Shown: positions 1-64,000, counted from the stretch's first letter. The stretch is 64,000 nt of DNA from Methylobacterium sp. (GCA_002928875.1 PERO01000020.1:558001-622000); one strand, 5' to 3'. Notes: generated by a model from the letters alone, not told the origin. Translations and numbers: made by a program.

Positions 1-843
1 GGGTATCCATTCCACGCCGGGCGCGCCCTGTCCGCCACCCGGCCGGCGCGCGGCCTCCCCTTCGGGAGGCAGGGCCCGCGTCGGCGCGACGGCGAAGCTC
101 TTCGTCCATTTCAGCGCCTTGTAATCGAAACCCGATTCGATCGTCGGCTTCACGATCGCGAAATAGGGCGAGATGTCGAAATCGCGCGGGGTATAGAGCG
201 AATGGTGCCGGATATGCAGGATCTCGCGCCGGGCATAGCGCGATTTCACCTTGCGGCGGCCATCGACCGTCTCGACGCGCGGCAGGATCGGGTAGCGCAC
301 GGACTGGAAGGCCTCCGCGATCAGCGTCGAGCAGATCGCGCGGCTCGGGTCGCCCGAACCGAGCGCCAGCATGCGCCGGCGCCAGCGCGTGGGAACCGGC
401 ATCGGCACGAGAAAGCGCATCAGATCGAGCACGTTCTTGACATCGTAGCCATGGCCGAGCCGATCCTTCAGGAAGCCGATCACCCGATCGAGATCCTCGG
501 CCTTCAGCGCCACGGGGCGACAGATGCGCAAATGCGTGTTGCGATATTTCGAGAGCGGCGAGGAGACGACGCCCTCGCTCATTTCGGCCTCGATCAGCAC
601 ATGCGGCTCGCCATCCGGCTCCGTGCGCCCGAGGCAATCGCCGACATAGATCGCCGAATGCGACCAGGTGGATTGCGTGAGATACTTGATGACCGAGGAA
701 ACGCGGATGTTGCCTTCGACAAGCACCACGTCGCCCGGCTTCAACACCGCGGAAAGCACGGCGAAATCGGGAGAAACCGCTGGCTCATAGCCCCGGATCG
801 GCTTTTCCAGAAAGCGCGCGATGGCACGGCCCAGCAGGTTCAT
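1..843 (-). CDS. YiiX/YebB-like permuted papain-like (C92/NlpC-P60 superfamily) amidase, 3' end outside window
   Basis: Manual minus-strand translation from ATG at 843: MNLLGRAIARFLEKPIRGYEPAVSPDFAVLSAVLKPGDVVLVEGNIRVSSVIKYLTQSTWSHSAIYVGD...; GDVVLVEG...S.W.HSAIYVG is typical of this family. Confidence 0.65.
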   Translation of the reverse strand, partial: MNLLGRAIARFLEKPIRGYEPAVSPDFAVLSAVLKPGDVVLVEGNIRVSSVIKYLTQSTWSHSAIYVGDCLGRTEPDGEPHVLIEAEMSEGVVSSPLSKYRNTHLRICRPVALKAEDLDRVIGFLKDRLGHGYDVKNVLDLMRFLVPMPVPTRWRRRMLALGSGDPSRAICSTLIAEAFQSVRYPILPRVETVDGRRKVKSRYARREILHIRHHSLYTPRDFDISPYFAIVKPTIESGFDYKALKWTKSFAVAPTRALPPEGEAARRPGGGQGAPGVEWIP

Positions 844-986
844 GGCGCATTCCCCTCGAGTGTTCCCTCGATGAATGCCCTCACGCTACGGCGCGGATCT
901 TTACGAAAACGCTGCCGTTAGCGGCCTCGCCCCGCCATTTCCATGCTGAATGCGGATTAACTTTACACGAATCTGAACGACCGGGT

Positions 987-2216
987 TCAGTCCGCGCCGA
1001 GTGCCAGCTGTTCTTCGAGCATCAGGCGTGCGCGGGCGCGCATCTTCTCGGTGTCGCTCTTCAATTGCCCGCAGGCCGCGAGAATGTCTCGCCCGCGCGG
1101 CGTGCGGATCGGCGAGGAATAGCCGGCGGAGAAGATGAGGTCGGAAAAGCGCTCGATCTGCTCCCAGTCCGAGCATTCGTAGATCGAGCCCGGCCAGGGA
1201 TTGAAGGGGATGAGGTTGATCTTCGCCGGCACGCCCTTCAGCAGCTTCACCAGCGCGCGCGCCTCCGCGAGGCTGTCATTCACGCCCTTGAGCATGACAT
1301 ATTCGAAGGTGATGCGCCGCGCATTCGAGACGCCGGGATAATCGCGGCAGGCCTGCAGCAACTCGGCGATGTTGTATTTCTTGTTGATCGGCACGAGCAC
1401 GTCACGCAGCGGATCATTCGTCGCGTGCAGCGAGATCGCGAGCATCGTGCCGGTCTCGGCGCCGAGCCGCGCGATCTCCGGCACCACGCCGGAGGTGGAA
1501 ACGGTGATGCGGCGCTTGGAGAGTTGCAGGCCCTCGGGGTCGGTCAGCACGCCGATCGCGTCGCGCACGTTCTCGTAATTGTAGAGCGGCTCGCCCATGC
1601 CCATGAAGACGATGTTCGAGACGAAGCGCCCGCCATCATCCGGCACGAAGGCGCCTTCCGGCGGGGTGCGGCCGGGATAATCGCCGAGCCGGTCGCGCGC
1701 GACCAGCACCTGGCCCACGATCTCGCTGGCCTCAAGGTTGCGCACGAGCTTCTGCGTGCCGGTGTGGCAGAAGGAGCAGTTCAGCGTGCAGCCCACCTGC
1801 GAGGAGACGCAGAGCGTGCCGCGATCCTTCTCGGGGATATAGACGCACTCGACTTCCGCGCCCTTGTCATGGGCGGAGCGGGAGGGAAGCCGCAACACCC
1901 ATTTGCGCGTTCCATCGGCCGAAACCTGCTCGCGCACGATTTCCGGGCGCTGGAGCGTCGCATGGGCATCGAGGAGCGCGCGCAGCGTCTTCGCGACATT
2001 CGTCATCTCGTCGAAGCCGGTCGCGCCGCGCACATAGAGCCAGTGCCAGATCTGGCCGACCCGCATGCGAATTTCCCGCTCCGGCACGTCTTGCGCCCGG
2101 AGGAAATCGGCCAGAGCCGCGCGCGTGAGGCCGGCCAAAGTCGGTTTGGCCGTGACCGACGAGGCAACGGGCGCGACAGGCGCGGCGGAAACGGCGAGAT
2201 CGGGCGTCACGGGCAT
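987..2216 (-). CDS. rlmN: 23S rRNA (adenine(2503)-C(2))-methyltransferase RlmN
   Basis: Radical SAM CxxxCxxC ([11 protein letters not shown]), [31 protein letters not shown] motifs. Confidence 0.97.
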
Positions 2217-2238
2217 TCCTTTTCCGGCTCTCGGGGGA

Positions 2239-2871
2239 TTAGCCCGGACATTCCTTGGCCATGCGCTCCACGGCCTGCGCGAAACCCTTCAGGCTGTAGC
2301 GATCGGTCAGCGCGTTGCCGCGCGCCGAGGTCACCTTGATCAGCACGTTCTGGCCCTTGCGCATGGCATCGAGCAGCTGGGCTTCCTGCGCCGGGTTCTT
2401 CAGGAAGGCGTTCTCGCCCTCCGTCACCAGCGTGAAATTCGCATTGCCGATGGTCAGCATCGCATCTTCCTTCGGCTTCGCGCCAAAACCGAGGCGGATG
2501 GCCACCTCGTTCTTCGCCCCGTCGCCAACGCGGGTGGAGACGAAGATCGAAGCGGGGTCGCGCTTCAGGTTCTTGGGCAGGCGCTCATTGGGCGACGCCA
2601 GCGCGTAGCAGACCCGGGCGCGACCCTGGCCGGACAGCGCGGCCTTCCAGTCGCCGAACGTGCCGAGCTCGAAGGTGCCGTTCGGGTTGGGCCGCTGCTG
2701 CGCGGAAGCGGCCGGCGCCGCCGGAGCGGTGGAAGCCGCGGCGGGCGGGCGCTGCTGTTGCTGCGCCTCGGCCGCACCGGCCATCGCCATGGCAAGCCAG
2801 CCTGCCACGAGCCAACGGGAGGCGTTTCCAGCGAATGCGCCCTGCCGCGCCGCGATCCCACGAGCGATCAT
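2239..2871 (-). CDS. Invasion-associated locus B (IalB) family protein
   Basis: Signal peptide, then [18 protein letters not shown]....ISVAL-type pattern typical of IalB proteins; start set at [11 protein letters not shown]. Confidence 0.75.
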
Positions 2872-3176
2872 TGTCTCTCCTGCTGCCGTCATGCGCCACA
2901 ATCCGGCATGGCGCAGTTTCGTTATCGGCCCTTGCGTTAACCCATCCCGCTTGATGGGGAAAGCACCGCGCACCATTTCCTAAGCGGGACTTCGGCAAAA
3001 ATGCGGTTTGGGATCAAATATCCTGATGAAATCAAGACGACAAATCGTCGCGAATTTCCTCGCGCCCCGGGGTGTTCGCGTGTTACACTGCGCATTCGTT
3101 CGCCCTGCCATCCTGATTTGCATGCAGCCTCAATTGCGACGGAGTTTCTCCCGATAAGCGTCGGGAGACCAAGCCA

Positions 3177-3785
3177 ATGGACAAAGTTGACCCCTCGGTT
3201 CCCGCGATCGCGGCCGGCTCGCGAGCCGAGGATTGGGCGCGCCTGGTCCTGCGCGTGGCGCAGGATCGCGACAAGGACGCCTTCACGACCCTGTTCGACC
3301 ATTTCGCGCCACGCATCGAGGCGCATCTGCAGCGCCTGGGTCTCGATGCCGCGCAGGCCGAGGAAATCGCGCAGGACGTGATGATCACGCTCTGGCGCAA
3401 GGCTTCGCTGTTCGATCCCTCGAAATCCGCCTTGTCCACCTGGCTCTATCGCATCGCCCGGAACCGACGCATCGACCTCACGCGCCGCGACCGGACGGAT
3501 TACGTCGACCCGCAATCCCCCGCGATCCTCGAGATCGCCTCCGAAGGGCGGATCGACCAGGCCTTCGACGGCCAGCAGCGCGATGACATCGTGCGCGGCC
3601 TCGTGACCGAACTGCCGCACGAGCAGCAGAGCCTCGTGATGCTCGCCTTCTATGAAGGGCTCTCGCATTCGCAGATCGCGGAGCGCACGGGCATCCCGCT
3701 GGGCACGGTGAAATCGCGCCTGCGCCTCGCCTTCACGCGCCTCCGGCGCGGTCTCGAAGCGGTGGGCGTGGACGAATCGCGCTGA
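3177..3785 (+). CDS. ECF-type sigma-70 family RNA polymerase sigma factor
   Basis: Region 2 (QDVMITLWRKASLFDPSKSALSTWLYRIARNRRID) and region 4 (GLSHSQIAERTGIPLGTVKSRLRLAFTRLR). Confidence 0.9.
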   Translation: MDKVDPSVPAIAAGSRAEDWARLVLRVAQDRDKDAFTTLFDHFAPRIEAHLQRLGLDAAQAEEIAQDVMITLWRKASLFDPSKSALSTWLYRIARNRRIDLTRRDRTDYVDPQSPAILEIASEGRIDQAFDGQQRDDIVRGLVTELPHEQQSLVMLAFYEGLSHSQIAERTGIPLGTVKSRLRLAFTRLRRGLEAVGVDESR

Positions 3786-3823
3786 GGCCATTCTGCCTGC
3801 GGCAATCGTTCCGTTGGGAAGAC

Positions 3824-4750
3824 TCAAGCGGAAAAAAGTTGGTCCAGGCTCACCCGATACCACCGATACTGACTGACGACATGGAAGACATCGCCTTTTC
3901 CCTCAATCGAGAAATCCTCTGACTCTCGCCCATCAATCATGAAACGGGTCGATCTTTTGAATTGGGATATAGGGGGATCTTTCAATTCATAAAGCCGAAT
4001 TTCGGATTTGGTCAGGCCGTATCGTCCTGCAAGAGCCACCATTTTTACATTTCCAATCAAAGCTGTGGCGCCCTTGTTCCAGCAATGCCAATGCTTCCTT
4101 GAGCCATCACATTCGTGGCAGGAAACCAGCATATCAGAATAAAACTGGGTCCAAGCCTGCTCGCCAGTAACATTCAACGCATAACAACACCAGTAGGACA
4201 TTGCGGACTTGGAAGGCATCTCCAATTCATCAACTTGGAAATATTGTTGGTTTTGGCCGTCTAATGAAAAAGACGAAAGTCCACCCGCTTTCTCGGCCTT
4301 TAACTCATCATCACCGTGACCGATCCAGATGTTACCGGCATTCGATACCTGCATGAATTCAACGGCCCCACCCGTGTTGAACGAACGGATCAACTTGCCA
4401 TCCGAGCCGAATATTCTTGCATCAGGCTCAGAATTCTTGCCCCCCCTTTCCACCGCATGAGTGGTGATCCATCCACCATCGGGGATCATCGCGAATCGAG
4501 CCCAACGAGTGGGAAGCTCGAACAACGGAAACGCTTGCTGCAAACCGTTATCGCTGGTCAGCAGAATTCGAGCATTCCCGCTGGGGGAAGAATTAGGAAC
4601 CCAAACGTTGTCAGCGAAAAAGCCCAAACCTTGTGCATTGCTGTAGAGTAAGGCAATTGTCCGTTCATTGACGGGTGAGGACGACACGAACGGGAGACCA
4701 TCCATCTCTAAAGGAAATGAAACACCATTGGAAAAATTTAACATGCCCAA
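3824..4750 (-). CDS. Hypothetical protein, visibly low GC, no family recognised
   Basis: 308-aa ORF, AT-rich relative to all flanks; contains SCHECDGSRKHWHCW. Confidence 0.7.
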   Translation of the reverse strand: MGMLNFSNGVSFPLEMDGLPFVSSSPVNERTIALLYSNAQGLGFFADNVWVPNSSPSGNARILLTSDNGLQQAFPLFELPTRWARFAMIPDGGWITTHAVERGGKNSEPDARIFGSDGKLIRSFNTGGAVEFMQVSNAGNIWIGHGDDELKAEKAGGLSSFSLDGQNQQYFQVDELEMPSKSAMSYWCCYALNVTGEQAWTQFYSDMLVSCHECDGSRKHWHCWNKGATALIGNVKMVALAGRYGLTKSEIRLYELKDPPISQFKRSTRFMIDGRESEDFSIEGKGDVFHVVSQYRWYRVSLDQLFSA

Positions 4751-4852
4751 ATTCTCATTGAATCCAATAAATCAGACAGCATCAGACATCGGTGAAATAG
4801 ACAACTACACAATTTTTATTCAAAATACAATGTATGCTTGTTTGCATCATGA

Positions 4853-5236
4853 CTACCAATAAAGACTTTCATCCAGCATGGAACGCGCCTCCGCGCGATG
4901 TTCGGGCGTGATCGCGCCGCGTACGGTCGCGATGGCCGTGGCGATCACGGCCGCGTCGTCGCCGAAGCCAAGCAGCGGCAGGAAATCGGGAATGCCGTCG
5001 AGCGGCATCACGAGATAGGCCAGGGCGGCAAGAAGCGTGAGTTTCACGCGCCGGCTCGTCGCGGGATCGCGCACGCAGACATAGGCCGCGAGCACATCCT
5101 CCGCGAAGGGCAAGGACCGCGCGAGCCGGCGCATCATCGCCAGAACCTCGCTCAGAATGCCGGCCTCGTCGCGGGCCGCGCGACGGATCGCCTCCATCTC
5201 GGACTTGCTGAGGGGTTCACGCCATTCGACGCTCAT
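4853..5236 (-). CDS. YkvA family protein (DUF1232)
   Basis: KLTLLAALAYLVMPLDGIPDFLPLLGFGDDAAVIATAI core. Confidence 0.9.
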   Translation of the reverse strand: MSVEWREPLSKSEMEAIRRAARDEAGILSEVLAMMRRLARSLPFAEDVLAAYVCVRDPATSRRVKLTLLAALAYLVMPLDGIPDFLPLLGFGDDAAVIATAIATVRGAITPEHRAEARSMLDESLYW

Positions 5237-5381
5237 CGTCGATCACCTCCGTAAAGCCTGCGGATTTTGCGTGCGATTGCGGCAAGTTCAAGTCTTCTCC
5301 CGACCTCAACGTCCGACGGGGTTGCGTGGTATACCACGAGGCCTTAGGGCTACACGAGAAACGCCCGAGGGAGAGACCAGA

Positions 5382-6167
5382 ATGCAGCTCGATTCCACCA
5401 TCGCCGCCATCGTCACGGGCGGCGCGTCCGGTCTGGGCGAAGCGACCGCCCGCCATCTCGCGAGCCTCGGCGTGAAGGTGACGCTCCTCGATCTCAACGC
5501 CGAGCGGGGCCACCGCGTGGCGAGCGAGATCGGCGGCTTCTTCCATTCCTGCGACGTCACGAGCGACGAATCGGTCGATGCCGCCCTCGCGGCCGCACGG
5601 GCGAAGCATGGCGTGGAGCGCATTCTCGTGAATTGCGCCGGCATCGTCGCCGGCCAGCGCACCGTGTCGAAGGACCGCGAGACGGGCGCGTTGAGGGCGC
5701 ACGATCTCGGCGCCTTCACGAAGGTGATCGGCATCAACCTGATCGGCTCCTACCGGATGATGGCGAAATGCTCGGTCGCGATGGCGGGCCTCGAGCCCAT
5801 CACGCCCGATGGCGGGCGCGGGGTGATCGTGAACACCTCATCCGTCGCGGCAGAGGACGGGCAGATCGGGCAGGCGGCCTATTCCGCCTCCAAAGGCGGC
5901 ATTCTCTCACTCACTTTGCCGGTGGCGCGCGATCTCTCGGGCCATGGCATCCGGGTCGTCAGCATCCTGCCGGGCATCTTCCACACCCCGATGTTCGACC
6001 AGATCTCGGAAGAATACCGCAAGACGCTGGCCGCCGCGGTGCCCTTCCCGGCGCGGCTCGGCAATCCGGCCGAATATGCTGCTCTGGTGGAAACGATCTG
6101 CCGGAACGACATGCTGAACGGCACCGGCATCCGCCTCGATGGTGCGATCCGCATGGCCCCGAAATAA
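5382..6167 (+). CDS. SDR family oxidoreductase (3-hydroxyacyl-CoA dehydrogenase type 2-like)
   Basis: TGGASGLGEATA, NCAGI, YSASKGG; start set at MQLDSTIAAIV. Confidence 0.9.
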   Translation: MQLDSTIAAIVTGGASGLGEATARHLASLGVKVTLLDLNAERGHRVASEIGGFFHSCDVTSDESVDAALAAARAKHGVERILVNCAGIVAGQRTVSKDRETGALRAHDLGAFTKVIGINLIGSYRMMAKCSVAMAGLEPITPDGGRGVIVNTSSVAAEDGQIGQAAYSASKGGILSLTLPVARDLSGHGIRVVSILPGIFHTPMFDQISEEYRKTLAAAVPFPARLGNPAEYAALVETICRNDMLNGTGIRLDGAIRMAPK

Positions 6168-6182
6168 GCCCGGTGACGAACG

Positions 6183-6485
6183 CTAGCCAGCCATCCGCCC
6201 GGCGATCCGCTCGATGGCGCGGGCGAGCGCCAGATCGAGCTCGGTCAGCCCGCCGGCATCGTGCGTCGTGAGGCGGATGTCGACATGGCGGTAGACATTC
6301 GTCCATTCCGGATGATGGTTCATCTTCTCCGCCTCGAGCGCGACCTGGCTCATGAAGCCGAAGGCCTCGACGAAATCCTCGAAGCTGAAGCGCCGCGAGA
6401 TCGCCTCGCGGGCCATGTCGTAGTTCCAGAGCGGCAGGGTATCGAGCGCGGCCTTGCGGGCTGCGGGCGCGAGCGTCTTGGACAT
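6183..6485 (-). CDS. phhB: 4a-hydroxytetrahydrobiopterin dehydratase
   Basis: [51 protein letters not shown]. Confidence 0.93.
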
Positions 6486-6495
6486 GAAAGCCTCT

Positions 6496-7029
6496 TCAGT
6501 GAAGCGGATAGGCCGCTTCCACGATATAGGGCCCACCCCCCACCATGTCGCGGGCCGAGAACAACGCGAACTCGTCCGCGATGAATTCGACACCCATCAT
6601 GTGACCATAGGCCGAGAGGTAATCCGCGAGATCGAGCGTCGAGGCGCCGCGCAGGCGGGCGAGCGTGATGTGCGGCACGAATTTCCGCTGCTCGGGCGGC
6701 AGGCCCAGCCGGCGCAGGCGCCGCTCGCTGTCGGCCTGCAGGCCCACGAGCGGCCGCGACGGCTCGATCGCGGCATAGAGCGTGTGGGGTTTGTCCCCGC
6801 CGAAGACGCCGAGGCCGGTGATGCGCACTCGCACCGGCTCGGCATAGAGATCGGCGAGTTCCTCATCCACCTCGTTGGCGAGGCGGCGATCGATATCGCC
6901 GATGAAGCGCAGGGTGACGTGATAATCGGAGGGGTCGACCCAGCGCGCGCCGGGAAGGCCCGCGCGGAGCAACGAAAGCCGGGTCGCGATGCTCTCCGGC
7001 ACTTCGAGACCGATGAAGAGCCTTGGCAT
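6496..7029 (-). CDS. thpR: RNA 2',3'-cyclic phosphodiesterase
   Basis: Two HxT motifs ([16 protein letters not shown]) and [12 protein letters not shown] start. Confidence 0.93.
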
Positions 7030-7119
7030 GGCACCCTCCCCCGAATCACGTTGACCGGGTCAGGCTAGCAAGAGGGTGTAAATTTCCTGCAGTGCTTTTC
7101 CACACTCATCCACAGGCGA

Positions 7120-7683
7120 TCACGCGGGCTTCCGGAACACACGCAGGCTCTCGAATTGCGGTTCCTCGATCAGGCCGTTGCGCGCGGCCACGGCGGGAAT
7201 GAGCCTCTCCGGCACGGCATAGGCGAAGGAGCCGGTGTAGAGGAACAACCGCCCGCCCGGAACGAGCTTGCCGATCATGCCCTCCAGCAGGGCCTCGTCA
7301 TCGAGAATGGCATGGGGCGCGTTGTTCGCCGACCAGAACTCCCCGACATGGAACATCGTGATCAGATCGAAGGACGGCAGCAGGTCGAGGATCGTCTGGT
7401 AGATGTCCGTGAACAGGACCTTGTAATGCTTGCCGAGCAGCGGATTGTTCACGACGAGGCGGATATAGGAGGAATATTCCGGCTCCGTGGCCGTGATACC
7501 CAGCACGACATGCCCGTTGGACGGGGCCTGCAGGCCGACATGATGGTGGTCACCCGTGCCGAAATGGAAGATCCGCTGGTTCTTGAAGCCCTGCGCCTCG
7601 AGATAACGCGTGAAATGGACATCGCAGGGGCACTGGTTCACATCCAGCGGCCAGGCATCCTGCCAGAGTTCGAGTTTCGCCAC
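7120..7683 (-). CDS. Hypothetical protein, possible class I SAM-dependent methyltransferase-like fold
   Basis: ORF with IFHFGTGDHHHVGL and LVPGGRLFLYTGS; GTG start assumed. Confidence 0.5.
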   Translation of the reverse strand: MAKLELWQDAWPLDVNQCPCDVHFTRYLEAQGFKNQRIFHFGTGDHHHVGLQAPSNGHVVLGITATEPEYSSYIRLVVNNPLLGKHYKVLFTDIYQTILDLLPSFDLITMFHVGEFWSANNAPHAILDDEALLEGMIGKLVPGGRLFLYTGSFAYAVPERLIPAVAARNGLIEEPQFESLRVFRKPA

Positions 7684-7745
7684 GCCTGTCTCCTCCGTTT
7701 TCCCCAGTTGGCCTGCAGCAGGCTGAACGGCAACTGACAAGATTG

Positions 7746-8426
7746 TCAGCGTTTCGGCAAGGAGGCGAGAAACGCCTCGACCGTCGGCAGCATCCGCTCG
7801 ACGATCACCTTCACGCCCGCCGGGTTGGGATGGATTCCATCGGCAAGGTTCAGTCGCGCATCACCCGCGATACCCTCGAGGAAGAAGGGGTAGAGCGGCA
7901 CGCCATGCTTGCGCGCCAGGCGCGGATAGATCGAATCGAACGCCTTCGCATAAGCCTCGCCATTGTTGCGCGGGGCATACATGCCGGCGAGCAGAACCGG
8001 GATGTTGCGGGCCTTGAGCTTCGCGAGGATCTGGTCGAGCGCCCGCTCCGGGATCGCAGGATCGAGCCCGCGCAAGGCATCGTTCGCGCCGAGTTCGAGG
8101 ATCACGCCATCCGTGCCATCCGGAACGGACCAGTCGAGCCGGTCGAGACCGCCGGTCGTGGTGTCGCCGGAGACGCCGGCATTCTCGATCGCGACGTCAT
8201 GGCCCTTCGCCTTCAGCGCGGCTTCCAGCACCGCGGGGAAGGCATCCCGGCCGGCGAGCTGGTAACCTGCGGTGAGGCTGTCGCCCAGCGCCACCAGACG
8301 AATCGTGCGCGCTTCAGCCATCGAACCTGCCATCAGAAAGCCCCAGAATACCGCGAGAGCCGCAAGAAGGCGCGTGGCGCGCCGCGCCGGGGCTTCGAAC
8401 ACAGTCGGATGTCGCATCGCGGGCAC
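7746..8426 (-). CDS. Arylesterase / SGNH hydrolase (TesA-like)
   Basis: VALGDSLTAGY, ELGANDALRG, DGIHPNPAG blocks; N-terminal signal peptide. Confidence 0.92.
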   Translation of the reverse strand: MPAMRHPTVFEAPARRATRLLAALAVFWGFLMAGSMAEARTIRLVALGDSLTAGYQLAGRDAFPAVLEAALKAKGHDVAIENAGVSGDTTTGGLDRLDWSVPDGTDGVILELGANDALRGLDPAIPERALDQILAKLKARNIPVLLAGMYAPRNNGEAYAKAFDSIYPRLARKHGVPLYPFFLEGIAGDARLNLADGIHPNPAGVKVIVERMLPTVEAFLASLPKR

Positions 8427-8526
8427 CGTTTCCTTTCTGCAAATTCAGCCGGTGGCCACCATCTGAAGGCTGCCAGCGGCGTATAGACACCGAGATGGGC
8501 TGCATGCGGCTCGCCCGCAAGCGGGG

Positions 8527-9272
<746 letters not shown>

Positions 9273-9276
<4 letters not shown>

Positions 9277-11828
9277 ACGGCCTCCCGCTTATCGGCCGGC
9301 TGGTGACGCGCGAATTGCGCGCCTCCATCGGCCAGTTCGGCATTCTCATCGCCTGCATCGCGCTGGGCGTCGCGGCCATCGTCGCCGTGGTGAGCCTCTC
9401 GCGCGCGCTGACCGATGGGCTCACCCGCGAGGGCAAGCTCATTCTGGGCGCAGATGCCGCCTTCACGCTGATCCAGCGCGAGGCCACGCCCGCCGAGCGG
9501 GCGGCGCTTGACCGCGAGGGAAGCGTTTCGGCGCAGATCCTGAGCCGTGCCATGGCGCGCGCGCCCAATGACGAGAGCACGCTGGTCGAGATCAAGGCGG
9601 TGGAACAGGCCTATCCCGTGGCGGGAACCGTCGGCCTCGAAGGCCCGAACGGCAGCCGGCCGACCGATCTGCATGCGCTGTTCGCACCCGATGCCAGCGG
9701 CCTGCGCGGCATCGTGGTCGACCCCCTGCTGACCGGCCGGCTCGGCATCGGCATCGGCGACCGCCTGCGCATCGGCGAGGCGGAATTTCGCGTCGCCGCG
9801 CATCTCGTCAGCGAGCCGGACAAGCTGTCCGGCGGCTTCGGCTTCGGCCCGCGCGTGCTGATGAGCCTCGATGCGATCCGGACGACGGGTCTGATCCAGC
9901 CCGGATCGCTGACGCGCTTCTCGTACCGGCTCGATCTCGGCCCTGCCGCCGATGAAACGCGGCTCGCGGCCGCACTCGACACCATCGCGAAAGCCGCGCC
10001 GGAAGCGGGCTGGCAGGTGGTGACGCGCCTGCGCGCCTCGCCCGGCCTCGAACGGCAGATCGGGCGCTTCACGCAGTTTCTGTCGCTGGTTGGCCTCACG
10101 AGCCTGCTGATCGGCGGCGTGGGTGTGGCGAATGCCACGCGCGCCTTCGCCGACAAGCAGATCCCCCGCATCGCGACGCTCAAGAGCCTCGGCGCTTCGA
10201 GCCGCTTCGTCTTCTTCTCGTCCCTCGCGCAGGTCCTCTCCTTCGCGCTGATCGGCATCGTCATCGGGCTCGCGCTCGGCACCTTGCTGCCGCAGGCCGC
10301 CCTTTCGCTCTTCGGGGATCTGCTGCCCTTCCCGCTGCAGATCGGCATCTATCCGCGCGAATTGCTGCTGGGCCTCGGCTATGGCGTCGTGACCGCAACC
10401 GCCTTCGCGCTCTGGCCGCTGCTGCGCGCCCGCGCCGTGCCGCCCACCGTGCTCTTCCGCGACGAGATCGCGGCGCCACGCTGGCGGCCCGGCTTCCTGG
10501 ATATCGCGATCGTCGTGCTGGCGATCGGCGCATTCGCCGCGCTGGTGATCGAGACCGCGACAGAACGTCGCATCGCGATGATCTATCTCGTCTCGGCCGG
10601 CGGCGCGCTCGTCACCTTGCGGCTCGTCTCGGCGCTGGTGATGCGGCTCGCCGCGCGCCTGCCGCGCGCGAAGAGCCCCGTGGTGCGCGTGGCGATCGCC
10701 AACCTGCACCGGCCGGGCAGCCTGACCCCCTCGGTGATCCTGTCGCTCGGCCTCGGGCTGACGCTGATCGTCGCGCTGACGCTGATCGACAGCAATCTCG
10801 TGCGACAATTCCGCGCAACCCTGCCCGGCCTCGCGCCGAGCTTCTTCTTCATCGACATCCCCTCCCGCGAGATGGACCGCTTCGAGGCCTTCCTGAAGGC
10901 GGAGGCGCCGGGCGGCGCGGTGGCGCGCACGCCGCAACTGCGCGGCCGAATCGTGGAAATGCGCGGGCTCGGCGCGAGCGAATATCGCGGGGTCGAGGAT
11001 TCCTGGGTGTTCGACGGCGATCGCGGCATCACCTATGCCGCCACGCCGCCGGAGGGCTCGCGCGTGGTCGAGGGCACCTGGTGGGCGCCGGATCATCGCG
11101 GTGCGCCCCTCGTCTCCTTCGGCAAGGACATCGCCGACAATCTCGGCCTGAAGGTCGGCGATACGGTGACGGTCAACGTACTGGGCCGGCGCATCACCGC
11201 GACGGTGGCGAATTTGCGCGAGATCCGCTGGCAGCAGATCGGCATCAATTTCATCATGGTCTTCTCGCCGAACACCTTCGCCGGCGCGCCGCATTCCTTC
11301 CTCGCGACCGTGACCCTGCCGCCCGGCACCGGCGCGGAGGCCGAGATCGCGCTCGCGCGCCGGATCGCGCGGGAATTTCCCACCATCAGCTCGGTTCGCG
11401 TGAAGGAAGCGCTGGATGCGGCCGACAATCTCGTCTCGCAGCTTGTCTTCGCGATCCGCGCGGCGAGTGCCATCGCGCTGGCCGCAAGCATCCTCGTGCT
11501 GGGCGGGGCGCTGGCTGCCTCCGCCCGGACGCGTCAGCGCGAAAGCGTGATCCTGAAGACCCTTGGTGCCACACGCGCGACGCTTTTGCGCGCGATGGTG
11601 GTCGAATACTCGGCACTCGGGGCCATCGCGGTGATATTCGGCATTGTTTGCGGAGTAGCCGGGGCGTCCATGGTGGTGTCCGGCATCATGCGGCTGGAAT
11701 TCGTTTTGCCGCTGGCGTCAACACTCTCGATGGCGTTTTCTGCCTTTGTTATGACGATTATTCTTGGGTTGATCGGGACATGGCACATACTGGGGCAAAA
11801 ACCTGCCCCATACTTACGCCATGCTTGA
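9273..11828 (+). CDS. ABC transporter permease, FtsX/YbbP-like
   Basis: 851-aa membrane protein with two FtsX-like modules, overlaps the ATPase gene by 4 bp. Confidence 0.93.
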
Positions 11829-11964
11829 AGACTTGCGCAGTTTAATTCCGCCGATATTCTGACATAATTGTTGACGGCGGGGAGCCTGGCCGCCGCCTAG
11901 CCTTAAGGGGCGGTTCGCTACACTCCCCCCTCTTGAGAAATTTCAGGAAGAACGTAATATATAG

Positions 11965-12012
11965 GCGAACCAGAGGCGGCACGGTTGCCGCCCTGGCAGG
12001 AGAGAGGCTCCA
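11965..12012 (+). ncRNA. Candidate ybhL-type structured 5' leader
   Basis: Strong hairpin CCAG-a-GGCGGCA-CGGT-TGCCGCC-CTGG (11970-11996) directly before the start of a Bax inhibitor/YbhL-family gene in an alphaproteobacterium. Confidence 0.45.
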
Positions 12013-12789
12013 ATGGCTGATTACGATCGCAACGCTTATGCCCCCTATGCCGCGGGCATGGGCCGTTCCATGAGCGCCGCCCAGTATGATGCTGGCCTGC
12101 GCTCGTACATGCTCGGCATCTACAACCACATGTCCATCGCCCTGGCCATTTCCGGCCTGGTGGCGATCGGCGCCTTCATGCTTGGCACCACCACGGGTGT
12201 GAACGGCCGTCTGGCCCTGACGCCCTTCGGCCAGGCCATCTGGCTGAGCCCGCTGAAGTGGGTGGTGATGCTGGCTCCGCTCGGCTTCGTGCTGCTGCTC
12301 TCGTTCCGCTGGGAGCGGATGAGCTACGGCAGCCTGCTCGGCACGTTCTACAGCTTCGCGGCCATCATGGGCCTCTCGCTGTCGAGCGTGTTCGTGATCT
12401 ACAAGCTGGGCTCGATCGCGCAGGTGTTCTTCATCACCGCTGCGGCCTTCGGCGCGCTGTCGCTGTTCGGCTACACGACGAAGAAGGACCTGAGCGGCAT
12501 GGGCAAGTTCCTGCTGATGGGTCTGTTCGGCCTCATCATCGCCGGCCTCGTGAACATCTTCATGAAGTCGTCGGCCCTTCAGTTCGCGATCAACGTGATC
12601 GGCGTGCTGGTCTTCGCGGGTCTCACCGCGTGGGACACCCAGCGCCTGAAGGAAGAGTATGATGTGGTGGCGGGCGACCAGACGCTGATGCAGAAGTGGT
12701 CGCTGATGGGCGCGCTGACGCTGTATCTGAACTTCATCAACATGTTCCAGATGCTGCTGCAGCTCTTCGGCGTCCGCAACGAGGAATAA
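12013..12789 (+). CDS. Bax inhibitor-1/YccA (YbhL) family membrane protein
   Basis: Multi-TM protein, YNHMSIALAISGLVAIGAFM, LYLNFINMFQMLLQLFG C-terminus. Confidence 0.95.
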   Translation: MADYDRNAYAPYAAGMGRSMSAAQYDAGLRSYMLGIYNHMSIALAISGLVAIGAFMLGTTTGVNGRLALTPFGQAIWLSPLKWVVMLAPLGFVLLLSFRWERMSYGSLLGTFYSFAAIMGLSLSSVFVIYKLGSIAQVFFITAAAFGALSLFGYTTKKDLSGMGKFLLMGLFGLIIAGLVNIFMKSSALQFAINVIGVLVFAGLTAWDTQRLKEEYDVVAGDQTLMQKWSLMGALTLYLNFINMFQMLLQLFGVRNEE

Positions 12790-12814
12790 GCGCCGCGCAA
12801 GGCCTGAACATCGA

Positions 12815-12840
12815 AAGCCCCGGGAAACCGGGGCTTTTTT
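12815..12840 (+). terminator. Rho-independent terminator
   Basis: AAGCCCCGG-GAAA-CCGGGGCTTTTTT. Confidence 0.9.
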
Positions 12841-12898
12841 CATGCAGGCCGGATTATGAAGGCATGCCGCGCGTCGCCCGGCCGGGCGGGCAGCGCCC

Positions 12899-13279
12899 TC
12901 AATCCACCCGTTTCGGCTTGTCGAGCACCTTGAGGACGCGCGCGAGATCCGAGCCGCGCTTCAGCACCATGCCTCCTTGCGCGATGACAGCGTAGGCGCC
13001 TTGCTTGCCCGCCCGTTTCGGGTCCTTCTCGATCCGGTAGAGCGGGGTTTCGCCCGTATGCCGCAGGATGGCGAACACCGCGCGGTCACGCCCGAAGGCG
13101 ATGGCGTAATCGCGCCATTCGCCCGTCGCGACATGGCGGCCATAGACATTGAGGATCTCGCTCAGCTCGCGCCGGTCGAAGCGGACATCTTCCGCGATTT
13201 TCCGCGGCGCGAGAGGAATGACCACTCCTCCGCCGATCGTCTTCTGCTCACCCGGAACCGTGTGGTCTGCTCTATCCAT
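12899..13279 (-). CDS. DUF2794 family protein
   Basis: FDRRELSEILNVYGRHVATGEWRDYAIAFGRDRAVFAILRHTGETPLYRIEKDP. Confidence 0.85.
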   Translation of the reverse strand: MDRADHTVPGEQKTIGGGVVIPLAPRKIAEDVRFDRRELSEILNVYGRHVATGEWRDYAIAFGRDRAVFAILRHTGETPLYRIEKDPKRAGKQGAYAVIAQGGMVLKRGSDLARVLKVLDKPKRVD

Positions 13280-13616
13280 GCCGAACTCCAAGGCCAGTGT
13301 GGCAGAATGCCCGAGGCTGGCAACCCTCTTTTGCCAGCGCAACAACCGGCATCGCATTTCACGATTCTGCGCCCCATTCGTTTCAAAACCTGACGGATCT
13401 CCTCAAGCAGACGTCGGAAATGTCACAGTTTGGCCCGATTTCGACCATTCGCGCGCCCAACGCGCACGCGAAGTTCTGTTCAATGCCACGGTGATGGTGC
13501 CAGCGAGACCCTACGCCCCCCAGCCCCCTCGCTTGGTTCCCGATCTGCCGATCCACCGACATGGCAGGGCGGCCCGCGATCTCCTCGCGTGGCCGCCTAT
13601 TTTTTTGGAATGTGGG

Positions 13617-14246
13617 CTATTTTCCTGGAATGCCCGTGTCCCGCGCCTGCCCGTGATATTCCGGGTTGGGCTGCATGCCCGTGGCGGAAGCCATGCGGTT
13701 CGACATCGCGAAGAAGCTCGCCACCGCCGCGATATCCCAGATGTCCCGCTCGCCGAACCCCGAATCCCGCAGCCGCTGGCGATCCGCTTCCTCGATCTCG
13801 GCCGAGGCGCGCGCGACCTTGAGCGCGAAATCCAGCATGGCGCGCTGCTTCGGCGTCACCTTCGCCTGGCGATAGTTCAGGGCCAGCGCCTCCCCCAGGG
13901 CCGGGTCGCCGGAGAGCTGGCGCACCGCCGCGCCATGCGCGACCAGGCAATACCAGCAGCGGTTTTCCGCCGAGACCACCACCGCGATCATCTCGCGCTC
14001 GAGTTTCGTCAGGCCCGAGGGTGCGAGCATCAGATCGTTGTAGAAGGCCGCGAAGGCCTCAAGCTTCGCCATGTCGTGCGAATAGGCGATCAGCACATTC
14101 GGCACGAAACCGATCTTGTCCTGACACTTGGCGAAGTAGGCGGCCATGGCCGGAGACAGGTCCGCGGCCTCCAGCGCCAGGGCCGTCACGTCCTTCGGAG
14201 CGCCGATCGAATTTTTGCATGGCTCGCTGGATTTGATCGGGTTCAC
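13617..14246 (-). CDS. Peroxidase-related / carboxymuconolactone decarboxylase (AhpD-like) family protein
   Basis: REMIAVVVSAENRCWYCLVAHGAAVR (CxxC..H) motif; GTG start assumed at 14246. Confidence 0.88.
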   Translation of the reverse strand: MNPIKSSEPCKNSIGAPKDVTALALEAADLSPAMAAYFAKCQDKIGFVPNVLIAYSHDMAKLEAFAAFYNDLMLAPSGLTKLEREMIAVVVSAENRCWYCLVAHGAAVRQLSGDPALGEALALNYRQAKVTPKQRAMLDFALKVARASAEIEEADRQRLRDSGFGERDIWDIAAVASFFAMSNRMASATGMQPNPEYHGQARDTGIPGK

Positions 14247-14412
14247 CCTTGCCTCCGTTTTGGGCCGGGCGCACAGTTCCGCCCCGCGGACCCTCGGCGA
14301 AAGACGCCATCGCCCTTCGCCCGAAACCGCATCGCCGACGCCTATCAAGCACCAAATTGCGCGAAAAAACCAGCCAGCGCGCTGATTTCGCCGCTCCGGA
14401 GACCTTTCACCC

Positions 14413-17400
14413 ATGCCGAATGATGCGAGCCGCGTGGTCGATCTTCCCGCGAATTCACCCGGTTTGGGAGAGGCTTTCGCCCGCCTGATCTTCTCCGGAG
14501 TCGATCACGAAGACGCGAGCGCCTTCCCGGATTCCGCCCGCCTCGCGATGGGCCAGCGCGCCGCCGCGCATCTGGCGAAGCGCGAGCACGGCGTGGCCAA
14601 GGTCTCGGTTCAGGATTCGGTCGACGGCACCGGCACGGTCATCGAGGTCGTGAACGACGACATGCCGTTCCTGCTCGATTCGACCCTCGCCGAACTGGGC
14701 GAGCGCGGTGTCTCGCTGCGGCTCGTCGCGCATCCCATCCTCGCGGTCGAGCGCAGCGGCGATGGCGCCCTGAAGCGGCTGCTCGGCGCCGCGACGGGCC
14801 GGGAGATGCCGCCCGTCCAGCGCGAAAGCTACCTGCATATCGAGATCGCCGAAAAACTCGGATCGGGCGAGCGGCAGGCCCTGACGGACGCGCTGGAACT
14901 CATCTATCGCGAGATCCGCGCGGCCGTCGCCGATTGGCTGCCGATGCGCGGGCGGCTCGCGGAGATCGCGACACGCTATCGCGCCAATCCGCCCATGCTG
15001 CCGGCCGACGAGATCGCGGAAGCCGTGCAGTTCCTCGATTGGCTGCTTGCGGACAACTTCACCTTCCTCGGCATGCGCGAATATCGGTTCGAGACGCATG
15101 ACATCTCGACCGATCCCATCCCCGGCGATGGACTCGGCATCCTGCGCGATCCCGATGTGAAGGTGCTGCGCCGGGGCCACCAGCTTGTCGTGATCACGCC
15201 GGAGATCCGCACCTTCCTGCAGGAACCGACGCCGCTCTTCGTGCAGAAGGCGAATGTGAAATCGCGCGTGCATCGCCGCGTCTATCTCGATTATGTCGGC
15301 GTGAAGCTGCTCAATCCGCGGGGCGAACTCGAAGGCGAGTTGCGCGTCATCGGCCTCTTCACGTCCTCCGCCTACAACAACGCGGCACGCACGGTGCCCT
15401 ATCTGCGCCACAAGGTGGCGCGGGTGGTGGAGCGCGCGGGGTTCGACCCCGCGAGCCATTCCGGCAAGGCACTGCTCAACGTGCTGGAGAATTACCCGCG
15501 CGACGAGCTGTTCCAGGTCGATATCGAGACGCTCTACAACTTCTCGATTGACGTGCTGGCGCTGACCGAACGGCCGCGCCTGCGGGCGCTGGCGCGCGTC
15601 GACCGGTTCGACCGCTTCGTGTCGGTGATGGTCTATGTGCCGAAGGATCGCTACGACACCAGCGTGCGCCTGCGCATCGGCGATTTTCTCGCCCGGATCT
15701 ATGACGGGCGCGTCTCGGCCGCCTATCCGGCCTACCCGGAAGGACCGCTCTCGCGCACGCATTACATCATCGGCCGCACGAATTCGCCGACGCCGACGAT
15801 TGACCGTGCGGAACTCGAAGCCGGCATCCATGCCATCGTCCGCACCTGGGCCGACGGCCTGCGCGACGCACTCGACGAGACCGCCCGCCAGGAAGCGCGC
15901 GATTGGTTCGCGCGCTTCGGCTCGGCGTTCAACGCGGCCTATCGCGAGGCCTTCGGCGCGCATGAGGCCATCGCCGATATCCGCGTGCTCGATCGGCTCT
16001 CGCCGGACAGGCCCTTTGCCTTCGGCATTTCCCGGAAGGCGGGCGAACCCGAGACGCGCGCCAGCCTGAAGGTCTTCTCCTTCGGCCGACCGGTGACCCT
16101 GTCCCAGCGCGTTCCGATCCTCGAGAATCTGGGCTTTACCGTCATCAACGAGCGCTCCTATCGGGTGACGCCGGCGGGCGGGAGCGAGGAGCCGCTCTGG
16201 CTCCATGACATGACCCTCGAGCGCGCCAAGGGCGGCGCCATCGACATCACCACCCTCGAAAAGCCGCTCGAAGCCGCGCTCGACGCGATTTTCGCAGGAA
16301 GGCTCGAAACGGACCGCTTCAATTTCCTCATCACCGAGGCGGGCCTCTCGCCCCGCGAGGCGGATATCCTGAGGGCCTATGCGCGTTATCTGCGCCAGAT
16401 CGGCGTGCCCTATGGCCAAGTCTACATCGCCGATGCGCTGGCCCGCTACCCGGCGGCGGCGCGCGGATTGGTGCGCGCCTTCGACGTGCGCTTCAACCCG
16501 GATCTGCCGGGTGACCGCGCCGAACAGGCGGCCGCGGTCCAGGCGACTTTGCTCGCCGAGATCGACCGCATCACGAGCCTCGACGACGACCGCATCTTCC
16601 GTCGCCTGCTGAACCTGATCGAGGCGAGCCTGCGCACCAATGTCTACCAGCGGGTGGACGGCAACACGCGCCCCACCATCGCCTTCAAGCTGCAATGCTC
16701 GGCCGTGGAAAACCTGCCGCTGCCGCGCCCGCTCTACGAGATCTTCGTCTCCGCACCGGATGTCGAGGGCCTGCACCTGCGCTTCGGGCAGGTCGCGCGC
16801 GGCGGCCTGCGCTGGTCGGATCGCCCGATGGATTTCCGCACCGAGATCCTCGGCCTCGTGAAGGCGCAGCAGGTGAAGAACACCGTCATCGTGCCGGTGG
16901 GCGCGAAGGGCGGCTTCGTGCCGAAACTCCTGCCTCCGGCCTCGGATCGCGACGCCTGGTTCGCGGAAGGCACGCGCGCCTACAAGATCTTCATCAACGC
17001 GCTGCTCGACCTGACCGACACGATCCGCGACGGCCAGATCGTGCCGCCGGCCGACACGCTGCGCCATGATGGCGACGACCCCTATCTCGTGGTGGCGGCC
17101 GACAAGGGCACCGCGACCTTCTCCGACACCGCCAACGGCATCTCGGAAGCGCGCGGCCACTGGCTCGGCGATGCCTTCGCCTCCGGCGGCTCGGCCGGCT
17201 ACGACCACAAGAAGATGGCCATCACCGCGCGCGGCGCCTGGGAAGCCGTGAAGCGGCATTTCCGCGAGATGGATGTCGACATCCAGACGACGCCCTTCAC
17301 GGTGGCCGGCGTGGGCGACATGTCCGGCGACGTGTTCGGCAACGGCATGCTGCTTTCGCCCGCGATCAAGCTCATCGCGGCCTTCGATCATCGCGACATC

Positions 17401-19173
17401 TTCCTCGATCCGAACCCGGACCCGAAATCCGCCTTCAACGAGCGCCAGCGGCTCTTCGAGAAGCCCCGTTCGAGCTGGCAGGATTACGATGCGACGCTGA
17501 TCTCGAAGGGCGGCGGGGTGTTCTCGCGCGCGCTGAAGAAGATCCCGCTCAGCCCGGAAATCCGCACCGCGCTCGGCATCGAGGCGGAGGAAGCGACACC
17601 CCAGCAGGTGATGACGGCGATCCTCAAGGCGAAGGTCGATCTCCTCTGGTTCGGCGGCATCGGCACCTATATCCGCGCCTCGACCGAAACCGACGCCGAA
17701 GCCGGCGACCGCGCGAACGATGCCATCCGCATCGCCGGTGCGGAGGTGAATGCGCGGGTGATCGGCGAGGGCGCCAATCTCGGCATGACCCAGAAAGGCC
17801 GCATCGAGGCCGCCATGAAAGGCGTGAAGCTCAACACCGACGCCATCGACAACTCCGCCGGCGTGAATTCCTCGGATGTCGAAGTGAACCTCAAGATCGC
17901 GCTGGCGATCCCCGAAACCGATGGTCGCCTGCCGCGCGCCGCCCGCAACATTCTGCTCGCCGACATGACCGACGAGGTCGCGGGCCTCGTGCTGCGCAAC
18001 AACTACCTGCAGAGCCTCGCGCTCTCGCTCGCGGAGCGGCACGGCGCCGCGCTCAACGCCGAAATGGTCGATCTCATGCGCGCCATGGAAGCCGAGGGCC
18101 GGCTCGACCGCGCGGTGGAACATCTGCCGTCGAACCGCGAGGTGGCGGAGCGGACGGCGAAGGGCCAGGGCCTCACGCGGCCGGAACTCGCGGTGCTGCT
18201 CGCCTATGCCAAACTCTCGCTCTACGAGCATCTGCTCGCGAGCGACGTGCCGGATGACCCCTATCTCAGCCTTGAATTGCGGCGCTATTTCCCGCGCCCC
18301 GTGCAGAAGCAGTTCCCGGATGCGATCGAGAAGCACCGGCTGCGGCGCGAGATCGTCGCGACACAGCTCGCGAACGCGGTCATCAACCGCTGCGGGCCGG
18401 GCATCGTGGTGCGTCTTCAGGGCCGCACGGGGCGTTCGGTGGGCGATATCGTGCGGGCCTATGCGCTGGCGCGCGATGTCTTCGGCATCGTGAAGATCAA
18501 CAACGCCATCGATGCGCTGGATACCCGGCTGAGCGGCGCCCGCCAGCTCGAACTCTACGCCGCGGCGGCCGATCATGCCGCCGAGCGCATGCTCTGGTTC
18601 CTGCGCAATCTGGATTTCGCGCCGGGTCTCGCCGCGCTCTCCAAGCGGTTCGGCGGCGCCGTGGGCGGGGTCGCGAAGGACGCGAAGGCGCTATTCGCGC
18701 CGGAAGCCCTCGCCATCCGGCAGGAGCGCCTCGATGTCTACACGGCCGACCACGTGCCGCCGGCGCTCGCGCAGTCCATCGCGGATATCCCCGCCTTGGG
18801 CATGGCGCTCGACGGTGTGCTGGTCGCCGAACGCACCGAGGCCAGCGTGCCGGAAGCGGTACGGACCTTGTTCGCGCTGGCCGATGAATTCGATCTCGCG
18901 GGCCTCAGGGACGACGCGGCAAACCTGCGCGCGACCGATCCCTTCGAGCGCCTCGCGATCGACCGCGCGGCGGCCGCTTCGGAGGAAGCCCTGCGCCGCA
19001 TCGCGGTGGAGGTGTTGAAGAATGGCGCGGGCGGCATTCCCGCCTGGCTGGCGCAGAAGGGGGCGGCGGTGGAAAATGCCAAGCGCACCATTCAGGATCT
19101 GCGCGCCGGCGCGCTGAACCAGGCGAAGCTCACGGTGCTCGGCGGCCTGCTGGGCGATCTGGCGCGGGGTTGA
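14413..19173 (+). CDS. NAD-specific glutamate dehydrogenase (large, ~180 kDa type)
   Basis: 1586-aa [55 protein letters not shown]. Confidence 0.96.
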
Positions 19174-19182
19174 CCCGCGCCC

Positions 19183-20787
19183 TCAATGCCGGAAATGGCG
19201 CGTGCCGGTAAAGACCATGGCGAGGCCCGCCTTGTTGGCGGCCTCGATGACTTCCGGATCGCGCACCGAACCGCCGGGCTGGATCACCGCCGTGGCGCCT
19301 GCCGCGACGAGCGCCTCGAGCCCATCCGCGAAGGGGAAGAAGGCATCCGACGCCGCGACCGAGCCCACCGTCAGCGGCTTGTCGGAACCCAGCGCCTTCG
19401 CCGCCTCGCCCGCCTTCCACGCGGCGATGCGGGCGCTGTCGACCCGGCTCATCTGGCCCGCGCCGATGCCCACGGTCGCGCCCTGCCGCGCATAGACGAT
19501 GGCATTCGATTTCACATGCTTCACCACGCGATAGGCGAAACGCAGATCGGCCATCTCGGCCTCGGTCGGCATGCGGTTGGTGACGACCTTCAATTCCATG
19601 TCGTCGACCACCGCATTGTCGCGGGATTGCACCAGCGTGCCGCCCGCGATGGAACGAGAGACGAAACCACCCGCGCGGCGATCCGGTAGGCCGCCGGTCA
19701 GCAGCAGCCGCAGATTCTTCTTCGCAGCGATGATCCCGATCGCTTCCTCCGTCGCATCCGGCGCGATGATCACCTCGGTGAAGATCTCGGTGATGGCCTT
19801 CGCCGCCTCGGCATCGAGCGTGCGATTGGCCGCGACGATGCCGCCAAAGGCCGAGACGGGATCGCATGCGAGCGCCGCGCGATAGGCCGCGACGAGGCTT
19901 CCCGCCTCCGCGACGCCGCACGGATTGGCATGCTTGATGATGGCGATGGCGGCGGTGCGCCCGGCTTCGAATTCGGCCACGCATTCGAAGGCGGCATCGG
20001 CGTCATTGAGGTTGTTGTAGGAAAGCGCCTTGCCCTGCACCTGCCGGGCGCTGGCGACGCCGAGGCGCGGACTGGCCGGGTCAAGCACGAGGCGCGCGCT
20101 CTGATGCGGATTCTCGCCATAGCGCAATTCGGTGCCTTCCGCCTCGGAGGCGAGCTTCGGGCCGTTGGCCGTCGCGGCTGCGAACCAGGTGGAGACCGCG
20201 CGATCATAGGCCGCGGTATGGGCATAGGCCTTCGCGGCGAGCGCCTTGCGGAAGACGAAGCGGGTTTCGCCGGCATTGTCTTCGAGCTCGGCGATCAGCG
20301 CATCGTAATCGCGCGGGTCGACGACCACGCAAACCGATTCGTGATTCTTCGCGCCGGAACGGATCATCGCCGGACCGCCGATATCGATGTTCTCGATGGT
20401 GGTTTCATAATCGGCGCCGCGCGCGACCGTCTCGCGGAAGGGATAGAGGTTCACCACGACGAGATCGATGGGCTGGATGGCATGCGCCAGCAGCGACGCC
20501 TCGTGTTCCGGATTGCCGCGCACGGCCAGCAGGCCGCCATGCACATTGGGATGCAGCGTCTTCACGCGGCCATCCATCATCTCGGGGAAGCCGGTGAGTT
20601 CAGAAATATCCATCACCGGCAAACCGGCCGCGGCCAAAGCCGCCCGCGTACCACCCGTGGAGACGAGCGCGATGCCGCGCGCCGCAAGCTTCTGCGCGAA
20701 CGGCACGAGCCCGGCCTTGTCGGAGACGGAGAGCAGCGCGCGCTGGATGGGGCGGGTATTGGTCGGCATGAGGGGAAAATCCGGCAA
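19183..20787 (-). CDS. purH: Bifunctional AICAR formyltransferase/IMP cyclohydrolase
   Basis: [48 protein letters not shown]. Confidence 0.98.
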
Positions 20788-20874
20788 TCAGGAAAGCTGG
20801 CGGGCGCTTAGCACAGGGTTTCCGCCCGCGCCATCACCCGTTCCGAGAAGGATGGGCGGCGCGCGGCGCGAATT

Positions 20875-22548
20875 TCAGACGAATTCCGGCATGTAGGGCA
20901 GGATGCGCCAACCGATTTCGGTCGAACCGGCGATTTCCGCCTCGATGACGAGGCAATGCGAACGGTTATGCGGCGAGCCTGCCTCGAAAACCCGGCTTTC
21001 CTCGACCAGTACCGTATGGCCGGGCGCCTCGAAGACGAACTGGTCGTAGCCCGGCTTGCCCTCGGGCAGACGCAAAACCACCGCATCCGGCCGGCTGAGA
21101 CGCACGGGCACGAGACGCGGGTTGAGGTGGAAGGCAATCGTCACCAGCCGCTGCCGCGCCTCGCCGGTGAGATCGTCGAAACGGTCCCGTCCGATCAGCC
21201 CGGCGAAAGCATCGACCAGCGTCAATTGCCGTTCGAGCGCATAGCCGTGCCGATCGATAAAGCCGCGATGCCCGAGCGTCAGCGTCTCGCCGGTTTCGCT
21301 GCGTGCCCGCAAGGGTGCCACCGCACCGGCCAAAGGTCTCAGGCGGGTCTCGGTCTCGCCCGTGACCATCATGGCATCGTAGAGACTGCCGAGGCCGTCG
21401 CCATCGATCAGCACCGAGGAATGCGCCGCGGCCGAGCGATAGGCGCGGGCAATGGCCGCATCCGCGCCGGGCGGCATGCCGCAGGAGGTGATGATGCGAT
21501 CCGCCCGGCTCGAGAATTCGAAGGCCAGCGCGCTGGCCCCGGCCCGGCCCGCGCAGGAGCGGCGCGGCGGGGTTCCGGCATCGGCGATCAGCACGGCATG
21601 GGCGTTTTCGAGCCGCTCGAACCCGGTCTCCACGGCCGAGGTCAGCAGCGTCGCCGGGCCGCGCCGCGATCGGATGACCTCGCCGGCGAGGTCACGTGCG
21701 ATGCGCCCGCCGCCATTCATCAGGGTCAGCCCGCCATCCGGATGCTGGAGCAGGCGCAGGAAGGCGATCATGTCGGTCAGCGTCGAGGCGACCGCCGGCG
21801 GTGGCGCGATCTGCCGCACGCGATAGAGCGCCAGCATCGCCACGAGGTCGGCCGCGATGAGCGCCACCGTGCCGCAATCGCGGTCCTGCGTCGCACCATC
21901 GGGCGCCACCAGTGCCGCGAGAGCCATGTCGAGCGCCTGTTCGGCACGCGGAATGGCCCTGCGGCCACGATCGAGTGCGAGGGCGTGGAAGGCCAGGCCC
22001 ACCGCGGCGTGCAGGCGCGCCACGCCCAGATCCGGCCGGCGCGCATAGACCGCCAGCAGCGCGCCATCGCGCGCGAGCTGATCGAGCAGGCGCTCGTAGC
22101 CGGGGCGATCCTCGCCTTCCGCCAGCAGGCCGGAATGGGTGACCCAGGCGATGACGCGCCGCGCCACCACCGCAGGGTGGTCGGCGATGGGCGAGCGCTC
22201 CTTCTCCGGCAATGTCAGGAAATCCCGGACGAGCTTGCGGGCATGGGCGCGCACTTCCGGAAGGGGGCTCGCATCGCAATGGGCGAGCCAGCCGAATCCG
22301 TAGAGCGCCCGCACGAAGCCTTCCGACGGCGGATGGACGAGAAAGGGCGAACGGTCGCCGCAGAGCAGGCTGCGCCCGCCCAGAACCACCTGGCCCGCCG
22401 CGATATCCGCGGCGATCGAGGGGTCCGCGAGGTGGATATGCGGGGCGAGATAGGCGAAACGCCGCGCGCGATAGGACCGCCGGAACAGCGCGGATGTGGC
22501 GAGGCCGAGACGCATCTTCAGCCAGGCCTGTTTCAGGCGAAGGCGCAT
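20875..22548 (-). CDS. Heparinase II/III family protein
   Basis: C-terminal heparinase-like block (HSSVLIDGDGLGSLYD..., LGHRGFIDRHGYALERQLTL); start MRLRLKQAWLK. Confidence 0.82.
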   Translation of the reverse strand: MRLRLKQAWLKMRLGLATSALFRRSYRARRFAYLAPHIHLADPSIAADIAAGQVVLGGRSLLCGDRSPFLVHPPSEGFVRALYGFGWLAHCDASPLPEVRAHARKLVRDFLTLPEKERSPIADHPAVVARRVIAWVTHSGLLAEGEDRPGYERLLDQLARDGALLAVYARRPDLGVARLHAAVGLAFHALALDRGRRAIPRAEQALDMALAALVAPDGATQDRDCGTVALIAADLVAMLALYRVRQIAPPPAVASTLTDMIAFLRLLQHPDGGLTLMNGGGRIARDLAGEVIRSRRGPATLLTSAVETGFERLENAHAVLIADAGTPPRRSCAGRAGASALAFEFSSRADRIITSCGMPPGADAAIARAYRSAAAHSSVLIDGDGLGSLYDAMMVTGETETRLRPLAGAVAPLRARSETGETLTLGHRGFIDRHGYALERQLTLVDAFAGLIGRDRFDDLTGEARQRLVTIAFHLNPRLVPVRLSRPDAVVLRLPEGKPGYDQFVFEAPGHTVLVEESRVFEAGSPHNRSHCLVIEAEIAGSTEIGWRILPYMPEFV

Positions 22549-22627
22549 GCCCGGCCGCACCCGTCTTGCCGACTCCAACGCCCCGACCCCACCGTCACCC
22601 GTTAACCTAGCCTTCCCTTTTGACCGA

Positions 22628-23977
22628 TCAGACGCGGCGTTGCAACCGCGCGGCAAAGAAGCCATCCGCACCGCCTTCCGGGGCCAAATGGCTCGGGAGG
22701 ACGCGCAAATCCCCATCCGGAGTGATCATTTCGGCAGGGACGGCGTCCTGCGAAACCGTGACCGGCAAGCGCAGAAATTGTGGATGATTCGCGAGAAAGG
22801 CCTCGACCTGCCGCTCGCCCTCTTCCGGCTCCAGCGAACAGGTGGCGTAGACCAGCACGCCGCCCGGCTTCAGGCGCCCGGCCGCCGAGGCGAGCAGCGC
22901 GGCCTGCTGGCGCGCAAGCGCCAGAATATCGCTGAGCGTCTTCGTCCAGGCCACTTCCGGATGGCGGCGGATGGTGCCCGTGGCCGAGCAGGGGGCATCG
23001 AGAAGGATGGAATCGAACGGCTCCGTCTCGAGCGTCAGCGCATCGCCGACGATCACCTCCGCGGCCAGTTTCAGCCGCGCGAGATTGTCCCGCAGCCTTT
23101 CCGCCCGCTGGGCACTGCGCTCCACCGCCACCACGTCCGCGCCGGCGGCGGCCAGCTGCGCGGTCTTTCCGCCGGGCGCCGCGCAGAGATCCGCGATGCG
23201 CTGGCCGGGCCTCGCGTGCAGAAGGCGTGCGGGCAGCGCGGCGGCGGCATCCTGCACCTGGAAGGCGCCTTCGGCATAGCCCGGCAACGCGGGGATGGCC
23301 GCTTCCGTCTCGAGCCGGAAGGAGCCGGTGGAGAGCATCCGTCCCGGGATGTCCGGCGACAGGGTGGCGAAGGCCGTGAGATCGACCGGCGGTTCCTGCC
23401 GGTGGATCCGCGCCATCGCACCGGCCGCATCCGGGCCATAGGCGCGCGTCCAGCGCTCGAACAGCCATTCGGGGGCATCGGCATGGTCGGGTGTCGCGGC
23501 GAGGATTTCGTTCTTTTCCGCCGCGATGCGCCGCAGCAGCGCATTGGCGAAGGCCGCGTAATGCTTCGCTTCGCCATCGCGCTTGGCGATCTCCACCGCG
23601 CAATCCACGGCCGCGTGGTCCGGCACCTCCATGAACAGAACTTGCGCCACGGCGGTTTCCAGCAGCGGCTGCAATGGCCCGGCCTCGGCGATCTCGCCGG
23701 TTGCCGCCCGCGAGGCCATGGCGAGGCGGATCGTCCCGCGCCGGCGGAAGGCCACCGTGAGGATCGCCCGCGCGAGCCCGAGATCGGCCGGGGGAAGCTG
23801 AAGGGTCTTCGTTTCGAGCGCGAGGGCCTCCTCGATAGGCCGGCGCTCACGCAGCACCCGGCGGTGGGCACGCGCCGCGACAAGGCGGGTGCGGAAACCG
23901 GGCGGCTCGGCGCGCGGGCCTTTCTCGCGCGTCTCTCGCGCGCCCGGCGGACGTTTCGGACCCTGCCAGCGGCTCAT
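22628..23977 (-). CDS. RsmB/NOP family rRNA m5C methyltransferase
   Basis: NusB-like N-terminus, DLCAAPGGKTAQLA, LLDAPCSATGTIRRHPEV, ATCSLEPEE. Confidence 0.95.
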   Translation of the reverse strand: MSRWQGPKRPPGARETREKGPRAEPPGFRTRLVAARAHRRVLRERRPIEEALALETKTLQLPPADLGLARAILTVAFRRRGTIRLAMASRAATGEIAEAGPLQPLLETAVAQVLFMEVPDHAAVDCAVEIAKRDGEAKHYAAFANALLRRIAAEKNEILAATPDHADAPEWLFERWTRAYGPDAAGAMARIHRQEPPVDLTAFATLSPDIPGRMLSTGSFRLETEAAIPALPGYAEGAFQVQDAAAALPARLLHARPGQRIADLCAAPGGKTAQLAAAGADVVAVERSAQRAERLRDNLARLKLAAEVIVGDALTLETEPFDSILLDAPCSATGTIRRHPEVAWTKTLSDILALARQQAALLASAAGRLKPGGVLVYATCSLEPEEGERQVEAFLANHPQFLRLPVTVSQDAVPAEMITPDGDLRVLPSHLAPEGGADGFFAARLQRRV

Positions 23978-24699
23978 GCCTGGCCCCCCGGCAGGATGGT
24001 TTCGACAGGAAGGCTCATGCGAAGACTTTCAAGAATCTGGCGGAACGGTTCCGGCAGCGGTGCCTCGATCCGGAGCGCCGGCTTTCCGGGATAGAACGGC
24101 AATTCGATGCGCGCCGCATGCAGCAGCAAGCCGGGGGCGACCGCCATCGCGCGATCGCCGCCATAGACGCGATCCCCCGCGATCGGCCAGCCCATCGCGG
24201 CGCAATGCACGCGCAATTGATGCGTCCGGCCCGTTTCCGGCGCGAGCGCGAGCACGGCCAGACCATCGGCCTGCCCCAAGGTGCGATAGCGCGTGAGCGA
24301 CGGATCGCCCGCCGGATCGACCTTCATCCACCAGGAGCGCTTGTCGTGGCTGCGACGTGCGAGCGGCAGGTCGATCACGCCCTCTTCCGGCTGCGGTCGC
24401 CCGCAGACGATCGCGAGGTAGCTTTTCTTCACGAGGCCATCGCGAAACAGCGCGCCCAGCCGCTTGAGGGCCTTCTGGTTGCGCCCGAAGACGAGGCAGC
24501 CCGTGGTCTCCCGGTCGAGCCGATGCGCGAGTTGCGGCTTCTCGGGCGCGCCGAAGCGCAGGTCAGGCAGGAAGGCATCGAGCGTCACGCCACCCTTCGG
24601 CCCGGCATGCACCGCGATGCCATAGGGCTTGTTGAGGACCAGCACGGCCTCGTCGCGATAGAGCACGGAGGCGACGAGATCGTCGGCGGTGAAGCGCAT
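23974..24699 (-). CDS. RluA-family pseudouridine synthase
   Basis: AHRLDRETTGCLVFGRN, TGRTHQLRVHCAAMGWPIAGDRVYG. Confidence 0.95.
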   Translation of the reverse strand: MRFTADDLVASVLYRDEAVLVLNKPYGIAVHAGPKGGVTLDAFLPDLRFGAPEKPQLAHRLDRETTGCLVFGRNQKALKRLGALFRDGLVKKSYLAIVCGRPQPEEGVIDLPLARRSHDKRSWWMKVDPAGDPSLTRYRTLGQADGLAVLALAPETGRTHQLRVHCAAMGWPIAGDRVYGGDRAMAVAPGLLLHAARIELPFYPGKPALRIEAPLPEPFRQILESLRMSLPVETILPGGQA

Positions 24700-24803
24700 G
24701 AAGCGGTTGGGCCTTTTCGAAAGCTCTGGTCAGGGGCGGGCGGCACGCCCTATATCCGGCCCGACGGATCGTTCGATCCAACCGGATCAGGAGGCTCTAC
24801 CCC

Positions 24804-25022
24804 ATGTCGGAGAAACCGGAAACCGGCGAAATGTCCGCCACGGCCCCGAAGGTGCTTTCTCCCGCCGCCCGGCGCGCGCTGGACGAGGCCAACGCGCGCC
24901 GCGCCGCGCTCGAAGCGCGCGAGGCCGAACTCGCGCAGCGATCCGAGGTCAATGGCCGCGGCGGGAAAGACCCTGTCCGCTACGACGATTGGGAAGTGAA
25001 GGGCATCGCCAGCGATTTCTGA
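24804..25022 (+). CDS. DUF1674 / succinate dehydrogenase assembly factor 4 family
   Basis: C-terminal GGKDPVRYDDWEVKGIASDF signature. Confidence 0.88.
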   Translation: MSEKPETGEMSATAPKVLSPAARRALDEANARRAALEAREAELAQRSEVNGRGGKDPVRYDDWEVKGIASDF

Positions 25023-25562
25023 TCACGCCACCACGGTGATCCGGCTCGGGATGCGCACGCGGGCCATCAGGTCGAGCACGTCCTCGTCCAGCATGCGGAT
25101 GCAGCCGAAGGAGGCGTAGCGGCCGATCGAGGCACGCATCGAGGCCGCGGTGCCGTGGATCGCATATTCGCCCGGCGCGATGGTGAGGGCGCCCGCGCCC
25201 ATCGGATTGTTCGGCGCGCCACCGGGAATGACATCGGGCAGCGACGGCTTCGCGCGGCGCACTTCCGCCGGCGGCGACCAGGCCGGGCGATAATGCTTGC
25301 CATCGATCACGCGGGTGCCGAACCATTGCTTGCCCGGCATGCCGACCGCGACCGGATAGCGGATCGCCGTGCCATCGCCCTGCACGAAGAACAGCACGCG
25401 CTGGCGGGTGGAAACCACCACCGAGCCCGGTTCGAAGCCGTGCGGAAATTCCACAAGGCCGCGCGCTTCGGCGGAAGCCATGCCCGATAGGCTTCCGAGC
25501 GCCAATCCACCCAGCGCGAAGCCGCCCAGCATGGCGCGCCGATCCATCATTGCATGGCTCAT
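25023..25562 (-). CDS. L,D-transpeptidase (YkuD family)
   Basis: IHGTAASMRASIGRYASFGCIRMLDEDVLDL (HG...S.GC[IV]R). Confidence 0.93.
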   Translation of the reverse strand: MSHAMMDRRAMLGGFALGGLALGSLSGMASAEARGLVEFPHGFEPGSVVVSTRQRVLFFVQGDGTAIRYPVAVGMPGKQWFGTRVIDGKHYRPAWSPPAEVRRAKPSLPDVIPGGAPNNPMGAGALTIAPGEYAIHGTAASMRASIGRYASFGCIRMLDEDVLDLMARVRIPSRITVVA

Positions 25563-25766
25563 CCCTGTCCTCCGGTCGAAACGGGTTCCGAAAGGGACAT
25601 TCGAACGCGGAAGCTCGCGAAAGGGTTTCCGGCGTGGCGCGATCGCGTGGAAACCTTACCGAAGGGTGAATCCGGGCCGGCCCGTCTTGCTCCAGCGCAA
25701 GGCGTGATGCGGCGGAACGGGGCACATGGAGGCATTCTTGCCTTTAGCCATGCCTTTCATGACAGG

Positions 25767-27155
25767 ATGAACCACCTCATGTCGTTGCCCGCATCATCGC
25801 TTTCCGCCGAGATGGCCCGCTTCGCCGCCAGGCCCGTGCCGCGCTATACGAGCTATCCCACGGCGCCGCATTTCCACGCAGGCCTGAACGCCGAGACTTA
25901 CGGCCGATGGCTCGCCGGCCTCCCGGCCGGGGCCGATCTCTCGCTCTACATGCACGTGCCCTATTGCGACAGCCTGTGCTGGTTCTGCGGCTGCCACACC
26001 CGCATCACCCGGCGCTACGAGCCGGTAGGCCTCTATCTCGGCGGGCTGATCCGCGAGATCGGCCTGGTGGCCGAGCAGGTGCCGGCGGGCGCGACCGTGT
26101 CGCATATCCACTGGGGTGGCGGCTCGCCCACCATGCTGAACGCCGAGGATATCCTGCGCCTTGCGGAGGCGACGCGCGCCGCTTTCCGCCTGCGCGCCGA
26201 TTGCGATTTCGCGGTCGAGATCGATCCGCGCGGCCTCGATGACGCGCGCATCGACGCGCTGGCGCAAGCCGGACTCACCCGCGTGAGCCTCGGCGTGCAG
26301 GATTTCGACCCGGAAGTGCAATGGGCCATCAACCGCGAGCAGAGCTTCGAGGAAACCCGGCGCGTGGCCGATGCCTTTCGGGCGCGGGGCGTGCGTTCGC
26401 TGAACATCGACGCGATCTACGGCCTGCCCTACCAGACCGAGCCGCGCCTGATGGCGACGCTCAAGCAGGTCGTGGCGCTGGCACCGGACCGCATCGCGCT
26501 GTTCGGCTATGCGCATGTGCCATGGATGAAGAAGCATCAGGAGCTGATCCCGCCGGATTCGCTGCCGGGCAACGAGACGCGTTTCCGGCAGGCGGAGAAC
26601 GCCGCCGCCTTCCTGGTGATGAATGGCTACCGCCGCATCGGGATCGACCATTTCGCGCTGCCCTCGGATGCGCTGACGAAGGCGGCAGAGGACGGCACGT
26701 TGCGCCGGAATTTCCAGGGCTACACGGTGGACCCCGCCGAGGCGCTGATCGGCTTCGGTGCCTCGGCCATCGGTTCAATGCCCCAGGGCTATGTGCAGAA
26801 CGAGCCCACAACCGGGCGTTATCTCGCGACCATCGCGGAAGGCAGGCTGCCCATTGTGCGCGGGCTTGCCGTCACGCCCGAGGATCGGCTGCGCCGCAGC
26901 GTGATCGAGGCGCTGATGTGCCACATGCGGCTGGACGATGCTTTAATCGCGCAGGCCGACGCGCCCGAACCCGTCAAGGCCGGCATCCGCGCGACCATCC
27001 GCGAATTCGGCGAGGAAATCGGCCGCGGCTGGGTGACGCGGCGCGGCCAGTCGCTCATCGTGACGGAGGCGGGGCGCCCTTTCCTGCGGCTGATCGCCTC
27101 GCGGTTCGATGCCTATCTCGGCCAATCCGCCGGCCGGCATTCCGTCGCGGTGTGA
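25767..27155 (+). CDS. hemN: Oxygen-independent coproporphyrinogen III oxidase
   Basis: YMHVPYCDSLCWFCGCHT, HWGGGSPTML, NIDAIYGLPYQT. Confidence 0.96.
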   Translation: MNHLMSLPASSLSAEMARFAARPVPRYTSYPTAPHFHAGLNAETYGRWLAGLPAGADLSLYMHVPYCDSLCWFCGCHTRITRRYEPVGLYLGGLIREIGLVAEQVPAGATVSHIHWGGGSPTMLNAEDILRLAEATRAAFRLRADCDFAVEIDPRGLDDARIDALAQAGLTRVSLGVQDFDPEVQWAINREQSFEETRRVADAFRARGVRSLNIDAIYGLPYQTEPRLMATLKQVVALAPDRIALFGYAHVPWMKKHQELIPPDSLPGNETRFRQAENAAAFLVMNGYRRIGIDHFALPSDALTKAAEDGTLRRNFQGYTVDPAEALIGFGASAIGSMPQGYVQNEPTTGRYLATIAEGRLPIVRGLAVTPEDRLRRSVIEALMCHMRLDDALIAQADAPEPVKAGIRATIREFGEEIGRGWVTRRGQSLIVTEAGRPFLRLIASRFDAYLGQSAGRHSVAV

Positions 27156-27234
27156 CCATCGTGGGCCTTGCCCGGCCGATTGCCAGCGAAGCGCGATCCA
27201 TGCTCTAAGCAGCCTCCTTTCGAGGGGGGAAGGC

Positions 27235-28539
27235 ATGGTCGGAACGGAGCAGGGGCGGCTCGACAGCCTGAAGGCATTGCTGGCCGATATTCATGCGCGG
27301 CTGGGGCTGAAATTCGGCTTCGCCCTCTGGGACGGCAGCCGGGTGCCGGCCGACTGGCCCGTAACAGGGCTTCTGGTGTCGATCGCCGATGCCGGCGTCA
27401 TCGCCTCGCTGCTGCGCCGGCCGAAGCTCGACACCTTCCTCAAGCTGCATGTCAGCGGCCGTCTCGACTGGCGGAACGGCACGTTGTTCGACCTTGCGGC
27501 CGCGCGTCCCGATGGAAAGGTGGGCCGGCTGCTGCGGCAGGTGCCGAAGGGGCGGATCCTGCGCGTTTTGGGCCAGTTCATCCTCGCGCCGGGCGGACCC
27601 GGCACGGCGACGCTTTCCGCCCGCGGCGACGAGACCGCACGCGACGGCACCCGCGCGACCAACAAGGCGAACATCGCCTATCATTACGATGTCTCGAACG
27701 CTTTTTACCGCCTCTTCCTCGATCAGGAGATGGTCTATACCTGCGCCTACTTCACGCATGACCATTGGGATATCGACCGTGCCCAGCGCGACAAGCTGGA
27801 CATGATCTGCCGGAAACTGCGGCTGCAACCCGGCGATCGCCTGCTCGATATCGGCTGCGGCTGGGGCGCGCTCCTCTGCCATGCCGCCGAGCATTACGGC
27901 GTGGAAGCGCATGGCGTGACGCTCGCCGAGGAGCAGGTGGCCCTGGCCCGCGAGCGCATTCGCGCGCGTGGCCTCGAGGACCGCGTGACGGTGCATCTGA
28001 AGAACTTCAACGAGATGGAGGGAACGTTCGACAAGATCGCCTCCATCGGCATGTTCGAGCATGTGGGGATCGACAACCACCCCGATTACTTCCGCACCGT
28101 GCACCGGCTGCTGCGCCCGCGCGGGCTCTACCTGCACCACACCATCGCCCGGCGCGCGAAGAAGACCGACCGCGCCTTCCGCAAGATGCCGGCGGAATAT
28201 CGCGCGCTGGTGCGCTACATTTTTCCCGGCGGCGAACTCGACCATCTCGGCATGTCGATCGCCAATCTCGAGCGTTTCGGCTTCGAGATCCACGATGTCG
28301 AGGGCTGGCGCGAGCATTACGAGCGCACCTGCCGCCTCTGGTTCGACCGTCTCGAGTCGAACCGCGCCGCCGCCATCGCCGAGGTGGGCGAGGAGAAGGT
28401 GCGGATGTGGTCGCTCTATCTCGCGGGCTGCTCGCTCGCCTTCGGGCGGGGCGGGGCGGTGATCAACCAGACGCTGGTCTCGCGCCGTACGCGCGGGCCG
28501 AGCGGGTTGCCCTGGTCGCGCGCCGATCTCTACCGCTGA
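27235..28539 (+). CDS. Cyclopropane-fatty-acyl-phospholipid synthase family methyltransferase
   Basis: NIAYHYDVSNAFYRLFLD, YTCAYF, LLDIGCGWGALLCHAAEHYGV. Confidence 0.95.
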   Translation: MVGTEQGRLDSLKALLADIHARLGLKFGFALWDGSRVPADWPVTGLLVSIADAGVIASLLRRPKLDTFLKLHVSGRLDWRNGTLFDLAAARPDGKVGRLLRQVPKGRILRVLGQFILAPGGPGTATLSARGDETARDGTRATNKANIAYHYDVSNAFYRLFLDQEMVYTCAYFTHDHWDIDRAQRDKLDMICRKLRLQPGDRLLDIGCGWGALLCHAAEHYGVEAHGVTLAEEQVALARERIRARGLEDRVTVHLKNFNEMEGTFDKIASIGMFEHVGIDNHPDYFRTVHRLLRPRGLYLHHTIARRAKKTDRAFRKMPAEYRALVRYIFPGGELDHLGMSIANLERFGFEIHDVEGWREHYERTCRLWFDRLESNRAAAIAEVGEEKVRMWSLYLAGCSLAFGRGGAVINQTLVSRRTRGPSGLPWSRADLYR

Positions 28540-28543
28540 CGAA

Positions 28544-28566
28544 AAAGGCGCCCGCGAGGCGCCTTT
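28544..28566. terminator. Bidirectional terminator hairpin between convergent genes
   Basis: Perfect 9-bp stem AAAGGCGCC-CGCGA-GGCGCCTTT. Confidence 0.8.
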
Positions 28567-28591
28567 CCGATTGCCGGCAGGGAAAACCCGC

Positions 28592-30538
28592 TCAGGCCTT
28601 CTTGTTCTGCCGGTTGGCGATGAGGTCATCCACGACGCTCGGATCGGCGAGCGTCGAGGTGTCGCCCAGCGCGCCGAAATCATCCTCGGCGATCTTGCGC
28701 AGGATGCGGCGCATGATCTTGCCCGAACGGGTCTTCGGCAGGCCCGGCGCGAACTGGATCTTGTCCGGCGTGGCGATGGGGCCGATCTCGTTGCGCACCG
28801 TGGTGACCAGCGCCTTGCGCAGATCCTCCGAGGGCTTCACGCCGTTCATCAGGGTGACATAGGCATAGATGCCCTGGCCCTTGATGTCGTGCGGATAACC
28901 CACGACGGCCGCTTCCGACACCGCCTCATGCGCCACCAGCGCGCTTTCCACTTCTGCCGTGCCCATCCGGTGGCCGGAGACGTTGATGACGTCATCGACG
29001 CGTCCCGTGATCCAGTAATAGCCGTCGGCGTCGCGGCGGCAGCCGTCGCCGGTGAAATACTTGTTCGGGTAGGTGGAGAAATAGGTCTCCATGAAGCGCT
29101 TGTGGTCGCCATACACCGTGCGCATCTGGCCGGGCCAGCTATCCGCGATGACGAGATTGCCCTCGCAGGCGCCCTTCAGCACCTCGCCATTGGCATCCAC
29201 GACTTCCGGCATCACGCCGAAGAAGGGCCGCGTGGCCGAGCCCGGCTTCAGCGCCGTGGCACCGGGCAGCGGCGTGATGAGCACGCCGCCGGTTTCCGTC
29301 TGCCACCAGGTGTCGACGATGGGGCAGCGGCCGTCTCCCACGACCTTGTGGTACCATTCCCAGGCTTCCGGGTTGATCGGCTCGCCCACCGAACCGAGCA
29401 GACGCAGCGACTTGCGCTTGGTCTTCTTCACCATCTCCTCGCCCGCGCCCATCAGCGACCGGATGGCGGTGGGGGCGGTGTAGAAGGTGTTGACCTTGTG
29501 CTTGTCGATGACTTCCCAGAAGCGCGACATGCTCGGATAGTTCGGCACCCCCTCGAACATCAGGGTCGTCGCGCCATTGGCGAGCGGGCCGTAAACGATA
29601 TAGCTGTGGCCGGTGACCCAGCCCACATCGGCCGTGCACCAGTAGACGTCGCCATCCTGGTAATCGAAGACGTATTGGTGCGTCATCGAAGCATAGACGA
29701 GATAGCCGCCTGTTGTGTGCAGCACGCCCTTCGGCTTGCCGGTGGAGCCGGAGGTGTAGAGGATGAAGAGCGGGTCCTCCGCCTTCATTTCCACGGGCGG
29801 GCAATGGGCGGAAACCTTCGCCGCTTCCTCGTGATACCAGACGTCCCGCCCGGCTTCCATGTGGACCATGCCGCCGGTGTGCCTGACGACGATGACCTTG
29901 TCGACGGCCGGATGCACCTTGTTGCAGGCGACATCAACATTCTTCTTCAGCGGAACAACCTTGCCGCCCCGCAGGCCCTCATCGGCGGTGATGACAACCT
30001 TGGAATCGCAATCCTCGATGCGGCCGGCGATCGCATCCGGCGAGAAGCCGCCGAAGACGATGGAATGCACCGCCCCGATGCGCGTGCAGGCGAGCATCGC
30101 ATAGGCCGCTTCCACGATCATCGGCAGATAGATCGTGACGCGATCACCCTTCTTGACGCCGTTGGCCTTCAGCACATTCGCCATGCGGCACACTTCCTCG
30201 TGCAGCTTGGCATAGGTGATCTTCTTGGAATTCTTCGGGTCGTCGCCTTCCCAGATGATGGCGACCTGGTTCGCGCGCTTGGCGAGATGGCGGTCGACGC
30301 AGTTGTAGGAGACGTTGGTGGTGCCGTCCTCGAACCATTTGATCGAGACCTTGCCCGGCTTGTAGGAGACGTTCTTCACCTTCGTGTAGGGCGTGAACCA
30401 GTCGATCCGCTTGCCGTGCTCGCGCCAGAAGGCCTCGTTATCCTTCACCGAAGCCGCGTACATCTTTTTGTACTTGGCGTCGTTCACATAGGCGCGCTTC
30501 TTCCACGCGGCTGAAACCTCGTACACCTTCTCGGACAT
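28592..30538 (-). CDS. acs: Acetate--CoA ligase
   Basis: [76 protein letters not shown]. Confidence 0.97.
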
Positions 30539-30839
30539 GAGCGTTCTCCCCGGAACCGAAATCACGGAAATATGGGCCGGACTGGCGCCGGCTTCCCTTC
30601 CTTGCAACCGCTCATAAAGGAAAGCGCGGAAGCGCGGAAGATGTCCATGTCTCCGCAATTCGGACCATCAACTTTCCGGTAACACCTGCGTCCGGTCGGC
30701 CGCATTTCAGCCAGCACGCTCCGAATGGCGCCACAAAAGCTCCGCGAAATATTCATGGGCCGGAACCACTGGCGCCACGATGCGTTGTCAGCACATCAAG
30801 CTGCCTTTTCGGGCGTAGCGTGACACAAGGAGAATAAAC

Positions 30840-31532
30840 ATGCGGAACCTGACGCCTCTGGTGGCTGGCGCCACTTTCCTGGTTGCCGGCGCGGCCAGCG
30901 CGGCCGATCTGGGAGTGCGCCGTAGCGCTCCCCCCGCGTTCGTTCCCGTCGTCGGATTCAGCTGGACGGGCGGCTATGTCGGTGCGGATCTCGGCTATCA
31001 GTGGGGCAACGCCCGGCTTGGCCTGCCGGCCGTCGGCGCGGCCTCGGATGCCGATACCTCGAGCTTCACGATCGGCGGCCATCTCGGCTACCGCTACCAG
31101 TTCGACAACAATGTGGTGGCGGGCGCAGAAGTGCGCGGCTTCGCCAACATCGATACCCGTTCCAATGTCGGTTATGCGGGCTTCGTCAATACGTCCCGCA
31201 TCGAGAACAGCTGGGGTGGTGATGGACGCCTGACTCTCGGCTACGCCTATGGCCGCTTCCTGCCCTACATCGCCGGCGGCGTGGCGCTTGCCGATTATGA
31301 GGGCCGGACCTCGTTCATCGGCGGTTCGTCGGGCTTCTCCGAAACGCGGGTCGGCTGGACCATCGGTGCTGGCCTCGCCTATGCGATCACCGACAATCTC
31401 GTCACGCGTATCGATTACTCGTACTCGGATTTCGGCTCCGCAAACAACACGACGGTCGGTGCACCGGGCAACGTGACGCGCGTTCGCCTCGATACGCATG
31501 CCGTGCGCGCGGGCCTGAGCTACAAGTTCTGA
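30840..31532 (+). CDS. Outer membrane beta-barrel protein (Omp25/porin-like)
   Basis: Signal peptide, SWTGGYVGADLGYQWG, C-terminal ...HAVRAGLSYKF. Confidence 0.92.
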   Translation: MRNLTPLVAGATFLVAGAASAADLGVRRSAPPAFVPVVGFSWTGGYVGADLGYQWGNARLGLPAVGAASDADTSSFTIGGHLGYRYQFDNNVVAGAEVRGFANIDTRSNVGYAGFVNTSRIENSWGGDGRLTLGYAYGRFLPYIAGGVALADYEGRTSFIGGSSGFSETRVGWTIGAGLAYAITDNLVTRIDYSYSDFGSANNTTVGAPGNVTRVRLDTHAVRAGLSYKF

Positions 31533-31557
31533 GCGGAAACACTTTCGAATGGAGCAG

Positions 31558-31587
31558 CGCGCGGGGGAAACTCCGCGCGTTTTTTTA
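31558..31587 (+). terminator. Rho-independent terminator after OMP gene
   Basis: CGCGCGG...CCGCGCG followed by T7. Confidence 0.85.
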
Positions 31588-32007
31588 TAGCCCGCCGAGC
31601 TTCGTGACGAGCGCCCATTCCGCCTCCGTCACCGGCTGCACCGAGAGGCGCATGGAGGTGACGAGGCTCATCTCGGCGAGCGCCGGATTGGCCTTGATCT
31701 CCTTCAGCGAGACCGGGCGCGGCAGCGCCTTCACGGCCGCGAAATCCACCACCACCCAGGGTTCGCCCGGCTCGGCGGTGGGATCGGGATAGGCCTCGCG
31801 GATGACTTCCACGATGCCGACGATCTCCAGCCCCTCGTTGGAGTGGTAGAAGAAAACCTGCTCGCCCTTTTTCATGGCCATCAGGTTCAGCTTGGCGGAA
31901 TGGTTCCGAACACCGTCCCAATAGGTGCCCTTCGCGCCGGCCGCGACCTGCTGGTCCCACGACCATTTGAAAGGTTCGGATTTCACGAGCCAGTGGGGCA
32001 TAGTCAC
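31585..32007 (-). CDS. EVE domain-containing protein
   Basis: MPHWLVKSEPFKWSWDQ, WDGVRNHSAKLNLMAMKKGEQVFFYHSNEG. Confidence 0.94.
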   Translation of the reverse strand: MTMPHWLVKSEPFKWSWDQQVAAGAKGTYWDGVRNHSAKLNLMAMKKGEQVFFYHSNEGLEIVGIVEVIREAYPDPTAEPGEPWVVVDFAAVKALPRPVSLKEIKANPALAEMSLVTSMRLSVQPVTEAEWALVTKLGGL

Positions 32008-32990
32008 TCCTCCCGGAAGGGCCGCGCCATCAGCGCCGCCACGGCATCCTTTACGCCGAGCTTTCCGTCAAGGATCGCGCGCACGCCCGAGGCGATCGGC
32101 ATGTCGATGCCGCGCGCGCGGGCCATGTCGTCGAGCGCAGCGGCGGTGAAGGCCCCCTCCGCGAGCTTGCCGCCCGAGGCTTCCTGAAGCGCCTTCCCCT
32201 GCCCGAGAGCAAGACCCAGCGAGAAATTCCGGCTCTGGGCGGAGGAAGCCGTCAGCAGAAGATCGCCGAGGCCGGAGAGGCCCATCAGCGTCTCGGCCCG
32301 CGCGCCCAGCGAGCCCGCGAAGCGCCGCAATTCGGCGAAGCCGCGCGTGACGATCGCGGCTCGTGCGCTTTCCCCCAGACCCAGACCCGCGACGATGCCC
32401 GCCGCGATGGCAAGCACGTTCTTCGCCGCGCCGCCGATCTCCACGCCGCGCACATCCGTCGAGTGATAGATGCGAAAACCGGGCGAACCGAGATGCGCGG
32501 CCAGCGCCTGCGCATCCATCGCCTCGGCCATGGCGAGGCTTACCGCCGTGGGCAGGCCGCGCGCGATATCCACCGCGAAGGAGGGGCCGGAGAGCACGCC
32601 GAAACGCTGGGGCCCGAGTTCATCCGCCATGACCTCGGTGACGAACTGGCCCGTGGCCTGCTCCATGCCCTTCGCGGCGGAGATCACCGCATGGCCCGGC
32701 GATAGCACCAGCGCGAGCGCCTCGCAGACCAGGCGCAGGGCCTGCGTCGGCACCGCGAGCACGAGCACCGGCAGATCCGCCACCGCCTTCAGATCCGAGA
32801 CCGGCGCGATGCGCGGATCGAGCGGCATTCCCGGCAAGGCAGCCTCGCAGAGGCGGGATTTTGCCATGGCCTCCATGCGCGCGGCACTACGGCCCCAGAG
32901 CGTCACGTCGCGGCCGGCGCGCGCGAAGGCGAGCGACAAAGCCGTGCCGAAAGCGCCAGCACCCAGAACCGCGACCTTGTTTGTATTCAC
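32004..32990 (-). CDS. gpsA: NAD(P)-dependent glycerol-3-phosphate dehydrogenase
   Basis: [52 protein letters not shown]. Confidence 0.96.
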
Positions 32991-34051
32991 GCGCGGGCCC
33001 CCGGTTTCGCCGCCGCCTCATCCAGCGGCCAGCGCGGGCGCGCGGCAAAATCGAGCGGATCGGTGAAACCACGCCGGAGCCGCTCGATGCCGGCCCAGGC
33101 GATCATCGCGCCGTTGTCCGTGCAGAGCGCGGGCGGCGGCACGAGGCATTTCAGGCCCGCTTCCATCGCAACGCGCTGCAGCGCCAGCCGGATCGGCCGG
33201 TTCGCGCCGACACCGCCGGCAATCACCAGGGCCGAGGGATTGCCGACCTGCTGCCGGAAGGCACGAATGCCGACCCGCGTGCGATCCACCACGCAATCCA
33301 CGATCGCCGCCTGGAAGCTTGCGCAGAGATCGGCGCAATCCTGCTCGGTGAGGGGCTGGACGGCCTCGGCCGCGAGGCGCACCGCCGTCTTCAGGCCGGA
33401 GAGCGAGAAATTCGGCTCGGACTTGCCCAGAAGCGGGCGCGGCAGCACGAAACGCGTCGGATCACCCTTCTCGGCTGCGCGCTCGACGCGCGGCCCGCCG
33501 GGAAAGCCCAGCGAGAGCATCTTCGCGACCTTGTCGAAGGCCTCGCCGATGGCATCGTCGATGGTGGTGCCGAGCCGACGATACGTCCCCACATCCTCCA
33601 CGGCCACCAATTGGGTGTGTCCGCCCGAAACGAGCAGCAGCAGGTAGGGAAAATTCGCATCATCCGTCAGGCGCGGGGTCAGCGCGTGTGCTTCAAGATG
33701 GTTCACCGCCACCAGCGGCTTGCCCAAAGCCAGCGCCAGCGCCTTCCCCGTGGTGAGGCCCACCAGCACGCCGCCGATGAGGCCGGGACCGGCCGCCGCC
33801 GCGATGCAATCGAGGTTGGTCATGGTGATGCCCGCCTCGTTGAGGGCATCGGCGATCATGCGGTCGAGAATCTCGACATGGGCGCGGGCCGCGATCTCCG
33901 GCACCACGCCGCCGAAAGGCGCGTGCTCGGCCACCTGCGAGCGGATGCGGTTCGACAGGATGCGGCGCGAGCCATCCGCCAGAAGCTCGACGATCGCGGC
34001 TGATGTCTCGTCGCAGGTGGTCTCGAGGCCGAGGACGCGCAGGGTCTGCAT
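32987..34051 (-). CDS. tsaD: tRNA N6-adenosine threonylcarbamoyltransferase
   Basis: [48 protein letters not shown]. Confidence 0.97.
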
Positions 34052-34182
34052 GAGTTCCCGTCTGATTTCCGAAACTTGTCCGGCTGCCGCGAAATGGATC
34101 AGCCTTCTTGCCGAAGCCGGCCGGACCGTTCTAGACGAAGAGTGGCCTTCGGGGGAAGGCTCGAACCGACAGGATCAGCCGC

Positions 34183-35118
34183 GTGACTGCTGCAGCGCCT
34201 CTTCTCACCCTGGGCACGCGCGGTTCGCCGCTCGCGCTGGCCCAGGCCCGCATGACCGCCGCCGCCCTGCGCGAGGCCCATGGCCTCGGCGAGGAGGCGG
34301 TCGCGACCGACATCATCCGCACCACGGGCGATACGACGCAGGATCGCCCGCTCTCGGAAATCGGCGGCAAGGGCCTCTTCACCAAGGAAATCGATGCGGC
34401 CCAGCTCGAGGGGCGGGTGGATCTCGCGGTGCATTCCGCGAAGGACCTGCCGACTACCCTGCCGGAGGGTCTCGTCGTCGCGGGCTACCTGCCGCGCAAC
34501 GATATCCGCGACGCGCTGATCGCCCCGCGCTGGGGCACTCTCGCGAGCCTCCCGCAGGGTGCGAAGGTCGGCACGGTGTCGCTGCGCCGGCAGGCCCTGC
34601 TGAAGCGTCTCCGGCCCGATCTCGTGATCGAGATGCTCAGGGGCAACGTGCAAACGCGGCTCGACAAGGCGGCGAACGGCACCTTCGATGCCGTTGTGCT
34701 CGCGATGGCGGGCCTCAACCGCCTGGGCCTCGCCGAACACGCGACGGAAGCACTCGACCCCGCGACCTTCACGCCCGCCGTCGGGCAGGGCGCGATCGCC
34801 CTGGTGGCGCGCGCGGGCGACGAGCGCGTGCTGGGCCTCACGGCCGCCATCACCCATCGCGAGACGGGTCTGGCGCTGGCGGCGGAACGCGCCTTCCTCG
34901 GCGTGCTCGATGGTTCCTGCCGCACGCCTATCGGCGGCTCGGCGCGGCTGGTCGATGGTGCGCTGCGTTTCGCGGGCATCGTGCTCTCGCCCGATGGCAG
35001 CCGTGCCTGGACGCGCGAGGCGACGCTTCCCGCCCCCACCGAGGCGAAGGCCGCCGAACTCGGTGCCGCGCTCGGTCGGGAATTGCGCGCCGAGATCCCC
35101 GCCGGGCTGGTCGGCTGA
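34183..35118 (+). CDS. hemC: Hydroxymethylbilane synthase
   Basis: LGTRGSPLALAQA, DLAVHSAKDLPT, RGNVQTRLDK. Confidence 0.97.
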   Translation: MTAAAPLLTLGTRGSPLALAQARMTAAALREAHGLGEEAVATDIIRTTGDTTQDRPLSEIGGKGLFTKEIDAAQLEGRVDLAVHSAKDLPTTLPEGLVVAGYLPRNDIRDALIAPRWGTLASLPQGAKVGTVSLRRQALLKRLRPDLVIEMLRGNVQTRLDKAANGTFDAVVLAMAGLNRLGLAEHATEALDPATFTPAVGQGAIALVARAGDERVLGLTAAITHRETGLALAAERAFLGVLDGSCRTPIGGSARLVDGALRFAGIVLSPDGSRAWTREATLPAPTEAKAAELGAALGRELRAEIPAGLVG

Positions 35119-35119
35119 C

Positions 35120-35866
35120 ATGCCGCGCCCGCGCCTGCTGGTGACGCGCGCGGAGCCCGATGCGAGCGACACCGCGCGGCTCATCGCGGAACTCGGCGGC
35201 GAGGCGATCCTGCTCACGACACGCCACGAGGTTCCGATCCTCGAGCCTGTGCCGGCGACGGCGCCCGATCTCCTGATCGCGACCTCGCCGCGGGCGTTCC
35301 GGCTGGGGCTCCCGATTCCGGGCACGTGGCTCAACCTTCCCTGCCTCGTCGTCGGCGGGGTGACGGGCGAGGCCGCGCGACAGGCGGGTTTCGCGGATAT
35401 CCGCATTGCGGGGGGCGAGGCCGCGAGCCTGAAGCCCCTGCTCGCCCCTTTCACGGGCCGGCGCGCGATTTATCTCGCGGGCGAGCCGCGCCGGCCTGAA
35501 CTCGAGGCGGATGCGCGTGAGGCCGGCCTCACGCTCGCCGTGTGGCGGCGCTATCGCATGGAAGAGGGTGCTGCCACTTCGGATGTGGAGGCCAAACTCG
35601 CCGATGGCATCGAGGCCGCGCTGCATTTCAGCCGGGAAAGCGCGGCGAGCCTCGCGCGTGCCGTCGCCGGATCGCCGCATCGTGAACGATTGTGGCGGGC
35701 CGGGCATGCCTGCCTGTCGCCGGCCGTCGCCAGCGCATTGCGCGAGGCGATGGGACCGCTCGCCTTCGAGCCGCGCATCGCGCTGGCGCCGGAACGCAAT
35801 GCCGCGAGCCTCGTGCGCCTGGCGCTGGGGTTGGCGGGAGACCCGACCCACGCGCAATTCGATTGA
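35120..35866 (+). CDS. hemD: Uroporphyrinogen-III synthase
   Basis: MPRPRLLVTRAEPDASDTARLIAELGGEAI...; immediately after hemC. Confidence 0.85.
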   Translation: MPRPRLLVTRAEPDASDTARLIAELGGEAILLTTRHEVPILEPVPATAPDLLIATSPRAFRLGLPIPGTWLNLPCLVVGGVTGEAARQAGFADIRIAGGEAASLKPLLAPFTGRRAIYLAGEPRRPELEADAREAGLTLAVWRRYRMEEGAATSDVEAKLADGIEAALHFSRESAASLARAVAGSPHRERLWRAGHACLSPAVASALREAMGPLAFEPRIALAPERNAASLVRLALGLAGDPTHAQFD

Positions 35867-35938
35867 CGCCCCGCCGTGATTTCGTTTGATGGGCGAGAGC
35901 CCATGTCGCTTCGCGCCGGAACACGGGAGGTTCAACCC

Positions 35939-37198
35939 ATGGAAACCACGCCCAAGAACGGCGACGAAAGCGAATCCGCGGTCCCGAAACCGAATGAAAC
36001 CGCCCGTTCGCGCAAATCGCGCCCGCCGGTGGAAATCGATCTGCCGGCCGAATCGGTGAGCGAGGTGAAGCCTGAGGCCGCTCCCGCCTCGGCCGCCGAC
36101 CTGCCGGCCGGGGAAGCACCGGCCAGCGGCGCGACCGCGCCCGAACCCGGCACAACTTCGGGTGCCACCGCGCACGAACCCGCCACAGCGTCCGGCGAGA
36201 TGGGCCCGGCGCAACCCGCCCCATCCGCGCCGCGCCCGGCGCTCGGCCTCCCGGTGCTGGTCGCGCTGGCCGCGGGCGTTGCGGCGAGCCTCGGCGTGCA
36301 GGCGCTGCTCGGCCGCCCGGATTCCCGGCTGGCCGGCACGATCGAGCAGCGGCTTTCCCAGCTCGAGCAGACACGACCGGCCCCCGCATTGCCGCCCGAC
36401 CTCGCGGAGCGGCTGGCCCGCGCCGAAAAATCCCTCGCCGAAGCCGGCCCGCGCGAGCAGGCGCTTCAGGCCGAGATCGCACGGCTTTCCGCGAGCCTGA
36501 CATCCCTTTCCGAACGCCCGGCGACGCCCGCCGGCGGTGCTGGCACGGTCGATACCGCAGCTTTCGATCGCTTGCGGCAAGCCACGGAGGGGCAGGCAGC
36601 ACGCATCGCGGCGCTGGGCGACCAGTTGACCGCCCTGTCGAAGGCCGTTGCCGGCGCCGGCGGCGAACTCGCGCGCGCCTCCGCAACCGTCGTCACGAGC
36701 CAGATGCTCGCCGAAAATTTCCAGCGCGGCGAGGCCCTCGGCGGGCCGATCGAGGCGCTCAGGGCGCTGGGTGTCGCCAACGAACAGATGGCACCGCTGG
36801 CGCCCTTCGCGCAGAACCCAGCGCCCTCGCTCGCGAGCCTCGGCACGGAATTGCGCGAACTCGCCAAGGCCAGCGCGGAGGCCTCCGCCGGCCCGCAGGC
36901 CGATCTCGTCACGCGCCTGCGGCAGGGCCTGTCGTCGCTCGTCGAGGTGCGCCGCACCGGCGAGATCACCGGAACGGACGATGCCGCGCATCTCGCACGC
37001 GCCGAACAGGCGGTGGCGCGCGGCGACCTCGCCACGGCGATCACCCTGGTGGGCCGCCTGTCCAGCCCGCGCGCCGAGCGTTTCGCGGCCTGGAAAGCCC
37101 GGACGGAGGCGCGGGCCAAGGCGGAAGCGGCGATCCGGCAGATCCGGCAGGATGGCCTCGCGGCGCTCGCCCGGGCCGCCGGCACGGCCAGGCCGTGA
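35939..37198 (+). CDS. Mitofilin-family (COG4223) membrane protein
   Basis: Acidic/Pro-Ala N-terminus, single TM, coiled-coil, conserved position between hemD and hemY. Confidence 0.78.
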   Translation: METTPKNGDESESAVPKPNETARSRKSRPPVEIDLPAESVSEVKPEAAPASAADLPAGEAPASGATAPEPGTTSGATAHEPATASGEMGPAQPAPSAPRPALGLPVLVALAAGVAASLGVQALLGRPDSRLAGTIEQRLSQLEQTRPAPALPPDLAERLARAEKSLAEAGPREQALQAEIARLSASLTSLSERPATPAGGAGTVDTAAFDRLRQATEGQAARIAALGDQLTALSKAVAGAGGELARASATVVTSQMLAENFQRGEALGGPIEALRALGVANEQMAPLAPFAQNPAPSLASLGTELRELAKASAEASAGPQADLVTRLRQGLSSLVEVRRTGEITGTDDAAHLARAEQAVARGDLATAITLVGRLSSPRAERFAAWKARTEARAKAEAAIRQIRQDGLAALARAAGTARP

Positions 37199-37208
37199 GG
37201 GGTGCCGC

Positions 37209-38750
37209 ATGCTGAAACTCATCGCCTTCTTCGCCCTTCTTCTGGCCGTGGCCTTCGGCTTCGCCGAGGTCGCGGACACGCCCGGCCATGTGCTGCTGCA
37301 ATGGGGTGAAACCGAATATCGTGTCAGCCTTCTCACCGGCCTTGCCGGGCTTCTGGCCGGCTTCCTGGTGCTGCTGGTGATCTGGTCGGTGCTGCGGCTG
37401 GTGTTCCGCCTGCCGAGCCTCATCGGCCTCGCCAATCGCATGCGCCGCCGCGAGAAGGGGCAGCTCGCCGTGGCGCGCGGCCTCGTGGCCGTGGGCGTGG
37501 GCGACCAGCGCCTCGCGGAGCGCCACGCGCGCGATTCCGAACGCCTGCTCGGCAGCGAGCCGCTCGCGCTACTGCTCAAGGCGCAGACGGCCCAGCTCGC
37601 GGGCAACGAGAAGGGTGCCGAACTCGCCTTCAAGGCGATGCTCGACAATCCGGATACGCATCATCTCGGCCTGCGCGGCCTTTTCGTCGAGGCCACGCGA
37701 CGGGGGGACAATGTCGCGAGCCGCCTGCTCGCCGAAGAGGCCTATCGCACCAATCCCGGCGCGCATTGGGCCAATGATGCCATGCTGCGCATGAAGGCGC
37801 AGGAGGGCGCCTGGCGCGAAGCGATCGGCGTGGTGGAACAGGCTGTCTCGCGCCGGCTGATGGACAAGATCGAGGGCCGTCGCCTGCGCGCCGTGCTGCT
37901 GACCGCGGCGGCGCTCGAGAGCCAGGAGCGCAACCCGGACGAAGCCCTGACGCTCGCGCAGGACGCCGTTCGGCTCGCCCCCGGCCTCGTCCCGGCGGCC
38001 GTGCTCGTCGCGCGGCGTCTCACCGCGAAGGGCGATACGGGCAAGGCCGCACGCGTGCTCGAAACAGCCTGGAAGAGCGAGCCGCATCCCGACCTCGCCG
38101 AGGCGCATCTCGTCGCCCGGCCGGGCGATTCCGCGCTGGACCGGCTGAAGCGCGCCCGCACACTGGAAAAGATCCAGCCCCATGCGCGGGAATCCCGCTT
38201 CATCGTCGCGCGCGCCGCCATCGATGCGCGCGAATTTGCCGCCGCCCGCGAAGCGCTGGAAGCGCTGGTGCTCGAAAAGGCGACCACGCGCGCCTGCCTT
38301 CTGATGGCTGAACTCGAGGATTCCGAGAGCGGCAACCAGGGCCTCGTGCGCGCATGGCTGGCGCGTGCGTCGCGGGCCCCGCGCGACCCGGCCTGGGTTG
38401 CGGAGGATTCGGTCTCCGATCACTGGAAGCCGGTCTCGCCCACGGGCCTGATCGGCGCGTATCGCTGGCAGGAGCCGCCGCAGGCGCAGGATGCCGCCCT
38501 GCGCGCCCGCATCGATGCCGACCGCTTCGAGGCGCCGGCTCCGCTGGAGATCGCAGCGGGCGAGGCCATGTTGCCGCCCGTGCCAGCGCCCGTGGTCGCC
38601 AGCGCCGCGCCGATGGCAAGCGAGCCCGCGCCCGACGCGCCTGAGCCTGCGCCTCCGGTCGAGGAGATCGTGCGGCCCTTCATCCCGGATGATCCCGGGC
38701 CGGAGCCCGACGGCCCGAAGCCCACGCGCCGTTTCCGGCTGTTCGGCTGA
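37209..38750 (+). CDS. hemY: HemY-like TPR heme biosynthesis protein
   Basis: HemY N-terminus with two TM (FGFAEVADTPGHVLLQWGETEYRVSLLTGL), C-terminal W..CG-type block; start at 37209. Confidence 0.88.
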   Translation: MLKLIAFFALLLAVAFGFAEVADTPGHVLLQWGETEYRVSLLTGLAGLLAGFLVLLVIWSVLRLVFRLPSLIGLANRMRRREKGQLAVARGLVAVGVGDQRLAERHARDSERLLGSEPLALLLKAQTAQLAGNEKGAELAFKAMLDNPDTHHLGLRGLFVEATRRGDNVASRLLAEEAYRTNPGAHWANDAMLRMKAQEGAWREAIGVVEQAVSRRLMDKIEGRRLRAVLLTAAALESQERNPDEALTLAQDAVRLAPGLVPAAVLVARRLTAKGDTGKAARVLETAWKSEPHPDLAEAHLVARPGDSALDRLKRARTLEKIQPHARESRFIVARAAIDAREFAAAREALEALVLEKATTRACLLMAELEDSESGNQGLVRAWLARASRAPRDPAWVAEDSVSDHWKPVSPTGLIGAYRWQEPPQAQDAALRARIDADRFEAPAPLEIAAGEAMLPPVPAPVVASAAPMASEPAPDAPEPAPPVEEIVRPFIPDDPGPEPDGPKPTRRFRLFG

Positions 38751-38886
38751 TCGAGGACCGATGCGCGCGGGGCGTCGCGACGGCCTTCTCATCGCGCGCC
38801 GGAGACTTCCCATCGCAGAATAGGGAGCAGGAGCGCGAATGCGCCCTTGCCTCATGGTCGGCTTGCGGCTAAAGCAACGGCCCATT

Positions 38887-38962
38887 GCCGCAATAGCTCA
38901 GCTGGTAGAGCACGTCATTCGTAATGATGGGGTCGGGGGTTCGATTCCCTCTTGCGGCACCA
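38887..38962 (+). tRNA. tRNA-Thr (anticodon CGT)
   Basis: 76-nt cloverleaf GCCGCAA...TTGCGGC-A-CCA; anticodon loop TTCGTAA; GGTTCGATT T-loop. Confidence 0.96.
38940..38955 (+). repeat. att core direct repeat, tRNA side (attL)
   Basis: TTCGATTCCCTCTTGC. Confidence 0.88.
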
Positions 38963-39084
38963 CTTTCCTCTCCACAGACGTTCGCCCTCGTCCGTAAACG
39001 TCTGAAAAATCCAGATAAATCAAGCTTTATACGTCCAAAGACGTTCGCGGGCGTCCATTTTCGTGCGCTTGCAACCGGCACAAA

Positions 39085-39135
39085 TGTTGGGTTTCATGTT
39101 GGGTAACTGAAAAAGCCCAACACAAAAACCCAACA
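39085..39135. promoter_or_regulatory. Candidate integrase arm-type site cluster
   Basis: TGTTGGGTTT, TGTTGGGTAA, AAAAAGCCCAACA, AAAAACCCAACA within 51 bp. Confidence 0.5.
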
Positions 39136-39144
39136 GGTGCGCCC

Positions 39145-40377
39145 GTGGCTCTTACCGATTTCGCGATTCGAGCGATCAAGACGACCGGCGAAAAGCAGAA
39201 ATTCTCCGATGGTGGAGGTCTTCAGCTCTGGGTATCGCCCCAAGGCACAAAGACATGGCGCTTCGCCTATCGCTATCTCGGCAAGCAGAAGGACATGGTC
39301 CTAGGGCAATATCCGATTGTTGGGCTTTCGGAGGCACGGCAGCGGCGCAACGACGCAAAAACCCAACTCGCGAACGGCATCGACCCAGCTCAACAGAAGA
39401 AGCTGGATAAGGTCGCCAAGGCTATCAGCCATGCCACGACCTTCCGCGTGGTCGCCGAGGAATATCTCGACAAGCAGAAGCGTGAAGGCCGGTCGGAAAC
39501 CACCATCGTCAAGAATCGCTACCTTCTGGAACAGGCTTTTCCGGCCATCGGCGAAAGGCCGGTCGCTGAAATCAAGGCGGCAGAGGTGCTGGCCATCCTT
39601 AAGCACCTCGAAAAACGGGGAACGCTGGAAACGGCCAAGCGCGTCCGTGCGACCATTGGAGCCGTGATCCGATATGCCATCGCGACCGCCCGCGCGGAAA
39701 GCGATCCGACCACCGCACTTGCGGGAGCCATCATCGCCCCCAAGGTGAAGCATCGGGCGGCGATTCTTGATCCTGCCGAGTTGGGAGCCTTCCTGAGGGC
39801 CGTGGATCGCTTCGATGGTCAACCGACAACCGTTGCCGCGCTTCGCCTTCTACCGATGGTTTTTACGCGCCCCGGTGAATTGCGCATGGCCGAATGGCGG
39901 GAATTCGACCTTGCCAACGCACGATGGGTTATCCCGGCCAAGCGCACCAAGATGCGGCGCGAGCATGAAGTGCCGCTGGCGACGCAAGCCGTGGCCATCC
40001 TGAAGGAGCTTCACGCGCTCACGGGCAAGGGCAGGCTGGTGTTTCCCGGTCTTCGCACTGTGGAGCGCCCGATTTCCGAGAACACCCTCAACGCCTCGCT
40101 GCGGCGGATGGGCTATTCCAACGATACCGTGACGGCCCACGGCTTCCGCGCAACGGCCTCCACCCTTCTCAACCAATCCGGCAGGTTTTCGCCCGACGCC
40201 ATCGAACGCGCGCTGGCACACCAAGACCCGGATGCCGTCCGTCGCGCTTACAATCGCGGGGCCTATTGGAAGGAGCGGGTGGAAATGGCGCAATGGTGGG
40301 CTGATTATCTCGATAGGTTGCGCAAGGGGGCCGACGTTATCGCGTTCGAAAAGCGGAGCGGGACCGAGGCAGAGTAA
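39145..40377 (+). CDS. P4-type tyrosine integrase (DUF4102 N-terminal arm domain)
   Basis: KQKFSDGGGLQLWVSPQGTKTWRFAYRYLGKQKDMVLGQYP; catalytic R (RPGELR), HGFR, HQD, Y. Confidence 0.96.
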   Translation: MALTDFAIRAIKTTGEKQKFSDGGGLQLWVSPQGTKTWRFAYRYLGKQKDMVLGQYPIVGLSEARQRRNDAKTQLANGIDPAQQKKLDKVAKAISHATTFRVVAEEYLDKQKREGRSETTIVKNRYLLEQAFPAIGERPVAEIKAAEVLAILKHLEKRGTLETAKRVRATIGAVIRYAIATARAESDPTTALAGAIIAPKVKHRAAILDPAELGAFLRAVDRFDGQPTTVAALRLLPMVFTRPGELRMAEWREFDLANARWVIPAKRTKMRREHEVPLATQAVAILKELHALTGKGRLVFPGLRTVERPISENTLNASLRRMGYSNDTVTAHGFRATASTLLNQSGRFSPDAIERALAHQDPDAVRRAYNRGAYWKERVEMAQWWADYLDRLRKGADVIAFEKRSGTEAE

Positions 40378-40464
40378 TCCGGACCAGCATTATGTGGAAA
40401 CAAGCGCGTTTCCTTCGCAGACGTCTTTTCGAGGGATGCCTCCGCGAGCAAAATCGATCCTGCG

Positions 40465-41406
40465 ATGGCGGAAAAAGCTGCGATGGTCATTATCTCCCAC
40501 CCTTGGAAAGATAATCCGCTCGAATATCTGATGCGCATCAAGTTTCCACTTGAGCGCGCCTACACTGCGCCGTTTGTAAGCATCAGCTCTCGAAACCTCC
40601 CAATGCGAGACGACGCCTATGTTGAACGCGCAATCCAGTATAGGGCTGAACAGGTAGCGCGGGAGGAAGCACAGAAGGCAGTAGAGCGGCGAAACGCGGA
40701 AGAAAACAATCTGTTCTTCAGTCGTCCTGAATCCAACGCCGACGTCATGTATTGGTCCCGTATGTCTCTTTGGACATTGGAAGATGCGACGGCGCTATCT
40801 TTTGGCAAAGATCCGAGGAAAGTAAGCTGGGAAAAGCTGAAAAATTACGATCGGGTTTCGCCCTTCCCCATCAAATACAAGGAACAGTATGAGCTATTTC
40901 ACCGCGCGAAGCTTGCAGGGCAGCTCTGGGACTCAACGATTCCGAGAGTCTTTCTCGCATGGGCAAGGCGCATGCGCGTTGCAATGCCCCAGGACCTCAT
41001 CGCAGCGGTAGAGGATTTGGGCATACAAATTGCCGACTGGAAGACCCTCTTCGACAATCAGGAGCAGGAAACACAAACTGCCATTGCAAAGAAGGAAGCT
41101 GAGCTTAACGAGCTTCGCCAGCGCATTGCTGAGCTGACGACAAACACCCTCGGATCAGCCCCTCCTTCCCCAGTTGCTGAGAAGTCGCTTGGCATTCGCG
41201 AACGCGAGAGCCTTTTGAAACTGGTGATCGGGATGGCTGTAAACGGGTACGGCTATGATCCGAAGGCAGGGCGGAGCGACAAAATTCGGGAAATCGCCGG
41301 CGATCTTGAACGGCTCGGCATTGCCCTAGATGTCGACACCGTGCGCAAATACGTGAACGAGGGTCGCGGCTTGCTTCCGCCACCCGAAACCGAACAGAAG
41401 CGCTGA
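40465..41406 (+). CDS. Mobile-element-associated protein of unknown function, coiled-coil plus conserved C-terminal domain
   Basis: ORF following integrase; C-terminal RERESLLKLVIGMAVNGYGYDPKAGRSDKIREIAGDLERLGIALDVDTVRKYVNEG. Confidence 0.75.
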   Translation: MAEKAAMVIISHPWKDNPLEYLMRIKFPLERAYTAPFVSISSRNLPMRDDAYVERAIQYRAEQVAREEAQKAVERRNAEENNLFFSRPESNADVMYWSRMSLWTLEDATALSFGKDPRKVSWEKLKNYDRVSPFPIKYKEQYELFHRAKLAGQLWDSTIPRVFLAWARRMRVAMPQDLIAAVEDLGIQIADWKTLFDNQEQETQTAIAKKEAELNELRQRIAELTTNTLGSAPPSPVAEKSLGIRERESLLKLVIGMAVNGYGYDPKAGRSDKIREIAGDLERLGIALDVDTVRKYVNEGRGLLPPPETEQKR

Positions 41407-41439
41407 AACCGAATTCGGTTTCGCCCAAACCGAATTCGG
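41386..41439. promoter_or_regulatory. Candidate operator array
   Basis: Three AAACCGAA copies and an 18-bp perfect palindrome GAAACCGAATTCGGTTTC (41405-41422) upstream of the AlpA-like gene. Confidence 0.45.
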
Positions 41440-41498
41440 CCATGAGCTGAAACGGACATTCTAGGCCTGCCCCGTCTTAACGTGAACGGAGCAGACAT

Positions 41499-41729
41499 AT
41501 GCCGGACAATAGCGGATATCCTTCCTTCCAACTCCCCATCAGCGGTTTCCTTCGCCTTCAATCGATCATCAAGCCGCACGGGCCGATTCCGGTCGGCAAA
41601 TCGACATGGTGGGCTGGCGTCAAGGACGGCCGTTTTCCCCAGCCTGTGAAGCTTGGCTCACGCATCACCGTTTGGCGGGTGGAAGACATTCGGGCTCTTG
41701 TCGCCAAGGGGACCGGTCCCCATGCCTAA
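41499..41729 (+). CDS. AlpA-like phage/satellite transcriptional regulator
   Basis: FLRLQSIIKPHGPIPVGKSTWWAGVKDGRFPQPVKLGSRITVWRVEDIRALVAKG. Confidence 0.9.
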   Translation: MPDNSGYPSFQLPISGFLRLQSIIKPHGPIPVGKSTWWAGVKDGRFPQPVKLGSRITVWRVEDIRALVAKGTGPHA

Positions 41730-42150
41730 GCGCCCCGGTTGGCGCAGCATCAAGATCCACCGGAGCTACACCATCGAAGAAGCCGCGCGCCAGTTGAGCG
41801 TGGCGAAAGGCACGGTCCAGCGATGGCTGAAGACGGACGGATTGCCAGCGATGAAGGATCAGCGCCCCTTCCTGATCCACGGGCAGGACCTGATTGAATT
41901 CCTGAAACGCGACAAGCGATCCGGAAAGAAATGTAAGCTCCACGAAGCCTATTGTTTCTCCTGCCGCGAGCCGCGTGAACCGGCTGAGCGAATGGCTGAT
42001 CTCGTGGCGATTTCCGACAAGATCGGAGACCTCCAAGCCCTTTGCAGCCATTGCGGCGGCCTGATGCACAAGCGCGTGTCGATGCGCTTACAGGGTCAGC
42101 TTGGGACGCTTTTGGACCTCACGATCAGACAGCGCCAGTCGTCCATGTAG
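41722..42150 (+). CDS. HTH (excisionase/MerR-like) protein with C-terminal CxxC...CxxC zinc-ribbon
   Basis: YTIEEAARQLSVAKGTVQRWLKTDGLPAM plus YCFSCREP...LCSHCGGLMHKR; overlaps AlpA-like gene by 8 bp. Confidence 0.8.
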   Translation: MPKRPGWRSIKIHRSYTIEEAARQLSVAKGTVQRWLKTDGLPAMKDQRPFLIHGQDLIEFLKRDKRSGKKCKLHEAYCFSCREPREPAERMADLVAISDKIGDLQALCSHCGGLMHKRVSMRLQGQLGTLLDLTIRQRQSSM

Positions 42151-42361
42151 CAAATACACGATTGTTGCCAGTTGTGGGGACTATGGTGACCCGGCGCGGC
42201 GTCCCGATGCTGCCCTGAGGCCCCCCGGAACTACGTTCTGAACGGCTCCCGCCGGATCGACTTCGAGAGTTACAGCGATACCGCACCAACGGCAATAAGC
42301 ACCCATAGGGAAGTGACGCAAACCCAGTCTGAATGATGACTTCAGAAAGGACCCAAAGACG

Positions 42362-43465
42362 ATGCGAAAGCTCAACCCGAAAAACGAACGGATCAAGCGC
42401 GACTACCTCGCCTTCTTGACCGAGGCCAAGCGACAATCCGTGAAGAGCGTGGATCAGGCTGCGGCGGCAATCAGTGCCTTCGATGCCTATAACCGGCACC
42501 GGGATTTCAGGCTCTTTCACATCGAGCAAGCCAAGGGCTTCAAGCGCCATTTGCAAGAGCTGGCAAACAGCGAAACCGGCAAACCCCTCGCGGTCGCCAC
42601 GGTTCACTCCCGCTTGATGGCGCTGAAGGCTTTCTTCCAATGGTTGGCAGGGAGGCCGGGGTTTCGCCGGATCAGCTATGGCGATGCCGAGTATTTCAAT
42701 CCGTCTGCGAATGACACCCGGATCGCCAGCGCCGCGCGCGAGAAGCCCGCACCAAGCCTAGAGCAGATACGGCACGTTCTCGCGAGCATGCCGCACGAAA
42801 CGGACATCGAGAAGCGTAACCGGGCGCTGATCGCCTTCACGATCCTCACGGGCGCACGCGACGATGCGATTGCCTCTCTCGCCATCGGCAATGTGGACCT
42901 CAAAGCGCGCATGGTGATGCAGGACGCCCGCACGGTGCGCACCAAGCGCCGCAAGACCTTCCCGACCTACTTCTTTCCGGTTGGCGATGACATCGAAGCC
43001 ATCGTGGCGGATTGGCTCAATCACCTTCAGACGGTCCTGCATTTCGGGCCGAATGATCCGCTCTTCCCCAAGACGCGCGTTGTTAGCATGGAAGGTGCAG
43101 GCTTTACCGTTGCGGGGATTTCACGCGAGCCGTGGAGCAATGCCCAGGCGATCCGCACCATCTTCCGCGATGCCTTCGCGGCAGCCGGATTGCCCTACTT
43201 CATCCCGCATTCCTTCCGCCGCACCTTGGCGATGATCGGGGAAAAGACCTGCAAGACCCCTGAGGCTTTCAAGGCGTGGAGCCAGAACCTTGGGCATGAA
43301 GGCGTGCTCACCACCTTCACAAGCTACGGCGCGGTTGCTCCGCATCGGCAGGCGGAAATCATTGGCGGGATGCGCACCAAGCCAAACCTTGCGACCGGCG
43401 ATCTAGACGCGGCCACAATCCAGCGCGTGCTGCAACACGTCTCCCAGAACTTCAACACGCGCTAA
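42362..43465 (+). CDS. Second tyrosine-type site-specific recombinase
   Basis: TGARDDAIASL (R), HSFRRTL (HxxR), LGHEGVLTTFTSYG (H, Y). Confidence 0.9.
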   Translation: MRKLNPKNERIKRDYLAFLTEAKRQSVKSVDQAAAAISAFDAYNRHRDFRLFHIEQAKGFKRHLQELANSETGKPLAVATVHSRLMALKAFFQWLAGRPGFRRISYGDAEYFNPSANDTRIASAAREKPAPSLEQIRHVLASMPHETDIEKRNRALIAFTILTGARDDAIASLAIGNVDLKARMVMQDARTVRTKRRKTFPTYFFPVGDDIEAIVADWLNHLQTVLHFGPNDPLFPKTRVVSMEGAGFTVAGISREPWSNAQAIRTIFRDAFAAAGLPYFIPHSFRRTLAMIGEKTCKTPEAFKAWSQNLGHEGVLTTFTSYGAVAPHRQAEIIGGMRTKPNLATGDLDAATIQRVLQHVSQNFNTR

Positions 43466-43483
43466 ATCTGATCCGAACTTGGA

Positions 43484-46400
43484 TCAGGATGCCAGAGTCA
43501 TCGAAATCGTTTTCATGATGCGGTCGGTTTCGGATAGGATTTTCAGGATGCGCTGATAATGCTTCGCATCCTCAAACGAGAGTTGCCTGCCTTTTCGATC
43601 CTTGAGCCATTTCTGGGCAGGCTGATAGCCCCCGATATAGAATTCCCATGAAACGGGCGGGGCTTCATCGAAATACTGGGCCTTATTGATCCACACCCGG
43701 CCATCGCGGAATTCGGGCTTCTCAACCACGGTGTTTCCCTCACCCTTGAAGGGATAGGGCGTAGGGCCGATAGCGGCGGGCTCCATCAGGTGGAGTTTGC
43801 GCAGAAGCGTACCCTTGGCGGAGATATCCCAGAATTCATCCGGGCTGGCAGGCCAAGGAATGCGGGGGAAATCAATCTTGAGGAACTCCGCATATGTGCG
43901 GCGATAGGCCGGGCAATGCAGCACGCCATAGATATAATCGAACACCGCGACTTCATGGGGCGTGCCGTGGGTGGGGTGGGTGGCAAGGGTTTGCAGGCGT
44001 TTGTAGAGTTTAGGATCGAAGTTGACGCGGCGGGTTTTGTCGAGGTCTTGTTCGGATGGGTAGAGGTAGAGGGGAAAATGATAGGATTGTATCGTGCTTT
44101 CCCCAGTTTTCATTTCACTTGGACAGTCAGTGACAAAGAAATGTGTGAGCAAACCTGATTTGTTCTGTCGTCCTGAAATAAGTGCGAGATTAGATCCATC
44201 GATCATGTGGCGCATAAGCCCTCGCCGAGAGTCACCTCTGGGGATTATTCTATTAATCCGTGCGTATGGATAGTAGGTCCAACGCCAATCTAGCGGTCGG
44301 TATGCAACCCTCACAAAATCGATATCTTTCGGATATGCAAAATTCTCTCGCTGCTCGGCGAGCTTCCAGTCCTTTGTCTCAGAAAAGCGATACTTCCTAA
44401 ATAGAACTTCAGCCTCCAAGGAGGTTACATCATTGACCATCTGGACAGCATCGGAACGGTTATAATTACCCGTTATTAGGAGGCTGTCCTTTCGGAATTT
44501 GATTCCGCTAAGGCCGGAAACAAAAAACACGTCTAACTTAAAGCCATTCTCATATAGTGGCCTTTCAACAAATTTCCTACAAGTGAAGAAATGGTAGTCT
44601 CCGAGAAAGTTTGCATCAAAAAATTTGACAGATTTCAGGCTATTTTTGAAAAGATATTCATATTTTAACTGCCTCGCACCCCAAACGTCTGCGACTTTTA
44701 CATCCGCTAAATTTTTGCTTTCAGAAATTTTAAATGCAACAATGATCGAGACACCTTGCATAATGTCAAACACATTTTTGTCCGGAATCCCGTCAGGCGT
44801 TCGCTCTCTCTTATTGGAGTCACCGTGAAGATTTACAATGTATATCTTGTCAAATGTCTCTCTAAGATGTTTCCTCATTTTCCGATGAACCACTCCATCC
44901 AAAAACGAATTGTTTGTGATCATAGCAAAAATACCGTTTTTGTTTGCCGCTACAAACGTTTCAGCAAGTGCAATGAATTTTACGTAGTCGTCCGAAAGAG
45001 AATTCATGCTAGTTTCGTCAAGGTCTGCCTTATAGGGCGCAACGAGTTCCTGCGCGTGATCCCCCTTGTTGCTTGAAGAAACTGAATACGGCGGATTGCC
45101 AATCACGCACATGATCGGCGTCTGGCGTTTGATGCTGTTGGCTTCGCGCGCCTCACGCGTCAGCCATTGCGCCATGAAGAGATCACGTACATCGCGCTCG
45201 CCTTCCTCAAGGCTGTTGGTGAGGTAAACGCCAAGGCGAGGCGGGTTGCCGGTCGGCTTATAGCCTAGCTCGGTGAGAATCATATCGAGCTTCATGTGGC
45301 ACATGGCATAGGAGGCCATGAGCAACTCGAAGCCATGCAGGCGCGGGATCAGATCTTTCTCGATATAGGAAGACCACATCCCCTCCGCGACACCCTTCAC
45401 CTTGGGCGCGATCTGCTTGATCACTTCCGCGAGGAACGTGCCCGTGCCCGTCGCGGGATCAAGAATCTGAACGCGGTGAACCTCTTTTTTTGAGATGATC
45501 GGCTTTGATTTGCTGTCTGTGGTGCCGGTATCCCAATCGACGGTGACTTTCGAGGTGTCCGCCAAGCCCTCGGTTAAGCCGAATTCGGTTTGCAGCACTT
45601 CATCCACTGCACGCACGATGAAATTCACCACCGGCTCCGGCGTATACCAGACGCCACGCGCCTTGCGCTTCGCGGGGTTATAGGCCGCAAGGAAGGTCTC
45701 ATAGAAGTGCAGGAAGGGGTCTTGCTGGCCTGTCAGCTTGCCGAAGCCCGCCATGATTTTTTTGACGTTCGCAGCCTGAAAAATCTTCGCGAGATCGTCG
45801 ATTACCCATGCGATTCGATCATCAAGGTTTGGGCCTGCGATGAAGCCGAAGAGGTTTCGTAGGAAGGGGTTGGACTTGGGCAGAAGCTCCAGCGCCTCTT
45901 GCCTTGTGAACGTGCCCAATGACGTATCGTGCAGGCGAGCCGCAAACATGCCATAGGCGATTGTTTCGGCGTAGATATCCGCGAAATCCTCCGGCGTGAT
46001 GTCGTGGATCAGGTGCTCCTTGAACGCCTTGAACTGCCCTGCCAGCTCCGACTGGAATTCGTGATCAAGCTTCAGGGTATTGAAGAGGACATCCTTGATC
46101 AGCACAGCCTTGCCTGCCATGCGCTGAGCAAGGTCTTTCGGTGAAGTGATCGTTTGGGGACGCTGGGCAACGAAGTCCCGCAACAGATTTTCGAGCCGCG
46201 CGAATTGACCGGGTATCGGCTGAATGCCCATCAGGAAATCGGCGATGGTCACCGACGCAATCAGGTTGCCGTCGCGATAAAAATCCCAGTCGAGGCAATT
46301 CGTGTAAATGAGGTTCGGTAAGCCCGCCCGGTAGCGATCCTGTTGGCGCTTATTGGCATCCTTCATGGCGCGGATATCCAAATCGATATCCTTCGCCTCC

Positions 46401-46603
46401 AGATGCCCGATAGCGATTTCGCCGCGCAACACGATAAAGTCAGGTGCACCGACTTCGGTCTTTGCTGCATCGTTGACCGGCGTCAGGTCATCCGCCAGCG
46501 CCTTCAGCAAGTCGTGCAATGCAGGCCGGTAGGCGTGTTCACGAGCGATGCCAGTCTTATGGACAGCTTGCACTGCTGAAATGAAATTGGAGATGATGCT
46601 CAT
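43484..46603 (-). CDS. Single-chain restriction-modification protein (type ISP/IIG-like): PD-(D/E)xK nuclease plus N6-adenine methyltransferase plus TRD
   Basis: GAPDFIVLRGEIAIGHLEAKD (nuclease), LDPATGTGTFLAEV (motif I), GNPPYSV (motif IV); start at MSIISNF. Confidence 0.88.
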   Translation of the reverse strand: MSIISNFISAVQAVHKTGIAREHAYRPALHDLLKALADDLTPVNDAAKTEVGAPDFIVLRGEIAIGHLEAKDIDLDIRAMKDANKRQQDRYRAGLPNLIYTNCLDWDFYRDGNLIASVTIADFLMGIQPIPGQFARLENLLRDFVAQRPQTITSPKDLAQRMAGKAVLIKDVLFNTLKLDHEFQSELAGQFKAFKEHLIHDITPEDFADIYAETIAYGMFAARLHDTSLGTFTRQEALELLPKSNPFLRNLFGFIAGPNLDDRIAWVIDDLAKIFQAANVKKIMAGFGKLTGQQDPFLHFYETFLAAYNPAKRKARGVWYTPEPVVNFIVRAVDEVLQTEFGLTEGLADTSKVTVDWDTGTTDSKSKPIISKKEVHRVQILDPATGTGTFLAEVIKQIAPKVKGVAEGMWSSYIEKDLIPRLHGFELLMASYAMCHMKLDMILTELGYKPTGNPPRLGVYLTNSLEEGERDVRDLFMAQWLTREAREANSIKRQTPIMCVIGNPPYSVSSSNKGDHAQELVAPYKADLDETSMNSLSDDYVKFIALAETFVAANKNGIFAMITNNSFLDGVVHRKMRKHLRETFDKIYIVNLHGDSNKRERTPDGIPDKNVFDIMQGVSIIVAFKISESKNLADVKVADVWGARQLKYEYLFKNSLKSVKFFDANFLGDYHFFTCRKFVERPLYENGFKLDVFFVSGLSGIKFRKDSLLITGNYNRSDAVQMVNDVTSLEAEVLFRKYRFSETKDWKLAEQRENFAYPKDIDFVRVAYRPLDWRWTYYPYARINRIIPRGDSRRGLMRHMIDGSNLALISGRQNKSGLLTHFFVTDCPSEMKTGESTIQSYHFPLYLYPSEQDLDKTRRVNFDPKLYKRLQTLATHPTHGTPHEVAVFDYIYGVLHCPAYRRTYAEFLKIDFPRIPWPASPDEFWDISAKGTLLRKLHLMEPAAIGPTPYPFKGEGNTVVEKPEFRDGRVWINKAQYFDEAPPVSWEFYIGGYQPAQKWLKDRKGRQLSFEDAKHYQRILKILSETDRIMKTISMTLAS

Positions 46604-46727
46604 ATTCGGCCTTCGCGCGCTGCGTGAATCAGTGGCAACTTCCAAGGCCGAAACATTGCACAGGCAACCGGACGTTGGGTATTCGGCAAGCAATCTTGCA
46701 GCCCAAAAATCGCCTAGCGCCGCAATT

Positions 46728-46751
46728 TGTTGGGCTTTTTGTTGGTCTTTT
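46728..46751. promoter_or_regulatory. Right-end candidate integrase arm sites
   Basis: TGTTGGGCTTTTTGTTGGTCTTTT; first 13 nt are the reverse complement of AAAAAGCCCAACA at the left end. Confidence 0.45.
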
Positions 46752-46801
46752 CAAAACCGCATTTATTTTTCACGCTTTACATCAATAGCATAAGCCGTTC
46801 T

Positions 46802-46817
46802 TTCGATTCCCTCTTGC
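46802..46817 (+). repeat. att core direct repeat, distal side (attR)
   Basis: TTCGATTCCCTCTTGC. Confidence 0.88.
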
Positions 46818-46860
46818 TCCGGGTGAGACTGGTGGCTCGGGCGGAGCGGGATGTCCGGCG

Positions 46861-47880
46861 TTAGCGGACAGGGGGCGCGTAGAGGATGCCGCCGGCGCTC
46901 CAGAGCTGGTTCAGGCCGCGCGGGATGCCGAGGCGCGAGCCGGTCCCGACATTCCGTTCATAGAGTTCGGCAAAGTTGCCGACGGCCTCGATGGCGCGGC
47001 GGGCCCACGCATCCTCGAGGCCCAGCATCCGGCCAAGACCGCCTTCCAGGCCGAGGAGGCGCCGCACGTCGGGCTTGTTCGATTGGAGGGCCTGCGGCAG
47101 GGATTGCGCCGAAACGCCCAGTTCTTCGGCATCGATCAGCGCGAAAGCCACCCATTTCACGATATTGTGCCAGCGCAGATCGTCGCCGCGGGTCACAGGG
47201 CCCAGCGGCTCCTTCGAGATGATGTCAGGCAGGATGATGGCCTCGGCCGGCCGGTCGAGTTTCAGGCGCTCGGCAAACAGGCCGGAATTGTCGGTCGTCA
47301 CGGCGATGCACTCGCCTTTTGCAAAGCCGGCGAGGGTGCTCGCCGAATCCGGATAGACCTTGATCTCGACCGTCATGGCGTTGGCCGCGAAGAAATCGCG
47401 CGCCGCGCCCTGGCTGGTCGTGCCGGCCTGCACGCAGACGGCCTTGCCGCCAAGTTCCAGCGCCGAGGTGAGGCCGGAATTCCGCCGCACCATGAAGCCC
47501 TGCCCGTCATGAAACAGCACGGCCGCGAAAAGCAGGCCGAATTCCGCCTCGCGCTGCAGGGTCCAGGTCGAGTTGCGGGAAAGAACGTCAATGCGCCCCG
47601 CCTTCAACGCGTCAAACCGCTCGGCGGCGGTGAGCGGCACGAAGGTCACGCGATCCGGATTGCCCAGCACCGCCGCAGCCACGGCGCGGCAGAAATCGAC
47701 GTCGAAACCGGCCCATTTTCCATCCTGCTGGAAGGAGAAGCCGTAAAGCCCGGTGCTCACGCCGCATTGCAGGCTGCCGCGCTGGCGCACCTGCTCCAGG
47801 GTGCCGGTTTGCGCCGCAGCCGACCCGGTGAAGCCGAAGAGGGCGAGGGACAGGGCCGCGAGCGTTCTGCGCCACATCAT
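46861..47880 (-). CDS. Amino-acid ABC transporter substrate-binding protein (AapJ/BztA-like)
   Basis: LEQVRQRGSLQCGVSTGLYGFSFQQDGKWAGFDVDFCRAVAAAVLG. Confidence 0.92.
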   Translation of the reverse strand: MMWRRTLAALSLALFGFTGSAAAQTGTLEQVRQRGSLQCGVSTGLYGFSFQQDGKWAGFDVDFCRAVAAAVLGNPDRVTFVPLTAAERFDALKAGRIDVLSRNSTWTLQREAEFGLLFAAVLFHDGQGFMVRRNSGLTSALELGGKAVCVQAGTTSQGAARDFFAANAMTVEIKVYPDSASTLAGFAKGECIAVTTDNSGLFAERLKLDRPAEAIILPDIISKEPLGPVTRGDDLRWHNIVKWVAFALIDAEELGVSAQSLPQALQSNKPDVRRLLGLEGGLGRMLGLEDAWARRAIEAVGNFAELYERNVGTGSRLGIPRGLNQLWSAGGILYAPPVR

Positions 47881-47890
47881 GGAAAGCTCC

Positions 47891-48502
47891 TCAGACCTGC
47901 GGGCCATGCCGGATGACGACTTTCGCGCCCACCGGCACGCGTTCGAACAGGTCGATCACGTCGCCATTGGCAAGGCGGAAACAGCCCGAGGAGATCGCCT
48001 GCCCGATCGTCTCCGGCTGGTTGGTGCCATGGATGCGATAGACCGTGGAGCCGAGATAGAGCGCCCGCGCACCCATGGGGTTGCCCGGCCCGCCAGCCAT
48101 GAAACGCGGCAGATAGGGCTGGCGCTGGATCATCTCGGGCGGCGGGGTCCAGTCTGGCCATTCGGCCTTGCGGGTCACCTTCTGCAGGCCCGCCCACTGG
48201 AAGCCCTCGCGCCCCACGCCGATGCCGTAGCGCAGCGCGCGATTGTTGCCCATCACCACGTAGAGAAACCGCTCGGAGGTGTGAATGACGACCGTGTTCG
48301 GCGGATCGCTCGAGCGGAAGAACACCATCTGCCGGGCATAGGGCCCATCCTCGATGATCGTCTCGGGGGTCGAGACCCGGCCAGGCTCGTCGCCGATATC
48401 CATCGTCTCCGGCGGCGGCTTGTGCGCCTGCGCCAGGGCGGAGGTCGCGAGCGGCATCGCGAGCATGGCGACGAGGAGGGCGAGGGAAAGAACGCGATTC
48501 AT
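47891..48502 (-). CDS. L,D-transpeptidase (YkuD family)
   Basis: YRIHGTNQPETIGQAISSGCFRLANGDVIDL. Confidence 0.93.
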   Translation of the reverse strand: MNRVLSLALLVAMLAMPLATSALAQAHKPPPETMDIGDEPGRVSTPETIIEDGPYARQMVFFRSSDPPNTVVIHTSERFLYVVMGNNRALRYGIGVGREGFQWAGLQKVTRKAEWPDWTPPPEMIQRQPYLPRFMAGGPGNPMGARALYLGSTVYRIHGTNQPETIGQAISSGCFRLANGDVIDLFERVPVGAKVVIRHGPQV

Positions 48503-48522
48503 GATTGTCACCTCCCGCTCAC

Positions 48523-49011
48523 TCACTTGCACCGCACATAGATGAAGGTGCCGTACCGGTTATGGATTTCCGGATCGACGAAGCGCATCACCCACTGGTC
48601 GTTCGTGGCGGAGAGGATGACGCGATCCTGCCAGTCGCCGGGCGGGGCTTCGAAGCCGAGATAGGTCTTGCCGTCCGATCCGCCCTTGAGGCGCAATTCG
48701 TAGAGTTTCGGGTCATCCGCGGCGTGCATCATCACGCCGTTGCTGGGGCCGGCGGCGATGACATAGGGCTGGCGCGCGCAGAACGAGCGGGCCTGCGCCG
48801 TGACGCGGGCGCGGTCCTTCTCCTCGCGGAAGGACGCGATGCCCCAGCGGCCGATCAGCATCTCGCGGGTGAGTTCGGTCGGGCGTTCGGTCAGCGTCGA
48901 GGAGGCAATTGCCGGGGCGGCGGCTTCGCTCTCCGGTGCCTCCGGCAGGCTCGCGCAGGCAGCGAGGCTTAGCATCAGCCCGGATGCGAGACCGGCTACT
49001 CCAAGCTTCAT
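48523..49011 (-). CDS. Hypothetical lipoprotein
   Basis: Lipobox LSLAACAS near N-terminus; start MKLGVAGLASG. Confidence 0.7.
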   Translation of the reverse strand: MKLGVAGLASGLMLSLAACASLPEAPESEAAAPAIASSTLTERPTELTREMLIGRWGIASFREEKDRARVTAQARSFCARQPYVIAAGPSNGVMMHAADDPKLYELRLKGGSDGKTYLGFEAPPGDWQDRVILSATNDQWVMRFVDPEIHNRYGTFIYVRCK

Positions 49012-49281
49012 GACCTTCCCCCACACCTGGCCGGCGGCCCGATCCCGGAGGCTGCCCCTCACGGGCAACCCACTGGTTTCTCGAAGAGGATCACGCGTGC
49101 CGTGAATTGTCAAAGGAGGCGTCCACTTGGCCATGCGGGCCGGTTTTTCGGCGCCCGGCGACGCAGGGGAGAGGGCTCCGCTCCGGGCCAGCCGCCATCG
49201 GCGCCCATGGAAGGCCGATGGAACGATCGGGCCGCTCCTCGCGTTCAGACCTCAGTTCTCACACGCATTAGGAGATGTTCC

Positions 49282-49638
49282 ATGAGCACGGTCACGGGCC
49301 ATACGCGCGCCATTCTCGCCTCGAAGGTGAAGGGCACGCCGGTTTACAACACGGAAGGCGAGCAGATCGGACATGTCGAGGACATCGTGCTCGACAAGCT
49401 CTCGAACGAGATCCTGTTCTCGGTCGTCGCCTTCGGCGGCTTCCTCGGCATCGGCGAGAAATACCATCCGGTTCCCTGGTCGAAGCTCGACTACCAGGAG
49501 GAAATGGACGGCTACGTCGTGCCGCTGAGCCGTGCGCAGCTGGAAGGCGCCCCGAGCTATAATCTCGGCGACCTCACGAAGAACAACGGCGAGAGCTGGC
49601 AGCGGGCTTCCGCCTATTACGGCGATCTGGGCATCTGA
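49282..49638 (+). CDS. PRC-barrel domain-containing protein
   Basis: ILASKVKGTPVYNTEGEQIGHVEDIVLDKLSNEILFSVVAFGGFLGIGEKYHPVPWSKL. Confidence 0.93.
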   Translation: MSTVTGHTRAILASKVKGTPVYNTEGEQIGHVEDIVLDKLSNEILFSVVAFGGFLGIGEKYHPVPWSKLDYQEEMDGYVVPLSRAQLEGAPSYNLGDLTKNNGESWQRASAYYGDLGI

Positions 49639-49728
49639 CCTCAGGCGGCCACGGGCAGGCCGGGCCCTCCGGAATGGCGGGCTCGCAAGACCGCCGGAGA
49701 TCCACGAACAGAAAGAGGGAGATCTGGC

Positions 49729-49899
49729 ATGGCCACCCCGGATGACAAGGCCGGCGATAACACGCGCATCGGCAAGACAAGCGCGCGACAGGGCGACGGT
49801 TCGCGCATGAACGCGCGCGTGCTGCTCTTCAGCCTGGCGCTCATCGCCGTCATCGGAGCCGGCGCTATCCTCTGGATGAGTGTCTTTGCCGGCATGTGA
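49729..49899 (+). CDS. Small single-TM protein (56 aa)
   Basis: ATG after purine-rich RBS; MATPDDKAGDNTRIGKTSARQGDGSRMNARVLLFSLALIAVIGAGAILWMSVFAGM. Confidence 0.6.
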   Translation: MATPDDKAGDNTRIGKTSARQGDGSRMNARVLLFSLALIAVIGAGAILWMSVFAGM

Positions 49900-49947
49900 T
49901 CGCCCGCGGCCCTTCGGGGCGGGCGGGCTAGACCCGAACGGACAAGC

Positions 49948-49984
49948 AAAGGGGCACCGGCCATGAAGCCGGTGCCCCTTTTTT
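49948..49984 (+). terminator. Rho-independent terminator
   Basis: AAGGGGCACCGGC-CATGAA-GCCGGTGCCCCTTTTTT. Confidence 0.9.
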
Positions 49985-50008
49985 CGGGCGTGCGGTGAAA
50001 GCGCGGGG

Positions 50009-50302
50009 TCAGTAGACCGGGCGGCAGATGCGGCGATAGCCGATGACGTCGCCGAAGCGGTTCACGCGTTCCACCGTGGTGCAGCGACGGGGCGCCTCGT
50101 CTTCCTCGACATAGACCGGCGCGCTACGGGCCGAGGAGGCGGCGAGGACCGAGCCGAGCACGAGGCCGCCGGCCACGGCTGCCGCGCCATAACCCCAGTA
50201 ATGGCGGGGGCGGGCTTCGGCGCCGGTCGCCAGAGCGGCGGAACCGAGGGCGGCGAGGCTGAGGGCGAGAACGGCGCTCTTCTTGGTGAGGATCCTGGAC
50301 AT
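50009..50302 (-). CDS. Small secreted protein, paralog of 50509-50787
   Basis: Signal peptide; C-terminal RVNRFGDVIGYRRICRPVY. Confidence 0.7.
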   Translation of the reverse strand: MSRILTKKSAVLALSLAALGSAALATGAEARPRHYWGYGAAAVAGGLVLGSVLAASSARSAPVYVEEDEAPRRCTTVERVNRFGDVIGYRRICRPVY

Positions 50303-50321
50303 GGCTGCTTCTCCTGATGGT

Positions 50322-50361
50322 CGGGGCCGAACCATTCGGCCTCCATGCTCCTTGGTCGCGG
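50322..50361 (-). promoter_or_regulatory. Shared 5' leader element, copy 1
   Basis: CCGCGACCAAGG followed by GGCCGA-ATGG-TTCGGCC hairpin, upstream of ATG at 50302. Confidence 0.5.
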
Positions 50362-50508
50362 CGACTTCGGTTTGGGTTCATGCGGGATCGAAAATTTTTC
50401 GAGTGGCATCCGTCGGTCGTCATGGCGACAGGCACGGGCCACCCGAAACGACATCAGCCGCCCCTCGCGGGGCGGCTGGATCGCCGGCTCAGGAGAGCGC
50501 CGGAGATG

Positions 50509-50787
50509 TCAGTAATACGGGTTGAAGCAGACGCGGCGCACCACGAGTTCGCCATAGGCATTCACGCGGCGCACGAAGCGGCAGCGATACCCGCCGCCGT
50601 AATGGCCGACGAAACGCGGGCCATAATGGCCGCGCCAGATGTGGTGATGGCCGTGGTGGCGATGCAGGCCCGGGCCATGATGCCCGTGGCCGGGACGGGC
50701 CGAGGCCTCGCCGACAACGGCGAGCGCCGCGCCGCCGAGGGCCACGGTACCGAGAAGAAGGCTGGTGGATGTGCGGATCTTGACCAT
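50509..50787 (-). CDS. Small secreted His/Gly-rich protein
   Basis: Signal peptide; GHGHHGPGLHRHHGHHH; C-terminal RVNAYGELVVRRVCFNPYY. Confidence 0.72.
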   Translation of the reverse strand: MVKIRTSTSLLLGTVALGGAALAVVGEASARPGHGHHGPGLHRHHGHHHIWRGHYGPRFVGHYGGGYRCRFVRRVNAYGELVVRRVCFNPYY

Positions 50788-50810
50788 GATCGATCTCCCT
50801 TGTCTCATCG

Positions 50811-50847
50811 AGGGGCCGATCATCGGCCCTCTTCCCCTTGGTCGCGG
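50811..50847 (-). promoter_or_regulatory. Shared 5' leader element, copy 2
   Basis: CCGCGACCAAGG followed by GGGCCGAT-GATCGGCCCC hairpin, upstream of ATG at 50787. Confidence 0.5.
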
Positions 50848-50898
50848 GAGGAGGGCCTTGCGTTCAAACATCCGGCGATTTTTTCGCCGGACAAACGT

Positions 50899-52503
50899 TC
50901 AGGGGCGTTTCGCGGCTTCTTCGGCGGCGCGCGCCACAGCGGCGGCGGCATTCACCCGCCCCGCTCCGAAAATCGGATCGGCACCCTTCGGGCCGAGATC
51001 CTGGGCGGTGGCGGCCAGAAGGCGCTTCACGCCGGCGAGATCGAGATCCGGGTTCTTCTCGAGCATCAGCGCCACGAGGCCGGAGACATGCGCCGCCGCG
51101 ATCGAGGTGCCGGAGGAAAACGCGTAGCCTTTCTCCGGCGCGGCAGCGATCACATCCACGCCCGGCGCGGCGATGGCGACCTGCTTTCCGGTGTTCGCGC
51201 GGGCGAAGACCGCGTCATTCGCGTCGGTGGCCGTCACGGCGAGCACATGCGGCTCGGCTGCTGGATAAAGCGGCGCGGTGCCCGGCCCGGCATTGCCGAC
51301 CGCGGCGATGGCGATGATCTTGCGCGCCTGCGCGCCGGCCAGTGTCCGGCCCATCAGCCGATCCTGCGGGCCGGCGAAACTGAGATTGAAGATGCGCGCG
51401 CCATGGGCCGCCGCCCAGTCCAGTGCCTGCAGAATCTGCAGGCTCGTGCCCTGCGCCGCCGACCCTGCCGCCGACCCGAAGGCCCGCGCCGCCAGCAATT
51501 CCGCCGCCGGCGAGATGCCGCGCAGCGTCGCCTTCGCGACGATCGCTCCGGCGAGCGCCGTGCCATGACCGAGCGTGCCGGAGGCATCGGTGCCGAGCGC
51601 ATCGAACTGGCCGGCGATCACGCCCTGCAATTCGGGATGCGTGGCATCGAGCCCGGTATCGATCAGCGCGACCTTCACCTTTGCGCCCTGCGCCAGCCGA
51701 TGCGCATCGACCACCGCCATGCGGTCCAGCGCATATTGCGGCTTGGGAACCGGCGGCGGTTCGGGCGCGGGCGGAGAAAGGCTCGCCTTCTGCGGCTCCG
51801 GGGCTGACGTGCCCTCGGTCTTCGCCGGCTCTTCCTGAAGGGCGTAGAGATAATTGGGCTGGGCGCTGGCGATGCGCGCATCGCCCGCCATCTGCTGGAG
51901 CGCCTGGCGCGCCGAGCGGCCACCCTCGACGCGAGCGCGGATGATCGTCGCGTTCGCGAGCGTCAGCACCTGCGTGGAAAGCGGGGTGAGCCGGTGCCGG
52001 CGCATCACGGCGGCGCTATCCGCGGCGGCCCGCAATTCGAGCAGCACCTCGTCGGCCACGTAGCGCCGCTCGTTCGCGCGGGGAATGCTGACCGGCGGCA
52101 GGCGCGGCGCGGCCGGGCGCGCCTGTTGCTGCCGGGGCGGCTGGCGCGGCGGTTGCGCGCGCTGCTCGGTTGCACGGCGGGAACGCGAGCGCGGCTCGAT
52201 GACTTCCTCGTCGTCATCCTCCTCGATGATGACACGCGGCCCGCGCGGCTGCAGGGCATCGATCAGCGGCGGCACGAGAAAGCCGGGCCCGATGATGACA
52301 CCTCCGCCGCCGGGGAAACGTCCGCCACCACCGCCGGGATAGCGCCCGCCCGTCGGCACCTGACGATTGAACTGCACGGTTTCCACCGCCGGGTTCAGCC
52401 ATCCCTCGGCCGGAAAAGGCATCGCCCCGGCCGGCGCGGCGAGCCCGGTGCAGCCCAGCGCGATCAGCACCGGCCAAATCTGGATCGGAAGCTTCGCGGC
52501 CAT
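50899..52503 (-). CDS. S8 (subtilisin-like) serine peptidase
   Basis: Catalytic VALIDTGLDATHP (D), GHGTALAGAI (H), SSGTSIAAAHVSGLVA (S); signal peptide. Confidence 0.93.
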   Translation of the reverse strand: MAAKLPIQIWPVLIALGCTGLAAPAGAMPFPAEGWLNPAVETVQFNRQVPTGGRYPGGGGGRFPGGGGVIIGPGFLVPPLIDALQPRGPRVIIEEDDDEEVIEPRSRSRRATEQRAQPPRQPPRQQQARPAAPRLPPVSIPRANERRYVADEVLLELRAAADSAAVMRRHRLTPLSTQVLTLANATIIRARVEGGRSARQALQQMAGDARIASAQPNYLYALQEEPAKTEGTSAPEPQKASLSPPAPEPPPVPKPQYALDRMAVVDAHRLAQGAKVKVALIDTGLDATHPELQGVIAGQFDALGTDASGTLGHGTALAGAIVAKATLRGISPAAELLAARAFGSAAGSAAQGTSLQILQALDWAAAHGARIFNLSFAGPQDRLMGRTLAGAQARKIIAIAAVGNAGPGTAPLYPAAEPHVLAVTATDANDAVFARANTGKQVAIAAPGVDVIAAAPEKGYAFSSGTSIAAAHVSGLVALMLEKNPDLDLAGVKRLLAATAQDLGPKGADPIFGAGRVNAAAAVARAAEEAAKRP

Positions 52504-52513
52504 GCTCTCCCCC

Positions 52514-53221
52514 TCACTGATCGGGAGCGACGAGGGCGACGATGTCCCGCGCCGCCTGAAGCCGGGCCAGAATGCGCTCGGCATCGGCCTTCGGCAAGGT
52601 CCTGTCGCCGATGCGGACGCGATAGAGCCCGCTGGCACGCGGCCCTTCCACGATCGAGGCATTGAGCCCCCTCAGGAGTTCGGCGATCGCGCCGGCCCTC
52701 GCTTCCGGCGTGAACGAGACCAGCAGGAAGGTGCCGTCGGCCTGAGCCGGCACGCCGGGCGCCGACGCGGTCTGGTAGGTGGGCGCCCCGGAGCCGCTCC
52801 CCGGCACGAGGCCGGTGATGACGACGCTTTGCGCGGCGATGATCGCCACCGCCGCCGCCGTGGCATAGGCGAGCCTGCGCGGGGACAGGGCCCCGATCAA
52901 ACCGCCGAGCCGCTCCATGAAACCGAGCCGCGCCTTCTCCATGCGATGCGCGGCATGCCGGGGCTCGGCCTCGATCTTCGCCATGAGGGCGTCGAAGGCG
53001 CGCGGCGAGGGGCCACTCATGGCCTCGTTCAGCACAATCGCGGCCTGTGCCTCCTCGGCGACGAGATCGAGCCGGCGGCGCAGTTCGGCATTGCGTTCGA
53101 GTGCGGCTTCCACGCGCGCCCGGTCCGCGGTCGAGATCCGGCCATTGTGATAGAAGGGCAGGAGATCCTCGATCTCGCGCTCGGCCTCGTTGAGAATCGT
53201 GCCGTTCGATGCGTTGCTCAT
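52514..53221 (-). CDS. Putative anti-sigma factor with one TM
   Basis: Cytoplasmic N-terminus (EIEDLLPFYHNGRISTADRARVEAALERNAELRRRL), TM segment, adjacent to ECF sigma gene. Confidence 0.78.
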   Translation of the reverse strand: MSNASNGTILNEAEREIEDLLPFYHNGRISTADRARVEAALERNAELRRRLDLVAEEAQAAIVLNEAMSGPSPRAFDALMAKIEAEPRHAAHRMEKARLGFMERLGGLIGALSPRRLAYATAAAVAIIAAQSVVITGLVPGSGSGAPTYQTASAPGVPAQADGTFLLVSFTPEARAGAIAELLRGLNASIVEGPRASGLYRVRIGDRTLPKADAERILARLQAARDIVALVAPDQ

Positions 53222-53778
53222 GGCCACCCCCGGTCGATTCCGTTGTCCCTCAGAAGCTCGCCGAGCTTCTTGCGGGCGTGAAACAGGCGGGTCTTCACGG
53301 TATTCTCGGGGATCTGGACGATCATCGCGACCTCCTCCACCGAAGTCTCGTGGTAATAGACGAGATCGATGACCTCGCGGTGCTCGGGCGAGAGCTTCGC
53401 CATGCAGGCGCGGATGGCCGCGCCCTTGTCGCTCTTCTGAAGCTGCACTTCGGGGTCATCGCCCTCATCCTCCATCGCTTCGGCGACACCCTCGTCGAGG
53501 GAGCCCTCGCGACGCTTGCGCAAGGCCGACCAGGCCTTGTTGCGCGCCATCGCGAGGAGCCAGGTGCCGACCGAGGATCGCCCCTCGAAGCCGCCGGCCT
53601 GCCGCCACACATCCAGAAAGACCTCGCTCAGCGCGTCCTCCGCCAGCGCCTCGTCCTTGAGGAGGCGCTGGAGAAAGCGGAAGGCGCGCAAGTGATGCCG
53701 GGCGTAGAGCACCCGCATCGCGAGGTTGTCCCCCTTCGCGATGCGACGGACGAGATCCTCGTCGCTGTCCCTCTCCAT
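53218..53778 (-). CDS. ECF RNA polymerase sigma factor
   Basis: FLQRLLKDEALAEDALSEVFLDVWRQAGGFEGRSSVGTWLLAMARNKAWSALR; region 4 TSVEEVAMIVQIPENTVKTRLFHARKKL. Confidence 0.94.
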   Translation of the reverse strand: MERDSDEDLVRRIAKGDNLAMRVLYARHHLRAFRFLQRLLKDEALAEDALSEVFLDVWRQAGGFEGRSSVGTWLLAMARNKAWSALRKRREGSLDEGVAEAMEDEGDDPEVQLQKSDKGAAIRACMAKLSPEHREVIDLVYYHETSVEEVAMIVQIPENTVKTRLFHARKKLGELLRDNGIDRGWP

Positions 53779-53936
53779 CGGCGTCACTTTCGAACTGGCT
53801 TGCTGGCCTGTTGTCGCGCGGAAGGCGCAGGAGGTTCATATCAAGCGCGGGAAATTTGGCACTTGGCAAGCGGAAGACCGTGAGGCAAGCCAAACGGAAG
53901 GCCCGTTCGTCGCCTGTGAGACCGGATCATCCGCCC

Positions 53937-56351
53937 ATGCCCCTAGCCGCCGACACCCTCGCCACCCTCGCCGAACTCGAGCGCCGCACGCTCTGGCTCG
54001 CATCCTGGATGATTCACCACGCGAACCATGTCCGCCCGGCGGATGAGGTGAAGGTCGGCGGGCATCAGGCCTCCTCGGCCTCCATGGCGACGATCATGAC
54101 CGCGCTCTACTGGCATATCCTGCGCCCGCAGGATCGGGTCGCGGTGAAGCCGCATGCCTCGCCGATCTTCCACGCGATCCAGTATCTCGCGGGGAACCTC
54201 GCCGTGGAGAAGATGCGGAATTTCCGCGGCTTCAAGGGCGTGCAGAGCTATCCGAGCCGCACGAAGGACGTGGATGACGTCGATTTCTCGACCGGCTCCG
54301 TTGGTCTTGGCGTCGCGCAGACGCTCTTCTCGAGCCTCGTGCAGGATTACGTGAAGGCGCACGGCCTGATGAAGGATCGCCCCGAAGGGCGCATGGTCGC
54401 GCTCGTCGGCGATGCCGAGATGGATGAAGGCAACATCTATGAAGCCCTCATCGAGGGCTGGAAGCACGGCCTTCGGAACTGCTGGTGGGTGGTCGACTAC
54501 AACCGCCAGAGCCTCGATGCCGTGGTGCGCGAGGGCCTCTGGGAGAAGTTCGAACGCATGTTCGAAAGCTTCGGCTGGGACGTGGTGATCGTGAAGCATG
54601 GCCGGCTCCAGCAGGCGGCCTTCGCGGAGCCCGGCGGCGAGCGCCTGCGGCAATGGATCGACCAATGCCCGAACCAGCTCTATTCGGCGCTGACCTTCCA
54701 GGGCGGCGCGGCCTGGCGGAAGCGGCTGCTCGATGAAATCGGCGATCAGGGCCCCGTCACGCGGCTCATCGAGAAGCGCTCCGATGCCGAACTCGCGAGC
54801 CTCATGGGCAATCTCGGCGGGCAGGATCTGCCCTCGCTGGTCGAGGCCTTCGAGAAGGCCGCCGAACATGACCGGCCCACGCTGTTCATCTGCTACACGA
54901 TCAAGGGCTTCGGCCTGCCGCTCGCGGGCCACAAGGACAACCATGCCGGGCTGATGACGCCGGCGCAGATGGAAACCTTCCGCACCGCCATGCATGTGCG
55001 GCCCGGCGCGGAATGGGAGAAGTGGGAGGGCGCAAAGCTCGATCCCGCGCGCCTTGAAGCCTTCGTGAAAGAGGCGCCCTTCTTCCGCGAGGGCATGCGC
55101 CGCCTTTCGTCACCCGCCGTACCGGTGCCGGAGCGGCTGCCCGTGCCAACCGAGCGCGGCAAGCCGGTTTCGACGCAAATGGGCTTCGGGCAGATCCTCA
55201 ACGAGATCGCGAGGCTGGATTCGCCGCTGGCGAGCCGCATAGTCACGACATCGCCGGATGTGACCGTCTCCACCAATCTCGGTCCCTGGGTGAACCGGCG
55301 CGGGCTTTTTGCGCGCGAGAGCATGGCCGATCTCTTCAAGGCCGAGCGCATTCCCTCCACCTACACCTGGGAATTCTCGCCGAAAGGCCAGCATGTCGAA
55401 CTCGGGATCGCCGAATCGAACCTGATGATCATGCTCTCCGCCCTCGGGCTGTCGCATTCGATCAACGGGGCGCGATTGCTGCCCATCGGGACGCTCTACG
55501 ATCCCTTCATCTACCGCTCGGCCGACCAGTTGAACTATGCCTGCTATCAGGATGCGCGCTTCCTGCTCGTGGCGACGCCTTCGGGCGTGACGCTCGCGCC
55601 GGAGGGCGGCGCACATCAATCGATCGGCACGCCGCTGATCGGCATGGCACAGGACGGATTGTGCTCCTTCGAGCCGGCTTTCGTGGATGAACTCGCGACC
55701 ATCCTGCGCTTCTCCTTCGATTACATGCAGCGCGACGGCGAAGGCGACCCCGACGAACAGACCTGGCTGCGCGACGAAACCGGCGGCTCGGTCTATCTCC
55801 GGCTCTCGACGCGCCCGCTGGAACAGCCCATCCGCGAGATGAGCGCGGATCTCGCCCGCGACATCGTCAACGGCGCCTACTGGATGCGCCCGCCGGGGCC
55901 GAATTGCGCGGTCGTCATCGCCTATCAGGGCGCGGTCGCACCGGAGGCCATCGCCGCGACGGGCCTGCTGGCCGAGGATCGGCGTGATGTGGCGCTGCTC
56001 GCGGTGACCTCGGCAGATCGCCTCAATGCCGGCTTGCAGGCGGCGGAGCGCGCGCGCCAGCGCGGCCACCATGGCGCGATGAGCCATATCGAGCGGCTGT
56101 TCGCGCCGCTGTCGCGCGAATGCGGCATCGTCAGCGTGATCGACGGGCATCCGGCCACGCTCGCCTGGCTCGGCGGGGTCTATGGCCATCGCCTGAAGGC
56201 GCTCGGCATCGAGCATTTCGGCCAGACCGGCACGATCTCCGATCTCTACCGGCACCACGGCATCGACACGAACGCGATCATCAACGCCGCGCAGGCCGTG
56301 AGCCGGGGCCGCGACGTGCGCTACCTGCGCCCGCTCGAAGCGCGGATCTGA
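53937..56351 (+). CDS. Transketolase / pyruvate dehydrogenase E1 (AceE-like) family protein
   Basis: TPP-binding region GDAEMDEGNIYEALIEGWKHGLRNCWWVVDYNRQSLD; HVELGIAESNLMIMLSALG. Confidence 0.88.
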   Translation: MPLAADTLATLAELERRTLWLASWMIHHANHVRPADEVKVGGHQASSASMATIMTALYWHILRPQDRVAVKPHASPIFHAIQYLAGNLAVEKMRNFRGFKGVQSYPSRTKDVDDVDFSTGSVGLGVAQTLFSSLVQDYVKAHGLMKDRPEGRMVALVGDAEMDEGNIYEALIEGWKHGLRNCWWVVDYNRQSLDAVVREGLWEKFERMFESFGWDVVIVKHGRLQQAAFAEPGGERLRQWIDQCPNQLYSALTFQGGAAWRKRLLDEIGDQGPVTRLIEKRSDAELASLMGNLGGQDLPSLVEAFEKAAEHDRPTLFICYTIKGFGLPLAGHKDNHAGLMTPAQMETFRTAMHVRPGAEWEKWEGAKLDPARLEAFVKEAPFFREGMRRLSSPAVPVPERLPVPTERGKPVSTQMGFGQILNEIARLDSPLASRIVTTSPDVTVSTNLGPWVNRRGLFARESMADLFKAERIPSTYTWEFSPKGQHVELGIAESNLMIMLSALGLSHSINGARLLPIGTLYDPFIYRSADQLNYACYQDARFLLVATPSGVTLAPEGGAHQSIGTPLIGMAQDGLCSFEPAFVDELATILRFSFDYMQRDGEGDPDEQTWLRDETGGSVYLRLSTRPLEQPIREMSADLARDIVNGAYWMRPPGPNCAVVIAYQGAVAPEAIAATGLLAEDRRDVALLAVTSADRLNAGLQAAERARQRGHHGAMSHIERLFAPLSRECGIVSVIDGHPATLAWLGGVYGHRLKALGIEHFGQTGTISDLYRHHGIDTNAIINAAQAVSRGRDVRYLRPLEARI

Positions 56352-56474
56352 TTGCCCGTCGTGTCGCATGGATTTCAGGCGAGCCGGTTTCCGCTTCGCT
56401 TGAAAATGCCTTGAACCGGCTGGACAATTGCCCCCGGACCATCCGACATTCGGAGCCGGGGAGAAAAGAAGCCG

Positions 56475-57422
56475 GTGAACGAACTCGGTCCCACATTCGG
56501 CGGGTCGCGCAGCGGCATGACGCTGCGCCAGATCGAGGTCGTGCGCGCGATCATGATCACCGGCACGATTGCCGGCGCGGCGGAGTTGCTGCGCGTCTCC
56601 GCGCCGGGCATCAGCCGGCTGATGAAATACACCGAGCGCTCGCTGAACCTCCGGCTCTTCGAGCGGCGCCACGGCCGCTACGTGCCCACGCCCGAGGCGC
56701 AGGACATCTTCGAACAGATCAACGGCGTCTACAAAAAGGTCGACGACCTGCATTTCACGCTCTCACGCATCGAGCGCGGCGCGGGCATCGAACTCAAGAT
56801 CGGCTCGGTGCCGTCGATCTCGCATGTGATGGTGCCGCGCGCGATCGAGCGCCTGCGCGCCCAGCACCCGGATCTCCGCCTCGACATCAACATCCTGAAG
56901 ATCGAGGAGGCGGTGGATTACATCCTCCTCGGCAAGGGCGAACTCGCGGTGATGAGCTACAAGCTCGATCATCCCGGCATGGATTTCCTGCCGCTTGCCC
57001 GGGGAAAACTCGTCTGCATCGTGCCGGAGAACCACCCGCTGGCCGAAAAATCCGTGGTCAGCGCGCGGGACATGGTGCGCTTCCCGATGATCGGCATCGA
57101 GCCGACCGACCCCTATGGCCGCATCATGTGCGACCTCTTCGAGCGGGAGAGCCTCGCCTTCGATCTCATCATCAAGGCGCGCTTCGGCACGACGGTCTGC
57201 GCGCTGGTGAAGGCCGGGCTCGGCATTGCGATCATCGACGAGTTCACGGTCGCGCATGGCTCGATGCCGGGCATCCGCATCCTGCCGATCGCCGAGGAGA
57301 CGCCCTTCCAGACCTATGTCGCGGTGAAGACGGATCGCGCGCTCTCGCGCTATGCCGAGAACTTCGTGCGCCTGCTGCGCGGCGAGATGCAGGCCTGGGC
57401 AAGCCGGAGCAGCGGAACATAA
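56475..57422 (+). CDS. LysR family transcriptional regulator
   Basis: MTLRQIEVVRAIMITGTIAGAAELLRVSAPGISRLMKYTERSLNLRLFER. Confidence 0.94.
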   Translation: MNELGPTFGGSRSGMTLRQIEVVRAIMITGTIAGAAELLRVSAPGISRLMKYTERSLNLRLFERRHGRYVPTPEAQDIFEQINGVYKKVDDLHFTLSRIERGAGIELKIGSVPSISHVMVPRAIERLRAQHPDLRLDINILKIEEAVDYILLGKGELAVMSYKLDHPGMDFLPLARGKLVCIVPENHPLAEKSVVSARDMVRFPMIGIEPTDPYGRIMCDLFERESLAFDLIIKARFGTTVCALVKAGLGIAIIDEFTVAHGSMPGIRILPIAEETPFQTYVAVKTDRALSRYAENFVRLLRGEMQAWASRSSGT

Positions 57423-57432
57423 CATGATGTTA
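57420..57432. promoter_or_regulatory. Candidate LysR-type (T-N11-A) operator
   Basis: Perfect 6-1-6 palindrome TAACAT-G-ATGTTA overlapping the lysR stop codon. Confidence 0.55.
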
Positions 57433-57557
57433 GGTTTGGAGCACAAAGTGGTCGTTGCGTTAGGTTTCAAGCGCGTGTTTTATCCCGCCTGAAACCCGGG
57501 AGTCGCCGAGACAAGGCGGCCAAGGGCGGGGAGAGAAGACCAAGAGGGAGGATATCC

Positions 57558-58691
57558 ATGGATCGCCGAATGTTTGTCGCGGCCGCGCTGGCTCTGGGCC
57601 TGTCGCCGGCCCTGGCGCAGGAGAAGATCAAGCTCGTCAACGTGGTGGAATTGTCGGGCGCAGGCGCGACCGCGGGCACCAACTGGAAGAACGGCATCGA
57701 CATCGCCGTCGCCGAGATCAATGCCAAGGGCGGCATCCTCGGTCGTCCGATCGAGATCGTCCATTACGACACCCAGACCAATCCGGGGAACACCCGCGCC
57801 GCCGTGCAGCGCGCCATCGATGAAGGCACCTATGCCGTGCTCGGCCCGGTCTTCTCCGGCCCGATCGGCGCCTCGATGCAGATCGCCCAGCGCGCCGAGA
57901 TTGCGCAGATCGTCGGCGGCGAGGCGGCGGGCCTCACGAAGCAGGGCAACCCCTATCTCTTCCGCACCTCGCTGAGCCAGGCGGCGGCCATGCCGAAGAT
58001 CGCCGCCTATCTCCAGGGCGAGGTGAAGGCGAAGACGGTCGCGGTCGTCTGGGTCAACAACGATTTCGGCAAGGGCGGGCGTGACGCCATCCTCCCCGAA
58101 CTCGAGAAGCGCGGCATCAAGGTCGTGGCCGATGTCTCGACCGAGCAGGGCCAGGCGGATTTCGCCTCCGACGCCATCAAGGTGAAGAACGCGAATGCCG
58201 ATGCGGTGTTCGTCTACCTGAACGAGGAAGAAAGCGCCCGCTTCCTGCGCGCCGCGAAGCAGCAGGGCATCGACAAGCCGATGGTGGGCGAAACCACGCT
58301 CCTCGGCGCGAAGGTGATCGAGCTTGCGGGTGAAGCCGCCAACGGCGTGCGCGGCCATGTCGGCCTCTCGATCGATGCACCGGTGCCGGCCTTCCAGGAT
58401 TTCGGCAAGAAGTTCCAGCAGCGCTTCAACTATGTCTCCGACCATAACGGCCTGAAGGGCTACATGGCGGTCTACATGGTAAAATGGGCAACCGAGAAGC
58501 AGAAGAAGTTCGACAAGAAGGGCCTCGCCGACACTTTGCGCGGCGCGCGCATCACCCCGAAGGACGAGCCGGGAATCCTGATCGAGACGAAGATCGAGCC
58601 GAACGGCGACATCGACCGCGAGAGCTTCCTCGCCGAGGTCGTCGCCGGCAAGCAGGTGATCAAGCAGACCCTGCCGATGATCAATCCGTAA
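57558..58691 (+). CDS. ABC transporter substrate-binding protein (LivK-like)
   Basis: Signal peptide; KNGIDIAVAEINAKGGILGRPIEIVHYDTQTNP. Confidence 0.93.
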   Translation: MDRRMFVAAALALGLSPALAQEKIKLVNVVELSGAGATAGTNWKNGIDIAVAEINAKGGILGRPIEIVHYDTQTNPGNTRAAVQRAIDEGTYAVLGPVFSGPIGASMQIAQRAEIAQIVGGEAAGLTKQGNPYLFRTSLSQAAAMPKIAAYLQGEVKAKTVAVVWVNNDFGKGGRDAILPELEKRGIKVVADVSTEQGQADFASDAIKVKNANADAVFVYLNEEESARFLRAAKQQGIDKPMVGETTLLGAKVIELAGEAANGVRGHVGLSIDAPVPAFQDFGKKFQQRFNYVSDHNGLKGYMAVYMVKWATEKQKKFDKKGLADTLRGARITPKDEPGILIETKIEPNGDIDRESFLAEVVAGKQVIKQTLPMINP

Positions 58692-58774
58692 GCCCTCCCG
58701 CCTGCTCCCTCCGTCATCCCGGCCGGCGCGGTCGGGATGACGCGACCGGCCACCCCATCCGGAGACATCAAGCG

Positions 58775-59653
58775 ATGGCCGAATTCATCGCCTATCTGAT
58801 CGCGGGCCTCGCGACCGGCGCGATCTACGCGCTGGCCGCCATCGGCTTCACGCTGGTCTGGCAGACCTCGCAGACCATCAATTTCGCGCAAGGCGAATTC
58901 GTGATGCTCCCGGCGATCCTGATCCTCGCGCTGGTGAAGCTGGCAGGCGCGCCGTTGTGGCTCGCGGCCATCCTCGGCGTGGCCTTGTTCGTCGCGCTCT
59001 TCGGCTGGGGCTTCAAGATCACCATCGTCGATCCGATGATCCGCCACGGCGTTCTGCCTTTGGCGATTGCCACCATGGCGCTGGCGATCATCATGAAGGA
59101 AGGCGCGAAGGATGGCTTCTCGGCCGAGGCGCAGAGCTTCCCGTCGCTCCTGCCGGCTGAGACGCTGAATTTCGCCGGGATTTCCATCTCCCTGCAGCAT
59201 GTCGCGATCATCGTGGTGGCCTGCGTGGCGATCGGCGGGCTGCAATGGTTCGTCACCCGCACCCGCACCGGCCGGCAGATGCAGGCCGCGGCGCAGAACC
59301 CCGGCGTGGCGCTGATCCTCGGCATTCCCGTGGCGCGGATGGTGATGCTCACCTTCCTCATCAATGCGGGGCTCGCGGCGCTCGCCTCCGTGCTGATCTC
59401 GCCGATTTACCTCGCGAAATTCTCGAATGGCGAGGTGATCGGCCTCTTCGCCTTCATCGCGGCCATTGTCGGCGGCTTCAACCAGGTGCGCGGCGCGCTC
59501 GCCGGCGGGCTGATCGTCGGCGTGATCGACAGCCTCGCGGCGGCCTATATCTCGACCTCCTATCGTCTCGCGGTGCCGCTGGTGCTGCTGGTGATCATCA
59601 TCCTCGTGAAGCCCGAAGGCCTGTTCGGCCGCAAGGAGGAGCGCCGGGTATGA
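58775..59653 (+). CDS. Branched-chain-type ABC transporter permease (LivH-like)
   Basis: LIAGLATGAIYALAAIGFTLVWQTSQTINFAQGEFVML. Confidence 0.94.
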   Translation: MAEFIAYLIAGLATGAIYALAAIGFTLVWQTSQTINFAQGEFVMLPAILILALVKLAGAPLWLAAILGVALFVALFGWGFKITIVDPMIRHGVLPLAIATMALAIIMKEGAKDGFSAEAQSFPSLLPAETLNFAGISISLQHVAIIVVACVAIGGLQWFVTRTRTGRQMQAAAQNPGVALILGIPVARMVMLTFLINAGLAALASVLISPIYLAKFSNGEVIGLFAFIAAIVGGFNQVRGALAGGLIVGVIDSLAAAYISTSYRLAVPLVLLVIIILVKPEGLFGRKEERRV

Positions 59654-60687
59654 GCGATATCCCCTCCTTCACGGGCAACGCGCCTGTGCCTGCCCGGCGC
59701 TTCTGGAAACGCGCCGATGGCGTGCTGATCACGCTGCTGGTCGCGGCGGTGCTGCTCTGGTTCGTGCCGGCCGGCATGGGGCGCTACGGCACCTATGTGC
59801 TCTCGCTCTGGCTGGTGACGGCGATCGCCGTGATGGGCCTGAACCTGACCCTCGGCCTCGCCGGCCTCAAGAGCCTCGCGCAGGCGGCCTTCATGGGCAT
59901 CGGTGCCTATGCGACCGCCATTCTCACCACGAAGGGCGGCATGGACTGGCTGCCAGCCTTCGCGATCTCGGGCCTGCTGACCTTCGCGGTGGGCCTCGTG
60001 CTCGGCTTCCCGGCCCTGCGGGTGAAGGCGCATTACCTCGCCTTCGTGACGCTCGCCTTCTCGACGCTGATCTGGCTGGTCTTGCGCAACGAGCAATGGC
60101 TGACGGGCGGCGTGTTCGGCCTCTCGAACATCCCGCGCCCCACGCTCTTTGGCGTGAAACTCGACGGTCCCCTCGCCTTCCACCGCTTCGTGGTGGTGGT
60201 GACGCTGATCCTTGCGCTGGCGCTCTGGTGGCTGATCCGCTCGCCCTGGGGCCGGGCCTTCCTCGCGCTTCGCGAGAACCCGGTGCGGGCGGCATCGCTC
60301 GGCATCAACATCCGCAATTACACGCTGCTCGCCTTCGCGATCGGCTCGGCCTATGCCGGTTTTGCCGGCGCGCTCTACGCGCCGCTGGTCGAGTTCATCG
60401 ATCCCTCGCCTTTCGCGCTTTCCGCCTCGTTCTTCCTGCTGCTGATGGTGGTAGCGGGTGGTTCGGGCTACCAGCTCGGGCCGTTCATCGGCGCGCTGCT
60501 GGGGGTGGTTTTGCCGGAATATCTGCGCGTCACCGGCGGGCTTTATCTCATCCTCTTCGCGGCCATCGTCGTGGCGCTGCTGATCGCCTGCCCGCAGGGG
60601 ATCATGGGCCTTCTCGAACGGGCATGGACGGCGATCCGCCGTCGCCCCATGGGCCGCAACCTTCCTGTGAAGGAGAGCGCGCTGTGA
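59650..60687 (+). CDS. Branched-chain-type ABC transporter permease (LivM-like)
   Basis: LNLTLGLAGLKSLAQAAFMGIGAYATAIL; overlaps LivH-like gene by 4 bp. Confidence 0.94.
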   Translation: MSDIPSFTGNAPVPARRFWKRADGVLITLLVAAVLLWFVPAGMGRYGTYVLSLWLVTAIAVMGLNLTLGLAGLKSLAQAAFMGIGAYATAILTTKGGMDWLPAFAISGLLTFAVGLVLGFPALRVKAHYLAFVTLAFSTLIWLVLRNEQWLTGGVFGLSNIPRPTLFGVKLDGPLAFHRFVVVVTLILALALWWLIRSPWGRAFLALRENPVRAASLGINIRNYTLLAFAIGSAYAGFAGALYAPLVEFIDPSPFALSASFFLLLMVVAGGSGYQLGPFIGALLGVVLPEYLRVTGGLYLILFAAIVVALLIACPQGIMGLLERAWTAIRRRPMGRNLPVKESAL

Positions 60688-61427
60688 CAACCGTTCTCCA
60701 GGTCGAAGGCCTCGCGAAGCATTTCGGCGGCATCCGTGCGGTGGAGGATGTGAGCTTCGCGGTGCATGAGGGCGAGATCCTCGGCATCATCGGCCCGAAT
60801 GGCTGCGGGAAATCCACCCTTTTCAACTGCATCCTTGGGCAATTGACGCCGACGTCGGGCCGCGTGCGGCTCGACGGGCAGGATGTCACGGGCCTCACGC
60901 CCGAAGCGATGAACAGGCGCGGCGTGAGCCGCACCTTCCAGCTGCTGCAGGTTTTCCCCGAACTCTCGGTGCGCGAGAACCTCATCCTCGCGGGGCAGGA
61001 GCACCGGGGGACGATGCTCTCGCGCCTCTTCGGCCCGCGCGATGCCGGGCTCACCGCCGAGGCCGAAAGGATGATCGGCTTCTTCCGCCTCGGGCACCTC
61101 GCGGATGCCAAGGCGGGCGGGCTTTCCTACGGCCAGCAGAAGCTGCTCGATGCCGCCATGGCCTTCATGGCCGGGCCCCGCCTCGTGCTGCTGGATGAAC
61201 CCGCCGGCGGGGTGAACCTCACCATGCTCGGCGACCTGAAAGAGCGGCTCAAGGTGATGAATGCCGAGGCCGGCGCGACCTTCGTCGTCATCGAGCACAA
61301 CATGGATTTCGTGATGAGCCTCTGCACCCGCGTGGTGGTGATGGCCGAGGGCCGGGTGCTTGCTGTCGGCACCCCCGCCGAAGTGCGCGCCAACCCGGCC
61401 GTCATCGACGCCTATCTGGGGCATTGA
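60684..61427 (+). CDS. ABC transporter ATP-binding protein (LivG-like)
   Basis: GPNGCGKSTLFN, LSYGQQKLLDAAMAF, LLDEPAGG; GTG start. Confidence 0.94.
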   Translation: MTTVLQVEGLAKHFGGIRAVEDVSFAVHEGEILGIIGPNGCGKSTLFNCILGQLTPTSGRVRLDGQDVTGLTPEAMNRRGVSRTFQLLQVFPELSVRENLILAGQEHRGTMLSRLFGPRDAGLTAEAERMIGFFRLGHLADAKAGGLSYGQQKLLDAAMAFMAGPRLVLLDEPAGGVNLTMLGDLKERLKVMNAEAGATFVVIEHNMDFVMSLCTRVVVMAEGRVLAVGTPAEVRANPAVIDAYLGH

Positions 61428-61430
61428 GCC

Positions 61431-62198
61431 ATGGAACGGAAAGGCATGGACAAGACCCCGATCAGCGATCCGATCCTCGAACTCGAGAACGTGGTGGGCG
61501 GCTATGGGCGCATCACCATCCTCAACGGCGCGAGCTTCAAGGTGAAGCGCGGGGCGATCACTACCGTGATCGGCCCGAATGGCGCGGGGAAATCCACGGT
61601 CTTCAAGGCGATCTTCGGCCTCCTGAACCTCTCCTCCGGCACGATCCGCTTCGAGGGCCGCGACATCACCCGCTGGCCCCCGCGGAAGCTTCTGGAAGCG
61701 GGAATCGTCTATGTGCCGCAGGGGCGCAACATCTTCCCCGAACTCTCTGTGCGCCATAACCTCGAATTCGGCGCGGTGGCGGCCGGGCCGCACATCACGG
61801 ATATAGAAGCCCGTATCGAAGCCGCGCTCGATCGCTTCCCCGCGCTTCGCCAGAAGGCCGATGTGCAGGCCTCCACGCTCTCCGGCGGGCAGCAGAAGCA
61901 GCTCGAGATCATGCGCGGCCTGCTGCTCGACCCCAAGCTGATCCTGATCGACGAGCCCTCCATCGGCCTCTCGCCGCTCCTGGTGCAGGAGACCTTCGGC
62001 ATCCTGAAGGACCTGCGAGCCAAGGGCGTGACCATCCTGATGGTCGAGCAGAATGCCCGCTCGGCGCTGGACATCTCCGATGAAGGCCTCGTGCTCGAAA
62101 CGGGGCGGGCGCGCCTGCAGGGCCCGGCGCGGGATATCCTGAATGATCCGCGCGTGGCGCAGCTCTTCCTCGGCGGCGCGATGGCGGAGGCGGGCTGA
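61431..62198 (+). CDS. ABC transporter ATP-binding protein (LivF-like)
   Basis: GPNGAGKSTVFK, LSGGQQKQLEIMRGLLLDPKLILIDEPSIGLSP. Confidence 0.94.
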   Translation: MERKGMDKTPISDPILELENVVGGYGRITILNGASFKVKRGAITTVIGPNGAGKSTVFKAIFGLLNLSSGTIRFEGRDITRWPPRKLLEAGIVYVPQGRNIFPELSVRHNLEFGAVAAGPHITDIEARIEAALDRFPALRQKADVQASTLSGGQQKQLEIMRGLLLDPKLILIDEPSIGLSPLLVQETFGILKDLRAKGVTILMVEQNARSALDISDEGLVLETGRARLQGPARDILNDPRVAQLFLGGAMAEAG

Positions 62199-63236
62199 AT
62201 GAGCACCGCGCCGGTCCGCTTGGCCGTGATGGGCGCCGGGCTGATCGGCCGCCGGCATATCGAGCATGTCCTCGCCGAACCCGGAGCCGCCTTGCACAGC
62301 GTCATCGATCCCGCGCCGCAAGCGCAGGCACTCGCGGCCGAACGGGGCTGGCGATGGCAGGAGGCATTCGATTTTTCCCAGTCGGACAAGCCCGACGGCG
62401 TGATCATCGCCACGCCCAACGCGATGCATGTCGCGCACGGGCTCGCGGCCATCGAAGCGGCAATTCCGGTGCTCATCGAGAAACCGCTGGCGGACACGCT
62501 TTCGGGGGCGGAGCGCCTCGTGGCAACGGCAGAAAAGGCCGGCGTGCCGCTCGCCGTCGGTCATCACCGCCGGCATAACCCGATCATCGCGCGGGCCAAG
62601 GCGAAGATCGCGGCCGGCGAGATTGGCCCGATCGTGGCGGTGCACGGCTTCTTCTGGATCGCGAAGCCGGACGACTATTTCAACGTGAGCTGGCGGTGCG
62701 AGCCGGGCGCGGGGCCGATCCTGATCAATCTCATCCACGAGATCGACATCATCCGCCATCTCTGCGGCGCGATTTCAGAGGTCTGGGCGATTGCGGCCAA
62801 CGGGCAGCGCGGCTTTGCGGTGGAGGACAGCGCGGCGGTGATGATGCGCTTCGCGAATGGCGCGCTCGGCACCTTCACCCTGTCCGACGCCATCCCCTCA
62901 CCCTGGAGCTGGGAACTCACCAGCGGCGAGAACCCGGATTTCGCGCGAACTGGCGAGGCTTATCTGATGATCGGCGGGCGGGATGCCTCGCTCAGCCTGC
63001 CGCGGCTCGAGACATGGCGGCACAGACCCGCGAAAAGCTGGTGGCAGCCGATGGAAGCGACCCGGGAAAGCCTCCCGCCGCTCGATCCGCTGCGCGCGCA
63101 GATCGCGCAATTCTGCCGCGTCATCCGGGAGGGCGAGGCGCCGCTCGTCCCCGGCCGCGAGGGGCTCGAAAGCCTGCGCGTCATCGAGGCCATCCGGCAG
63201 GCCGCCACCACAGGGCAATCCGTGAGGCTCGCATGA
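62199..63236 (+). CDS. Gfo/Idh/MocA family oxidoreductase
   Basis: LAVMGAGLIGRRHIEHV, EKPLADTLSGAERLV. Confidence 0.93.
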   Translation: MSTAPVRLAVMGAGLIGRRHIEHVLAEPGAALHSVIDPAPQAQALAAERGWRWQEAFDFSQSDKPDGVIIATPNAMHVAHGLAAIEAAIPVLIEKPLADTLSGAERLVATAEKAGVPLAVGHHRRHNPIIARAKAKIAAGEIGPIVAVHGFFWIAKPDDYFNVSWRCEPGAGPILINLIHEIDIIRHLCGAISEVWAIAANGQRGFAVEDSAAVMMRFANGALGTFTLSDAIPSPWSWELTSGENPDFARTGEAYLMIGGRDASLSLPRLETWRHRPAKSWWQPMEATRESLPPLDPLRAQIAQFCRVIREGEAPLVPGREGLESLRVIEAIRQAATTGQSVRLA

Positions 63237-64000
63237 TCCCCTCCATCGCCACCGTCTGCATCTCCGGCAATCTCGGCGAGAAGCTCGAGGCCATCGCGAA
63301 GGCCGGATTTCGAGCGGTCGAGATTTTCGAGAACGATCTCATCGCCCATCCCGGCTCGCCTGCCGAGGTGCGGATGATCTGCGCGGATCTCGGGCTCAGC
63401 ATCGTCACCTGCCAGCCTTTCCGCGATTTCGAGGGCATGCCGCTGGCGCGCCGCGCCCGCACCTTCGACCGCGCCGAGCGGAAGTTCGACCTGCTGCAGG
63501 AACTGGGGACGGACCTTCTGTTTGTCTGCTCCAGCCTCTCGCCGGAGGCCGAGGGCGGCATTCCGCGCCTCGCGGAGGATTTTGCCGAGCTTGCCCAGCG
63601 CGCCGCGAAGCGCGGCCTGCGCGTCGGCTACGAGGCGCTCGCCTGGGGCCGGCACGTCTCGGATTATCGCGATGCCTGGGAGGTGGTGCGCCGCGCGAAC
63701 CAGCCGAATCTCGGGCTGATCCTCGACAGCTTCCACATCTTCTCGCGCGGTTTCGAAATCGAGAGCATCCGCAACATTCCGGGCGACCGCATCGCGCTGG
63801 TGCAGGTGGCCGATGCGCCGCGCCTGCAGATGGACCCCCTCTCCTGGAGCCGGCATTGGCGCTGCCTGCCGGGGCAGGGCGATTTCGACCTCGCGGGCTT
63901 CCTCGATTGCCTGCTGGCCACAGGCTATCAGGGCCCGCTCAGCCTCGAGATCTTCAACGATCGCTTCCGCGCAGGCTCGGCCCGTCTCGTGGCGCGGGAC
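63233..64000 (+). CDS. Sugar phosphate isomerase/epimerase TIM-barrel, QuiC1-like 3-dehydroshikimate dehydratase, truncated by window end
   Basis: Manual translation MIPSIATVCISGNLGEKLEAIAKAGFRAVEIFENDLIAHPGSPAEV...GYEALAWGRHVSDYRDAWEVVRRANQPNLGLILDSFH... Confidence 0.82.
   Translation, partial: MIPSIATVCISGNLGEKLEAIAKAGFRAVEIFENDLIAHPGSPAEVRMICADLGLSIVTCQPFRDFEGMPLARRARTFDRAERKFDLLQELGTDLLFVCSSLSPEAEGGIPRLAEDFAELAQRAAKRGLRVGYEALAWGRHVSDYRDAWEVVRRANQPNLGLILDSFHIFSRGFEIESIRNIPGDRIALVQVADAPRLQMDPLSWSRHWRCLPGQGDFDLAGFLDCLLATGYQGPLSLEIFNDRFRAGSARLVARD

Follow-up and report, generated by a model that had tools for sequence, protein, structure and literature searches.

The mobility of R-M systems is known; to our knowledge, a defined vehicle is usually not named for them. 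In CP4-57 of Escherichia coli and CP4So of Shewanella, both inserted in ssrA, a P4-type integrase lies beside the RNA gene and an AlpA is present. Excision of these elements passes a deletion to ssrA (T357 of 363, position 7 from the end), by which tmRNA function is abolished (PMC10107115, PMC5148205), and the same or larger losses were listed for further P4-integrase elements in ssrA (PMC10107115, Table 1). I55-type genomic islands of Pseudomonas (PMC12595487) combine Int, AlpA and defence genes including IIG R-M with flanking repeats and carry no transfer genes; they occupy a tmRNA site, share 18 kb in which YqaJ and Gp2-like genes lie, and are carried by a jumbo phage. The PICMI of Vibrionaceae (PMC10803314) are likewise small, with int, AlpA, an extra gene directly after int and a defence hotspot including R-M; they lie beside fis, possess a primase core gene and have a helper phage that was shown.

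The DNA analysed here (the window) is a stretch of 64 kb from a Methylobacterium sp. assembly of 3.24 Mb. Positions 38940-46817 very probably constitute a small island that was inserted by the integrase Int1 at tRNA-Thr(CGT), bears a single R-M load, and belongs to a family in which a fixed chassis (Int1, a slot-2 gene, AlpA, HTHZn and Rec2) is combined with exchangeable defence cargo. As in CP4-57 and CP4So, the P4-type integrase adjoins an RNA gene, AlpA is present, and in the family the distal att copy is missing the nucleotide at position 7 from the 3' end. In contrast to these elements, which target tmRNA and comprise 22-36 kb, the family targets tRNA genes, comprises about 7-15 kb, and has an HTHZn-Rec2 pair and one R-M system as main cargo. 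The available parts of the sources describe no Rec2-HTHZn for the I55-type islands (PMC12595487) and no second recombinase for PICMI (PMC10803314). The features of the element were assigned as follows:

38887..38962, plus strand: tRNA-Thr(CGT), the insertion target, 3' part = attL (ARAGORN)
38940..38955, plus strand: attL core, copy of the 16-bp repeat (exact, unique pair in the genome)
39085..39135, plus strand: putative left arm-type integrase sites, TGTTGGG twice with 12-bp spacing, then CCCAACA twice, inverted (motif scan)
39145..40377, plus strand: Int1, P4-type tyrosine integrase, 410 aa (PF13356, Arm-DNA-bind_3; PF22022, Phage_int_M; PF00589, Phage_integrase)
40465..41406, plus strand: slot-2 gene U313, 313 aa, no confident family match; relatives occupy the same slot
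41499..41729, plus strand: AlpA-like regulator and probable excision factor, 76 aa (PF05930, E = 1.7e-5)
41722..42150, plus strand: HTHZn, excisionase-type HTH and four-Cys Zn ribbon, 142 aa (PF12728, HTH_17; TIGR01764 over cut-off)
42362..43465, plus strand: Rec2, Cre/Xer-like tyrosine recombinase without arm-binding domain, 367 aa (PF00589)
43484..46693, minus strand: single-chain R-M enzyme, type IIG-like, with Type_ISP_C specificity domain (PADLOC PDLC03610, 6e-270; PF02384; PF18135)
46728..46745, plus strand: putative right arm-type integrase sites, two, with 12-bp spacing (motif scan)
46802..46817, plus strand: attR core copy, ending 7 nt before the tRNA end (final GGCACCA absent)

The ends were defined by the direct repeat TTCGATTCCCTCTTGC, identical at 38940-38955 and 46802-46817. 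The original prediction had placed this 16-bp repeat in the 3' part of tRNA-Thr and at the far end, and both copies proved exact and the only two in the assembly, while the 7-nt shortfall of the distal copy relative to the tRNA end had gone unmentioned there; with up to 2 mismatches allowed, 0.07 chance matches are expected in the 64-kb window. The motif TGTTGG-N6-TGTTGG occurs only twice in the window (about 0.002 pairs expected by chance), at 39085 and at 46728, just inside each element end, the right pair being located 74 bp ahead of the distal repeat. A third, inverted pair spans 39116-39135. By analogy with tyrosine integrases in general, these pairs may represent arm-type integrase sites, and Int1 carries the arm-binding domain PF13356. 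The same layout, with its own motif variant per element, was found at both ends of five relatives (G001, G005, G012, G015 and L143), and across the family a recognisable attR is nearly always preceded by a pair at a distance of about 75 bp. Because of the paired arm-type sites at both ends, a single P4-type integrase appears to set the limits of all 7.9 kb, with Rec2 and the R-M gene inside them, in agreement with the one element predicted between these repeats. G+C content is mostly 0.54-0.61 within the element, with a minimum of 0.42 in the R-M gene, and 0.65-0.72 in the flanks. Int1 would insert a circular form at the tRNA-Thr 3' end via the arm sites of both ends.

The int1 gene starts 183 bp past tRNA-Thr, adjoining the tRNA 3' end, and is followed by the slot-2 gene, AlpA, HTHZn, Rec2 and the single-chain R-M enzyme. 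Domain matches bore out the six genes originally read here; two of the proposed start codons had to be revised. For HTHZn, ATG 41722, overlapping the AlpA stop, is most likely the start (instead of TTG 41653), and for the R-M protein it is probably ATG 46603 (instead of TTG 46693). AlpA probably drives excision, by analogy with CP4-57 and CP4So. U313, for which a search yielded no confident family match, contains a conserved W-x-EA-x-L-x-G-x-DP region and a conserved C-terminal segment. Its slot has the position of the PICMI excision gene iolg, which may serve as no more than a lead. The slot-2 gene of G001 overlaps int by 4 nt. Two more Int1 relatives are present in the genome of the window (G000:C7:27764-28978 and G000:C1:808144-808914), neither of them adjoining a Rec2.

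Rec2 shows the features of a tyrosine recombinase (R, K, HxxR, H and Y together with the fold): R166, K195/K198, H283, R286, H312 and Y322 are invariant among 23 relatives, and the AlphaFold model (mean pLDDT 89.6) best matched the folds of Cre, XerA and the lambda-Int core. Fold and catalytic residues are thus those of Xer/Cre recombinases (XerA 5hxy, Cre), from which Rec2 differs by an identity of only 14-17%, by its pairing with an HTH/Zn-ribbon protein and by its location on chromosomal islands. The Zn-ribbon cysteines of HTHZn (CxxC...CxxC; C78, C81, C108 and C111) are invariant as well. HTHZn and Rec2 look like a second recombinase/excisionase-like pair, and may act as such.

The R-M enzyme was classified as type IIG-like because a Type_ISP_C domain is present and a helicase/translocase is absent. 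LlaBIII (type ISP, PDB 4xqk) and type IIG enzymes likewise combine N6-methyltransferase and Type_ISP_C in one chain. LlaBIII has 1578 aa with a helicase/translocase, whereas the enzyme of the window has 1069 aa without one: only residues 311-959 align to LlaBIII (829-1450), and no RecA-like helicase/translocase was found in the chain, the alignment beginning only at residue 311. The label type ISP was rejected for lack of a helicase. A putative nuclease (predicted from the motif GAPDFIVL...HLEAKD, which was identified by eye), an N6-methyltransferase and a specificity domain, the marks of type IIG, were recognised in the single chain. The enzyme would protect host and element against phages and foreign DNA, and loss of the island would be penalised.

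In three genomes of the same genus (G001, G005 and G015), the Int1-HTHZn-Rec2 core adjoins the same tRNA-Thr, with distal tRNA 3' copies at +7354, +7159 and +12080, respectively, counted from the first base of the tRNA, and arm pairs are also present. By ORF reading, G001 and G005 carry IIG enzymes (972 and 959 aa, respectively) and G015 carries hsdRSM of type I; another element of G001, in tRNA-Leu, carries type III mod/res. G012 and G013 have Int1 relatives without Rec2 at this tRNA-Thr, and in G003 and G009 the tRNA-Thr is intact with no int1 match alongside. The chromosomal right flank is the same in G011, G013 and G015, whereas the content between tRNA and flank amounts to about 0.4, 18.9 and 12.4 kb, respectively; content at this site thus appears to be gained and lost. 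Neither a circular form of the window element nor a genome from which it had been excised was encountered. Its exact empty site was not recovered, the solute-binding-protein gene of its right flank being located elsewhere in G004-G007. The right junction may thus have been rearranged after insertion. This non-syntenic flank, together with the tRNA end missing from attR, would also suit a decayed, immobile island that persists as a relic only. We consider a relic rather improbable, as none of the six reading frames is interrupted, the Rec2 catalytic residues are intact, and arm sites and core repeat are exact.

Separately, the solute-binding-protein block (window 46818-48900 versus L053-L056) lies about 72 kb left of the tRNA in G004, which marks a large rearrangement between relatives. 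Left ends of a second element without intact int were seen behind attR in G015 (L072 and L076, 12086-12280 from the tRNA start), at the end of L069 (G005) and at the end of L189. Each is either a remnant or an insertion in tandem at this tRNA.

Cargo was compared at several scales. Among 28 GTDB loci with the full core, 26 had 5 kb of sequence behind Rec2, and an R-M gene was found there in 22 of these 26 with an R-M panel derived from these same elements. In the best 80 of 525 Rec2 loci, an R-M match was located within 5 kb downstream of Rec2 in 37 of 63 and upstream in 7 of 67. With independent Pfam models, an R-M methyltransferase was recorded near Rec2 at 13 of 19 loci of sufficient sequence length versus 4 of 46 Int1-type integrases without Rec2 (Fisher p = 2e-6; both counts hand-tabulated, with 15 kb allowed for controls and about 5 kb for Rec2, and short control contigs included). 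Alphaproteobacterial cargo behind Rec2 was nearly always a single R-M system (type I, IIG or III) and otherwise mostly other defence. Those exceptions among the full-core loci that were checked had type II methyltransferases (L200) or the candidate defence system PDC-M65 (L167), and other Rec2 loci contained a D12 methyltransferase (L193) or a NACHT protein (L223). A CRISPR array with cas-like ORFs, type I-C-like by ORF reading, follows Rec2 in L158 (G251 C50) in place of R-M, and three family members have no recognisable R-M (G100, G220 and G310). One chassis, marked by the conserved HTHZn-Rec2 pair, carries type I, II, IIG and III systems singly, and the pair may be used as a sequence marker for locating defence cargo.

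That Rec2 directly precedes R-M genes and is enriched beside them is also what would be expected of a DNA invertase or regulator of the R-M system, comparable to recombinases beside hsdS loci and outside element mobility. This is very unlikely, since Rec2 accompanies single-chain IIG, type III, CRISPR-Cas, PDC-M65 and NACHT cargo as well, and a search for long inverted repeats in the R-M gene of the window found none. An HsdS-type invertase role in particular was discarded as unlikely because cargo types without hsdS occur.

A cassette difference was seen between G053 and G165, whose elements occupy the same tRNA-Leu, with identities of 91% in int and 86% in AlpA-HTHZn-Rec2. Their cargo is unrelated (type III in G053, IIG in G165), and homology resumes over 254 bp at the right end. 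Homology stops about 100 bp past the rec2 stop, at no shared motif, and across loci no conserved DNA was found behind the rec2 stop that could serve as a cassette-exchange site. Without a shared motif at the boundary, exchange driven by Rec2 is no more likely than homologous recombination within the chassis. Close sister elements that differ in the cassette only constitute a system for testing cassette exchange. In the close pair G001/G005, the slot-2 gene differs.

In the order, Rec2 matches were found in 29 of 298 genomes and U313 matches in 17. In neighbourhoods across the order, the arrangement tRNA-Int1-slot 2-AlpA-HTHZn-Rec2 occurs at tRNA-Thr (CGT, TGT) and tRNA-Leu (CAG, CAA), and the sites of the alphaproteobacterial chassis are tRNA-Thr, -Leu or -Phe. 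A scan of 85,462 GTDB species genomes yielded 525 confirmed Rec2 stretches. The best 80 of these 525 came from Alpha-, Beta-, Gamma- and delta-type Proteobacteria, Acidobacteria and one Nitrospinota MAG; HTHZn directly preceded Rec2 in 72 of the 80, an int1 relative was present in 48 and AlpA in 32. Conservation of HTHZn-Rec2 across phyla beside defence cargo suggests a putative core role for the pair.

Alternatively, two elements could be nested, the outer one bounded by Int1 and the inner one consisting of HTHZn-Rec2 and the R-M gene. HTHZn-Rec2 does occur in other phyla without Int1 or AlpA relatives, upstream or downstream of cargo, and L152, L154 and L156 have the AlpA-HTHZn-Rec2 block in the opposite orientation to int, with Rec2 facing the int end. 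Nesting was nevertheless judged decidedly unlikely: no second repeat pair was found around Rec2 and cargo, no conserved DNA follows the rec2 stop across loci, and the order of Rec2 and Int1 is fixed in most loci from Alphaproteobacteria.

The original prediction had named a minimal defence-carrying satellite or an integrative island. The island is supported by sister elements with the same core at the same tRNA-Thr and other R-M systems; the satellite part found no support. With Int and AlpA at a tRNA, a small overall size, a load of defence genes and a gene right after int, the element does resemble PICMI, and I55-type islands with a IIG enzyme travel in a jumbo phage (PMC12595487), as would suit a phage satellite or remnant that is excised and packaged by a helper phage. 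Such a satellite is unlikely. Replication, packaging and conjugation genes were not found in the element; its six genes include no relaxase or conjugation gene (by which an ICE or IME is recognised) and no structural phage gene, as had been predicted, and the Pfam and PHROGs matches include no primase, capsid-remodelling or packaging gene. Rec2 gave 0 matches among 50,697 phage records, four distant matches among 72,556 plasmids, and 10 matches in 2.9 million viral contigs of IMG/VR (45-59% identity, L243-L252), which may be mis-sorted islands or real carriage. The element is accordingly best regarded as an island of an ordinary kind, a tRNA island with defence cargo, in a variant that, judging by the open literature searched, is undescribed; no description of an R-M island family marked by Rec2-HTHZn was found there.

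The distal tRNA copies of the family were then compared with the copies beside int, which are intact in all elements included. One nucleotide is missing from the distal copy in 25 of 31 elements with an identifiable copy (G001, G012, G013, G015, L144, L147, L149, L169, L171, L172, L174, L175, L178, L179, L181, L183, L186, L189, L191, L192, L194, L198, L199, L200 and L237). Deletions at each of 13 positions, as well as all substitutions, were permitted in the attR search, and every deletion found fits position 7 from the 3' end, i.e. tRNA nt 70. Of the remaining six copies, three are intact (L143, L193 and L206), one has a substitution (G100), and those of the window and G005 end just before the affected base. 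Six isotypes are involved (tRNA-Thr, Leu(CAG), Leu(GAG), Phe, Glu and Gly). As the loss is also seen in G012 and G013, which have no Rec2, it belongs to the Int1 subfamily. The distal copy of CP4-57 in E. coli K-12 has the same one-base difference, as checked by sequence; for the K-12 leuX element, no att copy was found in the stretch searched. In the literature consulted, loss of this base at the distal copy appears to be known only from ssrA elements, so that the family would generalise the published ssrA phenomenon to tRNA genes and predict a tRNA gene disabled on island loss. We infer that the loss comes about because the affected base is situated within the overlap of strand exchange or at its edge. 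The altered attR may derive from a shorter copy borne by the element or from later loss, neither of which is preferred.

By analogy with CP4-57 and CP4So, excision of the window element should leave tRNA-Thr without its last 7 nt, i.e. broken. The predicted post-excision end is TTGC-TCCGGG, and the predicted fold has no acceptor stem. Since attR has no tRNA end, the functional tRNA-Thr now depends on the element. A tRNA with TGT anticodon could read ACG by wobble. If the prediction is true, disabling of the tRNA would add another form of addiction to that exerted by the R-M enzyme.

A more far-reaching reading is put forward only tentatively, as a possibility that we hold to be less probable than its opposite. 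Here, HTHZn-Rec2 would be a dedicated second recombination module that exchanges or stabilises the defence cassette, with Int1 and AlpA moving the island, and would define a widespread class of R-M chassis; in addition, the family would hold host tRNAs hostage via the nt-70 loss, extending the ssrA excision switch to at least six isotypes.

Two further arrangements were observed among the relatives. In G100 (L145/L146), about 24 kb separate slot 2 from AlpA and a 34-bp left-end repeat follows Rec2, which suggests a second element in tandem. In distant phyla, two further small genes are shared upstream of HTHZn-Rec2 (L216, L223 and L227; STKNFxRQMPNALL... and ...AVLVNDEDLxQW...), and Rec2 elements of this type carry NACHT or LRR-Roc-COR proteins.
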